Source: Myxococcota bacterium
GTDB lineage: Bacteria > Myxococcota_A > Polyangia > Polyangiales > Houyiibacteriaceae
DNA length: 58,975 bases
Direction of reading: 5' to 3'
Assembly (NCBI GenBank): GCA_020629955.1
Contig: JAHDCI010000006.1
Location: 1 to 58,975, forward strand
The notes beneath the pieces were generated by a model. That model saw nothing but the letters and a program-made list of their open reading frames with translations. It had not been told where the DNA came from and made no database searches. The translations under genes were made by a program, and so were the position numbers. Below are positions 1 through 58,975 of the stretch, one piece after another. The first letter of the stretch is position 1. Every line of letters begins with the position of its first letter.

Positions 1-2
1 AG

Positions 3-1160
3 TTCGATTGCGGCGACCGCCAGTGTCAATCGATTCGCGAGCTCTGCTGCGTGACGGAATTCTCGGACGCCGCATGTAGCAACGGTGTGGACGATGATGG
101 GAATGGCTTTGCGGACTGCGAAGACTTCGCGTGTCGCTCCAACCCGTACGTGACGGTTTGCCAGCGCGAGACCGATTGCGAAGACGATCGCGATAACGAC
201 AACGACGGCGAAACCGACTGCGACGATAGCGACTGCGCGGGGCTCGAGATTTGCGGCGCGACGCCTCCCGAAATGGGCGACGAGAACACGTTCGAGCGCT
301 GCACTGATGGGTTCGACAATGACGGTAACGGATTTGAAGATTGTCGAGATTTCTCCTGCTGTGACCGTGACGGCCAATGTGTCGACCCACGGCTCGAAGC
401 CGTTTGTCTCTCCGGCGAGACCGAAGATACGACTGCCGCTTGTACCGATGGAATGGACAACGACGGCAACGGTTTCCTCGACTGCGGTGAGTTCGGTTGC
501 TGTTCCCAGGAGCGCGACGCGAATGGATGTGTGACGCTCTCTTGCATCAACCAGGAAGTGCAGAGCTACTGCAACTCGACGGCCGAAGACACCATGGAGA
601 CCTGCACGGACGGCATCGACAACAATGGCAACGGCTTCCTCGACTGCGAAGATTTCTCGTGTTCCCGCTCTTGCGACCCGGCGGTGCGCGCTATTTGCGA
701 AGCAAACTACGCGAGCTGCATCGACGGTCTCGACAATGACGGAGACCGGTTCCCGGACTGTAGCGACTTCTCGTGCCGCGACGTTGTGGAGCGGGTGACG
801 TTCACCAATCGTGACGGCGAAGAAGTCACGTTTGAGGCTTCCCCGTGTAGCGAATCGGTGGTCGAGCCTGACACGCGAGGCGACCTCGATGCCGACGCGC
901 TCCGGCGCCTCGTCGCGACGGCGGTTGAACGCTGCACGGACGGTATTGATGGCGACAACGACGGCTTCATTGATTGCAACGATTGGGATTGCCAATGGAA
1001 CCCATTGCTCAACCCCCTAACGCGCGGCGATACCGCGCCGGGGCTGTGCCAAGGCGGCTTCTTTGACGCTTCTCTCAACGGCGGCGCCGGAGCATGGCGT
1101 GCCGTCCAAGATGGTGACCCCGATCGGGAACGTCCGAACGTTCCGCTTCTCTGCCGATAA
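3..1160 (+). CDS. MopE-type (putative metal-binding) Cys/Asp repeat protein, 5'-partial
   Basis: The frame is open from base 3 (FDCGDRQCQSIRELCCVTEF...). About 7 repeats of CxDGxDNDGNGFxDCxDFxC. Confidence 0.8.
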   Translation, partial: FDCGDRQCQSIRELCCVTEFSDAACSNGVDDDGNGFADCEDFACRSNPYVTVCQRETDCEDDRDNDNDGETDCDDSDCAGLEICGATPPEMGDENTFERCTDGFDNDGNGFEDCRDFSCCDRDGQCVDPRLEAVCLSGETEDTTAACTDGMDNDGNGFLDCGEFGCCSQERDANGCVTLSCINQEVQSYCNSTAEDTMETCTDGIDNNGNGFLDCEDFSCSRSCDPAVRAICEANYASCIDGLDNDGDRFPDCSDFSCRDVVERVTFTNRDGEEVTFEASPCSESVVEPDTRGDLDADALRRLVATAVERCTDGIDGDNDGFIDCNDWDCQWNPLLNPLTRGDTAPGLCQGGFFDASLNGGAGAWRAVQDGDPDRERPNVPLLCR

Positions 1161-1206
1161 ACCCTTTTCCTGACGCGTTCAGTCCCCCCACCCCCCGAAC
1201 AACAAC

Positions 1207-3117
1207 ATGAACAATCGCATTCTTATCGCTCTCGCGCTCGCGGGACTCACCCTTCCAGCTGCTGCGCAGACGCAGGTCAGCGGCGCACTCACAGCAGAGC
1301 AAGTGAACGAAGTCGTCTCGGCCAACGGAACCAACGCGCTCACCGAGTGCGGCGTCTCCTTCGTTGAGCTCGACGCACAAATCTCCGCGTCTGGCGGCGT
1401 GCAATCGGTCGCGTCTCGCAATGATTCGGGCGCGCTCTCGGACGAGCAGGCCGCATGCGTCGAGCGTGCTGTGGTCGGTTGGCGCTTCGCCGAAAGCTCC
1501 GCTCCGACGACGGCCCGATTCGTCCTCAGCCCGGCCGGCGTGGGCGCGACGGTGATGACTGGCACTGGCACCGGAGATTCCGCAGCCACGCCCGCTGCGC
1601 CCGCAGAGACCGCTCCGGCTCCCGCGGCCACTCCCGCTCCCGCTCCCTCCTCGAGCACGGAGACGGAGTGCCAGGATGGAAACGATGACGATGGCGACGG
1701 CATGGTGGACTGCGCCGACGCGGACTGTTTCCAGAACGGCTACTGTGAAGCGGGTGGACACGAAGAGCGCAACGACGAGCGCTGCTCGGACTGGATCGAC
1801 AACGATGGCGATGGCCTGGTCGATTGCGAAGACAGCGACTGCCACGGACCTGGTCTGACGGCGTGCCACGGAAGTGAGCCCCACGTCGCGCCAGAAAACG
1901 TACCGGACGACTCTGCGAACGACCTCCCCGCGCTAACCGGCGATATGTCGGCGGAAGACCTCATCGGCGGTCATGGCGACATGGATGGCGAGCGCAACGA
2001 TTACATGTGCTCCGACGGCATCGATAACGATGGTGACGGCCGTACGGACTGCCAGGACTTCGGCTGTCGCTTCGACCCGCAGGTGACCGTCTGCACGGGG
2101 AGCCCGGGCTTCCGTTTCAGCGTCGTCGCCGGCGTTGGCTTCGAATACGACTTCATGCAGGACACGGATTTTGAGTCGGCCGCAGACGTTCGTTTCACCC
2201 GCCTTCAGCTTCGTGCCCTCGGTTCGATTCCGTTCATTGAGAACAGCTTCTTCCTTCTCTCCGCGCGCCTTGAACGCTCGGTTCGTCTGACCTTTGCGCA
2301 CTTCCAGGTGCCCATCGGCAATCGAGGCCACTTCATGGCGATCAACAGCGGCTCTGGCTCGCTTTCGTCCGGTCTGATCGTCTCGGCCTCGAAGCAGCCT
2401 CTTCTCGACGCACCGTTCTACCTTTTCAACGCGTTCGAGCAGGGCAACGGCGCGGCGCTCGAAGTCGGCGGTCCCATCGATGCTGGCGGGACCCTCGCGT
2501 TCCGTGCATTCGCTGCAGGTGGCTCGGGTCGCTTCAACGGCAACGTCGGCGGTCGCTTCTTCCCCGGCGACAACGAGAACTTCACGTACACGGTCGGTGC
2601 TCAGCTTCAGATCAACGCGATTGGTCACTTCTCGCGCTTCGACTCGCCGCTTCTCTACAACGTTGTGCCGCTCCGCCTCGGCTTCATGGTTGGCGCGAAG
2701 TACGACCAGCGCGCGACCGAGCGTTACCCCGCGGTCAACGCCTTCGCGATCTTCACGCATAGCTACTTCCTCCTCCGCGCCGAGAACTACTTCAAGTACG
2801 TGCTCGACTTCGGTGGCTCTGTACAGAACGCGTGGAACGTTCAGGCATCTGTCTTGCTCTGGCCGCGTCACCTCATGCTCGCGGCGGACGTGGGGATGTA
2901 CCAGGCGCAGGATTTCACGGACCTTCCGGCCGACCGCGCGCTTCAGCCGCAGACCTTCGACAATCAGTTCCAGTATCGCGTCGCGCTTCACTGGTGGTGG
3001 TACCGAAACATCGGTCTTCTCACGCTTCTCTACACCGAGAACCATCTCAACATGGACGATGAAGTGAACCACCAGATCGAGCGCAGCTTGCGCCTCGAGA
3101 CGCAGTTCCGCTTCTAA
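1207..3117 (+). CDS. Outer-membrane beta-barrel-like protein with N-terminal MopE-type repeats
   Basis: Signal peptide MNNRILIALALAGLTLPAAAQ; three CxDxxDNDGDGxxDCxDxxC repeats; C-terminal aromatic-rich barrel-like region ending in ...LRLETQFRF. Confidence 0.75.
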   Translation: MNNRILIALALAGLTLPAAAQTQVSGALTAEQVNEVVSANGTNALTECGVSFVELDAQISASGGVQSVASRNDSGALSDEQAACVERAVVGWRFAESSAPTTARFVLSPAGVGATVMTGTGTGDSAATPAAPAETAPAPAATPAPAPSSSTETECQDGNDDDGDGMVDCADADCFQNGYCEAGGHEERNDERCSDWIDNDGDGLVDCEDSDCHGPGLTACHGSEPHVAPENVPDDSANDLPALTGDMSAEDLIGGHGDMDGERNDYMCSDGIDNDGDGRTDCQDFGCRFDPQVTVCTGSPGFRFSVVAGVGFEYDFMQDTDFESAADVRFTRLQLRALGSIPFIENSFFLLSARLERSVRLTFAHFQVPIGNRGHFMAINSGSGSLSSGLIVSASKQPLLDAPFYLFNAFEQGNGAALEVGGPIDAGGTLAFRAFAAGGSGRFNGNVGGRFFPGDNENFTYTVGAQLQINAIGHFSRFDSPLLYNVVPLRLGFMVGAKYDQRATERYPAVNAFAIFTHSYFLLRAENYFKYVLDFGGSVQNAWNVQASVLLWPRHLMLAADVGMYQAQDFTDLPADRALQPQTFDNQFQYRVALHWWWYRNIGLLTLLYTENHLNMDDEVNHQIERSLRLETQFRF

Positions 3118-3129
3118 GGACGCTCCGAG

Positions 3130-4203
3130 ATGACGAAGAGAGGTCCAACGGCGCGAATGAGACCCGCGCTGGCGGGCCTCTCAGCGTATCGGCCCGGCAA
3201 AGCGCTGCGCTTTAAGCTGGACGCGAACGAGTCGCCCTTTCCGTTTTCCGCGCCACTGCTGGAGGCGATGCAACGGGCCGCCTTCGACTCCCCGCTCTGG
3301 CGCTATCCCGACGCGCGGGCCACGCCCCTTCGGAACGCGCTTGCAGAACATCTCAAGGTGGACGGCGAACGTCTCCTCATGGGGGCCGGTTCGGACGAGG
3401 TCATCTCGATTCTCATGGGCGCATTTGGTGAAGGCAAGGCGCTCTACCCGGACCCGAGCTTTTCGATGTACGCCGTGAGCTCGAAGACCCACGGGCTTGC
3501 GCCTTTGCCCGTCGCGACAAACGCGGATTTTACACTCGATCCGGAACGCCTCGAACGTGCTCTTGTGGCTGAACGACCGGTGCTCGCCTTTTACGCGCGC
3601 CCCAACAATCCAACCGGCGCTGTGTTCGAGGAATCCATTCTTCGGGAGATGATCGAGAAGAGTTCCGAGACTCTTCACATCATCGACGAAGCCTACGCTC
3701 CATTCTTCTCCAGGGCGCAATCGCTTCAGCATTTCGCAGACGAGTATTCGAACGTCGCGGTGATGGGGACTCTCTCCAAAATCGGCATGGCCGCGCTTCG
3801 CGTCGGCTGGCTCTATGCGCCGAAGGCCGTCGCCGAAGAGCTCGATAAAGTCCGCCAGCCCTTTAATCTCTCCGTTCCGGTCATCGAATCCGCTGCGACC
3901 TTCCTGAGGGAAGGGCAAAGCGAACTCGAACGATTCCTAAACGAAGCACAGGCAGACCGTGACGAGCTCGCCTCGATCCTTGCCGGCTCTGCGCATATCG
4001 ACGAAGTGGCCCCAAGCGAGGCGAACTTTCTTTTAGCGCATGCCCCGGATTGTGAGCGACTGCACGCTCACCTGCTTTCGCACGAAGTCTCTGTCCGCGT
4101 ATTTCGGCATCCGGCTCTCGCGGGGTGGATGCGGATCAGCCTGGGCAACGCCCAGTCGCGTAATGCCCTCCGCGACGCTCTAGGCGTTTTCCCTGCTCCC
4201 TAA
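3130..4203 (+). CDS. hisC: Histidinol-phosphate aminotransferase family
   Basis: KLDANESPFPF, YARPNNPTGAVF, IIDEAYAPF and GTLSKIGMAALRVGW are fold-type I PLP / HisC motifs. Confidence 0.85.
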   Translation: MTKRGPTARMRPALAGLSAYRPGKALRFKLDANESPFPFSAPLLEAMQRAAFDSPLWRYPDARATPLRNALAEHLKVDGERLLMGAGSDEVISILMGAFGEGKALYPDPSFSMYAVSSKTHGLAPLPVATNADFTLDPERLERALVAERPVLAFYARPNNPTGAVFEESILREMIEKSSETLHIIDEAYAPFFSRAQSLQHFADEYSNVAVMGTLSKIGMAALRVGWLYAPKAVAEELDKVRQPFNLSVPVIESAATFLREGQSELERFLNEAQADRDELASILAGSAHIDEVAPSEANFLLAHAPDCERLHAHLLSHEVSVRVFRHPALAGWMRISLGNAQSRNALRDALGVFPAP

Positions 4204-4706
4204 GAACACGCGCTCCACTGCTCCATAAGCGCTAGCGCGTCCTCTCCAGTAATCCATTGGTGCCCGGCGACTCGGCCAAGTTTGACCTCGAACGCAATCG
4301 CCCCGCTCCACCCCATGGAAAGAGTTGGAGGCTCGGCTTGAAGCCACCTGCGCTGCTTCGGGTAGGGGTAGAGTTCCAAGGCCACGTCCTCGGCGGTCCG
4401 TCCCGGCGCACATGCCTTTCGGACACGTTTTCGAAGCGCAGCGCTCGGATGGACAACGTCTCTCGCGAGGCGTTCCCTAGCCTCGGGGCCTTCGATGATC
4501 TCGCATTGTTTCACGACACCCTGCTTCAAATGCAGTACCGCGACGGCCCCGGTTCCGTGAATGAGCAGCATCCCTTCGGAGCTTGGTACGCGAAAGGTCC
4601 AGAAACGTAGGTACTCGCCGTCCGCGGTTTCGAGATGTGTGTTTCCGCCTTCGAAAAGCCACATCAGCTCCTTTCCCGCATCGTCTTGGAGTCGATAGTC
4701 GAGCAT
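4200..4706 (-). CDS. Hypothetical protein
   Basis: ORF from MLDYRLQDDAGKELMWLF...; its stop overlaps the hisC stop (convergent, shared CTAA). Confidence 0.6.
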   Translation of the reverse strand: MLDYRLQDDAGKELMWLFEGGNTHLETADGEYLRFWTFRVPSSEGMLLIHGTGAVAVLHLKQGVVKQCEIIEGPEARERLARDVVHPSAALRKRVRKACAPGRTAEDVALELYPYPKQRRWLQAEPPTLSMGWSGAIAFEVKLGRVAGHQWITGEDALALMEQWSACS

Positions 4707-4849
4707 TGCGAAAAAGAATAGCGTAGGAGCGCCGCGAGGTGTCCGGCACGTATGAAGATATCGTCGATGGACATGCGAGACGTTCGCCGCTACCACCGTT
4801 GAGGTCGCGCGCGACCAGCGGCGGAGCGAAGGCGAACGGAGATGACGCG

Positions 4850-6229
4850 ATGAGTGAACGGTATGACCTGGTAGTGATCGGCGGAGGCTCTGGCGGCGTT
4901 CGCGCGGCGAGAATCGCAACGCAGTTCGGAGTGAAGGTCGCCTTGGTGGAGGAAGCGCGCCTCGGAGGAACCTGCGTGAATGTCGGCTGCGTGCCGAAGA
5001 AGATTTTTACCTATGCGGCGAGCTACGGCGCAGCACTGAAAGACGCGCGAGGCTACGGCTGGAGCGTCGGCGAGAGTTCTTTCGAATGGAGCGAACTGAT
5101 TGCCGCGACCCATGCGGAGGTCGCCCGGCTCAACGGGATCTACGCCGGAATCCTCGAGCGAGCGAACGTTGAAACCATCCAGGGGCGCGCGGTGCTTCAG
5201 GATCGGAATACGGTCGCTGTGCAGGTCGATGGGGAGACTGTTCGAACTCTCGAAACTGAGAAGATCTTGATCGCGACGGGCGGCCGGCCGGTGAGACCAC
5301 CGATCGACGGAAAAGAGCTCGCGTGGATTTCGGACACGATTTTTGAACTCGAAAGCCTGCCGGAATCGCTCGCCGTCATCGGCGGAGGCTACATCGCTAC
5401 GGAGCTCGGCGGCGCGCTCTCCGCGTTGGGTGTCGACGTTACGCTTATCCATCGCGGTGAGCATTTGCTCTCCGGTTTCGACAAAGAAGTGAGCGCGCAC
5501 CTTACGGAAACGATCGATGAGCATTCCTCGATGAAGCTCATTCTCAACACCAACGTCCGTGCTCTTGAGAAGGATCCGAAGGGTGGCGTGATCGTGCACC
5601 TCGACGGTGACCACGAACCGGTTCGGGCGGAGGCTGCTCTGGCCGCGACAGGCCGCGCGCCAAATTCGGCGGGCATTGGCCTCGAGGAAGCCGGCGTGAA
5701 GCTAAACTCCTGGGGCGCTGTTTGCGTCGACGAGGACCATCGAACGAACGTGCCCAATATCTTCGCGGTTGGCGATGTGACAGACCGCCTTGCGCTGACC
5801 CCTGTTGCGCTCGGGGAAGGGATGGCGTTCGCGAAGGCTCAGTTCGGTCCAGATGAAAGCACGCGACAGATCCCCTATTCGATCGTCCCGACCGCGGTGT
5901 TTTCAAAGCCAGAGGTCGGAACGTGCGGGCTCACGGAAGAGCAGGCGATCGATAAGGGGCACCCGGTTACGATCTTCACCTCCCGCTTTCGGCCGATGAA
6001 GAACATCCTGGCGGGCCGCAGCGATAAGATGTTCATGAAGCTTATCGTCGACTCTGAGAGTGACCTTGTGCTCGGCGTTCATATCGTCGGCGAAGGTGCA
6101 GGCGAGATGCTTCAGGGGTTTGGTGTTGCAATGACCTGCGGCGCGACCAAAGCGGAGCTCGATGCGACGATCGGAATTCACCCCACCGCGGCAGAGGAGC
6201 TCGTAACCATGCGGACGCCGACTCGCTAG
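4850..6229 (+). CDS. gor: Glutathione-disulfide reductase / FAD-dependent pyridine nucleotide-disulfide oxidoreductase
   Basis: Internal ATG at 4850: MSERYDLVVIGGGSGGVRAAR; redox motif GGTCVNVGCVPKK; C-terminal GIHPTAAEELVTM. Confidence 0.88.
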   Translation: MSERYDLVVIGGGSGGVRAARIATQFGVKVALVEEARLGGTCVNVGCVPKKIFTYAASYGAALKDARGYGWSVGESSFEWSELIAATHAEVARLNGIYAGILERANVETIQGRAVLQDRNTVAVQVDGETVRTLETEKILIATGGRPVRPPIDGKELAWISDTIFELESLPESLAVIGGGYIATELGGALSALGVDVTLIHRGEHLLSGFDKEVSAHLTETIDEHSSMKLILNTNVRALEKDPKGGVIVHLDGDHEPVRAEAALAATGRAPNSAGIGLEEAGVKLNSWGAVCVDEDHRTNVPNIFAVGDVTDRLALTPVALGEGMAFAKAQFGPDESTRQIPYSIVPTAVFSKPEVGTCGLTEEQAIDKGHPVTIFTSRFRPMKNILAGRSDKMFMKLIVDSESDLVLGVHIVGEGAGEMLQGFGVAMTCGATKAELDATIGIHPTAAEELVTMRTPTR

Positions 6230-6390
6230 CTAGTGCGGGGATCACATCGCTTGAAGGGATGGTCTTTCGTCCGGGGCGCCGAGGCGAGCTTCGACAGGCG
6301 TACGACATGCCGAGTAGTTCGATGGAAGAGCGAAGCGTGGATCGGCGTTCCTGGCGGAAGAGAGCCGTTCTAGCGATGTGAACGCACCAG
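6230..6390 (+). repeat. Dispersed palindromic element, copy A
   Basis: CTAGTGCGGGGATCACATCGCTTGAAGG...CTAGCGATGTGAACGCACCAG; homologous to five other copies in the window. Confidence 0.85.
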
Positions 6391-6498
6391 GTGTCTTAAG
6401 CGACACCGCGTGCTTGCCCCTCCTGCCACAAAACGCTCTCGGACCGTGGGAGCCGAACGTACCGTTCTGAAAACGCGATGCCCGCAAACGTCGTCCCC

Positions 6499-6540
6499 AC
6501 AAACCAAAATGCCCACCGACGGGTGGGCACTTTGGTTTGT
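6499..6540. terminator. Bidirectional intrinsic terminator-like hairpin
   Basis: ACAAACCAAAATGCCCACC-GAC-GGGTGGGCACTTTGGTTTGT; long stem between convergent genes. Confidence 0.8.
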
Positions 6541-6557
6541 GATGTTGAAGCGCCGCG

Positions 6558-7412
6558 TTAGCGGACGCCCTGCATCTCGAAGAATCGAATCGTCGACTCG
6601 ACGGCAGCTTCAAGGGCGCGCGTCACGATTTGCGCGATAGCGTCTTCGGACTGGCGAAGCGCGTCATAGTACTGCTGGCGCTCAGTCGCGTGAATCACAA
6701 CGGGGGGGTAGCCATTGTGGAGAAGGACCAGATTCAGAACCAATCGGGCGACCTTCCCGCTCTGACGGGGGAAGGGGTAGATGTGTAGAAGTTGGTAGTG
6801 CGCCTTCGAAGCCAGTCGCACGGCGTGTGTTGCCCGCTTGGTTTCCGCTGCGTTCATCCACTGAACCAGGTTTCGCATGCGGTACGAGATTTTCTCCGGA
6901 GGGGCGATCTCGTGGAAATAGAGCTTATGAAGGGGGACGTCCCGCCGGTAAGTCGGGCTCGCGCGACCTTCAAGCTCTTCGGGAGCAAGCTGCGCGTAGA
7001 GATCTTTGATCACGTCGAGGCTGACGTTAAGGCGTTTCTTCTTCGCGAGGCGTCGAATCGTGTCAATCGCGCTCTTGTGATTCCGAATTTCGTCGTAGAC
7101 CGGCAACAAGGAAGCGTCCTCCGGGACGTCTTCGAGGATCGCGGCCCGAAGCTCATCCTCTCGATACGCGACGCCCTCAAGCGCGCTATCGTGGTAAATC
7201 CACGACATATCGAGCGCTTGCATGAACTCGTCGCTCAGCTGGGTGGGAGCGGCTTTTTGCAACTCATGTAGCCGCGCGACGCGTGACTCCAGGCTATCGC
7301 CTTGAAGTTGTTGAACCACTCCCTCTCTCCTTCTTCGGTATCTTGGATTCCCAAGCGATTGGCGACGTGTGACCGATTTGATCCTGCCAAGTCTTCTCCC
7401 GGAAGGGGTCAC
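6558..7412 (-). CDS. Fic-fold protein with degenerate catalytic motif
   Basis: HIYPFPRQSGKVARLVLNLVLLHNGYPP aligns with the Fic motif HPFxDGNGRxAR; DSALEG resembles the class II inhibitory motif. Start codon uncertain. Confidence 0.75.
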   Translation of the reverse strand: MTPSGRRLGRIKSVTRRQSLGNPRYRRRREGVVQQLQGDSLESRVARLHELQKAAPTQLSDEFMQALDMSWIYHDSALEGVAYREDELRAAILEDVPEDASLLPVYDEIRNHKSAIDTIRRLAKKKRLNVSLDVIKDLYAQLAPEELEGRASPTYRRDVPLHKLYFHEIAPPEKISYRMRNLVQWMNAAETKRATHAVRLASKAHYQLLHIYPFPRQSGKVARLVLNLVLLHNGYPPVVIHATERQQYYDALRQSEDAIAQIVTRALEAAVESTIRFFEMQGVR

Positions 7413-7514
7413 ACACGCGCGCGGAACGTAGCAAAACGCGAAAAATAGATCAAGAAATTGATTCTAAACGCTTGTTTTTAAACGTGTAATTGGAAATGTC
7501 ACAGAGGGTCTCAA

Positions 7515-8051
7515 TTACGGAATGAGGCTCTCAAGAACGGCTGCGATAGCTTCTTCGTCCGCGACACCGCGCTCAACCATTCGAATTTCGCCCTCGCGTC
7601 CGATCACAAAGAGCGTTGGCAGGGCTTGAACATCGAACGCGCTTTGTGCGGAGCCGTCCGGATCGTGAAGACTCGGAAACTCAAATCCAAACGCCTGGAA
7701 ACGCGCGCGGAGCAGACTCGGGTCGTCCGATTCGACGTTTACCCCATAGAAGCGAACATCGCCGGCGAAGCGACGCGAGAGCCGGTTCAGAATGGGCACC
7801 GAACGTCGACATGGCGGACACCAACTCGCCCAAAAGTCGAGCACCACGACCTCACCTCGTAGGTTCCCGAGGTCCACGCGGTCTCCTGCGCCTTCGCCGG
7901 CTGCGATCGGGGCGACAAGGCCGGGCGCTTCTCGGTTGCATCCCTGGCGAGGCACCACTCCGAAAAGCACCACGATCGCAAATCCGAGGACCGCCCCAAG
8001 CCAGGGGGCGAGGCGCTTCAGATCCGCGCTCATGCTAGAGGATTCAGACAA
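7515..8051 (-). CDS. TlpA/ResA-like thiol-disulfide oxidoreductase
   Basis: N-terminal TM helix; DFWASWCPPCRRSVPILN thioredoxin motif; ALPTLFVIGREGEI. Confidence 0.85.
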   Translation of the reverse strand: MSESSSMSADLKRLAPWLGAVLGFAIVVLFGVVPRQGCNREAPGLVAPIAAGEGAGDRVDLGNLRGEVVVLDFWASWCPPCRRSVPILNRLSRRFAGDVRFYGVNVESDDPSLLRARFQAFGFEFPSLHDPDGSAQSAFDVQALPTLFVIGREGEIRMVERGVADEEAIAAVLESLIP

Positions 8052-8135
8052 GGTCTATTCTTCATAGCGCGGATTGTTCACTCTGCACGTTCGGGACGCG
8101 CTTGACTTTCGCTGCCGTCGCACGAGGATTTCTCT

Positions 8136-9533
8136 ATGGCGGCCGACGCAGCGCTAAAACAGATGAGTCACGCGCTCGATAGTGCCAGCATCGTGATCGA
8201 CACTGAAATTCGCGAGAGCTACGCCAGCGACGAAAGCGAAGCGCGCCCTGTTGTGCCGGTGGCGGTCTTGCGCCCGAAAGATGCAGCGGAGGTCGCCGAG
8301 ATGCTTCGCTCTTGTACCGAGCATCAGGTGTCTTTGACGACGCGGGCGGGGGGAACGAGCCGAGTTGGTGGCGCGGTACCCGAGCCTGGAGGTGTCGTTC
8401 TATCGACCGAACGAATGCCGAAGCGGATGGATATTGAGCGAGAGAACCTGCGTGCGTTCGTGTCGCCAAACATCGTTTTGAAGGATCTGCATGCTGCCGT
8501 GGAGGCGGAAGGTCTCTTTTACGGTCCCGATCCGAATTCTCTTGAGACTTGTCAGCTAGGCGGAAATATCGGCGCCAACGCGGGTGGGCCTCGGGCATTT
8601 AAGTATGGCGTGACGCAGCATTGGGTGCTCGGGATGGACGTTACGCTCGCGGATGGAACTTCCCTATCGCTCGGAAAGGGAACCTCGAAAGGCGTGACCG
8701 GCTACGATCTCACTTCGATGCTGGTCGGGAGCGAAGGAACGCTTGGGGTTGTTACGGATGCGACACTCAAGCTGATCCCAAAGCCCGAAGCTCTTGCCAC
8801 ACTTCTTGTTTTTCTTCCGAATCAGGCGACGCTCCAGCGCGCGATCTCGTCGGTCTTGGGCAAGGGAGTGATCCCCCGTTGCCTTGAGTTTCTCGACGCC
8901 CTCGCGCTCGACATCGCCCGGGCTTCGATGGGCTTGGCGGTTCCCCCGGACGCGCGGGCCATGCTCCTGCTTGAACTCGATGGTCCCTCGCGCTTGCTCG
9001 ATGCTCAGGTGGAGGAGTGCGGCAATACGCTGATCGACGCGGGCGCTCTCGACGTTCTGATGGCGCAGTCATCGACGGAACGTGAGCGGCTGTGGGCAGC
9101 GCGCCGGGAGATGAGTTACGCCTTTCGTCGTCAGGCGAAGTTTAAGCTCTCAGAGGACGTTGTCGTGCCGAGGACGCATATCGGGGAACTGCTTCGGGTG
9201 TGTGAGGAGCTCTCCGACCGTCATGGCGTGCAAATGCCGAGCTACGGTCACGCGGGCGATGGCAACCTCCACGTGAACTTCCTCTGGGACGACCCGGAGG
9301 ATCGCCGGCGCGTCGATGCGGCGATTCACGGTCTCTTCGAGGCTGTTGTCGAGATGGGCGGCACACTCAGCGGCGAGCATGGGATCGGCATTTTGAAGGC
9401 TCCGTATCTCGCGCTCGAGCAATCACCGGAGCTGATCGCGTTGCAGCGGCGAATCAAGACGCTCTTCGATCCGCGCGGGATCTTGAATCCTGGAAAAGTA
9501 TTCTCGCGCACCGGGATCCATCGCGCATGTTAG
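8136..9533 (+). CDS. glcD: FAD-linked oxidase, glycolate oxidase subunit GlcD-like
   Basis: TTRAGGTSRVGGAV, GGNIGANAGGPRAFKYG, GTLGVVTDATLKL, GEHGIGILKAPYL. Confidence 0.85.
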   Translation: MAADAALKQMSHALDSASIVIDTEIRESYASDESEARPVVPVAVLRPKDAAEVAEMLRSCTEHQVSLTTRAGGTSRVGGAVPEPGGVVLSTERMPKRMDIERENLRAFVSPNIVLKDLHAAVEAEGLFYGPDPNSLETCQLGGNIGANAGGPRAFKYGVTQHWVLGMDVTLADGTSLSLGKGTSKGVTGYDLTSMLVGSEGTLGVVTDATLKLIPKPEALATLLVFLPNQATLQRAISSVLGKGVIPRCLEFLDALALDIARASMGLAVPPDARAMLLLELDGPSRLLDAQVEECGNTLIDAGALDVLMAQSSTERERLWAARREMSYAFRRQAKFKLSEDVVVPRTHIGELLRVCEELSDRHGVQMPSYGHAGDGNLHVNFLWDDPEDRRRVDAAIHGLFEAVVEMGGTLSGEHGIGILKAPYLALEQSPELIALQRRIKTLFDPRGILNPGKVFSRTGIHRAC

Positions 9534-9692
9534 GTGATCGCTGTAAATATCTGATTTTATAACGTAAATAGGGTTTCGCGTGGCGCTCTTCCATTCGTTC
9601 CTCCGGTGACGCGACACACAGCCGCATCGACCGACGCTGTTCACGAAAATCTCTTAAGACCGCGCGCAGCGAAGGCTGGCGAATACAGTTTT

Positions 9693-10256
9693 ATGGGCTC
9701 GATTCGCGATCCGGGCTTTGGTGCTGGCATTTTCCGGCATTCTGCTATGTTCGCCGCCGGTATGGTCCGTTCCCTCATCACGACGATTGTCCTCGCGCTC
9801 GTTTGGATCGCGTGGTCATGGCACTTCGAACCGTTGGTTGTCGGATTTGGAGTCGTTGCCGTCGTTCTGACCGTCGCCCTCTCGAAGCGAATGAACATCC
9901 TCGATGAGGAAGGTGAGCCCTTCGAAATCAACATCCGTCTGATTCGGTATATCCCCTGGTTGGTGATCGAAGTCTTGAAAGCAAACTTTCAGGTCGCGAA
10001 ACTCATCCTTGACCCCGAGATGCCCATCTCGCCGCGTCTTTTGAAGGTTCGCGCGAATCAGCGGACGACGCTCGGGCAGGTTATCCACGCGAATACGATC
10101 ACGCTCACGCCAGGAACGATCAGCCTCGACCTTCGCGACAACACGATCCTCGTCCATGCGCTCTCCGCGGAAGCGCAACATCAAGATGAGTCCGGCCGGG
10201 TTGACGAGATGATTTCTTGGCTTGAGTCCGGATTGCCAGAAGGGCACGAGGAATGA
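9693..10256 (+). CDS. mrpE: Na+/H+ antiporter subunit E (MrpE/MnhE)
   Basis: LIRYIPWLVIEVLKANFQVAKLIL and NTITLTPGTISLDL motifs; first gene of the operon. Start uncertain (ATG 9693 or 9747). Confidence 0.85.
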   Translation: MGSIRDPGFGAGIFRHSAMFAAGMVRSLITTIVLALVWIAWSWHFEPLVVGFGVVAVVLTVALSKRMNILDEEGEPFEINIRLIRYIPWLVIEVLKANFQVAKLILDPEMPISPRLLKVRANQRTTLGQVIHANTITLTPGTISLDLRDNTILVHALSAEAQHQDESGRVDEMISWLESGLPEGHEE

Positions 10257-10555
10257 TTCTCTTCGCCGCTACCTTCGCAATCTTGGTCACGATGGCCCTC
10301 GCGCTTGTACGCGGTGTTGCTGGCCCGACCGTTTTCGATCGGGTCCTCGCGCTCAATGTTTTTGGGACCAAAACAGTTCTTCTCATCGCTGTGACGGGGT
10401 TTCTCTTCGGGCGCCCAGACTTCCTCGATCTCGCGATCGTGTATGGGCTCTGCAACTTCGTCGGAACGATCGCCGTTCTGCGCTTCACGCGCGCACAGAG
10501 AGATGCGGACCCCAAGCGCAAGTCGCTATTCGACCAACGGAGAGCGAAGCGATGA
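10253..10555 (+). CDS. mrpF: Mrp antiporter subunit F
   Basis: RGVAGPTVFDRVLALNVFGTKTV and the DLAIVYGLCNFVGT motif; 4-nt overlap with mrpE. Confidence 0.85.
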   Translation: MILFAATFAILVTMALALVRGVAGPTVFDRVLALNVFGTKTVLLIAVTGFLFGRPDFLDLAIVYGLCNFVGTIAVLRFTRAQRDADPKRKSLFDQRRAKR

Positions 10556-10926
10556 GCGTTCTCGAGATCATCTCTGCAATCTTTCTCCTCGGCGGCGCGA
10601 TCTTCTGCGTCATCGGCGGGATCGGCGTGGTTCGTCTTCCTGATTTCTACACACGATGTCACGGCGCGGGCGTCACCGATACTGCAGGTGCAGCCGGCAT
10701 TTTGGTGGGGCTCATGTTCATCGCCCAGCCGCTTGTCATTGTGAAGCTTGTCACCATCTTGGTCTTCCTGTGGCTTACGAGCGCGGCTTCTTCCCACGCA
10801 CTCGGGAAGGCGGCGTTCGCGTCCGGGCTTCGCGTTGACGACGAACCGATCGATTGGACAACCGGGCTCTCGGCGCATCCGCCAGCGATGTCCGATGAGG
10901 AGCTCGCCGCGGAGGAGAGCGAGTGA
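10552..10926 (+). CDS. mrpG: Mrp antiporter subunit G
   Basis: GVVRLPDFYTRCHGAGVTDTAGAAGILVGL; ATG 10552 overlaps the mrpF stop. Confidence 0.87.
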   Translation: MSVLEIISAIFLLGGAIFCVIGGIGVVRLPDFYTRCHGAGVTDTAGAAGILVGLMFIAQPLVIVKLVTILVFLWLTSAASSHALGKAAFASGLRVDDEPIDWTTGLSAHPPAMSDEELAAEESE

Positions 10927-11924
10927 GCTTCTCCATTGAAATGATCCTCTTTGGGTTCCTGCTCGTGATGGCGGTCGTCATCGGAAAGCAACGAAACCTC
11001 TTTGCAGCGTCGATGCTGATGGGGATCTTCAGTCTCATCGCCGCAGGCCTGTTCTCGCTGATGGACGCTCAGGATGTTGCGTTCACGGAAGCGAGCGTCG
11101 GCGCTGGAATGTCGACGGTCCTCTTCCTGGCGACGCTCGCGCTCATGCCCAATGAAGAGAAGGAACGAAAATTCTCGTGGAGCGCACTCGCCGTCGTCAC
11201 GGTGACCGGCGCGGCGCTGATTTACGGGACGATCGATATGCCCCTCTACGGCGACCCTCTCGCGCCGGTGCATCAGCATATCGCGACCCACTTCTTAGAA
11301 GATTCGTGGACCGAGATCGGCCTCCCCAATATCGTGACCTCGGTGCTCGCGAGCTATCGAGGGTTCGATACCTTTGGCGAGCTTGCCGTGGTCTTTACGG
11401 CGGGGGTTGGTGTGACGCTGATCCTTGGGATTCCAGGGGGATATACGGATGAGGTCAGCCCGACAGGAAATCCCGTCCACATCAACGAGATGCCCGTCGT
11501 TCGTGCGGTTTCAAAGGCGCTCTTGCCGTTCATTCTGCTCTTTGCGCTCTACGTTCAGGCGCACGGGGATTTCGGCCCTGGTGGTGGCTTCCAGGCAGGT
11601 GTAATTCTCGCGACCGGGTACATTCTCTATGCGCTTGTTTGGGGCTCGACCGAACTTGAGCGTGTGATTCCACGTGGGGTTGTGGAGCGAATCACCTCGG
11701 TGGGCGTGCTCTTTTACGGGGGCGTCGGCGTCTTCTCGATGATCAGCGGCTTTTCGTTTCTCGACTACTCGGCGATCGATCCCGAACATCCTGCGCACGG
11801 ACAGCATCTGGGGATTTTCCTCGTCGAGCTTGGCGTTGGCATCACCGTGTCCGCGGTCATGATCGTCATCTATTACGTCTTTACGGCGCGCGGCGTTCGA
11901 GGCCTTTTGGAGCCTGAGCGATGA
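10923..11924 (+). CDS. mrpB: MrpA C-terminal (DUF4040-like) + MrpB fusion subunit
   Basis: N-terminal TFTEAS-like ...DVAFTEASVGAGMSTVLFLATLAL, then MnhB-like FILLFALYVQAHGDFGPGGGFQAGVILATGYIL. Confidence 0.82.
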   Translation: MSFSIEMILFGFLLVMAVVIGKQRNLFAASMLMGIFSLIAAGLFSLMDAQDVAFTEASVGAGMSTVLFLATLALMPNEEKERKFSWSALAVVTVTGAALIYGTIDMPLYGDPLAPVHQHIATHFLEDSWTEIGLPNIVTSVLASYRGFDTFGELAVVFTAGVGVTLILGIPGGYTDEVSPTGNPVHINEMPVVRAVSKALLPFILLFALYVQAHGDFGPGGGFQAGVILATGYILYALVWGSTELERVIPRGVVERITSVGVLFYGGVGVFSMISGFSFLDYSAIDPEHPAHGQHLGIFLVELGVGITVSAVMIVIYYVFTARGVRGLLEPER

Positions 11925-12376
11925 GCCCGTTCCTCGTAAGCCTCGGCCTCTGGAATTATTGGCTCGTTGTCGTGTTGATGATGGTCGGGCTCTACCTGGT
12001 CATTGCCAAAGGCAACCTGGTCAAGAAGCTGATGGGGCTCAATATCTTCCAGGGCGCGGTCATCATGCTCTACGTATCGATGGGCAAGGTGAGTGGCGGC
12101 ACCGCGCCGATCTTCATCGAGTCTTCGCCCGGGGAACTCGCGGAAGGAATCGTTTACTCCAACCCGCTCCCGCACGTTCTGATGCTGACCGCGATCGTCG
12201 TTGGCGTAGCGACGACGGCGGTAGGGCTGGCGCTCGCCGTTCGGATTCGCGAAGCGTACGGAACGGTGGAGGAAGACGACGTCACGCGCATACAGAGGCT
12301 CGATGAGCTTCACGAGATTGGTCTCAGTGCCCGCGACGCACTAAGAGAGCTTGGATCGGAAGGAGAGGAAGAATGA
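11921..12376 (+). CDS. mrpC: Mrp antiporter subunit C (NuoK-like)
   Basis: GLYLVIAKGNLVKKLMGLNIFQGAVIMLYVSM and PLPHVLMLTAIVVGVATTAVGLAL. Confidence 0.85.
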   Translation: MSPFLVSLGLWNYWLVVVLMMVGLYLVIAKGNLVKKLMGLNIFQGAVIMLYVSMGKVSGGTAPIFIESSPGELAEGIVYSNPLPHVLMLTAIVVGVATTAVGLALAVRIREAYGTVEEDDVTRIQRLDELHEIGLSARDALRELGSEGEEE

Positions 12377-13845
12377 GTCTCCTCGATCACTTGCCGGTCC
12401 TGTTGGTCATCGGGCCGCTTCTCTGTGCGCCGCTGCTGGTGCTCATTCGGATCCCAAGCGTTGTGCGCTGGCTCGCTCAGGCGGTGGTGACCGCGACCGC
12501 GGCCGGCGCCTTCTGGTTGGTCCAGACGGTGAACGAACCCATCTCGTATAGGATGGGGGGCTGGACGCCCCCAGTGGGGATCGAATACCGAGTCGATAAG
12601 GTCGCCGCACTGGTCGCGCTGGTCGTGACTTCGGTGGCGGCCATCGCTCTCTTGATCGGACACAAAGCTGCGCGTGACACCGTGATCAAGGGCCGGCTGC
12701 ATTTGTTCTATGCCGCGTACCTGCTCTGTCTCACAGGCCTGCTCGGTATGACGATGACGGGCGATGCCTTTAACGTGTTCGTCTTTCTCGAGATCAGTTC
12801 GCTCTCCACCTACGCGCTCGTCGCGATGGGGAGGCGCCGGAACGCATTTGTTGCCGCGTTTAACTATCTCGTTCTCGGAACGATCGGCGGCACATTTGTG
12901 TTGATCGGGATCGGTTTGATGTTCCAGATGACGGGGACGCTCAATATGGCCGACCTCGCGGAACGGCTTGTCGAGGCGCGCGACACGCGCACGATTCACG
13001 TCGCGCTTGCGTTCATGCTGATCGGTCTCTCCGTGAAGCTCGCCGTTTTTCCGCTGCATCAATGGCTACCGAATGCCTACGCCGAGTCGCCAAGCGCAGT
13101 GTCAACCTTCCTCGCGGGCTCTGCGACGAAAGTTGTCTACTTTCAGCTGATGCGCGTGATCTTCACGCTCTTTGGGGCGAGTTATATTTTCGGAGAAGCC
13201 CGCCTGGGCACGCTACTTGTTCCACTCTCGCTGCTGGCGATGTTCCTTGGGTCCGCCGCGGCCGTTTATCAAAGCAGCCTCAAGCGGTTGCTCGCATATT
13301 CATCGATTGCGCAGGTCGGATATCTGACTCTGGCGCTCGCCCTGGGGACCGAAGAAGGGCTCCGCGCCGGTCTCCTGCACTTGATGGCACATGCGGTCAC
13401 GAAGGCCGGCATGTTCGCCGTGGTCGCAATCATCGTGGACCGGCTTGGGACCGACCATATCGCGGCGCTTCAAGGTCTCTCGCGCCGAATGCCCATCACC
13501 GCCGGCTTGCTGGTTCTCGGCGGCATCGGTCTCATCGGCGTGCCTGGAACCGCCGGCTTCGTCAGCAAGCTAGCGCTTGTCGACGCGGCGCTCGGCGCCG
13601 AGCATGTGTTTGTCGCCGGGGCCATCCTGATGAGCTCGTTGATCGCGGTTGTCTACGTTTGGCGGGTTGTTGAGGTGATGTATTTCAAGACTGAGAGCGA
13701 AGGCCCCCGTCTTCGCGAGCGTCCCGCCTCGTTTGTCCCCGCGGGTATTTTCCTCGCGCTGATGCTGGGAATGGGCCTCTATTCCGAGCCGGCGTTTGAG
13801 CTTGCTCGAGCAGGCGCGAGTCAGCTCTTTGGAGGGATGCCATGA
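12373..13845 (+). CDS. mrpD: Mrp antiporter subunit D-type (NuoL/M/N family), paralog 1
   Basis: FVFLEISSLSTYALVAMGR, KLAVFPLHQWLPNAYAESPSAVSTFLAG, LMAHAVTKAGMF. Confidence 0.85.
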   Translation: MSLLDHLPVLLVIGPLLCAPLLVLIRIPSVVRWLAQAVVTATAAGAFWLVQTVNEPISYRMGGWTPPVGIEYRVDKVAALVALVVTSVAAIALLIGHKAARDTVIKGRLHLFYAAYLLCLTGLLGMTMTGDAFNVFVFLEISSLSTYALVAMGRRRNAFVAAFNYLVLGTIGGTFVLIGIGLMFQMTGTLNMADLAERLVEARDTRTIHVALAFMLIGLSVKLAVFPLHQWLPNAYAESPSAVSTFLAGSATKVVYFQLMRVIFTLFGASYIFGEARLGTLLVPLSLLAMFLGSAAAVYQSSLKRLLAYSSIAQVGYLTLALALGTEEGLRAGLLHLMAHAVTKAGMFAVVAIIVDRLGTDHIAALQGLSRRMPITAGLLVLGGIGLIGVPGTAGFVSKLALVDAALGAEHVFVAGAILMSSLIAVVYVWRVVEVMYFKTESEGPRLRERPASFVPAGIFLALMLGMGLYSEPAFELARAGASQLFGGMP

Positions 13846-15374
13846 ACGCTGAGTTCTTCCTCCTCGCATCGTTTCTTACGCCGCTCATCGGGGCGCTGCT
13901 GATCTGGTTCTTCGGAGAAGAGAGCCGAACCCGCGAGCTACTGCTCGCCATCACCAGCTTAACGACTCTTGGGATGGTCATTGGCCTCCTCGCTCGGGTC
14001 TACGCGGGCGAAGAAGTGGCGATCGTCCTTCTCGATGGATTCCTTCCGATCGCGGGTGGCTCGATCGCGTTTGAGCTGGAACCCCTCGGGATTGTCTATG
14101 CGACGGTCGCCGCGGGGCTTTTTCCGATCACGAGTATGTACGCCGTTGGCTACATGAACGGTCACCACGAGACCAATCAGCGGCGCTTCTTTACCTGCTT
14201 TTCGCTCGCGATTTTCGCTGCGCTGGGAATCGCTTACGCGGGCAACCTCGCGACGCTCTTCCTCTTTTATGAGGTCTTGACTCTTTCGACCTATCCGCTG
14301 GTGACGCATCACCAGAAGCCGGAGTCGCGCAGGGCAGGGCGGGTGTATCTCGGCATCCTCTTGAGTACCTCCGTCGGACTCTTCCTCCTCGGCGTCGCTT
14401 GGACAGGCCACGCCGCGCAGTCGCTCGAGTTCGCGCAAGGCGGAATCCTCGGAGACGCGATCAGTGAACGAGAGCTTCCGATTTTGGTGGGCCTCTTTGC
14501 GTATGGCTGCGGCAAAGCCGCGTTGATGCCGCTTCATCGCTGGCTTCCGAACGCGATGGTAGCGCCTACGCCTGTTAGCGCACTTCTCCATGCGGTCGCA
14601 GTCGTGAAGGCGGGTGTCTTTTCGATCGTGAAAATATTCGTTTACGTGATCGGTATCGAACGGCTCGCGGAGACTGGAGCATCCGAGTGGTTGATGGCGG
14701 TTTGCGGGTTCACGATTCTCGCGTCGTCGCTAATCGCGTTCTCGCAGGACAACCTTAAGGCTCGCCTCGCGTACTCCACCATCTCCCAACTCGCCTATAT
14801 TGTCCTCGGCGCAGCCCTCGCAACTCCAGAAGGGGTTGTCGGATCGGCGCTCCATATCGCGACGCACGCGGTTGGTAAGATCACGCTCTTCTTTTGCGCG
14901 GGTGCCATCATGGTCGGTGCCCACAAGAAAAATATCAGCGAACTTGACGGCCTTGGGAAGACCATGCCGATCACCATTGCTGCGTTCTTTGTTGGTGCTC
15001 TCTCGATCATTGGTTTGCCCCCAACGGGAGGGGCATGGAGCAAATGGCAACTCGCGCTTGGCGCGGCGGACGATCACGCGATCTATGTTGGGGTGCTCAT
15101 GCTGAGTTCGCTCTTGAATATCGGCTACCTGATTCCGATTCCGGTTCGTGCCTTCTTCTTCCCCGCCAAGGATCCGCACGAGCACAGTGACCATCACAGT
15201 CATGACGAGCACCACGATGCCGCGAGCAACTGGCGGATCGGCGAGCAAATTCGCGAGGCGCCGATGAAGTGCGTCATCCCGCTCGTGATCACAGCGATTG
15301 CGTGCATCGTGCTCTTCTTCTGGTCGAACCCGATTGCCCACCTTGTCTCTCCGATTGTGGGGCTTCAGCGATGA
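13842..15374 (+). CDS. Mrp antiporter subunit D-type (NuoL/M/N family), paralog 2
   Basis: GKAALMPLHRWLPNAMVAPTPVSALLHAVAVVKAGVFSIVK; His-rich loop EHSDHHSHDEHHD. Confidence 0.85.
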   Translation: MNAEFFLLASFLTPLIGALLIWFFGEESRTRELLLAITSLTTLGMVIGLLARVYAGEEVAIVLLDGFLPIAGGSIAFELEPLGIVYATVAAGLFPITSMYAVGYMNGHHETNQRRFFTCFSLAIFAALGIAYAGNLATLFLFYEVLTLSTYPLVTHHQKPESRRAGRVYLGILLSTSVGLFLLGVAWTGHAAQSLEFAQGGILGDAISERELPILVGLFAYGCGKAALMPLHRWLPNAMVAPTPVSALLHAVAVVKAGVFSIVKIFVYVIGIERLAETGASEWLMAVCGFTILASSLIAFSQDNLKARLAYSTISQLAYIVLGAALATPEGVVGSALHIATHAVGKITLFFCAGAIMVGAHKKNISELDGLGKTMPITIAAFFVGALSIIGLPPTGGAWSKWQLALGAADDHAIYVGVLMLSSLLNIGYLIPIPVRAFFFPAKDPHEHSDHHSHDEHHDAASNWRIGEQIREAPMKCVIPLVITAIACIVLFFWSNPIAHLVSPIVGLQR

Positions 15375-15697
15375 GCGAACATCCGACACCTCACTCCGAG
15401 CCGCACGAGCAGAGCTGGTTCGAGGCAAATACGGCGCTCATCATTCGAGGGCTGGTCGTCTTCGCGATTGGGCTCCTCGCTTGGGACGTTGCCCTGACGG
15501 TGCAAGGCACGAAGCACGTCCACTACGACTTTGAACGGTGGTTCGGTTTCTATGCGGCGGCCGGTTTCGTCTCGTACGTGTTTTTGGTGCTGACGGCCAA
15601 GCGGCTTCGAACACTCCTCGCGCGTCCAGTCGACTATTACGATCCGATCGTCGAAGCGGAAGCGTCGGAAGATGAACACCACGGGGGCCACGCATGA
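15371..15697 (+). CDS. Small membrane protein of the Mrp operon, unknown subunit
   Basis: ATG 15371 and TGA 15697 both lie in 4-nt overlaps with flanking antiporter genes; two predicted TM segments. Confidence 0.75.
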   Translation: MSEHPTPHSEPHEQSWFEANTALIIRGLVVFAIGLLAWDVALTVQGTKHVHYDFERWFGFYAAAGFVSYVFLVLTAKRLRTLLARPVDYYDPIVEAEASEDEHHGGHA

Positions 15698-17427
15698 TGG
15701 AGCTCCTCGGTAGTATCTTCCCTGGCGCTATCCTGATCTTTGGTGCGCTGCTTGTACCTTTCCTGAAGGGGAACCTGCGCAACGCGTACGTCGTGCTTCT
15801 GCCGATCTTGAGCGCGTTGCAGCTCTTCGCGTTCGAACTTGGCTTTCAGGGAGGGCAGTCCTTCTTTGGCCTCGAACTCACCATTGTCCGCTTCGATGCG
15901 CTGTCTCGTATCTTCGGCATCGTCTTCCACATCGCGGCCGTTCTCGTCTGTATCTACGGCTGGCATGTAAAGCGTTCCCTCGACCATATTTGCACGCTGA
16001 TTTACGCGGGCTCTGCTATCGGGGCGACATTCGCGGGGGACCTCGTCACGCTCTTCGTCTTCTGGGAGCTCACCGCCGTCAGTAGCGTGTTTTTGGTCTG
16101 GGCCCGTGGCATGGACGAGCCAGCTCGTAAGGAGCGAGCGTACCGCGCGGGCATGCGCTACCTCATTGTTCAGGTGGGCTCTGGCGTAGCGCTGCTTGCT
16201 GGAGTGCTCCTTCACTTTCGTGACACGGGTTCGATTGCGTTTGAGAACTTCGGTCTCGACGCTTCTCGTGGTGCCCCCCTTATCTTTCTGGCATTCGGCG
16301 TAAAAGCGGCATTCCCACTTCTTCACAACTGGGTTCAGGACGCTTATCCGGAATCGACCGTTGCCGGCACTGTGGTGCTTGCCTCGTTCACAACGAAGCT
16401 CGCCATCTATGCGCTCGCCCGCGGATTCGCAGGAACGGAGATCCTGATTCCGATCGGCGCCACCATGACGGTGTTCCCGATTTTCTTCGCCGTCATCGAG
16501 AACGACCTTCGTCGGGTGCTCGCATACTCTCTGAATAACCAGCTCGGCTATATGATCGTCGGCATCGGCATCGGCACAGAACTCGCGCTGAACGGCGCTG
16601 CGGCTCACGCGTTTGCGCACATCCTCTACAAGGGCCTGCTCTTGATGAGCATGGGGGCAGTGCTTTTCCGAACGGGGACCATCAACGCTTCTGAGCTTGG
16701 TGGTTTGCACAAGTCGATGCCGCTCACGACCGTCTTCTGCATCATTGGAGCGATGGCGATCTCGGCGGTGCCTGGCCTCAGCGGATTCGTGACCAAGTCG
16801 ATGGTGATCAGCGCGGTGGGGAATGAGCACCTCACCATCATCTTTGGCGTACTCTTGTTCGCCTCTGCCGGCGTCGCGGATCACTCTGGGATCAAAATCC
16901 CGTTCTTTACGTTTTTTGCGCACGATCAAGGACATCGCGTGAAGGAGGCGCCCCTGCATATGCTGATCCCGATGGGGATCGCGGCAGCGCTGTGCATTGG
17001 GATCGGTGTCTACCCCGATGCGCTCTATTCCTTGCTGCCTTTCCCGGCGACAGCCGCGGAGTACCACCCGTACGATGCGACTCACGTCCTCACGATGCTT
17101 GAGCTCCTCCTGTTCGCCGGGCTCGCGTTTGTGGTGCTTATGAAACTCGGGGTTTATCCGCCCGAACTCCCACGCACGAATCTCGACACCGACTGGTTCT
17201 ACCGGCGCTTTGCCAAAAACGTTGCGCTCGATTTCGGACACCTTGCCGAATACGGCCGGGCCAGTCTTTGGCAGGGATTTGTTCGGTTCCGCAACGCGAT
17301 GTTGCGCGTCATCGGACACCACCATCAGCCACCCGAAGGCATGCTCGGCGAGCCATGGACGGCGAGCGCAACCACTCTTTGGGCCGCGCTGCTGCTGGGC
17401 GCGCTGCTTCTGATGTACTACTCGTAA
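15694..17427 (+). CDS. Mrp antiporter subunit D-type (NuoL/M/N family), paralog 3
   Basis: FGVKAAFPLLHNWVQDAYPESTVAGTVVLASFTTKLAIYAL, AHAFAHILYKGLLLMSMG. Confidence 0.85.
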   Translation: MMELLGSIFPGAILIFGALLVPFLKGNLRNAYVVLLPILSALQLFAFELGFQGGQSFFGLELTIVRFDALSRIFGIVFHIAAVLVCIYGWHVKRSLDHICTLIYAGSAIGATFAGDLVTLFVFWELTAVSSVFLVWARGMDEPARKERAYRAGMRYLIVQVGSGVALLAGVLLHFRDTGSIAFENFGLDASRGAPLIFLAFGVKAAFPLLHNWVQDAYPESTVAGTVVLASFTTKLAIYALARGFAGTEILIPIGATMTVFPIFFAVIENDLRRVLAYSLNNQLGYMIVGIGIGTELALNGAAAHAFAHILYKGLLLMSMGAVLFRTGTINASELGGLHKSMPLTTVFCIIGAMAISAVPGLSGFVTKSMVISAVGNEHLTIIFGVLLFASAGVADHSGIKIPFFTFFAHDQGHRVKEAPLHMLIPMGIAAALCIGIGVYPDALYSLLPFPATAAEYHPYDATHVLTMLELLLFAGLAFVVLMKLGVYPPELPRTNLDTDWFYRRFAKNVALDFGHLAEYGRASLWQGFVRFRNAMLRVIGHHHQPPEGMLGEPWTASATTLWAALLLGALLLMYYS

Positions 17428-17540
17428 TCGGGTTTCGGGCTGCTCAAATCGGACGGACCGGACTTCCCTGCGTTTCGCTTCCCTGAACTGCCGCTATCGG
17501 ACTTGCTTTCCGTAGCTTTGCGGGTGAGATTGTCGGCTCG

Positions 17541-19952
17541 ATGAAGGTTCCTTCTTCCACGTCTCGGGACGCTCCTCGCTTTGATCTTATCGTTGAACGA
17601 AGCGCAGCAAAGCTTCGGCTGCGGACGGCGATCGATGCGGAATATGTGCGCATCTCGCGTATGGAAGCGGAGTGTGAGCTCTCGTCGGGGCCGCTCGTAT
17701 TGCGTGGCGATGTTCGGCGGTTTCGAACGCGTCAAACGCAGCTACGCAGTCTACGGGTTGAGGTCAAAGCCAACGCTCTTTCGGTGCATGCTCACGAACT
17801 CGGAGTCGCGCTGTTTGTTGATTCAATGGGAATGTTCGAAGGAAAGCCCTTTGTCCATCTCAGTGTGCAAGATGAAGTCGGAACGCTCTTTGTTGCGTTC
17901 GACATCATCCCGATGTTTCGAGATCTTCTTTTTCGCATTCGCGCGCTCGACGCGTTCGATGGGTCTCTTTCAGCCTTGCGCCGCCTTCGACGCGTGGGGC
18001 AGAAGCTCGGTATCCCTTTCGATGGGGAGCACGATGTTTTTCGGTGGCGCGACCCGGTTCGTAGCCTGCTCCTCCGCGCGCTGACGCCTCACGGCTGGCG
18101 AGTTCCAGATGCCCGGGGCGCGAACCTTCAGCTTCAGGAGATGCCCTCCGGACTTGCGCTCCTCGGCGAGTGGGAGGGCGTGGAAGACGCGCAGACTTCC
18201 CCTTCGCTCGAGATGTCTCTTGGTTCTTCCGTTTCGAAAGTTCCTCCTTCAACCCGCTTCTTCGTTGCGCTTGAGAGTGCAAATTCGGCGGTCGAAGCGT
18301 ATCTCGACGCAGCGTCGAAGATGCAGCATTCGGCTTGGCTGCAAGCGGAGGCATACGAGAGAGCGCTCGATATCGTGCCGATCGGGCATCCTGACCGCGG
18401 GGCGTTTGCCGCGTTTGCGCTCTCGCGCTTCCCGGATAGTCAGATGGACGCTCGGCGCCTGCTCGACCGTTTGGTGGCGGAGCACGATCCGGCGGCGCTT
18501 GAGCTCGCAGATGCGATTCTGGCAGGACCGCTGCCGCGGGTCAGTCGGGGGGAACTTGCGGCGCGTGCGGTCGTCGGTGTGCTGCACGGAACGGGTTTCG
18601 GTCGCGACCGTACGCGAGGTTGGCTTCGTGTCGCCTTTGAACGATTAAAGTCACTCAGCGAAGCCGCGAGACGGCTAGCTCCCGAAGCGCCTCATTCCAT
18701 TGCGGCTTCCGCGCACTGTTTGCAGATCGACGGTGACCTGGATGGTGCCGCGCGCGCCTTTGTGGAAGCCGCCGATCGGCTATCGAGCGACCAATCGAAG
18801 CTTGCGGGAACTTGGCGCCTCCGGGCCGCTCGCTTGATTCGGCGATACCAAGGGAGCGGACCGGCGGAGGTCGTTCTTCGACGTGCGCGTCTCGAGCTTG
18901 GAGATGAGCCTGAGTTGCTCGTGGAGCTTGCGGAGACGCTGGCGGATATCGGGCGAGAGGACGAGGCGGAGGAAACCTACGGTTTGCTCCTTCGGGATGG
19001 CGGTCGTCGAGGCAGTACCAGCCCTGCCCATCGCGAGGCGTTGCTGTCGGCGGCGCGCCATCATACCGAGCGAGGCAATCCTCACCGGGCCCGCGCGTTC
19101 TTGACTGCGGCGGGTGAACCCATGCTTGGGTTTTCAACGACAAGCCCGGGGCAGTTGCTCTTACCTTCACTCTCCGAAGAGATCGCGCTCTCCGAAGAGT
19201 TCGCTAGAGGCGATGATGAGGAGGATAGGAACCGCCCGTCGACCTCCGTTCGGGAGACTTCCGAATCCTCCGGCGGTTTTTCTCGGGAGATTGATCCCGA
19301 CGACTTTGGTGACCACCTCGAAAGCGGCGAGTACGTTTTTGCGTCCGAATCGGATGTTGAGAGCGATGAGCTTTCGCTTGAGGTGGCCAAGGATACCTCC
19401 GGGAGTCAGGCTCCCCCGCCGCTACCGAGCGAACCTTCCTCTAGCTCGCCAAAGACCCGCATTTTTTCGGCGGGTGCGGGTCCGCGCTCGGACCTTTCGG
19501 AAAGTGGGGAACTCTCCATCGATGAGAGCTCGCCGCTCGTCCCTGAAACCGAAGACGTGCGATCTCAGAGTGAACAGAGCCAAGATGCGGGGCTTTTGGA
19601 GGATGAGTTCGAGATTGAATCCGATGCTCATCAGCGACCTCTCTTCGATCCAACGAGCACTCACTCGACGGTGATGAGTCGTGGCGACACCTCGTATCCT
19701 CCTCCTCCCCCGGCGCCTCAGGTCACGCTGGTTTCGGTGGCCGACGACGAGCTTCGAGAGCTTCTCAGTATCGCTCGAGAGTGCGCTGAGCCTGGCGCAT
19801 TCTTGGAAGGTGCGCTGGAGGGTGTTTATCAAGAAGGTGACGCGCGCGGGGTGGAACGAATCCTTGCGGTACTAGACCGAATTGAGCCCTTCGACGGACA
19901 GGAGGCGCTGGCGGCGAAGGCCGATAAGCTCCTTTCGCTCTTGCGGCCATGA
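17541..19952 (+). CDS. Large TPR-like/hypothetical protein
   Basis: 803-aa ORF with helical repeat-like middle and acidic/Ser-rich C-terminal half; 4-nt overlap with the next gene. Confidence 0.65.
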   Translation: MKVPSSTSRDAPRFDLIVERSAAKLRLRTAIDAEYVRISRMEAECELSSGPLVLRGDVRRFRTRQTQLRSLRVEVKANALSVHAHELGVALFVDSMGMFEGKPFVHLSVQDEVGTLFVAFDIIPMFRDLLFRIRALDAFDGSLSALRRLRRVGQKLGIPFDGEHDVFRWRDPVRSLLLRALTPHGWRVPDARGANLQLQEMPSGLALLGEWEGVEDAQTSPSLEMSLGSSVSKVPPSTRFFVALESANSAVEAYLDAASKMQHSAWLQAEAYERALDIVPIGHPDRGAFAAFALSRFPDSQMDARRLLDRLVAEHDPAALELADAILAGPLPRVSRGELAARAVVGVLHGTGFGRDRTRGWLRVAFERLKSLSEAARRLAPEAPHSIAASAHCLQIDGDLDGAARAFVEAADRLSSDQSKLAGTWRLRAARLIRRYQGSGPAEVVLRRARLELGDEPELLVELAETLADIGREDEAEETYGLLLRDGGRRGSTSPAHREALLSAARHHTERGNPHRARAFLTAAGEPMLGFSTTSPGQLLLPSLSEEIALSEEFARGDDEEDRNRPSTSVRETSESSGGFSREIDPDDFGDHLESGEYVFASESDVESDELSLEVAKDTSGSQAPPPLPSEPSSSSPKTRIFSAGAGPRSDLSESGELSIDESSPLVPETEDVRSQSEQSQDAGLLEDEFEIESDAHQRPLFDPTSTHSTVMSRGDTSYPPPPPAPQVTLVSVADDELRELLSIARECAEPGAFLEGALEGVYQEGDARGVERILAVLDRIEPFDGQEALAAKADKLLSLLRP

Positions 19953-20602
19953 TCTCACCCGTCGACGGACTATGGAACTTTCGCGCCGTCGATCTACCGG
20001 GTGGGGCAAGGGTTTTCCGGTCCGACAGCCCTCACCGACTTAACGCGGCGGAGTGGGCGACCCTGCGGGACGTCGGGGTGAGAGCTGTTCTGGACCTTCG
20101 GAATGAAGAAGAGGCGGTCGAGCAACCGAGTGTCGACCATGGCTGCGCGCATCGTCGCGTCTCTCTCGAAGCGGGGCTTCAGGATGGTCCGATGCGTTCC
20201 TTCTTCGAAGACGGGCGAATCGCGACACCGCTGTACTATCAGCCGTTCACAGAACGATGGCCGGATCGGGTTTCAGATGCTTTGGTCGCGTTGGCTGAAC
20301 TCGGTCCAGGTACCCTCGTGCACTGCGCCAAAGGCTGCGACCGTACTGGGATGATCATTGCGCTGACGCTGGAAGCGCTTGGCGTACCTCGGTCCACGAT
20401 CGTTCAAGATTATCTGGCGACCGAGCAAAACATCGTCTCACCCAGAGCTCGTGCGCTCGAGATCCGGGATGATACCGCGGCTATCGCTGAGGTGCTGACG
20501 CGCTTTGATACCAGCCTTGAGGACGCGTTAAACCGCTACCTCGACACCTGCCAAGTGTTCGTGGACCAACGGCGGCATCTCTTGCGAAGCGCGTTTTCGT
20601 AG
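19949..20602 (+). CDS. Tyrosine-protein phosphatase family protein
   Basis: WNFRAVDLPGG...GRVFRSDSPH-like start; P-loop HCAKGCDRTGMIIAL (HCxxGxxRT). Confidence 0.85.
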   Translation: MISPVDGLWNFRAVDLPGGARVFRSDSPHRLNAAEWATLRDVGVRAVLDLRNEEEAVEQPSVDHGCAHRRVSLEAGLQDGPMRSFFEDGRIATPLYYQPFTERWPDRVSDALVALAELGPGTLVHCAKGCDRTGMIIALTLEALGVPRSTIVQDYLATEQNIVSPRARALEIRDDTAAIAEVLTRFDTSLEDALNRYLDTCQVFVDQRRHLLRSAFS

Positions 20603-20643
20603 CCGCGCTTCGAAGTTTCAAACGCCTGTCGTCTTCGAACGCG

Positions 20644-23031
20644 CTAACGAATCGTGAGTGAGCCCGCCCGTAGCCGGTTGGCGCCATCGTTTCGATCGCC
20701 TTCGACGCGGAGTCGGCGGCTGCCGGCGAAGAAACCAATCAGGAGTGAATAGTCACCGCTGCGGTAGTTGGCTGGCACGGTGAATTCTTGTCGGTCAACG
20801 ACGATATCGCCTTCGTCCCAGAGGTTGACTGGGTATCGACCGTCGACAGGATCGTGGTCACCGTTGAGTCGGTTCCCCGCGCCATCGATGTGAACAAAGA
20901 TTCGGTGGTTGCCGGGACGGCGAAGCACCCGCCAGTACCAGGTCACGACGAAGTCCTGGCCCGCCCCAACGTAGCCATCTTGCGGCAACTCGAGATCGTA
21001 TCCGATGAGCTCCACCTTGCCCTCGAACATCCCGCCGACGGGGTGTTGTACTTCGGGTACCTCAGTTAGCACGTTCTGCGCGATGTAGTTTTCGTTTTCA
21101 CGTCCGTCGATCTCTTCGCTCGCGAGCAAGAGCACTCTCGCGGATCGACCGTCCGCGATGTAGGCGTGCCGGTTCTTGTTTCGTCGGTACCAGCGATTGA
21201 CCTCAGGCAGTTCATCGAAGGGAATCACTACGAAACGCTGTCCTGGCTGGTCGAGCCATTCCGTGAGCTCCGCAAGGTTCGCGATCTGTTCGATGCCGTC
21301 ATCGGTCTCGGCGTAGTACGCGCCCGCTCGTCCGGAAACGTGGAATTCAGCGAGTGGGGCGCCTTCGCCCCGGAGCTCGTTGTAGGTATCGTAGACCTCT
21401 CTCGGCGAGAAGTGCGCACTCAATGCAGGCTGAAACGAGAGTGAGCTGTAGGCGCCGAAGACGAGCGCGGCGCCGAGGAGGGGGAGCATCCGGAAGCGAG
21501 CGAGTTTTTCCCCGTAGAAGTAGAACACCATCGGGACGATGACCGCCGCAGCCAGGGCAGCGAACGGCAGGAGCATCGCTCGCTGGAAAATGCGGGGTAC
21601 GATGGACGGGAGTCCCCACTCCGAGACTGCGGTGTCCTTCATGGCGGTGAACATCAGCCCGGTGACGATGAGTGCGAGTGCGAGCGCGAGCGCGGCACCC
21701 ACCCAGAACCGGAAGACCCCTCCCTTTTTCCAATGCTCACGGAGGAAGAGAATCGGCGCCTTGGGATCGGGCTTCTTTGTTCCGGTCGCGCCGAAAGAGA
21801 GCACGAGCATGGATACGAAGAGGGCGCATACACCGGCCCACGCCTTGCGCGGGTTAAAGATCTCAGGAACCTCAAGGTTCTCGATCGGCAGAGCGCGCGC
21901 GGGGCTCTCTGGATACAGTGCGTAGTCCCGCAGGATAAGACCCACGAAGAGCGCTCCGACGATACCCTCGGCCCACCACGGTCGCCCGCTTCGCTCGATA
22001 TCATCGAGAAGGGACCCAATGAGCGCGCCGGCGGCGACGATAGGCAAGAAGGTCGTGCTCCCGTAGCGCGCGGTATAAAGCGTCAGAGCGCCGTAGCCGA
22101 GAGCCATCCAAAGCACGAGGGCCAGGCGAAGGCCCCGCTCATCGAAAGCGGGTTTCGTCGCTTCGTCTTCATCCTTCGTCGGTTTGATCGAAGTGGCGTC
22201 CGGCGAGATCGAGTGCGCGCATGCGATGAGGATCAGCGCACTCCACGGAGCGAGGCCATGAAAGACCACCTCGATCGCTGCGTCGAAGGTGGGTGGGTCA
22301 CCGCCCATCGGCGCACCACCAAGCCAGAGGCTCATTCCGGCGGCATCCGCGACGATCGCGCGCGCGACGCCGAGCGTCACGAGCGTAGCCATCCCGATCG
22401 TCCCGTAGAGTCGAAGCTTGGCCGCTTGGCTCTCCACTGCGTCCGCGCGCAAACCAGCGACAACGGCTACTGCGAGCAAGGGGGGAACGACGGTCGCAAG
22501 CGCGCCGCCAGCGAGCGACGCGATCGCGATGGCGGCAACCAGGCCGCCGAGCCAAAGAAGCGCGCGTTTGGTGTCGTCCTGACGCTCGAAAGCGAGCCCC
22601 GCGGCCGTGAGGCCGACAAGACCCGTGGCTCCCATAGCGAGCCCGTCGCCAAGCATTTGACGCGCGTTAAAGAGAAAGAGTGGGGACGTCGCCGCGACCA
22701 CCATCGCGTAGATTCCCGCGCGAGGGGAAACCCGTTTGGTAATGAAGAACGCGCTCCCAATCGCGACAAGCCCGCCGATCGCGATGGGGAGGCGGCCGAA
22801 GAACTCGTCCACACCGAAGGCCCCGAAGCTCAGCTTGATCAGCCAAGTCGTGAGTGGAGCCTGGGTAAGCGTGACCTCCTGGCCTTCCATCAACTGTCGT
22901 GCGCCGTCGGCGACGTTGAGCTCCCAGGGATCCCAAATTCCGAATGCCGCAAGGCGTGTCAACAGCAAGGCTGCCAATGCGCCAAAAGTGACAAATGCGG
23001 CTGTTTTTGCCTGTCGCTGGTCTAGCTCCAT
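20644..23031 (-). CDS. GT39-like membrane glycosyltransferase (ArnT/PMT-like)
   Basis: FGIWDPWELNVADGARQLMEGQ, QAPLTTWLIKLSFGAFGVDEFFGRLP, many TM helices. Confidence 0.78.
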   Translation of the reverse strand: MELDQRQAKTAAFVTFGALAALLLTRLAAFGIWDPWELNVADGARQLMEGQEVTLTQAPLTTWLIKLSFGAFGVDEFFGRLPIAIGGLVAIGSAFFITKRVSPRAGIYAMVVAATSPLFLFNARQMLGDGLAMGATGLVGLTAAGLAFERQDDTKRALLWLGGLVAAIAIASLAGGALATVVPPLLAVAVVAGLRADAVESQAAKLRLYGTIGMATLVTLGVARAIVADAAGMSLWLGGAPMGGDPPTFDAAIEVVFHGLAPWSALILIACAHSISPDATSIKPTKDEDEATKPAFDERGLRLALVLWMALGYGALTLYTARYGSTTFLPIVAAGALIGSLLDDIERSGRPWWAEGIVGALFVGLILRDYALYPESPARALPIENLEVPEIFNPRKAWAGVCALFVSMLVLSFGATGTKKPDPKAPILFLREHWKKGGVFRFWVGAALALALALIVTGLMFTAMKDTAVSEWGLPSIVPRIFQRAMLLPFAALAAAVIVPMVFYFYGEKLARFRMLPLLGAALVFGAYSSLSFQPALSAHFSPREVYDTYNELRGEGAPLAEFHVSGRAGAYYAETDDGIEQIANLAELTEWLDQPGQRFVVIPFDELPEVNRWYRRNKNRHAYIADGRSARVLLLASEEIDGRENENYIAQNVLTEVPEVQHPVGGMFEGKVELIGYDLELPQDGYVGAGQDFVVTWYWRVLRRPGNHRIFVHIDGAGNRLNGDHDPVDGRYPVNLWDEGDIVVDRQEFTVPANYRSGDYSLLIGFFAGSRRLRVEGDRNDGANRLRAGSLTIR

Positions 23032-23187
23032 CGCGCCACCCGCACAGTGGTTTCATTACCAAAAGAAAGCATTGCCGACGGCATACTCTTTGGGATGTGT
23101 TGAGTCGAGCAGCGCGCTATTTTTTCGAGCGCTGGTGTTTGGGGCACGTGGCGGCGGCCAGCGGCCAACAGCAACAAGGGGTTGGCC

Positions 23188-23350
23188 CGAGTGCGGGGAT
23201 CACCTCGAGGAAGGGATGATCTTTGGTGACGGGCGCCGAAGCGAGCTTCGGAGAGCGGACGACATGCCGAGTATATCGAAGGAAGCGCGAACCTCGCCTC
23301 GGCGTTCCTGGCGGAAGAGGGGCCTTCTAGCGATGTGAACCACGCACTAG
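23188..23350 (+). repeat. Dispersed palindromic element, copy B
   Basis: CGAGTGCGGGGATCACCTCGAGG...CTAGCGATGTGAACCACGCACTAG; terminal CTA(G) is the rc of the M23 gene stop. Confidence 0.87.
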
Positions 23351-24939
23351 TCGAGCGTTTCGTCCGAGTCTTCCTCCGTCTCGTCGGTCGGCTCTGAGGG
23401 TGCCGGTGGGGGCTCGCTCAGCTCGACCGTTGAAAAATGCTCTCGTAGCTCGCCCATACGCGCGCGGAAGCGGCGCCGAGGGGCCGCCGGAAGCAAGCGA
23501 CCCGGCCCGTTGAGAATTTCGACGGGATCGACAAAACGTCCTCGGCGCTTGAGACCGAAATGAAGGTGTGGTCCCGTCGAGCGACCGGTTGTGCCCACGG
23601 TGCCGATGAGCTGTCGCTCTTCGACCTCGACGCCGACGCGGATGCCGCGCTGAATCTGGTGAAGGTGTGCGTAGTGGGACGAGTAACCGTCCTCGTGTTC
23701 GATGCTGACAAGGTTGCCGTTCGGTCCCTTCGGTCCCGCCCACGTGATCCTGCCCGCTGCCGCGGCACGAACCGGTGTTCCAGTCGCGGCGGCGAAGTCC
23801 ACGCCGTTGTGAGGAACAATCCGCCTGAGCAGAGGATGCATGCGCCGCGGGTTGAACGGGGAGGAAATTCGGTCGTAGCGACACGGCACTCGAAGCCAGC
23901 TGCCACGCATCTGGCGACCCTCTTCATCGTACCAATCGGGACGACGATTGTTCTCTTCGTAGTAGAAGGCCTGCAGTCGTCCAGCGCGCTGTCCAACATA
24001 CTCGAGCGCGTGCGCTTGTCCCCATGTTGGATCCTGACCCTCGACTTGGATCTGTTCAAGGACCACGCGGAACTGGTCTCCCTCTCGCGCCTGGGTCGCG
24101 AAGTTCACTCTTGCCCCAAAAACTTCGACAAAGACGCCTACGATGGAGCGACTCAACCCGAGCTGGTCCATCGCGTCACCGAGGCTGCTTCGAACGATTC
24201 CCCCTCGGGTAACAAGCTGCACCGTCCTTGGGAGCTCCTCACGACTCGCCGTGAATGTCCCGTCCGCTTGGCGAACCGCTTGCGCAAACGCATCGTCCTG
24301 GTCGTGATATCGCAGACGGGTGAGGCGATCATTCGCGTCGCGTTCATACTCAATTCGATGATCCGGACGACAGCGCCGGAAGTCGATCACTTCGCCAAGT
24401 GCTTGCTCGAGACTGGCGCATTCCTCGTTTGTGAGCCCGGCGTTGAGGAGGGCTGGGCGAAAACCACGTGCGTCCCCAAACCTTGCCTCGAAGCGTCGAA
24501 CCAACCCATCGCTTTCGACGGGTTCGACAGTCGGCTGCTCGGGTTCAGGCTCCTCGTCCGGCGTTTCCGGCTCTTGTTCCGGTTCAACCGGAACCGGGAC
24601 CTCACGAGCAGGCTCCGGTTCGGTGTCGCTCACCTCCGGTTCATCGGGAGAGTTCCAGGCTTGATAGCCGAGGTACACGACGCCGAGCGCAGCCACGACG
24701 CCAAGCGCAGACAGGGCGACTTGTCGTTTCGCGCGATTCGCGCGGACATCTCCCCGCAGAACCGGAATGTCCACGGATGGCAGCGGTCGCGCGAGTGGGT
24801 CGAGATCGGGATCGTCGCTCACCCTCACGCAGTTATCAGCGGATATGCCGGCGCGCAAACGCAGGCGGCGAGTCTGAGTGCGCGTGACCGCTTGCTCTCG
24901 TCGATCCGCTCTTCGTTGCACTGACCGGAAATACGCCAA
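23347..24939 (-). CDS. M23 family metallopeptidase (murein hydrolase-like), TM-anchored
   Basis: HNGVDFAAATGTPVRAAAAGRI, HYAHL, GTTGRSTGPHLHFGL. Start may be an internal GTG near 24822-24828. Confidence 0.85.
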   Translation of the reverse strand: MAYFRSVQRRADRREQAVTRTQTRRLRLRAGISADNCVRVSDDPDLDPLARPLPSVDIPVLRGDVRANRAKRQVALSALGVVAALGVVYLGYQAWNSPDEPEVSDTEPEPAREVPVPVEPEQEPETPDEEPEPEQPTVEPVESDGLVRRFEARFGDARGFRPALLNAGLTNEECASLEQALGEVIDFRRCRPDHRIEYERDANDRLTRLRYHDQDDAFAQAVRQADGTFTASREELPRTVQLVTRGGIVRSSLGDAMDQLGLSRSIVGVFVEVFGARVNFATQAREGDQFRVVLEQIQVEGQDPTWGQAHALEYVGQRAGRLQAFYYEENNRRPDWYDEEGRQMRGSWLRVPCRYDRISSPFNPRRMHPLLRRIVPHNGVDFAAATGTPVRAAAAGRITWAGPKGPNGNLVSIEHEDGYSSHYAHLHQIQRGIRVGVEVEERQLIGTVGTTGRSTGPHLHFGLKRRGRFVDPVEILNGPGRLLPAAPRRRFRARMGELREHFSTVELSEPPPAPSEPTDETEEDSDETLD

Positions 24940-25097
24940 TCGACGGACAGTCTGGTTTGGTGAGAGAGAGCTGGTCGTTTTCTCTCACCCCGATGCGTTT
25001 CGGAATATTGACGGATCGCTTTGTAAACATCCGCTTCTATTGTGTTTCTGCAAACGGAGAATGACGACCTCTCGCAGCTTCTGGCGGGGCCGGTTCC

Positions 25098-25136
25098 CAA
25101 ATGCGATAGAATGTTGTCGAATTTCGATCGCATTTG
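25098..25136. promoter_or_regulatory. Perfect 10-bp inverted repeat upstream of 25177 gene (operator or 5'UTR hairpin candidate)
   Basis: CAAATGCGAT-N19-ATCGCATTTG, ending 40 bp before ATG 25177. Confidence 0.55.
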
Positions 25137-25176
25137 CTGTTTTCGGAACACCGTTTTGGTTACCCTTAGCGGTGTC

Positions 25177-25881
25177 ATGTCGCCTGACCCGAGCAATGCC
25201 GCAATCTCTCAGATCGAGATCATGCTGCGCTCAGCGCTCGAGACGGTGCTCTCGCCCGAGCGGGCAGCGACAGCGCTGGAGGCCGCTCTCGGCAGTGCCG
25301 GACTTCGATCGATTCCGGCAGGCGGGCGCGCCTTGCGAAGTTTTGTGCGAGCGCACCTTGAGCAGGCCGTTTCAGGGGAGCTTGGCTTAGAACAAGCCGA
25401 GCTTTTCTCAACGCAACTCGCGCCGATGATTCGTTCGGTGCCGACCCTCTTTCCGGAGAGCGCGACGGAAGCGAAGCGCCCGTATAGCGACCCCGAGGAA
25501 TCAGGCGTTCGTGACGCCCGCGAACGTATCCCAGTGTTTGTCGCTACCTCTTCGGACGATCGCTTCAATGACGTCGCGAACATGTTCAAGGCTGCAAATG
25601 TCATTCGTATTCACGATGTGGTTGAGCTTCTCGAGCGAATTCCAGGTTCGGGCCATGCGCATGTCCCGCGCCTGATTGTGGACTGCGAAGAGGTTGCCGT
25701 TCATCCGGTGACCCTGGCGACCGTTGCGGACGATTTCGACCAGGACCTGATCGTCCTTTTGTGGGGAGCAGAACCCTCTACGGCTTCTCAGATTCGAGGA
25801 ATCTTAAACGAAGCGCACCGGTGGATTCGATGCGACCGCGGAGTCGAGGACCTTCTCCGAGTGCTCGCCGTCCTCCTGTAG
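25177..25881 (+). CDS. Hypothetical protein with C-terminal receiver-like region
   Basis: MSPDPSNAAISQIEIML...; C-terminal RIPVFVATSSDDRFNDV...PRLIVDCEEV...LIVLLWGAEPS looks like an alpha/beta receiver-like fold. Confidence 0.55.
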   Translation: MSPDPSNAAISQIEIMLRSALETVLSPERAATALEAALGSAGLRSIPAGGRALRSFVRAHLEQAVSGELGLEQAELFSTQLAPMIRSVPTLFPESATEAKRPYSDPEESGVRDARERIPVFVATSSDDRFNDVANMFKAANVIRIHDVVELLERIPGSGHAHVPRLIVDCEEVAVHPVTLATVADDFDQDLIVLLWGAEPSTASQIRGILNEAHRWIRCDRGVEDLLRVLAVLL

Positions 25882-25974
25882 TTCAGAGCAAACACAGGCG
25901 ACATCGACGCGATCGCGGGCTGGTGCGTTGAATCGGTGTCCGGACCTGATGCTTCAAGTCAGTCGCTCGAGCCT

Positions 25975-26138
25975 CTCGTGCGGGGATCCCATCGATGGCA
26001 GGGAAGATCTTTCGTCAGGGGCGCCGAGGCGAGCTTCGGAGAGCGGACGACATGCCGAGTATATCGAAGGAAGAGCGAAGCTCGGATCGGTGTTCCTGCC
26101 GGAAGAGGGCCCTTCTAGCGATTTGGATCACGCACTAG
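25975..26138 (+). repeat. Dispersed palindromic element, copy C
   Basis: CTCGTGCGGGGATCCCATCGATGG...CTAGCGATTTGGATCACGCACTAG. Confidence 0.87.
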
Positions 26139-26563
26139 CTCTTTGAAACGTATTTCTCGATTTCGAGCGCGCCACGAACTTCTTCGGGAACGTCGGCAAA
26201 TGCGACCTCTTTGGAGAAGCAGACCTCGTACCAGGTATCGAGCGTTTTACTCGGGTCGACCGGGCTCTCGATGCTTTGCACGCGGGTTCCAGATTCCGCG
26301 AAGCCTTGCGCGGAAAGTGCATCCGCTGCCTTGGCCCGCGCGAGAGCATAGAGTTCTTCTTCCGCCGCGTTTGGAAAGTCGGAGCGCTGAGCGCGTACCG
26401 CGAATTCAATGGTCGCCATGTCCCTGCCGGAACAGCGAACGCGAATACCGGAGTCCATAATGTGCACGCGGATCCGCTCTGCGATCTGAATCTCGTCCCC
26501 GAACACTCGGTAGACTTCCACGCCGCTGTCGATGAGCAGTTTTTTGATTTCGTCTAGTTGCAT
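26135..26563 (-). CDS. Hypothetical protein (142 aa)
   Basis: MQLDEIKKLLIDSGVEVYRVFGDEIQIAERIRVHIMDSGIRV...; good coding character. Its stop TAG lies in the terminus of repeat copy C. Confidence 0.6.
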   Translation of the reverse strand: MQLDEIKKLLIDSGVEVYRVFGDEIQIAERIRVHIMDSGIRVRCSGRDMATIEFAVRAQRSDFPNAAEEELYALARAKAADALSAQGFAESGTRVQSIESPVDPSKTLDTWYEVCFSKEVAFADVPEEVRGALEIEKYVSKS

Positions 26564-26678
26564 GCGTCGAACGGAAACTACGACCTTGAAACATTCTCCT
26601 GAGGACGTTCGTGTCGATTTCCAGAAGGATATCGGAGCCTTTCGCTGGAACCAAGAAAACTCGCTCTTTGGGGTGTAC

Positions 26679-26841
26679 CTAGTACGTTGTTCGAATCGCT
26701 AGAAGGACGCTCTTTCGCCAGCAACGCCCATCCGAGCCTCGTTCTTCCTTCGATATACTCGGCATGTCGTTCGCCTGTCGAAGCTCGCCTCGGCGCCCCT
26801 GACGAAAGATCATCCCTTCCATCGATCTCATCCCCGCACTG
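26679..26841 (-). repeat. Dispersed palindromic element, copy D (inverted orientation)
   Basis: Reverse complement contains AGTGCGGGGATGAGATCGATGGAAGGGATGATCTTTCGTCAGGGGCGCCGAGGCGAGCTTCGACAGGCGAACGACATGCCGAGTATATCGAAGG...TACTAG. Confidence 0.85.
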
Positions 26842-26902
26842 CCTTCAAATTGGCAGAATCTTGGGGGGCTTGATTGGGGCGGTGAGCTCGTATCGGGCCA
26901 AC

Positions 26903-26932
26903 AAAAAAGCCCCCTCGACGGAGGGGGCCCTT
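26903..26932 (-). terminator. Intrinsic terminator of the 26952-30287 gene
   Basis: Minus strand GGGCCCCCTC-CGTC-GAGGGGGCTTTTTTG. Confidence 0.88.
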
Positions 26933-26951
26933 TCGTTCGTCTGGGGCTCGC

Positions 26952-29900
26952 TTAGCAGCCGCGCGACCCGAAGGTGGAAAGATCGCACGAGCCCGAGGTG
27001 CACGCTTCACCTTCCCAATCCGAGAAGCTCACCGCGTCGTCGATGACCATATCGCCCTCTGCCGAGGTGCAAGACCGACGAAGGACATAATCCTTCGCGC
27101 TCAGGCCATCCGCTGTGAAGTCGGCGTCTTCGCCAACCTGTCCGAAGGAATCCATCACCATTCCATCGCACACGAGCGCATATGCATCGTTGCCGTTGTG
27201 GTTGATGAAGCCAGCTTCCTCATCGCAGCTGCCCCCGAACGCGGTAATCGCGGCGGTGTCGTTGCAGTACGTACGAGTATCCCCAGCGCTGAGGGTCCCA
27301 GAGAGCATCAGCGAACGCGGTGTCTCCGAGCCGTTGATGTACAGGCGGAGTTCGCAGGCGCCGAGATCGATATCCGCATCGCCACTGAAGAGCTCGAGGG
27401 CCTTTGTGCCGCCCCCCGGGCCTTCGACGTACTCGCTGATGATGAGACCACCACCGACGGGCTCAGCCACTTCGATGATCGATTCCGCACTCTCACCATC
27501 ATAACTCGCGGTGATTGTGACCGTTCCTACCGACGTGCTCGAGGTGAGGGTCACCATGCCAGTGGACTCGCCTGCCGGAATGGTGATCGACGCCGGACCG
27601 GAGAGAATACCTGCAGGCGTGATTTCAAGCGCTACTTCTGCGCCACCCGCCGGAGCGTCTTCCGGAAGCACGATGGAGAGCATGATTTCTCCTTCCGTGC
27701 GAACACGTCCTGCCGTCGGCGAGATTCGAAGGCTCGCGAAGCGAACGTCCGCGGAGTCGCGCGGAAGGAGCTTCGAGTTCGAGAACGAGAACGCGAGCGG
27801 GCCCGTGATCGAGCGGAACTCTTCACCGGCGCCAGGCGCGGGCTCTACCGCAAACATACGGTCGTCGACGCGCAGACCGTCGACCTCGAACTCACCAAAG
27901 TTGTCAGGAGCATCGGGGTTGACGTTCGAGACGCTGACATTTTCGACGCGGAGGAGCACACACTCGAGCTCTTCTTGGCGTGCGCCGCCGGTCGCGATCT
28001 CTGCGGGAGTCACAACGAGCGGTACGGGCACATCGCCTCCGGCCGTGCGGGTGACGGTGACGTCGTTCAGGCGATGCTCGCCGAAGTAGTCCTCGGTCGT
28101 GCCAGAGACAACATCGAAGCGATCGCCAAGGCTAACTCCTGTCGGCTCCGCGTCGATGTGGATAAAGATGCCGCTCTCCTCGACGCCCTCGTACATCGGG
28201 TGGTCCGCATCCATCTGGGCGTAGTAGCCGTCGCGCGTGATCGCGGTGACGACGAGGCCTTCCATCGAGACGGTCGTTCGGTCGGGAACTTCGCCGCGAC
28301 GAACCGCATAGACCGAGGAGGGGCAGCCGGCAGTGCCGGGGTTCGAGTCCATCGGGCAAACATCGCAGGCGTCGCCCTTGTCGTCGTCGTCCATATCCGC
28401 CTGGTCGCCGTTGGGGTCGAGCGGGCAGTTATCTTCGTCGTTCGGCACGCCGTCGCCGTCGCGGTCGTTCGGGTCCACCATCACGCACGTTGCCGGATCG
28501 TCGCCACCGACCGGGCAGACGTCACAGGCATCGCCTTCACCGTCGTCGTCGAAGTCGGCCTGTGCGCCGTTGTCGAGCGGGCGGATTGGGTTGAAGATCG
28601 TCGGACAGTTGTCGTCCATATCGCGGATGCCGTCGCCGTCCATGTCGTCGGGTTCGCTCATGCCGGCGTAGTAGTTCGAGCCGTTGACCATCGCGTCTGG
28701 GAGCGAACCGCCCGCCATGACATTTCGTGCGGGAAGACAGGAGGGCTCCGAGTCGGGCTCGCCGCAGAAGAAGAGCTCATAGCTGTCGGAGTTTTCGCCC
28801 GTAAGAGCGGAGAAGGTCGTGCCGATTTCGGCCAGGCAAACGCTCTTGTTGGCGCCGCAGACGTCGCCCATATCGTCGCAGCCATCCACGAGTGCGCCGA
28901 CCGTCGCGCTGTCGCCGAAGAGAACTTCACCGCCGCGCATGACGAGGAGGACATCGTTCGGATCCGCAGCGAGAACCGCGCGGTGGTCTTCACGACCATT
29001 CGACTTTGCGAAGATCGCGATGTCTGCAGTGAGACCGACCTGAATCGCGCCCGTCGCGTCGTCCATATTGAACGCGCGCGCGGCGTTCTGCGTTGCCATC
29101 AACCAGATCTGTTCGTCGGGGAAAAAGCCGTTCAGGTTACGCTCGTTAAACTCATCCGCGCAGCGAAGCTCGCGGAGCATGTTCATCGAGCCGGTGGGGA
29201 TCCAGTCGGTGCCAAGAGCGATCGGAACCCCGAGGCGGGCGTATTCCGAGACGCGCGCGGTATCGCCGTAGAGCGTGATATTCGTGCGGGGAGACCAAAC
29301 AAGCTCGACCTGTTCGACCGCCATTTCGGCGATGTCGGGAGCGAGAAGGCCTACGCCGTGAATGAACGCGCTCGCTGGCTGAACGACGTCGCGTTCGCCT
29401 TCACGCATGCAGAGGAACTCGTTGCGCGAGGCCTCGTCGATCCCTTCGGCCACGTGCGGAACGTAAGCATCCTCCATCATGACGTCGCTTGCCGTCGTAT
29501 CGTCGCGGAAGTCGTATCCGCAGCCATCCGTGAGCTTTCGGCCGTCCGAGTCTCCGAGTGGGAAGGTTTGGTACTCGCCTTCGGGCTGGCCGAGGCCTTC
29601 CTGACGCGAGCCACTGTCCAGGTTACGCAGGAGGCCTTCCGGGCCGCCGCTGCCGAAAACCGAAGTCCCGCCCGCCATTAGCTGCCGAAGTTCAGTCCAC
29701 TGCATCTCTTCGGTACGCGAACGTCCGCCCATCGAGTTGAGTCGACGATGGTCGTCGAGACCGCGGCGCCAGTCGTGACGATGCTCGTAGCGCTCGTCCG
29801 TCTCCTGGCCGGATGCACCATACGGACGTGTATTGTCGAAGGTGATGTGGTCGTGACCGTTGATAAGCCCAGGAGAGATAACGGCCTGACATGCGATGAC

Positions 29901-30287
29901 CGTCGCGTCGCCAGCCGGGCAATCACAACCGACGCACATGATATTCCCGGAGCCATCGACAAGCACCTGACCGCCGCGGAACACTTCCCCGGGCGTGAGC
30001 ACATCACCGACGATGAGCATATTGGCGCCACCCGCCGTCACTTCGCAGCCCGAAGCTGGCATCGCCGCTGGGTCGCATGTCGTGATGGTCGGAGGCTCGA
30101 ATAGGTCGCTCCTTGGCACCTCGCCGTCGGGGCGATCGCCGTCCGGTAGGTCACCGTCGTCGAAGCCGCCGTCCATCATGGCGTCCGTGCCGCCATCGCC
30201 CATTGTCATATCGTCATCACCGCATCCCGCGCAGCCCATAGCTGCGATCAGGGTGGCAAAGACAAGCCAGTTCCTCTGAAAGCTCAT
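26952..30287 (-). CDS. Lipoprotein amidohydrolase with TSP3-type repeats, OB-like and lamin-tail-like C-terminal domains
   Basis: Lipobox-like AAMGCAGCGDDD; GLINGHDHITF (HxH), HVAEG, IHGVG, ALGTDW; TSP3 repeats DxDGDGxxDxxDNCP; GGLIISEYVEGPGGGTKALELFSG (LTD-like). Confidence 0.8.
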   Translation of the reverse strand: MSFQRNWLVFATLIAAMGCAGCGDDDMTMGDGGTDAMMDGGFDDGDLPDGDRPDGEVPRSDLFEPPTITTCDPAAMPASGCEVTAGGANMLIVGDVLTPGEVFRGGQVLVDGSGNIMCVGCDCPAGDATVIACQAVISPGLINGHDHITFDNTRPYGASGQETDERYEHRHDWRRGLDDHRRLNSMGGRSRTEEMQWTELRQLMAGGTSVFGSGGPEGLLRNLDSGSRQEGLGQPEGEYQTFPLGDSDGRKLTDGCGYDFRDDTTASDVMMEDAYVPHVAEGIDEASRNEFLCMREGERDVVQPASAFIHGVGLLAPDIAEMAVEQVELVWSPRTNITLYGDTARVSEYARLGVPIALGTDWIPTGSMNMLRELRCADEFNERNLNGFFPDEQIWLMATQNAARAFNMDDATGAIQVGLTADIAIFAKSNGREDHRAVLAADPNDVLLVMRGGEVLFGDSATVGALVDGCDDMGDVCGANKSVCLAEIGTTFSALTGENSDSYELFFCGEPDSEPSCLPARNVMAGGSLPDAMVNGSNYYAGMSEPDDMDGDGIRDMDDNCPTIFNPIRPLDNGAQADFDDDGEGDACDVCPVGGDDPATCVMVDPNDRDGDGVPNDEDNCPLDPNGDQADMDDDDKGDACDVCPMDSNPGTAGCPSSVYAVRRGEVPDRTTVSMEGLVVTAITRDGYYAQMDADHPMYEGVEESGIFIHIDAEPTGVSLGDRFDVVSGTTEDYFGEHRLNDVTVTRTAGGDVPVPLVVTPAEIATGGARQEELECVLLRVENVSVSNVNPDAPDNFGEFEVDGLRVDDRMFAVEPAPGAGEEFRSITGPLAFSFSNSKLLPRDSADVRFASLRISPTAGRVRTEGEIMLSIVLPEDAPAGGAEVALEITPAGILSGPASITIPAGESTGMVTLTSSTSVGTVTITASYDGESAESIIEVAEPVGGGLIISEYVEGPGGGTKALELFSGDADIDLGACELRLYINGSETPRSLMLSGTLSAGDTRTYCNDTAAITAFGGSCDEEAGFINHNGNDAYALVCDGMVMDSFGQVGEDADFTADGLSAKDYVLRRSCTSAEGDMVIDDAVSFSDWEGEACTSGSCDLSTFGSRGC

Positions 30288-30376
30288 GAGGGCCTTATAC
30301 CAGTCCGGTAATAGGGTTCGCACGCAACGATTTTGAAAAATGTGAAGTATTGCAGGCGCCGAGGGACCTGGAGTCT

Positions 30377-31393
30377 TTATTCGCCAGGGAATTCGCAGAG
30401 AAACGGCAGCGTTTGGGAGGTCGACGAATCACGCCAGCCATAGCTGAGCGTGAATCGAAGTGACGCGGCACGGGGTCGCCGGCTCTCATTCGGTTCGCCA
30501 GCCGCCCAATTCTCGAACGAGAACGCCGCGCCGGAAGCCCACTCAAAGCCCATCCCGCGGTCGAGGAGACCGATCCATGTGTCGGAGACGGAGAACCGAC
30601 TCAGCAACAATTCGATCGCTCGCTGTTCGCCGGAAGTCTCGATGGAGACCAGGTGGCCGCGAGCATTTTCGCAGAACCTCTGGCTCTCCTCGTACGTTCT
30701 CGGTTCCTGGCACCACGCGTACTGCGCTCCGCCGACTTCAAAGCGAAAACAGCAATCTCGCTCGTCGACTTCGCCGTCGCAGTCGTTATCGGCTCCATCG
30801 CTACATTGCTCAACGGTAGAAGTCGGGGAGGGGCGGCACATCCCAATATCGCCGGACATCGAACAGATGCGGATGCCCGGGCACGCTCCGACAACGCACG
30901 CCGGGTCGAAATCTTCGTCGATTGCGCCGTCACAATCGTCATCGCGACCGTCGCAATCATCCGAGGCGGCCACATCTCTGGCGCGGCAACGTACGGAACC
31001 CGACTCGCATATCGTGATCCCCTCACACATACCTTCTGCTCCGGTGGTGCAGGGCGCTGCTCGATACTCTTCGTCGATCGCTCCGTCGCAATCATCATCG
31101 ATGCCATCGCAAGAGAGATCTCGACCGTCACATCGTGACGCGTCCTCGAAAGCGCTATCCGGCAGCACATCGGCGGAGGCGTCTCCAGAAGCGCCCGAGC
31201 TGTCTGGCGTTTCGCGATCCGGAGGGATGTCGAAGGCGGTATCCTGGGGCGCGTCTGCAACTGCCCCATCGTTGGTCGAGCTGTCCGGCGCGCTCGCGTC
31301 AAACTGCAATTCCTGAACCGAGCATGCGCTTAGCAGAAGAACGAGCGCGGCGTTGAGCCATCCGCGAGGAACACTTCGCCTATTCGCAGACAT
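30377..31393 (-). CDS. Lipoprotein with MopE-type repeats and C-type lectin-like domain
   Basis: MSANRRSVPRGWLNAALVLLLSACS lipobox; repeats CDGIDDDCDGAIDE; C-terminal YEESQRFCENARGHLVSIET...WIGLLDRG...FENWAAGEPN...FLCEF. Confidence 0.8.
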   Translation of the reverse strand: MSANRRSVPRGWLNAALVLLLSACSVQELQFDASAPDSSTNDGAVADAPQDTAFDIPPDRETPDSSGASGDASADVLPDSAFEDASRCDGRDLSCDGIDDDCDGAIDEEYRAAPCTTGAEGMCEGITICESGSVRCRARDVAASDDCDGRDDDCDGAIDEDFDPACVVGACPGIRICSMSGDIGMCRPSPTSTVEQCSDGADNDCDGEVDERDCCFRFEVGGAQYAWCQEPRTYEESQRFCENARGHLVSIETSGEQRAIELLLSRFSVSDTWIGLLDRGMGFEWASGAAFSFENWAAGEPNESRRPRAASLRFTLSYGWRDSSTSQTLPFLCEFPGE

Positions 31394-32585
31394 AGGGTCG
31401 CGTCGCGGAGCGCCGCTGGTCGAACCAAGTGTAGTTGCTGCCGCCATCACGCATTCTCGCGGCGCGTGGTCGACTCGCGTTCGGGGTCTCTCCCCAGCGG
31501 GTGAACTCGGTGTCGGATCCGGAGGTCCATTGCCAGCCGCCGCTGGTATCTTCGTAATAGCCAATCCACGTATCCGGCGTTTCAAATCGAGTGAACACAT
31601 CTCTCAAGAACACGTGCTCGGCTTCGCTTTCGACCGTCGCTAGATGCCGGCCAACGCTGGCGCAGCTCGCCTCCGCATTCACGTGAGTTCGTGCGGTTCC
31701 GCACCAGATGTATCGGTCAGCATCGCCGTCGGGACCAAAGTAGAAGCAACATTCGCTCTCATCGGTATCCCCGTCGCAATCGTTGTCCAAACCGTCCGCG
31801 CATTGCTCGAGGAAGGGAGAGGGACCTGCCAAAACACACGATGAGGCGCTTCCGTCCGAGCAGGTTCGAATTCCCGAGCAGACACCGATGCTGCAGTTCC
31901 CGTCGAAGTCCTCGTCGACTTCTCCGTCGCAGTCCTCGTCTCCATCGCCGCAGTCATCTGCGTCAGGTTCGCTCGGAGAGACGCACGCGGTCTCGGAAAG
32001 CTCTGAGCACGTGCGCGTGCCCGCACCGCACGCGGTCGTACAGGAGGCGTCGAAATCTTCATCGATTCGCCCGTCGCAGTCGTTGTCGTTTCCGTCGCAG
32101 CCGTCGGTGGGCGCAGGTGAATTCGGTCGGCAGAAGACCATTCCTTCTTCGCAGACGCGGACGCCCATACAAAAATCGTCCGCACCGGTGGTGCAGGGCG
32201 CTGTTGGATAATCTTCATCAATTCCTTCGTCGCAGTCGTCGTCCACGCCATCGCAGGTCATATCGAGCGCGGTACAGACGCGACCATCCGGCGCGTCCAC
32301 GGTACTGTCTTCGGGTGCGTCAACTGGCGCGTCGACCGATACGTCATCTGGTGCATCGATTGGCGCGTCGATCGATACGTCATCTGGTGCATCGACGGGA
32401 ACATCGGGAGCGACGTCTTCTAGAGGGCCATCATCGCTGACGTCCGGAAGATCGCTGTCCTCGCTCGCGTCGAGGACGCCGCCGTCGCCGCGCTGTGTCA
32501 ACGGCGGATGGGAAACAGAACAAGCGCTGAGTGAAAACAGGCACATCCCCAACAAAACGGCAGATCGTAAGCGAACACACATCAC
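31380..32585 (-). CDS. Lipoprotein with MopE-type repeats and C-type lectin-like domain (paralog)
   Basis: FSLSACSVSHP lipobox; CDGVDDDCDEGIDE repeats; ASCASVGRHLATVESEAEHVFL...WIGYYED...FTRWGETPN...YVCE. Overlaps the downstream paralog start by 14 bp. Confidence 0.8.
   Translation of the reverse strand: MMCVRLRSAVLLGMCLFSLSACSVSHPPLTQRGDGGVLDASEDSDLPDVSDDGPLEDVAPDVPVDAPDDVSIDAPIDAPDDVSVDAPVDAPEDSTVDAPDGRVCTALDMTCDGVDDDCDEGIDEDYPTAPCTTGADDFCMGVRVCEEGMVFCRPNSPAPTDGCDGNDNDCDGRIDEDFDASCTTACGAGTRTCSELSETACVSPSEPDADDCGDGDEDCDGEVDEDFDGNCSIGVCSGIRTCSDGSASSCVLAGPSPFLEQCADGLDNDCDGDTDESECCFYFGPDGDADRYIWCGTARTHVNAEASCASVGRHLATVESEAEHVFLRDVFTRFETPDTWIGYYEDTSGGWQWTSGSDTEFTRWGETPNASRPRAARMRDGGSNYTWFDQRRSATRPYVCE
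32290..32397 (-). repeat. 36-bp tandem repeat (about 3 units) encoding the DAPxDVSxDAPx linker
   Basis: Units at 32290, 32326 and 32362; the last two are nearly identical (GGCGCGTCGAyCGATACGTCATCTGGTGCATCGAyk). Confidence 0.8.
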
Positions 32586-32728
32586 GTTCGAAGTTTATCA
32601 GTGCAGGCCTACGTTTGCTCGTCTATTCGGGGCGCTCGAGAATGCTCTCCCTCGTTCGCTTTTGCGCCGTGGGAAGAAACGACAAGTCTTCGGAATAACG
32701 TTTACGCCTTTTGAGGTACCTTGTCTCC

Positions 32729-34345
32729 ATGGGGCCCATAACGATCCTCCGAAGAAGCCTGCTCACTTCGTTTGGCTTAGGCGTTGCGACGTACGCGGCG
32801 GTGATGTTGATTCCCTGTTTCGGGCTAGGCTTTTTTCTCTTCGGAGCGATTGCGACCAACATGGTGCGCACTCATTTCAAAGCCGCACTCGGGCATGCGG
32901 CACCGATCGATTTTGCCTCCACGATTCAGTTCGGTTGGCTCTCCATCTTGGTCGTCGCCGTCGGCGCGGTCTTTTTGAACGGCCTGAACTCGTATCACCT
33001 TGGACCGGCGACGGCGCTGAGCTTACCGCCGGTCTCGTTTCAGATTCTTGCCGGCATCCTTCTTTTTCTCGTGTTGGGCTGGCTCTTCGCGCCCTTTGTT
33101 GTGCAGTGTCTGGTGCACGCAGACCCTCGTCGGGCCGAAGGGTACGCCGACAATCTTGGTCTCGCATACACCGTCACTCGCCGAATTCCATGGTTTGAGC
33201 GGATCGTCCCGATCGGGGTTCTCGGGCTCTTCTTTCTGCTTCCGGTCGTCGCCTACGAGTACGACAAAGATGCCGGTATGGTGTTCGCCGTGGGCGGGGC
33301 TGGGCTCCTCGTTCCTATCGTCAGCGCGGTCTCGGTTGCAACCTATCTGCGCTATCGAATTCCCGAAGGGGCGGGCGAGCCAGAAGCCCTCGAGCGCGGG
33401 CCAAGTGTGATGGGGTTGATGATGTTCTGCGCGCTTTCCACCCTGACCGTGATCGGGTTGAGCGCTTATGCCGCCGCGTGCCCGACGCCCTTGCCCTCCG
33501 TCTCGGGGTGTACCAACGCACGCAGTTGGCATTTTCCCGAGGGACATCGCGAGCTTCGCCTTGGAGACGTTTTGATCACGGCGGAGGACCGAGGCGTTCG
33601 GGTAAGTACTTCCGACGGGGGCGGCGCGGGCTACTTCGCGACGGGCGAATCTCCGAGCCTTTTTCTATGCGAAGGAATGGCGGAAGGTGAGCACGACGTG
33701 CTCGTTGGCAATACGTACGTGACCGGGAACTTCCGCGACGAAGGCGGATATTTTGCGGGACGTATCCTTCGCGTCGATGAACGCGGGGTCCGCCGGGACG
33801 ATGGCCTGGTCGCTCGGATTGGTGAGAAGTTCAAACTGGGATTGCTCTTTCTCCTCGGTTTGATCTTCTTTTGGGCGTTTGCCGCCCGCGCGTTTGTCTA
33901 TCGTGCTGCTGCGCGACAGCTCGGTGCGCTTGAGCCGGCGACGCTTGGCGTTCTTGACGGTAGCAAGCGTCTACTCGAGGGACAGCTTCGCGGCGGTGAG
34001 ATTGTCCGGGAAGGTCGAAAGGTGAGTTTCGCTGGTGCCACGCTCGAGGGCCCCGTTTCCTTATCGTTTGGTGATGCGATGATGCGTGTGACGGGGGATG
34101 TTGAGGCACTGAAGGAAAACCCAACCCTTTGCGTGGAGGGAAGCTTTCAGCCCGCGCCGGAGAGCTTTCGCGCTTCAGCGCGTGTCGAGTTGCCGGCCGA
34201 CGCGAAGGTCCATATTGGCGCTCGAAAAGAGGCCTTACGATGGCGGATACGGCGTTCGCATCAGATTCTGCTCTTCGCGCTCGTGCCTTTGCTCCTCTGC
34301 GGGGTTGGGGCGATCTTGAGCTTTTTGGCCTGTGAGCTTTGGTGA
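32729..34345 (+). CDS. Hypothetical multi-pass membrane protein
   Basis: MGPITILRRSLLTSFGLGVATYAAVMLIPCFGLGFFLF...; N-terminal TM cluster, C-terminal TM pairs. Confidence 0.65.
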   Translation: MGPITILRRSLLTSFGLGVATYAAVMLIPCFGLGFFLFGAIATNMVRTHFKAALGHAAPIDFASTIQFGWLSILVVAVGAVFLNGLNSYHLGPATALSLPPVSFQILAGILLFLVLGWLFAPFVVQCLVHADPRRAEGYADNLGLAYTVTRRIPWFERIVPIGVLGLFFLLPVVAYEYDKDAGMVFAVGGAGLLVPIVSAVSVATYLRYRIPEGAGEPEALERGPSVMGLMMFCALSTLTVIGLSAYAAACPTPLPSVSGCTNARSWHFPEGHRELRLGDVLITAEDRGVRVSTSDGGGAGYFATGESPSLFLCEGMAEGEHDVLVGNTYVTGNFRDEGGYFAGRILRVDERGVRRDDGLVARIGEKFKLGLLFLLGLIFFWAFAARAFVYRAAARQLGALEPATLGVLDGSKRLLEGQLRGGEIVREGRKVSFAGATLEGPVSLSFGDAMMRVTGDVEALKENPTLCVEGSFQPAPESFRASARVELPADAKVHIGARKEALRWRIRRSHQILLFALVPLLLCGVGAILSFLACELW

Positions 34346-34393
34346 CGCTCGCTGGAGTGGCGAGATGGCCTTCGAGATCGTAGGCCAGTCTTG

Positions 34394-35584
34394 ATGGTCT
34401 CTATCGTTCCGACGCGCCGAGGCGATGCGACTGAAGCCGTTCGCCGGACGCTCATCGAGATTGATCTCGACGCGCTTTCGAACAACCTCGCGATCCTTCA
34501 GCGTCGAACGCAGGCGGGGATTGTCGCTGTCGTGAAGGCGAATGCCTACGGACATGGCGCACGCCGGGTGGGGCTTCAAATGCAGCGTCATGGCGCAGCC
34601 GGTCTCGCGGTCGCCCTCGCCGAAGAAGGACTCGATCTGAGAGACGCTGGGGTACGCATACCGATCCTCGTCCTGAACGGAGTTTACGGCGGCGCACATC
34701 GCGAAATTTTGGAGCGCAAGCTGACGCCGGTGGTCTATCGCCTTGAGGATGTCGCGGCGTTCCACACCGTCGTGAGACCGGGAGAGGAGCCCGCAAAGGT
34801 TCATCTGAAAGTGGATACGGGCATGGGGCGCCTTGGGGTCCCTTTGCGTGAGCTCGCGGTGTTTCTCGGCGAGCTCGATAAGTACCCGTCGGTCTCGATC
34901 CGCGGGGTGATGACGCACTTCGCGAGCGCGGATGATGATCTCGATTTTACCCACCAACAGCTCGCGCGCTTTCACGAAGCAATCGCGTTGATTCGAAGTT
35001 ATGGGCATGAGCCGAGCTGTTCCCACGTGGGCAATTCCGCTGCGCTCTTTCATGTTCGTGATTCGCATCTCGACTGGATCCGCTGCGGGACGGCGATTTA
35101 TGGTGACGCGGGATTTCCGGGTGGCCCTGATTTGGTGGGGGCGATGCGCTGGACGACGACAATCGCCGACATTCGCACGCTTGAGCCGGGAGAGAGCGCG
35201 GGCTACTCGCGAAGTTTCGTCGCGACCGAACGCTGCCGGGTCGCGACCGTCCCGGTGGGGTACGCCGACGGCTACCTCCGCGCGCACTCTCGCGCGCACG
35301 GGGTCGCCGAGCCCAAGGTCTTTGGCAAGGGTGAAGTGCTCGTTGGAGGCGTACGTTGTCCGGTCGCGGGAAATGTGTCGATGGACCTGACGGCGATTGA
35401 TATTAGCGCGTGCCCCAGAGCCCAAGTGGGTGACGAGGTGGTTTTGCTTGGGCCTCAAGGCGAAGATGAGATTCGGGTCAGGGAACTTGCCCAGAGCGCG
35501 CGGGTATTGCCTTACGAGATATGGACTTCGATCTCCGAACGGGTACCGCGTGTCTACCGCCTCTCTTCCATTAGCCCCAAATAG
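34394..35584 (+). CDS. alr: Alanine racemase
   Basis: IAVVKANAYGHGA-type PLP motif (VAVVKANAYGHGA); VHLKVDTGMGRLGVP; RCGTAIYGD; GYADGYLRA. Confidence 0.9.
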   Translation: MVSIVPTRRGDATEAVRRTLIEIDLDALSNNLAILQRRTQAGIVAVVKANAYGHGARRVGLQMQRHGAAGLAVALAEEGLDLRDAGVRIPILVLNGVYGGAHREILERKLTPVVYRLEDVAAFHTVVRPGEEPAKVHLKVDTGMGRLGVPLRELAVFLGELDKYPSVSIRGVMTHFASADDDLDFTHQQLARFHEAIALIRSYGHEPSCSHVGNSAALFHVRDSHLDWIRCGTAIYGDAGFPGGPDLVGAMRWTTTIADIRTLEPGESAGYSRSFVATERCRVATVPVGYADGYLRAHSRAHGVAEPKVFGKGEVLVGGVRCPVAGNVSMDLTAIDISACPRAQVGDEVVLLGPQGEDEIRVRELAQSARVLPYEIWTSISERVPRVYRLSSISPK

Positions 35585-35662
35585 GAGAACGAGAACTCCG
35601 CTCGCGGGACTCTCGAAGCGAAACGGTTTAGGATATTTACCCGTTTGGGTTTGTTTGTCCGC

Positions 35663-36874
35663 ATGATCGTTTTCAAAACAAAGGCCTATTTTACGATTTG
35701 GATGTGTATCTCGCTTAGCGGATGCACCATCCTCTACGATCCGGATTCGCTGCGAGTTCAGGGCGATGCCGCACCGGTGGATGGCTCGATCGTAGATAGC
35801 TCGACGGTAGACGGGGCGCTGGATGGCTCGCTTGAGGATGCTGCGCCGATGGATGCAAACGTGCCTGACGTTGCGCCTCCTGATGTCGGTTTCGGTGACG
35901 CCGCGATTGGCGACGCCGCGATCGACGCTCCCGACGCAACGCCCGATGCGGGCATCGTTGAACGGCAGCCGGTGGGCAGGCGCGGCACCCGGGACATTCG
36001 CACGATCGACATCACGACGGTCCGGGGGAATCCGGTCATTGTTTACGATACGATCCTCCGTTTCGACGGAGATGGAGATGGCGCCGACGACCTTCACGAT
36101 ATTGTTCGATTCGAGCCGCTGGAAACCGAGACGTTGCTCTCGCCCAGTACATCCAGCGAAGTTTCCCATCCGCGTATCAGCGTAGACGGCGAGGTGATCG
36201 CCTATCAGACTGCGAACGGTGCCGATGTACGTGGCCCTCGGGGAGCACGAAACCTGCCGTGCCCGCTCGGTTGTGGTTCCCTGCCGAACCTCATCGAACT
36301 TCCTTCCGGGACGTCCCTCTTTATCGTCGACAACGACGGGCAGCTGCGTGTCATTGATCCCGCGCCGGAAACGGACGACGTCACCATTTCGGGCCTTGGT
36401 ATCGAAGCGCTGTGGATCGGTTCCAGCGCAGGGTTCGCCTACCGAGTGGCGCCGAATCATCTCCGCGTTGCCCAGTACGACGGCGCCGGGGTGCGTAGCG
36501 CAGGAGTCGGCACAGGTCTGGGTGCTTTTCATCTCGGCACCGGGCCGGAAGACTTTTCTACGTTTGCGTTTACGAATCTAGAGGGAACCTATGTCCGGCA
36601 GCCCTCCGGTCAGACGCGGATTGGGAATCCTGGACAAGTGCTCGATGCCGTCAATCACGCGGGGCAAGTCGTGGTTCTCTACCGGCAAAATTCTTCAGAG
36701 CTCTGGCTCATTGTACTTGGCGGAGATGGCGCCGTTCGACCCGTCGTCATTACAGAAATGCTGAGGTCCGGAACCCACGATGTGGCCGCGCTGAGCCCGG
36801 ACGGAACCCACTTCGCGTATGTCGAACAAGACGGCACGGCGTGGTGGGACACGGTGACCCGTTGGTCAGATTAG
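35663..36874 (+). CDS. Lipoprotein with D/A-rich linker, beta-propeller-like
   Basis: MCISLSGCTILYDPDSL lipobox; C-terminal ALSPDGTHFAYVEQDGTAWW. Confidence 0.6.
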   Translation: MIVFKTKAYFTIWMCISLSGCTILYDPDSLRVQGDAAPVDGSIVDSSTVDGALDGSLEDAAPMDANVPDVAPPDVGFGDAAIGDAAIDAPDATPDAGIVERQPVGRRGTRDIRTIDITTVRGNPVIVYDTILRFDGDGDGADDLHDIVRFEPLETETLLSPSTSSEVSHPRISVDGEVIAYQTANGADVRGPRGARNLPCPLGCGSLPNLIELPSGTSLFIVDNDGQLRVIDPAPETDDVTISGLGIEALWIGSSAGFAYRVAPNHLRVAQYDGAGVRSAGVGTGLGAFHLGTGPEDFSTFAFTNLEGTYVRQPSGQTRIGNPGQVLDAVNHAGQVVVLYRQNSSELWLIVLGGDGAVRPVVITEMLRSGTHDVAALSPDGTHFAYVEQDGTAWWDTVTRWSD

Positions 36875-36884
36875 ACTATTCGAG

Positions 36885-37679
36885 GTGTCAATCGATTGTG
36901 TACGATGTGGCGTGCGCCGTTTTTTACTCGCCTTTCTTTCCTTTTTGACACTAAGCCTCGCCGCGCTTTCCGCCGAGGCGCAAGCGGATGAATCTTCCCC
37001 AGAATCATCGAACCTTGACGATGCGGCGCGGTCGATTTTTCTCGCGGCACAGGAGGATTTTGAAAATGGCGAATACGAACGGGCGCGCCAGCGCTTTGAG
37101 GCAGCGATGGAGGTCAGCGGCCGGACGGAGATGATCTTTAATCTTGCCCTCTGCGATGATCGCCTCGGACGCCGCGAACAGGCGATCGATGGGTACCGCG
37201 AGTTCCTTGAGCAGCATCCCCGCCACGAGCTCGCGCAGCGGGCAACGCGGCGCCGGCTCGCGTTGATTCAAGCGCGAGAGGCAGAACAGGCCGCGGCGGA
37301 GGGTGTCGAGCCAGGCGATTTGAGCCAAGTAGACTCGGAACAGGATTCGGGGCCTTCGTACGCTGGACCGATCGCACTTTATGCCATCGGAGGCGCGGCG
37401 GCGGTGAGCGCGATCGTCGCGAGCGTGATGACGAAGTCGCGCTTTGACGATGCGCAATCGGCTTGCGATCTTGGCGATGTCGCGGGGTGCGAGAGCGAAG
37501 AAACGAGCTCTGAAATCCGGCGGCGTGCACTGACCGCCGATATTAGCTGGGCGCTTGCAGGCGTCGCGATCGCTTCTGCGGTGGTGTGGACGATTGTGAT
37601 CAGCGGAGAGGAGGACGAAGAGCAAGTCGCTGCGATCCGCGTCTCGCCAAGCGCGGCCTCCGTGGAGGTTTCGTTTTGA
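36885..37679 (+). CDS. TPR-type secreted/membrane protein
   Basis: Signal peptide; ENGEYERARQRFEAAMEVSGRTEMIFNLALCDDRLGRREQAIDGYREFLEQHP. Confidence 0.7.
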   Translation: MSIDCVRCGVRRFLLAFLSFLTLSLAALSAEAQADESSPESSNLDDAARSIFLAAQEDFENGEYERARQRFEAAMEVSGRTEMIFNLALCDDRLGRREQAIDGYREFLEQHPRHELAQRATRRRLALIQAREAEQAAAEGVEPGDLSQVDSEQDSGPSYAGPIALYAIGGAAAVSAIVASVMTKSRFDDAQSACDLGDVAGCESEETSSEIRRRALTADISWALAGVAIASAVVWTIVISGEEDEEQVAAIRVSPSAASVEVSF

Positions 37680-39031
37680 AAAGCGTTTCTTTGTTGAGCG
37701 TTGTCTGTGCACTCGCGGGCTGTTCGCTCCTCTACAGCCCAGACGGTCTTGAAGCCGATGGCGGCTCGGCCGACGCGAGCGTCGATGCATCCGGCGACGT
37801 CTCTTTGGACGCTCCCCCCGACGTGATGATGGACGCAGAAGTAGATGCGGAACCATCCGACGCGGGACCTCCGGATACCGAGCCGCCGAACCCGGATAGC
37901 GGGCTCGACGCAGGCATGGTGGACGGATCGACCGCCGACGGAGGAGGCGAAGGTTGGTGTCCCGAGGGCGATGCGATACCTCGAGTTTGTCCCGACTCAA
38001 TGGTAGGGGACTGGCACCAGTTAGGGTGCGAAAGAGGCATGGCCGCGCGTAACACCCAAGTGATGGGAGTGGATATCACAATGACAGAGTCCGGAGAGGC
38101 ATTCGTCTTCTCCACGCCGCGCGTTGTGGGATGCGATGGGACCAACGATACAGACGCGGTTTCCTATATACGCCATAGCGAGACGATGTTCGAAGAGCGT
38201 CACGTGAGCCAGGGCGCTGACGTTGAGGCCTTTCATCCTCGGATTGCTCGGGACGCGAGCTTCTTCGCTTACAACCGAGACGGTCGCGGCGAGATTGTGA
38301 CGCGAGCAGGGGCGGTCTCGGCACTGGATTGTCCGGCTTCGCGCACTTGCGACACGCCCGTTGGCATCCTGGGGATTCCGACCCTCGGAGAAACCGCGAC
38401 GCTTTTCGCGCGCGGTTCGGGGGAGGCAGGTGATCCACCCTCGATATTCGTTCAGCAGAACGTTGAAAGGGATTCGCCGGAGTTTATCGCGAGCATAGAG
38501 CCGAACGCGCGCTCGATTCGGTTTGGCCGCTCCCTCATCGGCTACCGCGATTCAACTACGGCTTCCGGTCCCCTGCGTATCCAAGATTATAGTAATGATG
38601 GCGCCGCGTTCGGTCGCGAAGCCGGTGTCTCCGGCCGAACCCTCGTTCCCTTAGGATCGTTTGTACCCGGGGGAGCTGGCACAACGGAAGCGAATTACGT
38701 CTATGCCGCAGGCAACGCGATCTACGTCAGCGCTACGAATCAGGACGGGCCTTTGGTCACGATTGAAGTTGGAACATCGAGCTTTGTTCTTCTAGACGCT
38801 GTACCAATGAGTCCGGAAGCATCGGGCAACGCGCGAGTTCTTTATCGCCAAGGGCAGCGTCTGGTTCTGGTGAACATCGAAGGTTCCGTGGCGACTCCCG
38901 AGATCATCGCAACAGACCTGGCGGCTTCCCCGGAAATCGACATCGCCGCGCTCAGTCCGGATGGCTCGATCGTCGCGTATATCGACAATACGGGTGCCGC
39001 TTGGTGGCGACCGGTGGCGTCGGCTCCTTGA
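37676..39031 (+). CDS. Lipoprotein, paralog of the 35663 gene
   Basis: TTG start overlaps the TGA of the upstream TPR gene; LLSVVCALAGCSLLYSPDGL; C-terminal ALSPDGSIVAYIDNTGAAWW. Confidence 0.6.
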   Translation: MKSVSLLSVVCALAGCSLLYSPDGLEADGGSADASVDASGDVSLDAPPDVMMDAEVDAEPSDAGPPDTEPPNPDSGLDAGMVDGSTADGGGEGWCPEGDAIPRVCPDSMVGDWHQLGCERGMAARNTQVMGVDITMTESGEAFVFSTPRVVGCDGTNDTDAVSYIRHSETMFEERHVSQGADVEAFHPRIARDASFFAYNRDGRGEIVTRAGAVSALDCPASRTCDTPVGILGIPTLGETATLFARGSGEAGDPPSIFVQQNVERDSPEFIASIEPNARSIRFGRSLIGYRDSTTASGPLRIQDYSNDGAAFGREAGVSGRTLVPLGSFVPGGAGTTEANYVYAAGNAIYVSATNQDGPLVTIEVGTSSFVLLDAVPMSPEASGNARVLYRQGQRLVLVNIEGSVATPEIIATDLAASPEIDIAALSPDGSIVAYIDNTGAAWWRPVASAP

Positions 39032-39053
39032 CGCTTGGTGAACATTTCGTCTG

Positions 39054-39485
39054 ATGCGTCTGCTCGTCATTGAAGATGGTCACGAGTACGAGGAGTTCGC
39101 TCGGGCTTTTCTCGCGGGGTGGAATGTAAGCGCGGCGCACACCGCCGCGGAAGCGCTGGCTGCGATCGTCGAAGCACCGGTTGCGCGTTTACTTGTGGAC
39201 CTGCGCTTCGAGCGCGCTTCGGTGGACGACCTTGTTGGCGATGTCGATGCGGTCGCGCAACGGCGTTTCGGCGGGGATCGCTTTCGCGCGGCACGTTACC
39301 TCAAAGAGCAGCAAGGCACGCTTATCCTGGGAGAGCTGCGGAAGGCGGGGTGCGATGCCCCAGCGCTTTTCGTGCATGATTTTTCCGAGAGGCGACTTTC
39401 GAACTTGCGCCGCCTCTACGGCGTAGTGAACGCCGTGCCGCGCTTCGATGCGGCGCTGATGCAGGCGGCGCTGGAGTCGGCGTGA
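39054..39485 (+). CDS. Atypical response-regulator receiver protein
   Basis: MRLLVIEDGHEYEEFARAFL...ARLLVDLRFERASV: acidic pocket and a DLRFE phospho-site region with an insertion. Confidence 0.6.
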   Translation: MRLLVIEDGHEYEEFARAFLAGWNVSAAHTAAEALAAIVEAPVARLLVDLRFERASVDDLVGDVDAVAQRRFGGDRFRAARYLKEQQGTLILGELRKAGCDAPALFVHDFSERRLSNLRRLYGVVNAVPRFDAALMQAALESA

Positions 39486-39516
39486 ACGCAACGCAGAAGT
39501 TTCTGGAGCCGCGATC

Positions 39517-39861
39517 GTGAACGAGCGCGAAAGAGCGCTCGCGCTGCGTCATGATGTCTCGAAGTACATTCTTCGAGTTGCGATGAACGTTGACCAGAGC
39601 TGCCCGCCAGGGCTTTTGACGATGCTGCTCGCGGATCTCTATGGCCCGCCGGATCCGAGCGCGCGCTTTGAAGCGCTCGCCGTGGGTATCGAGGCCACGG
39701 AGATAACGCTCGTCCGCCAGTGTTTCGCAGAACTCCGTTCGCTCAAAGAAGACATTGGCGCCGGAGAGGCCGCAGCGGTGTCACGCGGGCTTGCTCTCGC
39801 TCGCGAAATCGCATCGAAGATCGATCGGCTCACGGCTCCGGTCGTGGAGGGGCGCGGATGA
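39517..39861 (+). CDS. Small helical protein of a signalling module
   Basis: MNERERALALRHDVSKYILRVAMNV...; 4-nt overlap with the downstream sigma-54 activator. Confidence 0.55.
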   Translation: MNERERALALRHDVSKYILRVAMNVDQSCPPGLLTMLLADLYGPPDPSARFEALAVGIEATEITLVRQCFAELRSLKEDIGAGEAAAVSRGLALAREIASKIDRLTAPVVEGRG

Positions 39862-41480
39862 AGGTCCGGCCGAAGCTCCTCGTGGTGGACGATCAGAGCC
39901 GCTATATCGAGCTCTGTCATGCGCTCTTGCCGCACTACCGTTACGCCACACTGTGTCAGTTGCCAGGGCCCTGCGCTGGATGTTCGAAGCGGGAAGGGTG
40001 CGAGCTCACCCACGCGCACGACGCCGCTGAGGTGTTCTCCGCGCTCTCCCGAGACGAGGAGATCGACGTTGTGCTCCTTGACCTACGTTTCGAGCTTCCG
40101 GAGGAGAGGCTGCTCCCGCGTGGGCGTTCGCTAAAGGAGCGACAGGCTCAGCAAGGGCTTGCGATCTTGGAGAAGATCCGCGCGCGATACCCGGCGATGC
40201 CGGTCATTTTGATGACCTCGGAATCCGCTCTGCCGGAAGAAGACCTTCGCCGACTTGAGGTGGATGAGTACGCGATCATGGCCGGCGAAGACGCGTTCGA
40301 CGCCCGTGCGCTTGGCCTTCTCATCGACCAAGTGGTTCGCCCCTCGGGCCTTTCCGATTCTCGGTATGTCTTTGGGACCAGCCGAAGCATGCAGCGACTT
40401 CAACGCCACGGGCTCGCCCTCGCGAGAACATCGCTGCCGATGCTCTTGCTGGGCGAGACAGGGACCGGCAAGAGCGCGCTCGCCCGGGATGTCCTTCATC
40501 CGGCGTCCCAACGGAAGGGGGCATTCGTCGCGGTCGATGTCAGCGCGATTCCGGAGAACCTCGTCGCGGCGGAACTATTTGGTACGGCTCCCGGGGCGTT
40601 TAGCGGCGCTGTCGGTCGGGCGGGGCGATTTGAGGAAGCGGACGCGGGCACACTCTTTCTGGACGAGATCGGCAACCTCTCGCTTTCGATGCAGCGTCTT
40701 CTTCTTCTCGCGCTCCAAAGCGGTGAAGTGACCCGCCTCGGAGAAAACCGGTCTCGGTCAGTCGATGTGAAAGTGATCGCTGCTACGCACGCCGATCTCG
40801 CCGCGGAGGTTCGAGCCGGTCGATTTCGAGCGGATTTGCTCGCGCGTCTGAACCCGGCCGCGGCGCTTTCTCTTCCGCCGCTCCGGGAGCGCAAACAGGA
40901 TCTACTTTTGCTGGCGCGAAAACTCCTGAAGCGCCGACTCGAACGAGCTGGCGATCGCGCGCTTTTGCAAGAATATGCCGCGCGCGCCCGAGTGCTTCCG
41001 GAAGCGAACCTCGAGGTCGCGGGCGAATCGACATCCTCCGAGGGGCTGCGCTTTGTGCTTTCGCCGAGAACCTTCGCGCAAATGAACGCCCATGACTGGC
41101 CCGGCAATCTTCGCGAGCTCGAAAATGCGATCACCACTCTCGTACTTGTCGGGCTCGCTGCGGCGCTTCGAGATGAGACCGAATCACCAATCATTCCCCT
41201 GCCAGAGCGGCTCGCGGACGAACTTCTTCGCCCGGTTTCAGGCACGTCCGCTTCGGAAATTCCTCCTCAGGATCGACTTCGCGATCTCTCCACCTTGCTG
41301 GAACGAGAGTTCCTCCGGAATGTCTATTTCGAGTGTGGCGGGGACTTCGAAAAGATGGCGAAACGCCTTTTGAAAGGAGAATCTGGGGAGAATGCGCGCC
41401 GAGTTCGCACTCGCTTTAATCAACTCGGCCTCAGGGCCCGTGAACTGAAAGCACAACAATCGCTTGACGACTCCGAATAG
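39858..41480 (+). CDS. Sigma-54-dependent response regulator (NtrC-type) with Cys-rich receiver insertion
   Basis: KLLVVDDQSRYIEL receiver; GETGTGKSALARDVLH Walker A; GAFSGAVGRAGRFEEADAGTLFLDEIG; NAHDWPGNLRELENAI. Confidence 0.87.
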   Translation: MKVRPKLLVVDDQSRYIELCHALLPHYRYATLCQLPGPCAGCSKREGCELTHAHDAAEVFSALSRDEEIDVVLLDLRFELPEERLLPRGRSLKERQAQQGLAILEKIRARYPAMPVILMTSESALPEEDLRRLEVDEYAIMAGEDAFDARALGLLIDQVVRPSGLSDSRYVFGTSRSMQRLQRHGLALARTSLPMLLLGETGTGKSALARDVLHPASQRKGAFVAVDVSAIPENLVAAELFGTAPGAFSGAVGRAGRFEEADAGTLFLDEIGNLSLSMQRLLLLALQSGEVTRLGENRSRSVDVKVIAATHADLAAEVRAGRFRADLLARLNPAAALSLPPLRERKQDLLLLARKLLKRRLERAGDRALLQEYAARARVLPEANLEVAGESTSSEGLRFVLSPRTFAQMNAHDWPGNLRELENAITTLVLVGLAAALRDETESPIIPLPERLADELLRPVSGTSASEIPPQDRLRDLSTLLEREFLRNVYFECGGDFEKMAKRLLKGESGENARRVRTRFNQLGLRARELKAQQSLDDSE

Positions 41481-41546
41481 ATCCGACATACCGCTCGGCC
41501 CGGCAGCCCTTAATGGGTGAGTCGGTTGAAGGAGTTTATTGAGAAC

Positions 41547-42167
41547 ATGTCGCGCTATACCGGACCACGCGTGAAGAAGATGCGAGCACTCGGGGTAGAC
41601 CTTCCCGGTCTCTCCCGTAAGACCCAGTGGGATCGTGCCTACCCTCCAGGTGAGCACGGACCGCGTAATGCGCGTCGCCGCAAGGTCTCGGACTTCAAGA
41701 AGCAGCTCGCCGAAAAGCAGAAGCTTCGCTTCAACTACGGCCTCACGGAGCGTCAGTTCCGTCGTCTCTTCGTCGAGGCGAAGCGCAGCAAGAAGTCGAC
41801 TCCCGACCAGCTCCTCGAGTTCCTCGAGCGTCGTCTCGACAACGCGGTCTTCCGTGCCGGCTTTGCGCCCACGATTCCCGCGGCTCGCCAGCTTGTCCGC
41901 CACGGTCACATCCTTGTGAACGGCAAGAAGGTCAACATTCCGAGCTTCCGCCTCAGCGTTGGCGACGAGTATCGCGTCCGAGACAAGTCCAAGGACAAAG
42001 CTTACGTGGTCGAATCCCTTGAGCGCATTGCGCTCACGCGCCCCGAGTGGATGCGCTTTGAGGACGACACCAAGGTCGCGCGCATGCAGGAGCTTCCGCA
42101 GCCGAGCGCCGTGCCCTTCGCGGTCGAGATGCAGCTCATCGTCGAGTTCTACTCGAAGCGCCTCTGA
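41547..42167 (+). CDS. rpsD: 30S ribosomal protein S4
   Basis: MSRYTGPRVKKMRALGVDLPGL...; RLDNAVFRAGFAPTIPAARQLVRHGHILVNGKKVNIPS. Confidence 0.95.
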   Translation: MSRYTGPRVKKMRALGVDLPGLSRKTQWDRAYPPGEHGPRNARRRKVSDFKKQLAEKQKLRFNYGLTERQFRRLFVEAKRSKKSTPDQLLEFLERRLDNAVFRAGFAPTIPAARQLVRHGHILVNGKKVNIPSFRLSVGDEYRVRDKSKDKAYVVESLERIALTRPEWMRFEDDTKVARMQELPQPSAVPFAVEMQLIVEFYSKRL

Positions 42168-42194
42168 GTCATCGGGCAACACGCCCACGAAGAA

Positions 42195-42226
42195 AACGCC
42201 TCTCGGTTTCCGAGGGGCGTTTTTCG
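42195..42226 (+). terminator. Intrinsic terminator of rpsD
   Basis: AACGCCTCTCGG-TTT-CCGAGGGGCGTTTTTCG. Confidence 0.88.
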
Positions 42227-42262
42227 TTGTTCGAAGGCCGTTGAAACGTCCTTTGGGGACTC

Positions 42263-42422
42263 TTCGTGCCGGGTTCAGATCGATGGAAGGGACGGTCTTT
42301 CAGAGCGCCGACCCGAGCTTCGACAGGCGAACGACATGCCGAGTATCTCGAAGGAAGAGCGAGGCTCGGTTCGGCGTTTCTGGCGGTAGAGGGCCCTTTT
42401 CGCGACTTGAACCACGCACTAG
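42263..42422 (+). repeat. Dispersed palindromic element, copy E
   Basis: TTCGTGCCGGGTTCAGATCGATGGAAGGG...CGCGACTTGAACCACGCACTAG. Confidence 0.85.
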
Positions 42423-45142
42423 CCGCCCCAGGGTTGTGCGGGGGAGTAGCTGGGCCCCGAGCCGTTCGCTGGCGGCGGACCGAGGTTCACCGGTGGTGAG
42501 GGTGGCAGCTCTTCCATTTCCGCGGGTTCCTCCGCGGCAGTTGGTTCTGTTTCCGCTTCGGTCACCACTTCCGCATCTGTTTCCGTTTCCGCCACTCCTC
42601 GCTCGTCCGTCTCATCGAGCGTTTCCCGCTGCGGGGCTGGAGCTTGAGCGGCGGTTCTCATTTCGGTGACGCTTCGTCTTGCTCGGGGGCGGGGAGCTAC
42701 CGCGGCGCGCTCTCGCTGGGGGAGGCGACCGCCGTCGGCGAGCGTCACGGCCCATGCGGCGATCGCGGCAGCGCGATCTCGCGCTCGAAGACTGGCGAAG
42801 CGTGCCACGCTATCTTCAAGTTTCTGAACGAGCGAAGGCGCATCCATCTCTCGGGCGATTTCGAGCGCCTCCTGAATCGCCCTGCTTCCTTCTTCGAGCT
42901 TGCCTTGCTGCCAACGCGCGAGCGCGAGACCACTTAGGATTTCAACGTAGCGTTGGCTCCGCAGCCCCCAGCGCCGTTGGTCTTCGCGTTGAACGCTCTG
43001 CAGAAGTCGTTCGGCCTCTTCCGGACGCTCTAGCGCCAAAAGTGCGAACGCCTCGTTAAAGCGTGCGAGGGATTGGTGCCCATGCTCAAGCTCGTCGTAG
43101 AGCTGGGCTGAACGCTGAAAGTGCACGAGCGCATCATCGAGCTCGCCGCTCGCCAGCGCGAGAAGACCGAGGCTATTGGTCGTGAGCGCTCGCTGCGCGC
43201 TTGGCCCCTCCGCGAGGCAGGCGAGCGCCAATTGATACTCTGCCTTCGCGGCATCGGACTCGCCCATATTGCGAAGGACGCCCGCGATATTGTGGTGATG
43301 ACGCGCCGCCTGCGGGCCGGCTCCGGCGAGGCGCAGTGCCTGTCGATGCGCTGCGAGTGCGTCCTCGAAGTTCCTCTCGAGGCGGGCTGCGTTCCCGGCG
43401 GCGATGAGCCGTTCTTCGGTCTGAACCCAAGGGTCCCCTTCGAGCACCGCGAGCAGGGGGCGAGCCGCGGAGGCGTCCCCTGCTTGAATCCGCAACAGTG
43501 CGCGAACGAAGCGCGCTTTCGAACGAAGCGGGATCGCATCGCTCCGTTCGATCGGCACCTCGGCTCGGCGTAGTGCTGCTTCTGCTTCTTCGAAGCGTCC
43601 CCGGCTCCCGAGCAAGCGCGCCTCCTCCAGGTAGACTTCCGCGGTCCACACCTCACCGGATGCCGAAGAGAGGCGGCTCGCAGCGTGCAGCGCTTGTTCG
43701 GCCCCTTCGAAATCCGCGCGCTCTCGCCTGACGCTCGAGAGGTTCAGATTCGACCAAAGCGCAAGCTCCCCCTCCGCTTCCGGGCTCTCGCCTCGCAGGA
43801 GCGCTTGCACGATATTCGAATCTCTTCGAAGCGTTTCAAGATTGACCCGCGCCAACCGCGTCATCTGCGTATTCGAGACCTCCAGCTCCGACCATGCTCC
43901 CGCGACCGCGACCTCTTGCTCAAGCCATCGCTCGCGTTCCTCGGTGGGCAAGCTCTCGCATTCGGCCAGACGAGTTCGCTCCCACTCTGCGCTCAGCGTT
44001 GGGTTCTGAAATGCGCTTGCCTGACACTCGAGAGGTGGGGGCTCTGTCGTTTCAGGAGCTTCTTGTGCGCCCCTCGTCATCACGACGCCGGCCGCGATGA
44101 GCCCGGCTCCGGCAATCATCATTATCGCCAGCGGTGCGCGATTTCTGGATTCATCTGCAATGTCCTCACGGCGGTCGAGCGAGTCTCGAACAGCGCGTTC
44201 AAAGGCATCGATCGAGTGGTAGCGACTCTGGGGATCCGTCGCGAAGCCGCGCCTTAGGGCTTCGAGCGTGTTTTCCGATAGCGCTGCGTTGGTTCCGCGC
44301 GGAGCTTGATCGTGGGCCGCGCGCAACTCGGCGATTGTGGCGCCACGAAAAGGGCGGGACCCCACGAGCAGCTCCCAGCCGAGTACGGCAAGCGCGAACT
44401 GGTCCGAGCGCGCGTCTGCCTTTAAGCCCTCCCAAAGTTCAGGCGCCATGTAGGCGGGCGTGCCCATCAAAGCACCCGTTCGCGTACGAAGAGGTGCGTC
44501 CTCCGCGAACGATTGCACTGCGGGCGACGGATCAGAGCCCTCCGTATCCAGTCCGACCAAACCAAAGTCGCTTAGCTTCGCGACCTCGCCGCACATCAGA
44601 ACATTGTCCGGTTTGATGTCGCGGTGGATCAGCCCGGTCTCGTGTGCCGCGCGAAGGCCTGCGCAAACTTCAAAGAAGGCCCGGACGCGTGCGTTCAGGC
44701 TCGGGGAGCGCTCCATCCACTCTCGAAGTGTTTCGTCGCCACGCTCCATCACAAAGAAGAGATGCTCTTCGGTTCTCCCGAACTCATGAAGGGTGATGAC
44801 GTTTGGATGGGAGACCGACGCGGTCGCGATGGCTTCTCGTTCGAGGCGCGGGCTATTCGCCTCTTCGCGCATCAGCTTGATGGCGACCTGTCGCCTGAGT
44901 TCGGGGTCCTCGCCAGCAAATACGACGCCCATCGCCCCCTGACCGAGTTCCCCCTTGAGTTGAAAGCGCGAGATGGTGTCTCCCACTTGAAAACCGACCG
45001 GCTCGGGATGACAGAGCAAAACGATCGCTTCGCGACAAAGATCGCAGGAATCGATGTGTTCGTCGATCGTCTTCGCGCGTGCCCCGGAGCGTTCGCCTTC
45101 CACAAACGCAAGCAGTTCAAAATCGTCAGGACATGGGTTCAT
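42419..45142 (-). CDS. Serine/threonine protein kinase with N-terminal anti-sigma-type zinc finger and TPR C-terminal region
   Basis: HIDSCDLCREAI (H-x3-C-x2-C); GELGQGAMGVVFAGED, HRDIKPDNVLM, SDFGLVG; TM helix, then TPR-like repeats. Confidence 0.87.
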   Translation of the reverse strand: MNPCPDDFELLAFVEGERSGARAKTIDEHIDSCDLCREAIVLLCHPEPVGFQVGDTISRFQLKGELGQGAMGVVFAGEDPELRRQVAIKLMREEANSPRLEREAIATASVSHPNVITLHEFGRTEEHLFFVMERGDETLREWMERSPSLNARVRAFFEVCAGLRAAHETGLIHRDIKPDNVLMCGEVAKLSDFGLVGLDTEGSDPSPAVQSFAEDAPLRTRTGALMGTPAYMAPELWEGLKADARSDQFALAVLGWELLVGSRPFRGATIAELRAAHDQAPRGTNAALSENTLEALRRGFATDPQSRYHSIDAFERAVRDSLDRREDIADESRNRAPLAIMMIAGAGLIAAGVVMTRGAQEAPETTEPPPLECQASAFQNPTLSAEWERTRLAECESLPTEERERWLEQEVAVAGAWSELEVSNTQMTRLARVNLETLRRDSNIVQALLRGESPEAEGELALWSNLNLSSVRRERADFEGAEQALHAASRLSSASGEVWTAEVYLEEARLLGSRGRFEEAEAALRRAEVPIERSDAIPLRSKARFVRALLRIQAGDASAARPLLAVLEGDPWVQTEERLIAAGNAARLERNFEDALAAHRQALRLAGAGPQAARHHHNIAGVLRNMGESDAAKAEYQLALACLAEGPSAQRALTTNSLGLLALASGELDDALVHFQRSAQLYDELEHGHQSLARFNEAFALLALERPEEAERLLQSVQREDQRRWGLRSQRYVEILSGLALARWQQGKLEEGSRAIQEALEIAREMDAPSLVQKLEDSVARFASLRARDRAAAIAAWAVTLADGGRLPQRERAAVAPRPRARRSVTEMRTAAQAPAPQRETLDETDERGVAETETDAEVVTEAETEPTAAEEPAEMEELPPSPPVNLGPPPANGSGPSYSPAQPWGG

Positions 45143-45210
45143 CGCTCGTCTCCATCATAGACGGTTTGAGAAAGGGATGTGTTCCTCGCGTGAGTGCTAC
45201 TCTCTAGAAC

Positions 45211-46086
45211 GTGGACGAAGCATCCGAGAGATTCATCGATCGCTTTGACGAGTCGGGCGGGAGTGCCGATGCGCTCGAGGTGGCGCTCGAAGTTCGAAAG
45301 GCGACCATCGCCAACGCCCGATGGAAGATGGACGAGGCCGCGCTCGCGGTGCGTCTTGCGGGGCTCGAGTCCTCCGTGCTTCAGAAGCTTGCGGCGAACG
45401 AGAAGGGAACCTTGGAGCTTGCGATCGCCTGCGGGTGCGCAGCCGGGGAGGCGAACGCGTTTAAGGCTTTTGAAGATGAGTATGCCTCCGTAATTCATGG
45501 AGCGCTCCGTTCCTATGGCCGAGGAAGTGCGTTTTCGGAAGATGTTGCGCAGGAAGTTTGGCGGAAGCTTCTGGTGGCGGATGAGGGCGGGCTGCCGCTC
45601 CTACGTTACGCCGGTCAAGGGAAGCTCCATGGGCTCATCAAAGTCAGCGCGACGCGGACGGCGATCAGCATGTTGAGAAAAGGGAGCCGCGAAGATGTGA
45701 ACGTTTCGCGGCCGCCGAGCATTGCCGACGATGCCTCGTTCCCCTTGCCGGGTTTTGACCGCGAACTACGCGCGAAGTTTTCAAAGGCCCTCGAGTCCGA
45801 GATTCGCAGCCTCGACTCCCATGAGCGGAACCTCCTACGAATGCACTTTCTCGGCAGGGTGACCTTGGAAAAGCTGGCGGAGATGTACGGCGTGCATCGC
45901 GCGACGATCGTTCGGCGTATCGCGGGAGTTCGGGAAAAGCTCGCGGACGGGACAAAACGAGCGCTCGCAGAATCGCTTGGTGCGGACCCGCGAAAGATGG
46001 AGACCATTGTCGAGGCGCTGGGCAAGCACCTCGATCTATCGCTCGATCGGATGCTGCAAACGATCGACATCAAAAGCGACCGTTAG
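45211..46086 (+). CDS. ECF-type RNA polymerase sigma factor (myxobacterial gmx1-like)
   Basis: FEDEYASVIHGAL...SEDVAQEVWRKLLV (region 2-like); LRMHFLGRVTLEKLAEMYGVHRATIVRRIAGVREKL (region 4 HTH); GTG start. Confidence 0.78.
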   Translation: MDEASERFIDRFDESGGSADALEVALEVRKATIANARWKMDEAALAVRLAGLESSVLQKLAANEKGTLELAIACGCAAGEANAFKAFEDEYASVIHGALRSYGRGSAFSEDVAQEVWRKLLVADEGGLPLLRYAGQGKLHGLIKVSATRTAISMLRKGSREDVNVSRPPSIADDASFPLPGFDRELRAKFSKALESEIRSLDSHERNLLRMHFLGRVTLEKLAEMYGVHRATIVRRIAGVREKLADGTKRALAESLGADPRKMETIVEALGKHLDLSLDRMLQTIDIKSDR

Positions 46087-46099
46087 GCAGCTCTGTTGC

Positions 46100-46441
46100 C
46101 TACCCGCGTCGCGCGTGCACGATTTGCGGGGAGCCGTCGTGTTCGAACCTCACGCGGACCATCCACGTTTCGCGTACCAACTCATCATCTCGCCGGACAC
46201 GAACGTGCACTCCAACGACATTCGGGTCATAGGTTCGGATGAAGTCAACATCTTCAAGCTCGCCGTAGATCTCTTGGAAGTGAGACCGAAGGAGCGCTTG
46301 AACAGGGCTCGATTCGGCGATGGAGCTTTCGATTCGCCCATAACCGCCGCAGGCGCGGGCCTCGGATGGAGAGGTGAGCAGGCTTCCCGCCGAGAAAAGG
46401 GCGGAGAGTATCAGTGCGTTCGTAAGGAGAGATTTCATCAT
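46100..46441 (-). CDS. Small secreted hypothetical protein
   Basis: Signal peptide MMKSLLTNALILSALFSAGSLLTSPSEARACGG. Confidence 0.6.
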   Translation of the reverse strand: MMKSLLTNALILSALFSAGSLLTSPSEARACGGYGRIESSIAESSPVQALLRSHFQEIYGELEDVDFIRTYDPNVVGVHVRVRRDDELVRETWMVRVRFEHDGSPQIVHARRG

Positions 46442-46697
46442 GACTTTGGCCTTTCAAAAGGTGTTCATGATCCGAACGCGCGGAATCCCACGCCGGCGCA
46501 TAAAAAAATCATCGGGCGTGAAAAGCGGTTTGAGAGAACGGGAAGTTCGCTGAAAACACTGAAAAAAGCATCGTCGCGAGGCTTAGATACCCCTTTCGAA
46601 TCTCTTCGCGAAGGCCGCTCAGAGCATGTCTTCCCCGTGGGAAGGTCTCGCCGCGCTTCCAGAACGTTCGAACGCGAGGTATCCTCTGCGAGATTTC

Positions 46698-48338
46698 ATG
46701 GCGACGATCACGATCATCAGCCCGGACGGGCGGCTTGAGCGAGAGCTTGGCGGTCACAACACGCTCGGCCGGCATCCGAGCAACACACATCAGGTGCTCG
46801 ATAAGATCGTTTCCAAGGAGCACTGCCATATCGATTTGGTCGAAGGACGGTACATTCTTCGAGACTACGGATCGTTAAACGGAACCTTCGTGAACGGCGA
46901 ACGGGTCTCCGAGGTGGCGTTGAATCCTGGCGATGAGATCAAGATGGGTTCAACGCGCATCATTTTCGACGCTGACGCTGCGGCAACCCGTCAGCAACAG
47001 GTCGCGGCCGCGCCGGCCGGAGGCGGTCTTCCTCCAGGGTTCCGGCCCGGGATGATGAACTCCAAGGTCACCATCGCACCGGGTGTCGTGGAGAGCCACA
47101 TCCGGACGAAGCTGGCGCCGCTGCTCGAACAGAACTTTATGCCGGCCCACATGGTCCAAGACCCGGCGGCGCTACAGCGTGATTACGAAAAGCTCCGCGC
47201 GAGCTACGAGCTATCCCAGGCGATTGGTGGCGAGCTCGATGTGGACCGGCTGCTTGCAAAGATTCTCGACGCGGCGTTCTCTCTCCTCTCCGCAGACCGA
47301 GGCGTGATTCTGCTCTACGATGAGGAGAAGGAACTCAAGCCCCGCTGCGTTCGTACTCGTAACCCCAAGGCCGACGGCGAAGAGGTGATGCTCTCGACGA
47401 CGATTATCGAAGAGGTGCTGAGGGATAAAGCGGCCGTACTCTCCAGCGACGCTTCGGTCGACTCTCGTTTTCAGGGGGCTCACTCGATCATCATGCAGGG
47501 CATTCGCTCTTCGATGGCGGTGCCGCTCCTTCATGGCGGCGAGGTGTTTGGCATCATGCTTTTGGATTCGCAGATTGCTGCGAACGCGTTCACCGAGAAG
47601 GACCTGCAGCTCTTTCAGAACGTCGCAAACCAGGCAGCCATTGCGATTCAGAACTCGCTTTTCGCGCAGAAGCTCGAACAGGAAGCGATTACGCGAGAGC
47701 GTTTTCAGCGTTTGCTATCGCCCGCCATCGCCGAGCAGGTCGTGAACGGCAACGTGGAAGTGAAGAAGGGCGGCGAGCTTCGCGACACGACCGTGCTCTT
47801 TAGCGATATCCGCGGATTTACGTCGATGAGCGAGAACATGCGCCCGCAAGAAGTCGTCGATATGCTCAACGACTACTTCGAGCTCATGGTTGAGATCATC
47901 TTCGACAACGAAGGTACGCTCGACAAGTTCGTCGGGGACGAGATCATGGCGCTCTTTGGGGCGCCGGTCGCACACGATGACGATCCCCTTCGAGCGGTCC
48001 GGACGGGGCTGACGATGCTTCAGGTCCTCGAGACAGGATTTAATGCCCCTCGGCGCGTGCAAGGGCTGCCGGAACTCCAAATCGGGATCGGGATTAACAG
48101 CGGTGAGTGCCTCGCGGGGTATCTCGGCAGCAGCAAAGCGCTCGAGTATACCGTGATCGGCGATACGGTAAATACGGGGGCGCGGCTCTGCTCGCTCGCG
48201 GAAGCTGGGCAGTGCCTGATTAGTGAAGCGACGTACCAGGCCGTGAAGGACCATTTTGACGTCGTCGAGTTGCCGATGCAGCAAGTCAAAGGAAAGCGAC
48301 TCGCGCTGAAGGTTTATAACGTCGTTGGCTTTCGTTGA
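46698..48338 (+). CDS. FHA-GAF-class III adenylate/guanylate cyclase
   Basis: FHA: LGRHPSNTHQVLDKIVSKEHCHI...LNGTFVNG; GAF region; cyclase VLFSDIRGFTSMSE, DKFVGDEIMALFGAP, VIGDTVNTGARL. Confidence 0.9.
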   Translation: MATITIISPDGRLERELGGHNTLGRHPSNTHQVLDKIVSKEHCHIDLVEGRYILRDYGSLNGTFVNGERVSEVALNPGDEIKMGSTRIIFDADAAATRQQQVAAAPAGGGLPPGFRPGMMNSKVTIAPGVVESHIRTKLAPLLEQNFMPAHMVQDPAALQRDYEKLRASYELSQAIGGELDVDRLLAKILDAAFSLLSADRGVILLYDEEKELKPRCVRTRNPKADGEEVMLSTTIIEEVLRDKAAVLSSDASVDSRFQGAHSIIMQGIRSSMAVPLLHGGEVFGIMLLDSQIAANAFTEKDLQLFQNVANQAAIAIQNSLFAQKLEQEAITRERFQRLLSPAIAEQVVNGNVEVKKGGELRDTTVLFSDIRGFTSMSENMRPQEVVDMLNDYFELMVEIIFDNEGTLDKFVGDEIMALFGAPVAHDDDPLRAVRTGLTMLQVLETGFNAPRRVQGLPELQIGIGINSGECLAGYLGSSKALEYTVIGDTVNTGARLCSLAEAGQCLISEATYQAVKDHFDVVELPMQQVKGKRLALKVYNVVGFR

Positions 48339-48420
48339 GCTGGAGAGAGAGGCGGGTGATCCGCGTTCGCTTCTCCCGACTTGACAAGGCCCGCTCCCGC
48401 GCAATGCCTACATCTGATCC

Positions 48421-49368
48421 ATGGCGTATCTAGACTTTGAGAAGCCGCTCGTTGAGCTGGAACGGCGAATCGCAGACCTGAAAGCGGCCTCTGACGGGCT
48501 TGATGGTCTCGACACTCAGATCGCGGAGCTCGAAGCTCGTGCGCAGACCGTACAGCGGAATATCTGCGACCAGCTCTCCATCTGGCAGAAGGTTCAGCTG
48601 AGTCGGCACCCGGACCGTCCCTACTTTCTCGACTATGTTGAGCACTGCTTTACCGATTTCACGGAACTGCACGGAGACCGTCTCTATTCGGATGACTCTG
48701 CGATCATCGCTGGCTTTGCCCGGTTTAATGGGCGCCCGGTCGCGATTATTGGTCATCAGAAGGGCCGTTCGACCAAAGAGAAGGTTCACCGGAACTTCGG
48801 CATGGCGCATCCCGAAGGATACCGGAAGGCTTGCCGAATCATGGAGCTTGCCAGCCGTTTCGGTCGACCCGTGCTCACGTTTATCGATACCCCCGGCGCG
48901 TATCCCGGCCTTGGCGCCGAGGAGCGCGGACAGTCCGAGGCGATTGGACACGCGCTCTACGTGATGTCGCAGCTGAAGGTACCGGTCATCGCCACGGTGA
49001 TCGGCGAAGGTGGATCCGGCGGCGCGCTCGCGCTTGGCGTGGCCAACCGAGTTCTGATGCTTCAGTACAGCACCTACTCCGTGATCACCCCGGAGGGCTG
49101 CGCGTCTATCCTCTGGCGCGATGGCGCTCATGCACCAGATGCTGCGGAACAGCTCAAGTTGCTCGCTCCGAACGCCTCGAAGCTTGGGATCGTTGAAGAG
49201 ATCGTGGAGGAGCCTGTCGGCGGCGCGCATCGCGATGTTCCGAACATGGCGCAGCGACTGACGGTCGCGCTCGAAGCACAGCTGAAGGACCTTGATGGTT
49301 TGAGCGCTGAGGAGCTGATCGAAGATCGTTACGCGAAGTTCCGTAAGATCGGCGCCTACAATGGCTGA
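48421..49368 (+). CDS. accA: Acetyl-CoA carboxylase carboxyltransferase subunit alpha
   Basis: LDFEKPLVELERRI; FTELHGDRLYSDD; TFIDTPGAYPGLGAEERGQSEAI; EGGSGGALALGVANRVLML. Confidence 0.95.
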   Translation: MAYLDFEKPLVELERRIADLKAASDGLDGLDTQIAELEARAQTVQRNICDQLSIWQKVQLSRHPDRPYFLDYVEHCFTDFTELHGDRLYSDDSAIIAGFARFNGRPVAIIGHQKGRSTKEKVHRNFGMAHPEGYRKACRIMELASRFGRPVLTFIDTPGAYPGLGAEERGQSEAIGHALYVMSQLKVPVIATVIGEGGSGGALALGVANRVLMLQYSTYSVITPEGCASILWRDGAHAPDAAEQLKLLAPNASKLGIVEEIVEEPVGGAHRDVPNMAQRLTVALEAQLKDLDGLSAEELIEDRYAKFRKIGAYNG

Positions 49369-49377
49369 GGGCCGCTC

Positions 49378-51249
49378 CTAAGCGAGTTCGATACCGCGGT
49401 GTGCGCGCCACGTTTCGAAAGCGTAGAGCGCCCATAGGAACGAGGTGTGGTCGACTTGCTTTTGGCGGTGCTCCTCGAGGACGGTTCGAAGCATTCGCTT
49501 TTCGAAGAAGCCAGCCTGGACTAGCGGAGAGCCTTGCACGACGTTTTCAAGGACCGGGAATAGTGGTCCGCGAAGCCAGTCAGCTGCCGGTGGGGCGAAG
49601 CCTTGCTTCGGTCGGTCGATGATCTCCCGTGGCACGTAACGCTCAAGAACTGCCTTCAGGACCCGCTTTCGTTCCCGAACGTTTACCTTCGCAGAGAGCG
49701 GCGTACGGAGCGCAAAACTCAGAACCTCTGGGGCAAGTAGCGGGGCTCGGGTCTCGAGGGCGACGAACATCGACGCGCGATCGACCTTCGTAAGCCAGGC
49801 GTCAGGGAGGGTGACATTTGCGTCCCAGAGCATTCCCGCTTCGGTTTCGGAGCGAACGCCACGTCGCTTAAATTCCTCAAACGCGCTGTCGACGATCGAA
49901 GCAGGCGAGAGTTTCGGAAGGAGCCGGGCCAAGGTTGGTGTCGCCCCACCGCGATAGAAGCCGCTTCGACCGAAGAAGTCTCCTGAGGATTTCGCACTCG
50001 CGCGCTCGAGAATTCTCCGCCAGCGTGGGTGACGGACCTTGGAACCGAGCGACGAACCCGCTGCGCGAAGTGCGCTTGGCAACGCCGTCGAGAGGGAGAA
50101 CGCGTGCAGCGCGCTGTAGTATCGGTAGCCACCGAAAAATTCGTCGGCCCCATCCCCGGTGAGCGCCACCGTCATATGCTCCTTCGCGAGCGCCGACACG
50201 GCCATCGTCGGAACCGCAGAAGGATCCGCGATCGGTTCATCGTAGGCCTCGCCGAGGTTTTCCGCGAAGTCGAAGACGCGCTCCTCGTTGAGCATCATCA
50301 ACTCGTTTCGAAGTCCCAAGCTGTCCGCAACGGCCTTCGCGTGCGTGGCCTCATTGAGCTTCGGATTGTCGAAGCCGATCGTATACGTGACGGTCTCCGG
50401 TCGAAGTTTTGCCAGTACGGCACAGACGATAGAGGAATCGATACCCCCGGATAGAAAGGCCCCAAGCGGCACATCTGCGTGAAGACGCGAGCGCACCGAT
50501 TCGACGATAATGTCCTCGAGCTCATCGACGCGATCGAGAAAGGAACGCGCGGGCAGGGCAGGGCGGAGCGCCTCCCCGAGGAGCGACCAATGGGAGTGTT
50601 CCCGCGCTGCGCCATCGCGATCCACTCGAAGGACCGAACCCGGTCGAACCTTCTCTACCCCTTCGAGCAGTGACTTCGGACCACGCGAGAGACCGAATGA
50701 AAAATAGTCGTTAAGCGTGGTTTCGCTGACGCGTCCAAGTTCGGGTGCGTAGGCAAGTAGCGAATCGAGCGTAGAGCCAAAGATCAGCTCCTCGCCGTGC
50801 CGGGTCCAGAAGAGGGGCTTCTCGCCGGCGCGGTCTCGCGCGAGCCATAGGCATTCTTCGGTCATATCCCAGAGCGCGATGGCGTACATGCCGTCGAGGC
50901 GTCGAAAAACGTCCGAGCCCCATTCCTTAAATCCGTGGGCGATGACCTCGCTATCGGTATTGGAGCGAAAGCGATGACCGGCGGCTTCGAGCTCCCGGCG
51001 CAGCTTTCGGAAGTTGTAGATCATACCGTTGAACACGAAGTGAACTTTGCTGTCTCCGTCGCTCATTGGCTGCGCGCCGGCATCGCTAAGATCGACGATG
51101 GAAAGCCGTCGATGGGCGAGGGCGATCGGGCCGAGGCCTACGTAGCCCGCGCCATCGGGGCCTCGCCGATGAAGCGTGTCGCGCGCCTGAATGACGCGCG
51201 CTTCTTTTGGTGGGGGGCCCCAGCTTCGAACTCCGAAAATACCGCACAT
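49378..51249 (-). CDS. asnB: Asparagine synthase (glutamine-hydrolysing)
   Basis: MCGIFGV; RRGPDGAGY; FNGMIYNFRKLRREL; GAFLSGGIDSSIVCAVLA. Confidence 0.92.
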   Translation of the reverse strand: MCGIFGVRSWGPPPKEARVIQARDTLHRRGPDGAGYVGLGPIALAHRRLSIVDLSDAGAQPMSDGDSKVHFVFNGMIYNFRKLRRELEAAGHRFRSNTDSEVIAHGFKEWGSDVFRRLDGMYAIALWDMTEECLWLARDRAGEKPLFWTRHGEELIFGSTLDSLLAYAPELGRVSETTLNDYFSFGLSRGPKSLLEGVEKVRPGSVLRVDRDGAAREHSHWSLLGEALRPALPARSFLDRVDELEDIIVESVRSRLHADVPLGAFLSGGIDSSIVCAVLAKLRPETVTYTIGFDNPKLNEATHAKAVADSLGLRNELMMLNEERVFDFAENLGEAYDEPIADPSAVPTMAVSALAKEHMTVALTGDGADEFFGGYRYYSALHAFSLSTALPSALRAAGSSLGSKVRHPRWRRILERASAKSSGDFFGRSGFYRGGATPTLARLLPKLSPASIVDSAFEEFKRRGVRSETEAGMLWDANVTLPDAWLTKVDRASMFVALETRAPLLAPEVLSFALRTPLSAKVNVRERKRVLKAVLERYVPREIIDRPKQGFAPPAADWLRGPLFPVLENVVQGSPLVQAGFFEKRMLRTVLEEHRQKQVDHTSFLWALYAFETWRAHRGIELA

Positions 51250-51470
51250 ATTACAAAGACCTTCTACTCGCCTCGCGTGCCCTCAACGAGCCGTTTTTGT
51301 GTTTCGTCGCATTTTTCGTCGGACATGCAGTCGTGGACGAATGTTCCGGCGCAGCCTCGCATCCAATGGGCCTCGTCTCCGCTTCTAGGCCATGGGTTGC
51401 GCGGGGACCGGGTTTCATTTCTCAGGCGACTGGCAGCCGCTTCACTCGCCCGCTACCTTCGCGTCTCGCT

Positions 51471-52358
51471 ATGCCGAAATACTCCATCATGATGCCGTGC
51501 TTTAACGCGGCGAAGACCCTTCCTCTCGCACTCGCGTCTGTGAGAGCCCAAACGGTGGAGGATTGGGAATGCATCTGCCTCGATGATGGCTCGAGCGACG
51601 AGACATTCGACATTCTTCAGAAGGCCGCCGCGCAAGATCGACGGTTCGTCGCGCTTCAGTTTCCCGAAAACCGTGGCCGCGGCGCAGCGAGGCAGGCGAT
51701 TCTCGAGGCGGCGACCGGAGAGTATTTTGCACCGCTGGATGCGGACGATTGGATGTTCCCCAATCGGATCGAACACGCATGCTCCTGGCTCGATCGTTCC
51801 CCGGAGATCGAGGCGGTTTCCGGCGGCATGGTCATTTTCGACAGCGACCTCAACCCGCTCTCCCAGCAGATGCCCTCGCTCGGGTCGGGCGCTCCGTGGA
51901 TTGGGATTCTCGATTCGCCGGGCTCGCTCGGTTTCGCATTTAACTCGTCCACGATCCGAACGAGGCTCGCGAAGGAGCATGGGTTCGATCCGAAGCTTCT
52001 TCGTTCACAAGATACCGATTTTCTACGCCGGGCGTTGATGGGTCGACGATACGCGATCGCGCCAGAGCCCGTTTACGCTCTCGGTTCTGAGACCATCACG
52101 GTCGAAAGAACGTTGCGCGGATACCGATACCGAACAATCGCCCAGCTGAAGCACTGGCGAGAGAAACCGGTTGGCGTTGCGCGAGAGACTCTCCTCACCG
52201 CGGCCAAGGCCGGGGTGCTCTCCGCCGCGAAGGCGGTCGGGCAGGAGCGGCGAATTCTCGACAATCGCTTTCCGCCGCTCACCAGCTCGGGTCGAGCAAC
52301 CTTTGAAGCCGCGAGGGAAGTCGTGGTCGCAGAGATGAAGGCAAACCCGATCGCTTGA
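51471..52358 (+). CDS. Family 2 glycosyltransferase
   Basis: MPKYSIMMPCFNAAKTLPLALASVRAQTVEDWECICLDDGSSD; YFAPLDADDWMFPNRIE. Confidence 0.88.
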   Translation: MPKYSIMMPCFNAAKTLPLALASVRAQTVEDWECICLDDGSSDETFDILQKAAAQDRRFVALQFPENRGRGAARQAILEAATGEYFAPLDADDWMFPNRIEHACSWLDRSPEIEAVSGGMVIFDSDLNPLSQQMPSLGSGAPWIGILDSPGSLGFAFNSSTIRTRLAKEHGFDPKLLRSQDTDFLRRALMGRRYAIAPEPVYALGSETITVERTLRGYRYRTIAQLKHWREKPVGVARETLLTAAKAGVLSAAKAVGQERRILDNRFPPLTSSGRATFEAAREVVVAEMKANPIA

Positions 52359-52381
52359 TCGGGGCGCTCGAGGAGCGGCTG

Positions 52382-52549
52382 CTAGACCAGAGATCAGATC
52401 GATGGAAGGGATGGTCTTTCGTCAGGGGCGCCGAGGCGAGCTTCGGTCAACGAACGACATGCCGAGTATATCGCAGGAAGAGGGAGGGTTGGATCGGCGT
52501 TCCTGGCGGAACAGGACCCTTCTCGTGATTTGAACTACGCACTCGCTAG
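52382..52549 (+). repeat. Dispersed palindromic element, copy F
   Basis: CTAGACCAGAGATCAGATCGATGGAAGGGATGGTCTTTCGTCAGGGGCGCC...GATTTGAACTACGCACTCGCTAG. Confidence 0.85.
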
Positions 52550-52953
52550 TTTCCGGCCTTGGCCGGTATGCCCATTTCGGAAAGAGTGCTGACGCCGCGG
52601 TCTACGAGCGAACCGAGGAGAACGATGTCTCCTTCTTCGAGGATTCCGCCGCAACCGAGAGTCTTCTTTAAGCGCTTCAATAAGTCCGCTTGAAGCTCTG
52701 CGGGCACGCCCTCGAGTCGCGTCACTGTTTTGCCGGCGCGCCCTTTCTTTTCGCGTCGCAGAATCACACGGCGGATGGTGGCAAAATCGGCCGCAGCGGG
52801 CGAAGGCGAAGGCGCCTCGGGTTTGACCGGCGCTGCGACATCCGACGCTGGAATTTTTCCCAGTAGTCCCGCAAAAGGACGAAAACCCGAATCTTTGGTG
52901 GAGCTCGTTGTTCCGCTCGTATCGATCTTCTTCGGACGCTTCTTTTTGCCCAT
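52546..52953 (-). CDS. SUI1/eIF1-like (YciH) translation factor
   Basis: RREKKGRAGKTVTRLEGVPAELQADLLKRLKKTLGCGGILEEGDIVLLG. Confidence 0.85.
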   Translation of the reverse strand: MGKKKRPKKIDTSGTTSSTKDSGFRPFAGLLGKIPASDVAAPVKPEAPSPSPAAADFATIRRVILRREKKGRAGKTVTRLEGVPAELQADLLKRLKKTLGCGGILEEGDIVLLGSLVDRGVSTLSEMGIPAKAGN

Positions 52954-53164
52954 ACCCGGATGGTGTCGGGCACATGCCATCCGCGCAAGGATACGCACCA
53001 TTCGAATTTCACAAAAACCTTCGTGAATTCGGCAAAATGGGCCACCTTTCGTGCGCGAGAGCATCAAATCGTGCGGCTTTTTGGCGCGCTGCGATCACAC
53101 ATGCTAGCTGCAGGTTGGGCATATCGGGCGAGATATGCGCGTTTCAACAATTTAGGGAGGCAAC

Positions 53165-55474
53165 GTGAGCACCAAAAGGTCGCTTTGGTTGGCTGTGCTC
53201 TGCGCGAGCGCATTTTCGATGAGTGTGATGGCCGTCGTCGGCTGTGGAGACGATGACGACGAAGAAGGCACATCGGCCGAGAATGGAGGAGGTTCGGGAA
53301 GCGAAGGCAACTTCGACACCGATCTCGATCTCGTCGCTTTGGCACATCTCGCGGATGTGGATCGCGATGGCCTCTTTATCGACTTCGGGACGCCAGCACA
53401 GGCGAAGTATACCGTGGGCGATTGGGCCGGCAGCGGTGATCCTGGATGGGGCAGCCGAGGAAATGAGGGCGATCTGACCTTCGCAAACGCGGGTCGACGG
53501 GGACGCCTCTATTTTCATCTCGATGAGCCGAGCGCTCGCTTCGTGACGCTCCATTTGAAGCCGGTCGGCACCCGCGCGATCACGCCGTACATCAATAACG
53601 AGCAGATTCAGTCCATCTTCTTCGAAGGCGATGATTGGCAGGATGTGACTTTCCAAATCCCATCAGAGCACACGCGTGCTGGCGAAAACTACCTACTGTT
53701 TTCGTTTGGAGGTGTGGAAACGGTCGGCGGCGAAGATGTCTCCGTTCGCATTGCGAGTGCGCGTTTGACCGAGGGCGAGAGTGCTCCGAGTTCGGAAGCG
53801 CCGGCGTATGGCACCTACACATCCAGCGTCGAGCTTGGCGGAAACGCCCGCGAATCGTTGGTCACCCACGGCGGTATGAGCCTGACGTGGTACGCGGAAA
53901 TCCCGGAGAATGGTTCCCTTTCGCTCGCCCTCGGGCAAGAAGGCGAAGGCGGCGGAACGGCTCGCATTTTCGTGCGGCCAGAGGGCGGCTCCCGAACGAA
54001 GGTTCACGAGGCGCGCACGAACAACACGTGGCAGAGCGCACGAGTCAACCTCTCGGAGTATGCGGGCCAGGTTGTTCAGCTTACGTTTGTCGGCGAAGGC
54101 GGTAGTGGCCGTTTCGCATGGGCGAATGCAGCGATTCAGTACCCCGCCGTCACGCTCCCCGAAGCCGAACCGGCGAAGAACGTGGTTGTTGTCCTAGTTG
54201 ATACGCTTCGCGCCTCGAAGCTTCATCCTTGGAACGGTGAAAGCCGCGTACGCACCCCTGTTCTCGATGCGCTTGCGCAAGAGAGTGTCGTCTTTGAACA
54301 CGGCCAGTCTTCGGAGAACTGGACCAAGCCGGCCGTCGGCGCGATCCTCACCGGTCTGCATCCGATGGACCACGGCGCGCGGACACAGAGCGCGGTGTTG
54401 AGCGACTCGGTGACGATGGTGAGCGAGCACTTCAAGTCCAACGGATTCGCAACCGGTGGCTTTATCGCCAACGGTTATATCTCAGACCGTTTCGGATTTG
54501 ATCAGGGGTGGGATCGATACAAAAACTTCATCCGCGAATCGGGCGCCAGCTCCGAAGCACGCGATGTCTTCCAAGAAGCGGGCGATTGGGCCCTTGAGCA
54601 TCGTGACGAGCGATTCTTCCTCTATGTTCATACGATTGATCCCCACGTTCCTTACGACCCAGAAGAAGAGTTCGTTTCGATGTACGACTCTCGCTCCAAT
54701 TACGAAGGTCAGGTTCGGCCGCGGATGACGGGCGAGCTGCTCGCGAATGCAAAGGGCAATAACCCCAGTGTCGTGTTTTCGCCGAGCGATGTGCGTCGTC
54801 TTGAAGCGCTTCATGACGGCGAGATCACGCAGCACGACCGGCACATGGGCGCGTTTATTGACCGTCTAAAGGAATCTGGCCTTTGGGAGGATACCGTCTT
54901 TGTGTTTGTCAGCGACCACGGCGAAGAGTTCAACGAGCATGGTTCGTGGGGGCATGGCCACAGCATCTATCAGGAACTACTCCATGTGCCGTTCTTGATT
55001 CACCGTGAGGGGCTGAACCCTCGTCGCGTTGGCGCCGCTGTTGGTACGATCGATATCCCCTCGACGCTTACGGAAATGGCCGGCATCCCGGCGATGAACG
55101 GGGTCGCCTCGCGCAGCCTTCTGCCCTTGATGCACGGTCAGCAGCGACCGGGACCCGAGGTTGCGATGAGCGAATTCCTGGATGAACGACGCGTGATGAT
55201 CACCAGTCATTGGAAGTTCTTCGTTCGAGGCAACCTCCGCCACAATATGTTCGACCTTCGGGAAGACCCGAGCGAGTCAAACCAGCTCGACGTGACGGAC
55301 AACCCCATCGCGGCACGCTATCTTCGAACGCTTCAGGGACAGTTCCTGGGCGCATCGGATCGCGCGAACTGGCTCGATGCCGAACAACGCGCAGGACAGC
55401 GCCACCGCGCCGGGGAAGTGCAGATGGACTCGGAGCTTCAGCAGCAGCTTCGTGAGCTTGGCTACCTAAACTAG
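53165..55474 (+). CDS. Sulfatase/alkaline-phosphatase-superfamily lipoprotein with Thr at the nucleophile position
   Basis: Lipobox-like MAVVGCGDDDD; VVVVLVDTLRASKLHPW; SENWTKPAVGAILTGLHP; FVFVSDHGEEFNEHGSWGHGHSIYQELLHVPFLI. Confidence 0.83.
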   Translation: MSTKRSLWLAVLCASAFSMSVMAVVGCGDDDDEEGTSAENGGGSGSEGNFDTDLDLVALAHLADVDRDGLFIDFGTPAQAKYTVGDWAGSGDPGWGSRGNEGDLTFANAGRRGRLYFHLDEPSARFVTLHLKPVGTRAITPYINNEQIQSIFFEGDDWQDVTFQIPSEHTRAGENYLLFSFGGVETVGGEDVSVRIASARLTEGESAPSSEAPAYGTYTSSVELGGNARESLVTHGGMSLTWYAEIPENGSLSLALGQEGEGGGTARIFVRPEGGSRTKVHEARTNNTWQSARVNLSEYAGQVVQLTFVGEGGSGRFAWANAAIQYPAVTLPEAEPAKNVVVVLVDTLRASKLHPWNGESRVRTPVLDALAQESVVFEHGQSSENWTKPAVGAILTGLHPMDHGARTQSAVLSDSVTMVSEHFKSNGFATGGFIANGYISDRFGFDQGWDRYKNFIRESGASSEARDVFQEAGDWALEHRDERFFLYVHTIDPHVPYDPEEEFVSMYDSRSNYEGQVRPRMTGELLANAKGNNPSVVFSPSDVRRLEALHDGEITQHDRHMGAFIDRLKESGLWEDTVFVFVSDHGEEFNEHGSWGHGHSIYQELLHVPFLIHREGLNPRRVGAAVGTIDIPSTLTEMAGIPAMNGVASRSLLPLMHGQQRPGPEVAMSEFLDERRVMITSHWKFFVRGNLRHNMFDLREDPSESNQLDVTDNPIAARYLRTLQGQFLGASDRANWLDAEQRAGQRHRAGEVQMDSELQQQLRELGYLN

Positions 55475-55498
55475 CGCGAACCCCCCGCGCTGTTTTTC

Positions 55499-55530
55499 AA
55501 ACGCCCCTCGGCTTTCGGTCGTGGGGCGTT
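55499..55530 (+). terminator. Intrinsic terminator-like hairpin downstream of the sulfatase gene
   Basis: AAACGCCCC...GGGGCGTTT. Confidence 0.75.
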
Positions 55531-55581
55531 TCAAATTAATTGGGGTTAAGGCGCGCTCTTGCCAAGTAGGAGTAGACTTTC

Positions 55582-56319
55582 GTGATGTGCATCGTTCGTC
55601 GAATATGGGTGATATCGCTCCTCAGTGCTTGCAGCGCGACATTGGTCGTCAACGAGGACGCGAGTTCGGATTCAGGAAGCGCGGACGGCGGTTTGGGAGA
55701 TGCAAGCGTCGACGCCCCGCAGGACTCCGAGATCGCTTTCGACGCGGCGATGATGGACGCGGCGATGATGGATGCCTCTGCCTTGGATAGTGGCACCGCG
55801 GATACCGGCATTGCCGATACAGGAAGCGGAGACGATGCCGCGGTAGAAGATGGGGGTGAGCCCGATTCAGCTACGGAAGATGCGTCGATGGGCGACACGG
55901 GGCCCGACCTCGAGTCGGTTCGTTGGCTCCACCCCAACATCTCGGCGTGGCCCGTTACGAGCGATCTCCGGGTTCGTTTCTCGGGTAGTCAGATCTGTCT
56001 CGAGTATGATCACGCGAGCGATTGGCCCATCGTCCCCATCTTCGGGGGAACCGAGGTTGTGGCAAATGCGTGGGTTTTCATTGAGCGCGATGGAACGTGG
56101 TACGGCGCCACGTGGGAATGGATGCGACCGGGACAAACGTGCAAAGCACAGAGCTCGGTCGCGGGGGATCATATCAAGCGAGCGCCGTTTGATGAGGCTT
56201 CGGGATGGCGCCCTCGTTCGGGTGAAATCCTCTACTTCATGGTCAGCGGTCTCGTTCGCTCCCCCGAGTATCGAAACGTCCAAGAGCGAACCGCGCTCGC
56301 CCGCGTTACCTGGCCCTAA
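55582..56319 (+). CDS. Lipoprotein with D/A-rich linker, hypothetical
   Basis: VISLLSACSATLVV lipobox; AMMDAAMMDASALDSGTADTG linker. Confidence 0.6.
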   Translation: MMCIVRRIWVISLLSACSATLVVNEDASSDSGSADGGLGDASVDAPQDSEIAFDAAMMDAAMMDASALDSGTADTGIADTGSGDDAAVEDGGEPDSATEDASMGDTGPDLESVRWLHPNISAWPVTSDLRVRFSGSQICLEYDHASDWPIVPIFGGTEVVANAWVFIERDGTWYGATWEWMRPGQTCKAQSSVAGDHIKRAPFDEASGWRPRSGEILYFMVSGLVRSPEYRNVQERTALARVTWP

Positions 56320-56568
56320 GAACGCTGTACGAAGTGAGCGAAACACCTACATTCATTGGGTGTTTGGACGCGAAAACGAACGCTTTGTTCGATTCGAGGG
56401 ACGTTTGAAATGTGCTGCCTCGGGTCTATTCCCGAAAGGAAACCAGGAACGAAGTCAAGTCGAGGGGTGCGATCACCGTGTAGGAGAGAAAATTCTCACA
56501 TGATGTCTCTGTAAACTTGAAATTTGAGCGCGAACTCTGTTATTCTCAATCACCTAAATGGGTGAAAA

Positions 56569-57375
56569 ATGATCCAGCGTTTGATTTTAGCTTTGTTTTT
56601 GACGGTTTCCGTCGCTCTTCCTTCTTTTGCGCAGGGGCCAGGTGCGAGCCAAGAAAGTCTCGCTCGTACGCTTCGAGACCAAGGAGTTGCGGCGGCGCGG
56701 AACGGCAACTGGGCCGAGGCCCAAGGGCTTTTCCAGCGTTCCTACGACCTGGATCCACGTGTGCTCACCCTGTACAACCTGGCGGCCGCGCAGACGAACA
56801 CCGGCTCATTGGTCGAGGCGGACGAGAACTTCCGTCGCTTCCTGGCGACCGCGCCTGCAGAATCTCTGGCGCAGTTCCGAACCGAGGCTCAGAGGCTTCG
56901 CGCTGAACTCGCGCAGCGCATTCCGCGCCTCACACTGCAGATTCCGAATCTGCACGAAGGCGACACCGTGCAAATCAACGGCACGGACTTCGCGCATGGG
57001 GGCCTTGGCGTGCCTGTGCCGGTGAATCCCGGAGCCGTGAACATCGTCGTGAGCCGTGCGGGAGCTCCCGTCGGCAACGAGTCGATGCAGGTCAGCGAGT
57101 CACAAATCGAAGTGGTCACGGTCGATGTTCCCGCTTACGTCGCCCCGGAGATCGACCCCGCGCAGGTGGCTGCCAATTCGCAGCAATCCTCCGGTCAAAA
57201 CAGCGCTGTCGTCGGGGAAGGGCCTGGCGAGGCGGAAGACGAATCTTCGAATATCGGCGTGATTATTGGTGTCGTTGTGGGTGTCATCGTAATCGGAGCC
57301 GCGATTGGTGTCGGTGTCGCAGTGTCCTCGCAAGAAGACCCCTTTGTCGGCGATTTTAACTTGGATGTGATGTGA
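56569..57375 (+). CDS. Secreted TPR protein with C-terminal TM helix
   Basis: Signal peptide; AARNGNWAEAQGLFQRSYDLDPRVLTLYNLAAAQTNTGSLVEADENFRRFLA; GVIIGVVVGVIVIGAAIGVGVAV. Confidence 0.7.
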   Translation: MIQRLILALFLTVSVALPSFAQGPGASQESLARTLRDQGVAAARNGNWAEAQGLFQRSYDLDPRVLTLYNLAAAQTNTGSLVEADENFRRFLATAPAESLAQFRTEAQRLRAELAQRIPRLTLQIPNLHEGDTVQINGTDFAHGGLGVPVPVNPGAVNIVVSRAGAPVGNESMQVSESQIEVVTVDVPAYVAPEIDPAQVAANSQQSSGQNSAVVGEGPGEAEDESSNIGVIIGVVVGVIVIGAAIGVGVAVSSQEDPFVGDFNLDVM

Positions 57376-58820
57376 TGAACCGGAAGATGATCTTTCTTCG
57401 GGCACTCGTGGTGCTCAGCCTCGCCGCTGGCTTGGTGGCGTGTGGCGATGACGATGGTACACCGGACGTCGGAACCCCCGACACGGGTTCTGACGCTCAG
57501 GAAGACGCCGCAGGCGACGCCGCCGATGACGTCACTGCAGACGTCGAAGTCGATGCCGGCCCGGTCTGCCCCTCGCATCTTCGGTTTGAGATTATTGGTG
57601 CGGAATCCCTAACGACCGTTGGGTGGACGGGCCTTTTCCACAAGCAGCCGTTGCCGGATGGGTATCAGTTCACCGTAGAAGTCACGGAATGCGATGCGAC
57701 CTGCACTCAGTGTCGATTCACGGGGCCCGTATCCAACCAGGACGTCGACAACCGGCGATGCCTCAATGATACCTCCGTCATCTGTGGCAGCGATGCTGAC
57801 TGCGAGACGGCGGGCGTAGGCGGACTCTGCCGACTCACCTTTGGTCCGCCGATGTCGACCCGCGCTCTTGGTGGCTCACCCTACTGCCGCGTGGACTACT
57901 TTACGACCGATGAGGTCGATGGTCTCGCTGCGACGGCTGGATTGATCAACCTTCGAACGGGGCGCCTCGATCTCGAGCGCTTCTCGTTTATTCCGACGCT
58001 CAACCAAAACGGACCGGGTATGGGCCGTGGTTTCTGCGCGACATGCGAGGGCGATATCACACCGAATGATGGTGTACGTGATGGCGTTTGCACCGTGAGC
58101 TCCGGTGGCGACCCGAGCCCGTCCGAAGGGCAGCCTTGCGATGTGAACACCCAGGGACAGCAGATTCCTGGTTCCTTCAGCTATGACTGCGCAGGTTCCG
58201 CGCCGCTTGTTCCCGTGCTTGGGGTCGACGTCCCCGTCAGCTCGGTTGGTTTCGATGTGAGCATCGACGGGAGCTCCCCGCCTGCCACGAACCCGTTCGC
58301 GCCGGAGGGGCTGCCCGTCTTCTGCGGAAGCTGCACGAACGATTGGCGCATCCCCTGCGCGAGCGATTCCGACTGCGATGGCGGCACCTGTGGTGTCATT
58401 CCCGAAGGCTGCGAGCTCAACCCGCCACCTCTCCTGCCCGATGGCACTCCGAATCCTGGGCACGTCCCGACCTTGCCGCTCTTCGTTTGCAAGAACCCGG
58501 AGATCGGTGTTGCGGCGTCGCTCCCCAACGCGTGCGCCCCGGATTCCCCCTGCGTTGTCCCCGACGATGATTTTCTCGGCACCTGTATGAACCGCGACGG
58601 CATCCCGATTTCGTGCATGCCGGCGGGCCCCGGAGCCAATGTTTCGTACCGACCTCCTCAACCGGAGAACCGCGGCGGCGTGCTGATTGTCCGTGCCGGC
58701 GCTTTCTCGTGCCTTCCCCCTTACGCGAACTCCTTCGGCGCGGGCGTCCTCGGACTTCCCGGACCTGGCGCGATGGAATATGCGTTCCGTATCTACTCTG
58801 AGTTCCGCGACGTCGAATAG
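57372..58820 (+). CDS. Cys-rich lipoprotein, hypothetical
   Basis: LAAGLVACGDDDGTPDVGTPDTGSD lipobox and linker; 4-nt overlap with the upstream TPR gene. Confidence 0.65.
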   Translation: MMNRKMIFLRALVVLSLAAGLVACGDDDGTPDVGTPDTGSDAQEDAAGDAADDVTADVEVDAGPVCPSHLRFEIIGAESLTTVGWTGLFHKQPLPDGYQFTVEVTECDATCTQCRFTGPVSNQDVDNRRCLNDTSVICGSDADCETAGVGGLCRLTFGPPMSTRALGGSPYCRVDYFTTDEVDGLAATAGLINLRTGRLDLERFSFIPTLNQNGPGMGRGFCATCEGDITPNDGVRDGVCTVSSGGDPSPSEGQPCDVNTQGQQIPGSFSYDCAGSAPLVPVLGVDVPVSSVGFDVSIDGSSPPATNPFAPEGLPVFCGSCTNDWRIPCASDSDCDGGTCGVIPEGCELNPPPLLPDGTPNPGHVPTLPLFVCKNPEIGVAASLPNACAPDSPCVVPDDDFLGTCMNRDGIPISCMPAGPGANVSYRPPQPENRGGVLIVRAGAFSCLPPYANSFGAGVLGLPGPGAMEYAFRIYSEFRDVE

Positions 58821-58835
58821 GCGATTCAAAGGAAA

Positions 58836-58975
58836 ATGAAGATGAACTTTCGTACTTTTGGACTTTGGTCCCTACTCGCCGTGGCGTTTGGCTGCGCCTC
58901 CCCGACGCAGGTTGTCGTCAGCGTCGACGCTCTTCGCTGTGATGTTGAGAATGTTCGCGTAACCGTCACCGGCTC
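58836..58975 (+). CDS. Putative lipoprotein, 3'-partial
   Basis: MKMNFRTFGLWSLLAVAFGCASPTQVVVSVDALRCDVENVRVTVTG; runs off the window. Confidence 0.6.
   Translation, partial: MKMNFRTFGLWSLLAVAFGCASPTQVVVSVDALRCDVENVRVTVTG

Follow-up and report, generated by a model that had tools for sequence, protein, structure and literature searches.

A Fic-fold protein family of Myxococcota with a degenerate catalytic motif and a retained inhibitory helix: a likely FICD-like pseudoenzyme

Background

Few Fic proteins with degenerate motifs have been described; most of those found were effectors directed at hosts or resembled toxins, and several retained part of the motif. By both sequence and fold, the closest solved structure to the protein considered here (hereafter pseudo-Fic) is that of FICD (HYPE), a metazoan class II AMPylase/de-AMPylase whose inhibitory helix is likewise N-terminal. 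The glutamate of the inhibitory clamp and the second arginine of the motif are kept in pseudo-Fic, whereas His363, Asp367, Asn369 and Arg371 of FICD are all replaced. Furthermore, pseudo-Fic (253 aa) comprises just the Fic part, has no TPR repeats and displays an aspartate instead of the threonine of the inhibitory motif. In FICD (PMC6826200, PMC12974487) and EfFIC (PMC6408439), the glutamate of the inhibitory helix and the last arginine of the motif form a bridge that blocks productive ATP binding.

Other described proteins share part of these features. The FIC domain of BepC from Bartonella works non-catalytically, by protein binding, and its metal position is occupied by a basic residue (PMC7842960). 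However, BepC is an injected effector that keeps the histidine, the GNGR stretch and both arginines (PMC7842960), whereas the pseudo-Fic family has lost the motif, is widespread and is inherited vertically. In AvrB, a Fido rhamnosyltransferase, the acidic residue is also replaced by arginine and the asparagine by serine, and the histidine is missing (PMC2686095); pseudo-Fic differs by lacking the inserted upper lobe, by a basic residue that is not conserved within the family and by keeping the inhibitory helix, whereas AvrB is reported to lack autoinhibition (PMC12974487). Khater and Mohanty (2015) reported a Doc clade (D2) and a Fic clade (F3) with a His-to-Gln change or without some motif residues (PMC4454073). 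Clade D2 kept the acid and NKR, unlike pseudo-Fic, while clade F3 displayed a threonine for the second glycine, no last arginine and a modified inhibitory helix (PMC4454073), which is the reverse of what pseudo-Fic retained. Finally, Fic2 from Campylobacter fetus also has a degenerate core motif, but it keeps the histidine, is toxic through it and belongs to a toxin-antitoxin pair (PMC5651007). Nothing on the pseudo-Fic family was found in open-licence papers.

The gene and its flanks

The window is the whole stretch of 58,975 nucleotides that was analysed here, from a Myxococcota bacterium (assembly GCA_020629955.1, contig JAHDCI010000006.1). An earlier note made from its letters had placed a minus-strand ORF at positions 6558-7412. 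The ORF was found to exist, but a start at 7412 is too far upstream; the GTG at 7319 is the better start, since it is preceded by AAGGAG and since the homology of close orthologs begins at its residue (Table 1). Most close orthologs seem to start with GTG or TTG and not ATG, which might mean low translation.

Table 1. Coordinates of the pseudo-Fic gene, its sequence motifs and its flanking features in the window.
Feature	Position	Strand	Description and evidence
Pseudo-Fic CDS	6558..7319	-	253 aa, GTG start, stop codon 6560-6558; Pfam Fic, AlphaFold2/Foldseek to FICD
Ribosome-binding site AAGGAG	7327..7332	-	7 nt ahead of the GTG start; sequence, scored
Inhibitory-helix segment W40-IYHDSAL-E48-G49	7173..7202	-	FICD alignment; Glu48 opposite FICD Glu234
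Flap-equivalent segment Y124-R125-RDVPLHKLYFHEI	6906..6950	-	Conservation; R125 invariant, Y134 nearly invariant
Degenerate Fic motif Y181-PFPRQSGKVA-R192	6744..6779	-	Replaces HxFx(D/E)GNGRxxR; alignment to FICD
Inverted repeat, long, T-rich ends	6500..6539	-	Sequence; core 6510-6529 called on + strand only
TlpA-like thioredoxin-family protein	7515..8051	-	Upstream neighbour, 195-nt gap; Pfam Redoxin/AhpC-TSA

Judging from its sequence, the inverted repeat, which separates the pseudo-Fic gene from a convergent pyridine-nucleotide oxidoreductase gene, may serve as a bidirectional terminator. A thioredoxin-family gene was also encountered upstream of pseudo-Fic in the family of the window's genome and in close ones.

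In FicTA modules, a small adjacent antitoxin gene provides the inhibitory helix. No antitoxin gene was found beside pseudo-Fic, the 195-nt upstream gap containing no separate ORF of at least 60 aa, and the helix is present in cis; a FicTA toxin-antitoxin module was rejected on both grounds. The window's genome (82 % complete) displayed no other Fic match.

Fic fold

The assignment to the Fic fold, proposed earlier from the letters, was confirmed by sequence and by modelling. The window protein matched Pfam Fic PF02661 with 43.9 bits (E 4.4e-11; cut-off 24 bits), and its top PDB sequence match was FICD, with 9e-20 for the single protein and 8e-39 for a profile of 59 orthologs. The AlphaFold2 model was of high quality (pLDDT 94.6, pTM 0.91) and its top Foldseek matches were human FICD structures (E ~1e-11, TM 0.76-0.84). 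A family member from elsewhere in the phylum, only ~26 % identical to the window protein, gave a comparable result (pLDDT 96, TM ~0.8 to FICD).

No NCBIfam model fitted, the scores being 31 of 450 bits for XopAC and 22 of 124 for mob_myst_B. PADLOC matches were restricted to general Fic-type models (SoFic, PDC-S04), PHROGs matches were families of unknown function, and a viral structure library yielded weak matches, some of them called Fic-like.

Degenerate catalytic motif

In the alignment to FICD, the window's YPFPRQSGKVAR stood opposite HPFIDGNGRTSR. All four substitutions reported previously were recovered (His to Y181, Asp to R185, Asn to S187 and the first Arg to K189); G188 and the second arginine, R192, were retained. 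The two places where the earlier note had suggested looking for a canonical HxFx(D/E)GNGR, namely the remainder of the protein and its orthologs, contained none, the canonical motif being kept in 0 of 165 orthologs. A sequencing or frame error behind the odd motif was rejected, as a similar motif recurs in independent assemblies.

A degenerate motif of this kind was encountered in orthologs from ~70 % down to <30 % identity, which speaks against a chance feature. A basic residue (R/K) at position 185 combined with S187 was displayed by only 66 of the 165. Among His, acid, Asn and first Arg, none was retained in 123 of 165 orthologs, one in 31, two in 11, and three or four in 0. The His position was almost exclusively aromatic (Y/F/W in 160; Y76, F73, W11, L3, H1, S1), and phenylalanine and tryptophan are unable to serve as general base. 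The Asn position was occupied by serine in 127 of 165 orthologs. At the position of the metal-binding acid, lysine or arginine was commonest among the 165; this residue was mostly T, N, Q or V in family f12, which belongs to the same order as the window's genome, and E in other families.

Two members deserve separate mention. Locus L052 (genome G007) has a histidine at the catalytic position (IHPFARHSGKLARL) together with none of the other catalytic residues, which looks like a neutral Tyr-to-His change. Locus L130 (5217-6116, minus strand) encodes a very divergent f37 member or relative with motif LWPWETGSGILAR, an ELGVEG inhibitory motif and the longest branch of the clade.

The residues for nucleotidyl transfer and de-AMPylation are thus gone across the family. 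In EfFIC, mutations H111A and E115A both abolish de-AMPylation, so that histidine and metal-binding acid are each required (PMC6408439). Since both are needed for de-AMPylation too, the canonical reaction is expected to run in neither direction; the loss of canonical AMPylation predicted in the earlier note agrees with the missing residues and with established Fic chemistry, which needs both. The label "Fic family protein" would mislead readers into expecting AMPylation.

Inhibitory helix, clamp and flap

The DSALEG stretch, previously likened to an inhibitory helix, aligned with TVAIEG of FICD, the inhibitory glutamate E48 corresponding to Glu234. In terms of the [S/T]xxxE[G/N] motif, the Ser/Thr position is an aspartate (D44) in the window protein and an aspartate or glutamate in every ortholog. 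An acidic residue at position 48 (E/D) was found together with R192 in all 164 orthologs in which both positions were readable, and G49 was likewise present in 164 of 164.

Ranking of 241 alignment columns by entropy separated the clamp from the former catalytic site. G49, R192 and E48 ranked 1, 3 and 12, whereas the His position ranked 58, the first Arg 114, the metal position 193 and the first motif Gly 211. Positions H43, D44 and Y134 were among ranks 11 to 16. The flap-equivalent segment is unlike the flap of canonical Fics; it appeared as a short coil without insertion in the AlphaFold2 model.

The best reading of this pattern is that the "lock" outlived the "engine" in the pseudo-Fic family. 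By alignment to FICD, Glu48 and Arg192 would form an intramolecular clamp equivalent to Glu234-Arg374. The clamp might keep the inhibitory helix in what was once the nucleotide site, either permanently or in a switchable manner, and an aromatic side chain (Y/F/W) would occupy the place of the catalytic histidine; with the helix clamped and this aromatic residue in place, ATP would not be used.

Distribution, inheritance and selection

Among 58 related genomes, 55 had an ortholog. Within a sample of 379 genomes from the phylum, 101 of the 105 that belong to the window's class carried pseudo-Fic, as a rule in single copy; these class tallies were counted by hand from tables that do not list every match-less genome. 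Outside the class it was detected in ~45 genomes and was restricted to families f29, f37, f39, f48, f50 and f57. Members scored well above other Fic matches, the only exception being the divergent protein of locus L130.

In a quick tree, for which SH-aLRT was the only support, pseudo-Fics formed one clade apart from ten canonical Fics (support 100). Family labels required 21 changes on this tree, the fewest possible, indicating that inheritance was mainly vertical and that the catalytic motif was probably lost once. A scan of genome contigs with patterns from the single window protein returned only records consistent with myxobacteria; the named ones were mostly Myxococcota MAGs, and the closest was Sandaracinus sp. 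(73 % identity). Plasmid homologues were considered as possible family members and rejected: the ten matches listed were distant Fics of 26-29 % identity, and the motif was intact in three of the four that were fetched, the fourth (L134) displaying HPFVDVNGR with one Gly changed.

Pseudo-Fic is under strong purifying selection, dN/dS being 0.013-0.08 in most of the closest pairs. The median over all 314 usable pairs was 0.22, a value inflated by near-saturated synonymous sites. A monophyletic family that has shed its catalytic residues and is still constrained by purifying selection fits the description of a pseudoenzyme, a conserved homologue of an enzyme without the catalytic residues. The widespread, vertically inherited family and the presence of the clamp residues in every ortholog are additions beyond what the window sequence alone could tell.

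Functional interpretation

We consider it reasonably likely that the gene product is a Fic pseudoenzyme, built like FICD (class II), that serves as a locked, non-catalytic binding module. In line with this, pseudo-Fic is probably a non-enzymatic module for binding or switching. The earlier note had left a choice between "regulator or binder" and "new chemistry"; the former is the better supported half, and the poor conservation of the metal position, one of the most variable columns, argues against new chemistry at the old site. Pseudo-Fic would then act by binding: a conserved, family-specific surface, made up of W40, H43 and D44 on the outward side of the inhibitory helix and of P129, H131, K/R132, Y134 and H136 in the flap, may dock a partner that is conserved in the cell, and the clamp may work as the switch by opening or closing. 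If this holds, a housekeeping-like, usually single-copy and nearly class-universal Fic pseudoenzyme would mean that the fold is worth retaining for a non-catalytic task. Pseudo-Fic also separates the role of the Glu-Arg clamp in catalysis from its role for the protein itself, which are mixed in active Fics.

A more far-reaching reading, which we hold to be possible though rather doubtful, regards pseudo-Fic as a core protein of the window's class and of several other groups of the phylum. The Fic fold would have been turned from an enzyme into a stand-alone switch with the Glu-Arg clamp, at first no more than a brake, as its working part, a conversion that, within this reading, probably took place once and early; a ligand or partner opening the clamp would signal to a conserved target. 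Alternatively, this conserved surface would perform a Fido reaction with an active centre of a kind not encountered so far.

Enzymatic explanations have a precedent in AvrB and Selenoprotein O, which were first regarded as inactive and later shown to be enzymes. Pseudo-Fic could be a metal-free transferase of the AvrB type, in which the diphosphate of a nucleotide sugar or comparable donor is held by the basic residue that took the place of the metal ligand. The conserved Arg and Ser that occupy the fido D/E and Asn positions in AvrB (PMC2686095) have counterparts in R185 and S187 of the window protein, AvrB transfers rhamnose independently of divalent cations (PMC10866546), and a lysine takes the metal position in BepC, which binds an ATP analogue (PMC7842960). 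The combination of Lys/Arg for the metal-binding acid and Ser for the Asn, as in ~40 % of orthologs, could still hold phosphates. This explanation is nevertheless unlikely, as the pair is confined to the 66 of 165 orthologs given above and the metal column ranks only 193 of 241. Moreover, the inserted upper-lobe domain of AvrB is absent from the AlphaFold2 model of the 253-aa protein, and no AvrB structure was among the 50 Foldseek matches listed.

An enzyme with a re-sited centre, built from helix and flap residues (H43, D44, Y134, H131, H136) and the kept arginines, appears quite unlikely as well. It would account for the high conservation of H43, D44 and Y134, with D44 at the canonical Ser/Thr position, and near-invariant polar residues (H43, D44, Y134, R125, H174, R214, Y217) could indeed build a new active centre. 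However, several of these are common to canonical Fics and may only be structural; this may apply to H43, since FICD also has the "YH" histidine, and H131 and H136 were lost in whole branches (P/T/M and Q/L, respectively).

Pseudo-Fic might instead regulate or neutralise active Fics of the same cell, as Fic1 does for Fic2 in Campylobacter fetus, a precedent for one Fic acting on another (PMC5651007). Roughly half of the related genomes, or more, did contain further Fic matches, but these were patchy whereas pseudo-Fic was nearly universal. Of the 56 genomes with a Fic match, 22 had pseudo-Fic as their only one; these include the window's genome and several that are 95-100 % complete. An obligate active-Fic partner was therefore rejected, and this explanation as a whole is very improbable. 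That the gene is a decaying relic of a mobile fic toxin can be practically dismissed: the loss of catalytic residues fits such a relic, but the low dN/dS of most closest pairs, the open frames in orthologs and vertical transmission within the class and in further groups of the phylum all speak against it.

Genomic context

For the binding or switching module favoured here, gene neighbourhoods offered one weak lead to a partner. ribA (GTP cyclohydrolase II) followed pseudo-Fic in the same orientation in most loci fetched from families f16, f29, f37 and f57 (L082, L083, L086, L088, L093-L097, L100-L104 and L111-L113), which represent two separate parts of the tree, and was the sole recurrent neighbour across several other families. 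No neighbour was common to all families among the fetched loci, and the neighbourhoods indicated no single pathway. A class-IV aminotransferase gene lay upstream in f39 and f50, while the upstream gene rsmH (mraW) of f13, f15, f16 and f20 was encoded on the opposite strand.

Elsewhere in the window, the open frames at 17541-19952 (plus strand, 803 aa) and 34235-36532 (minus strand, 765 aa) displayed no Pfam match at 1e-5. Two adjacent ORFs of ~400 aa at 30377-32585 (minus strand) each combined a C-type lectin domain with a MopE-like metal-binding motif; the pair resembles a tandem duplication, and the listed ORFs overlap. A Ser/Thr kinase with TPR repeats (42419-45142, minus strand) was encoded near an FHA-GAF-adenylate/guanylate cyclase protein (46626-48338, plus strand).
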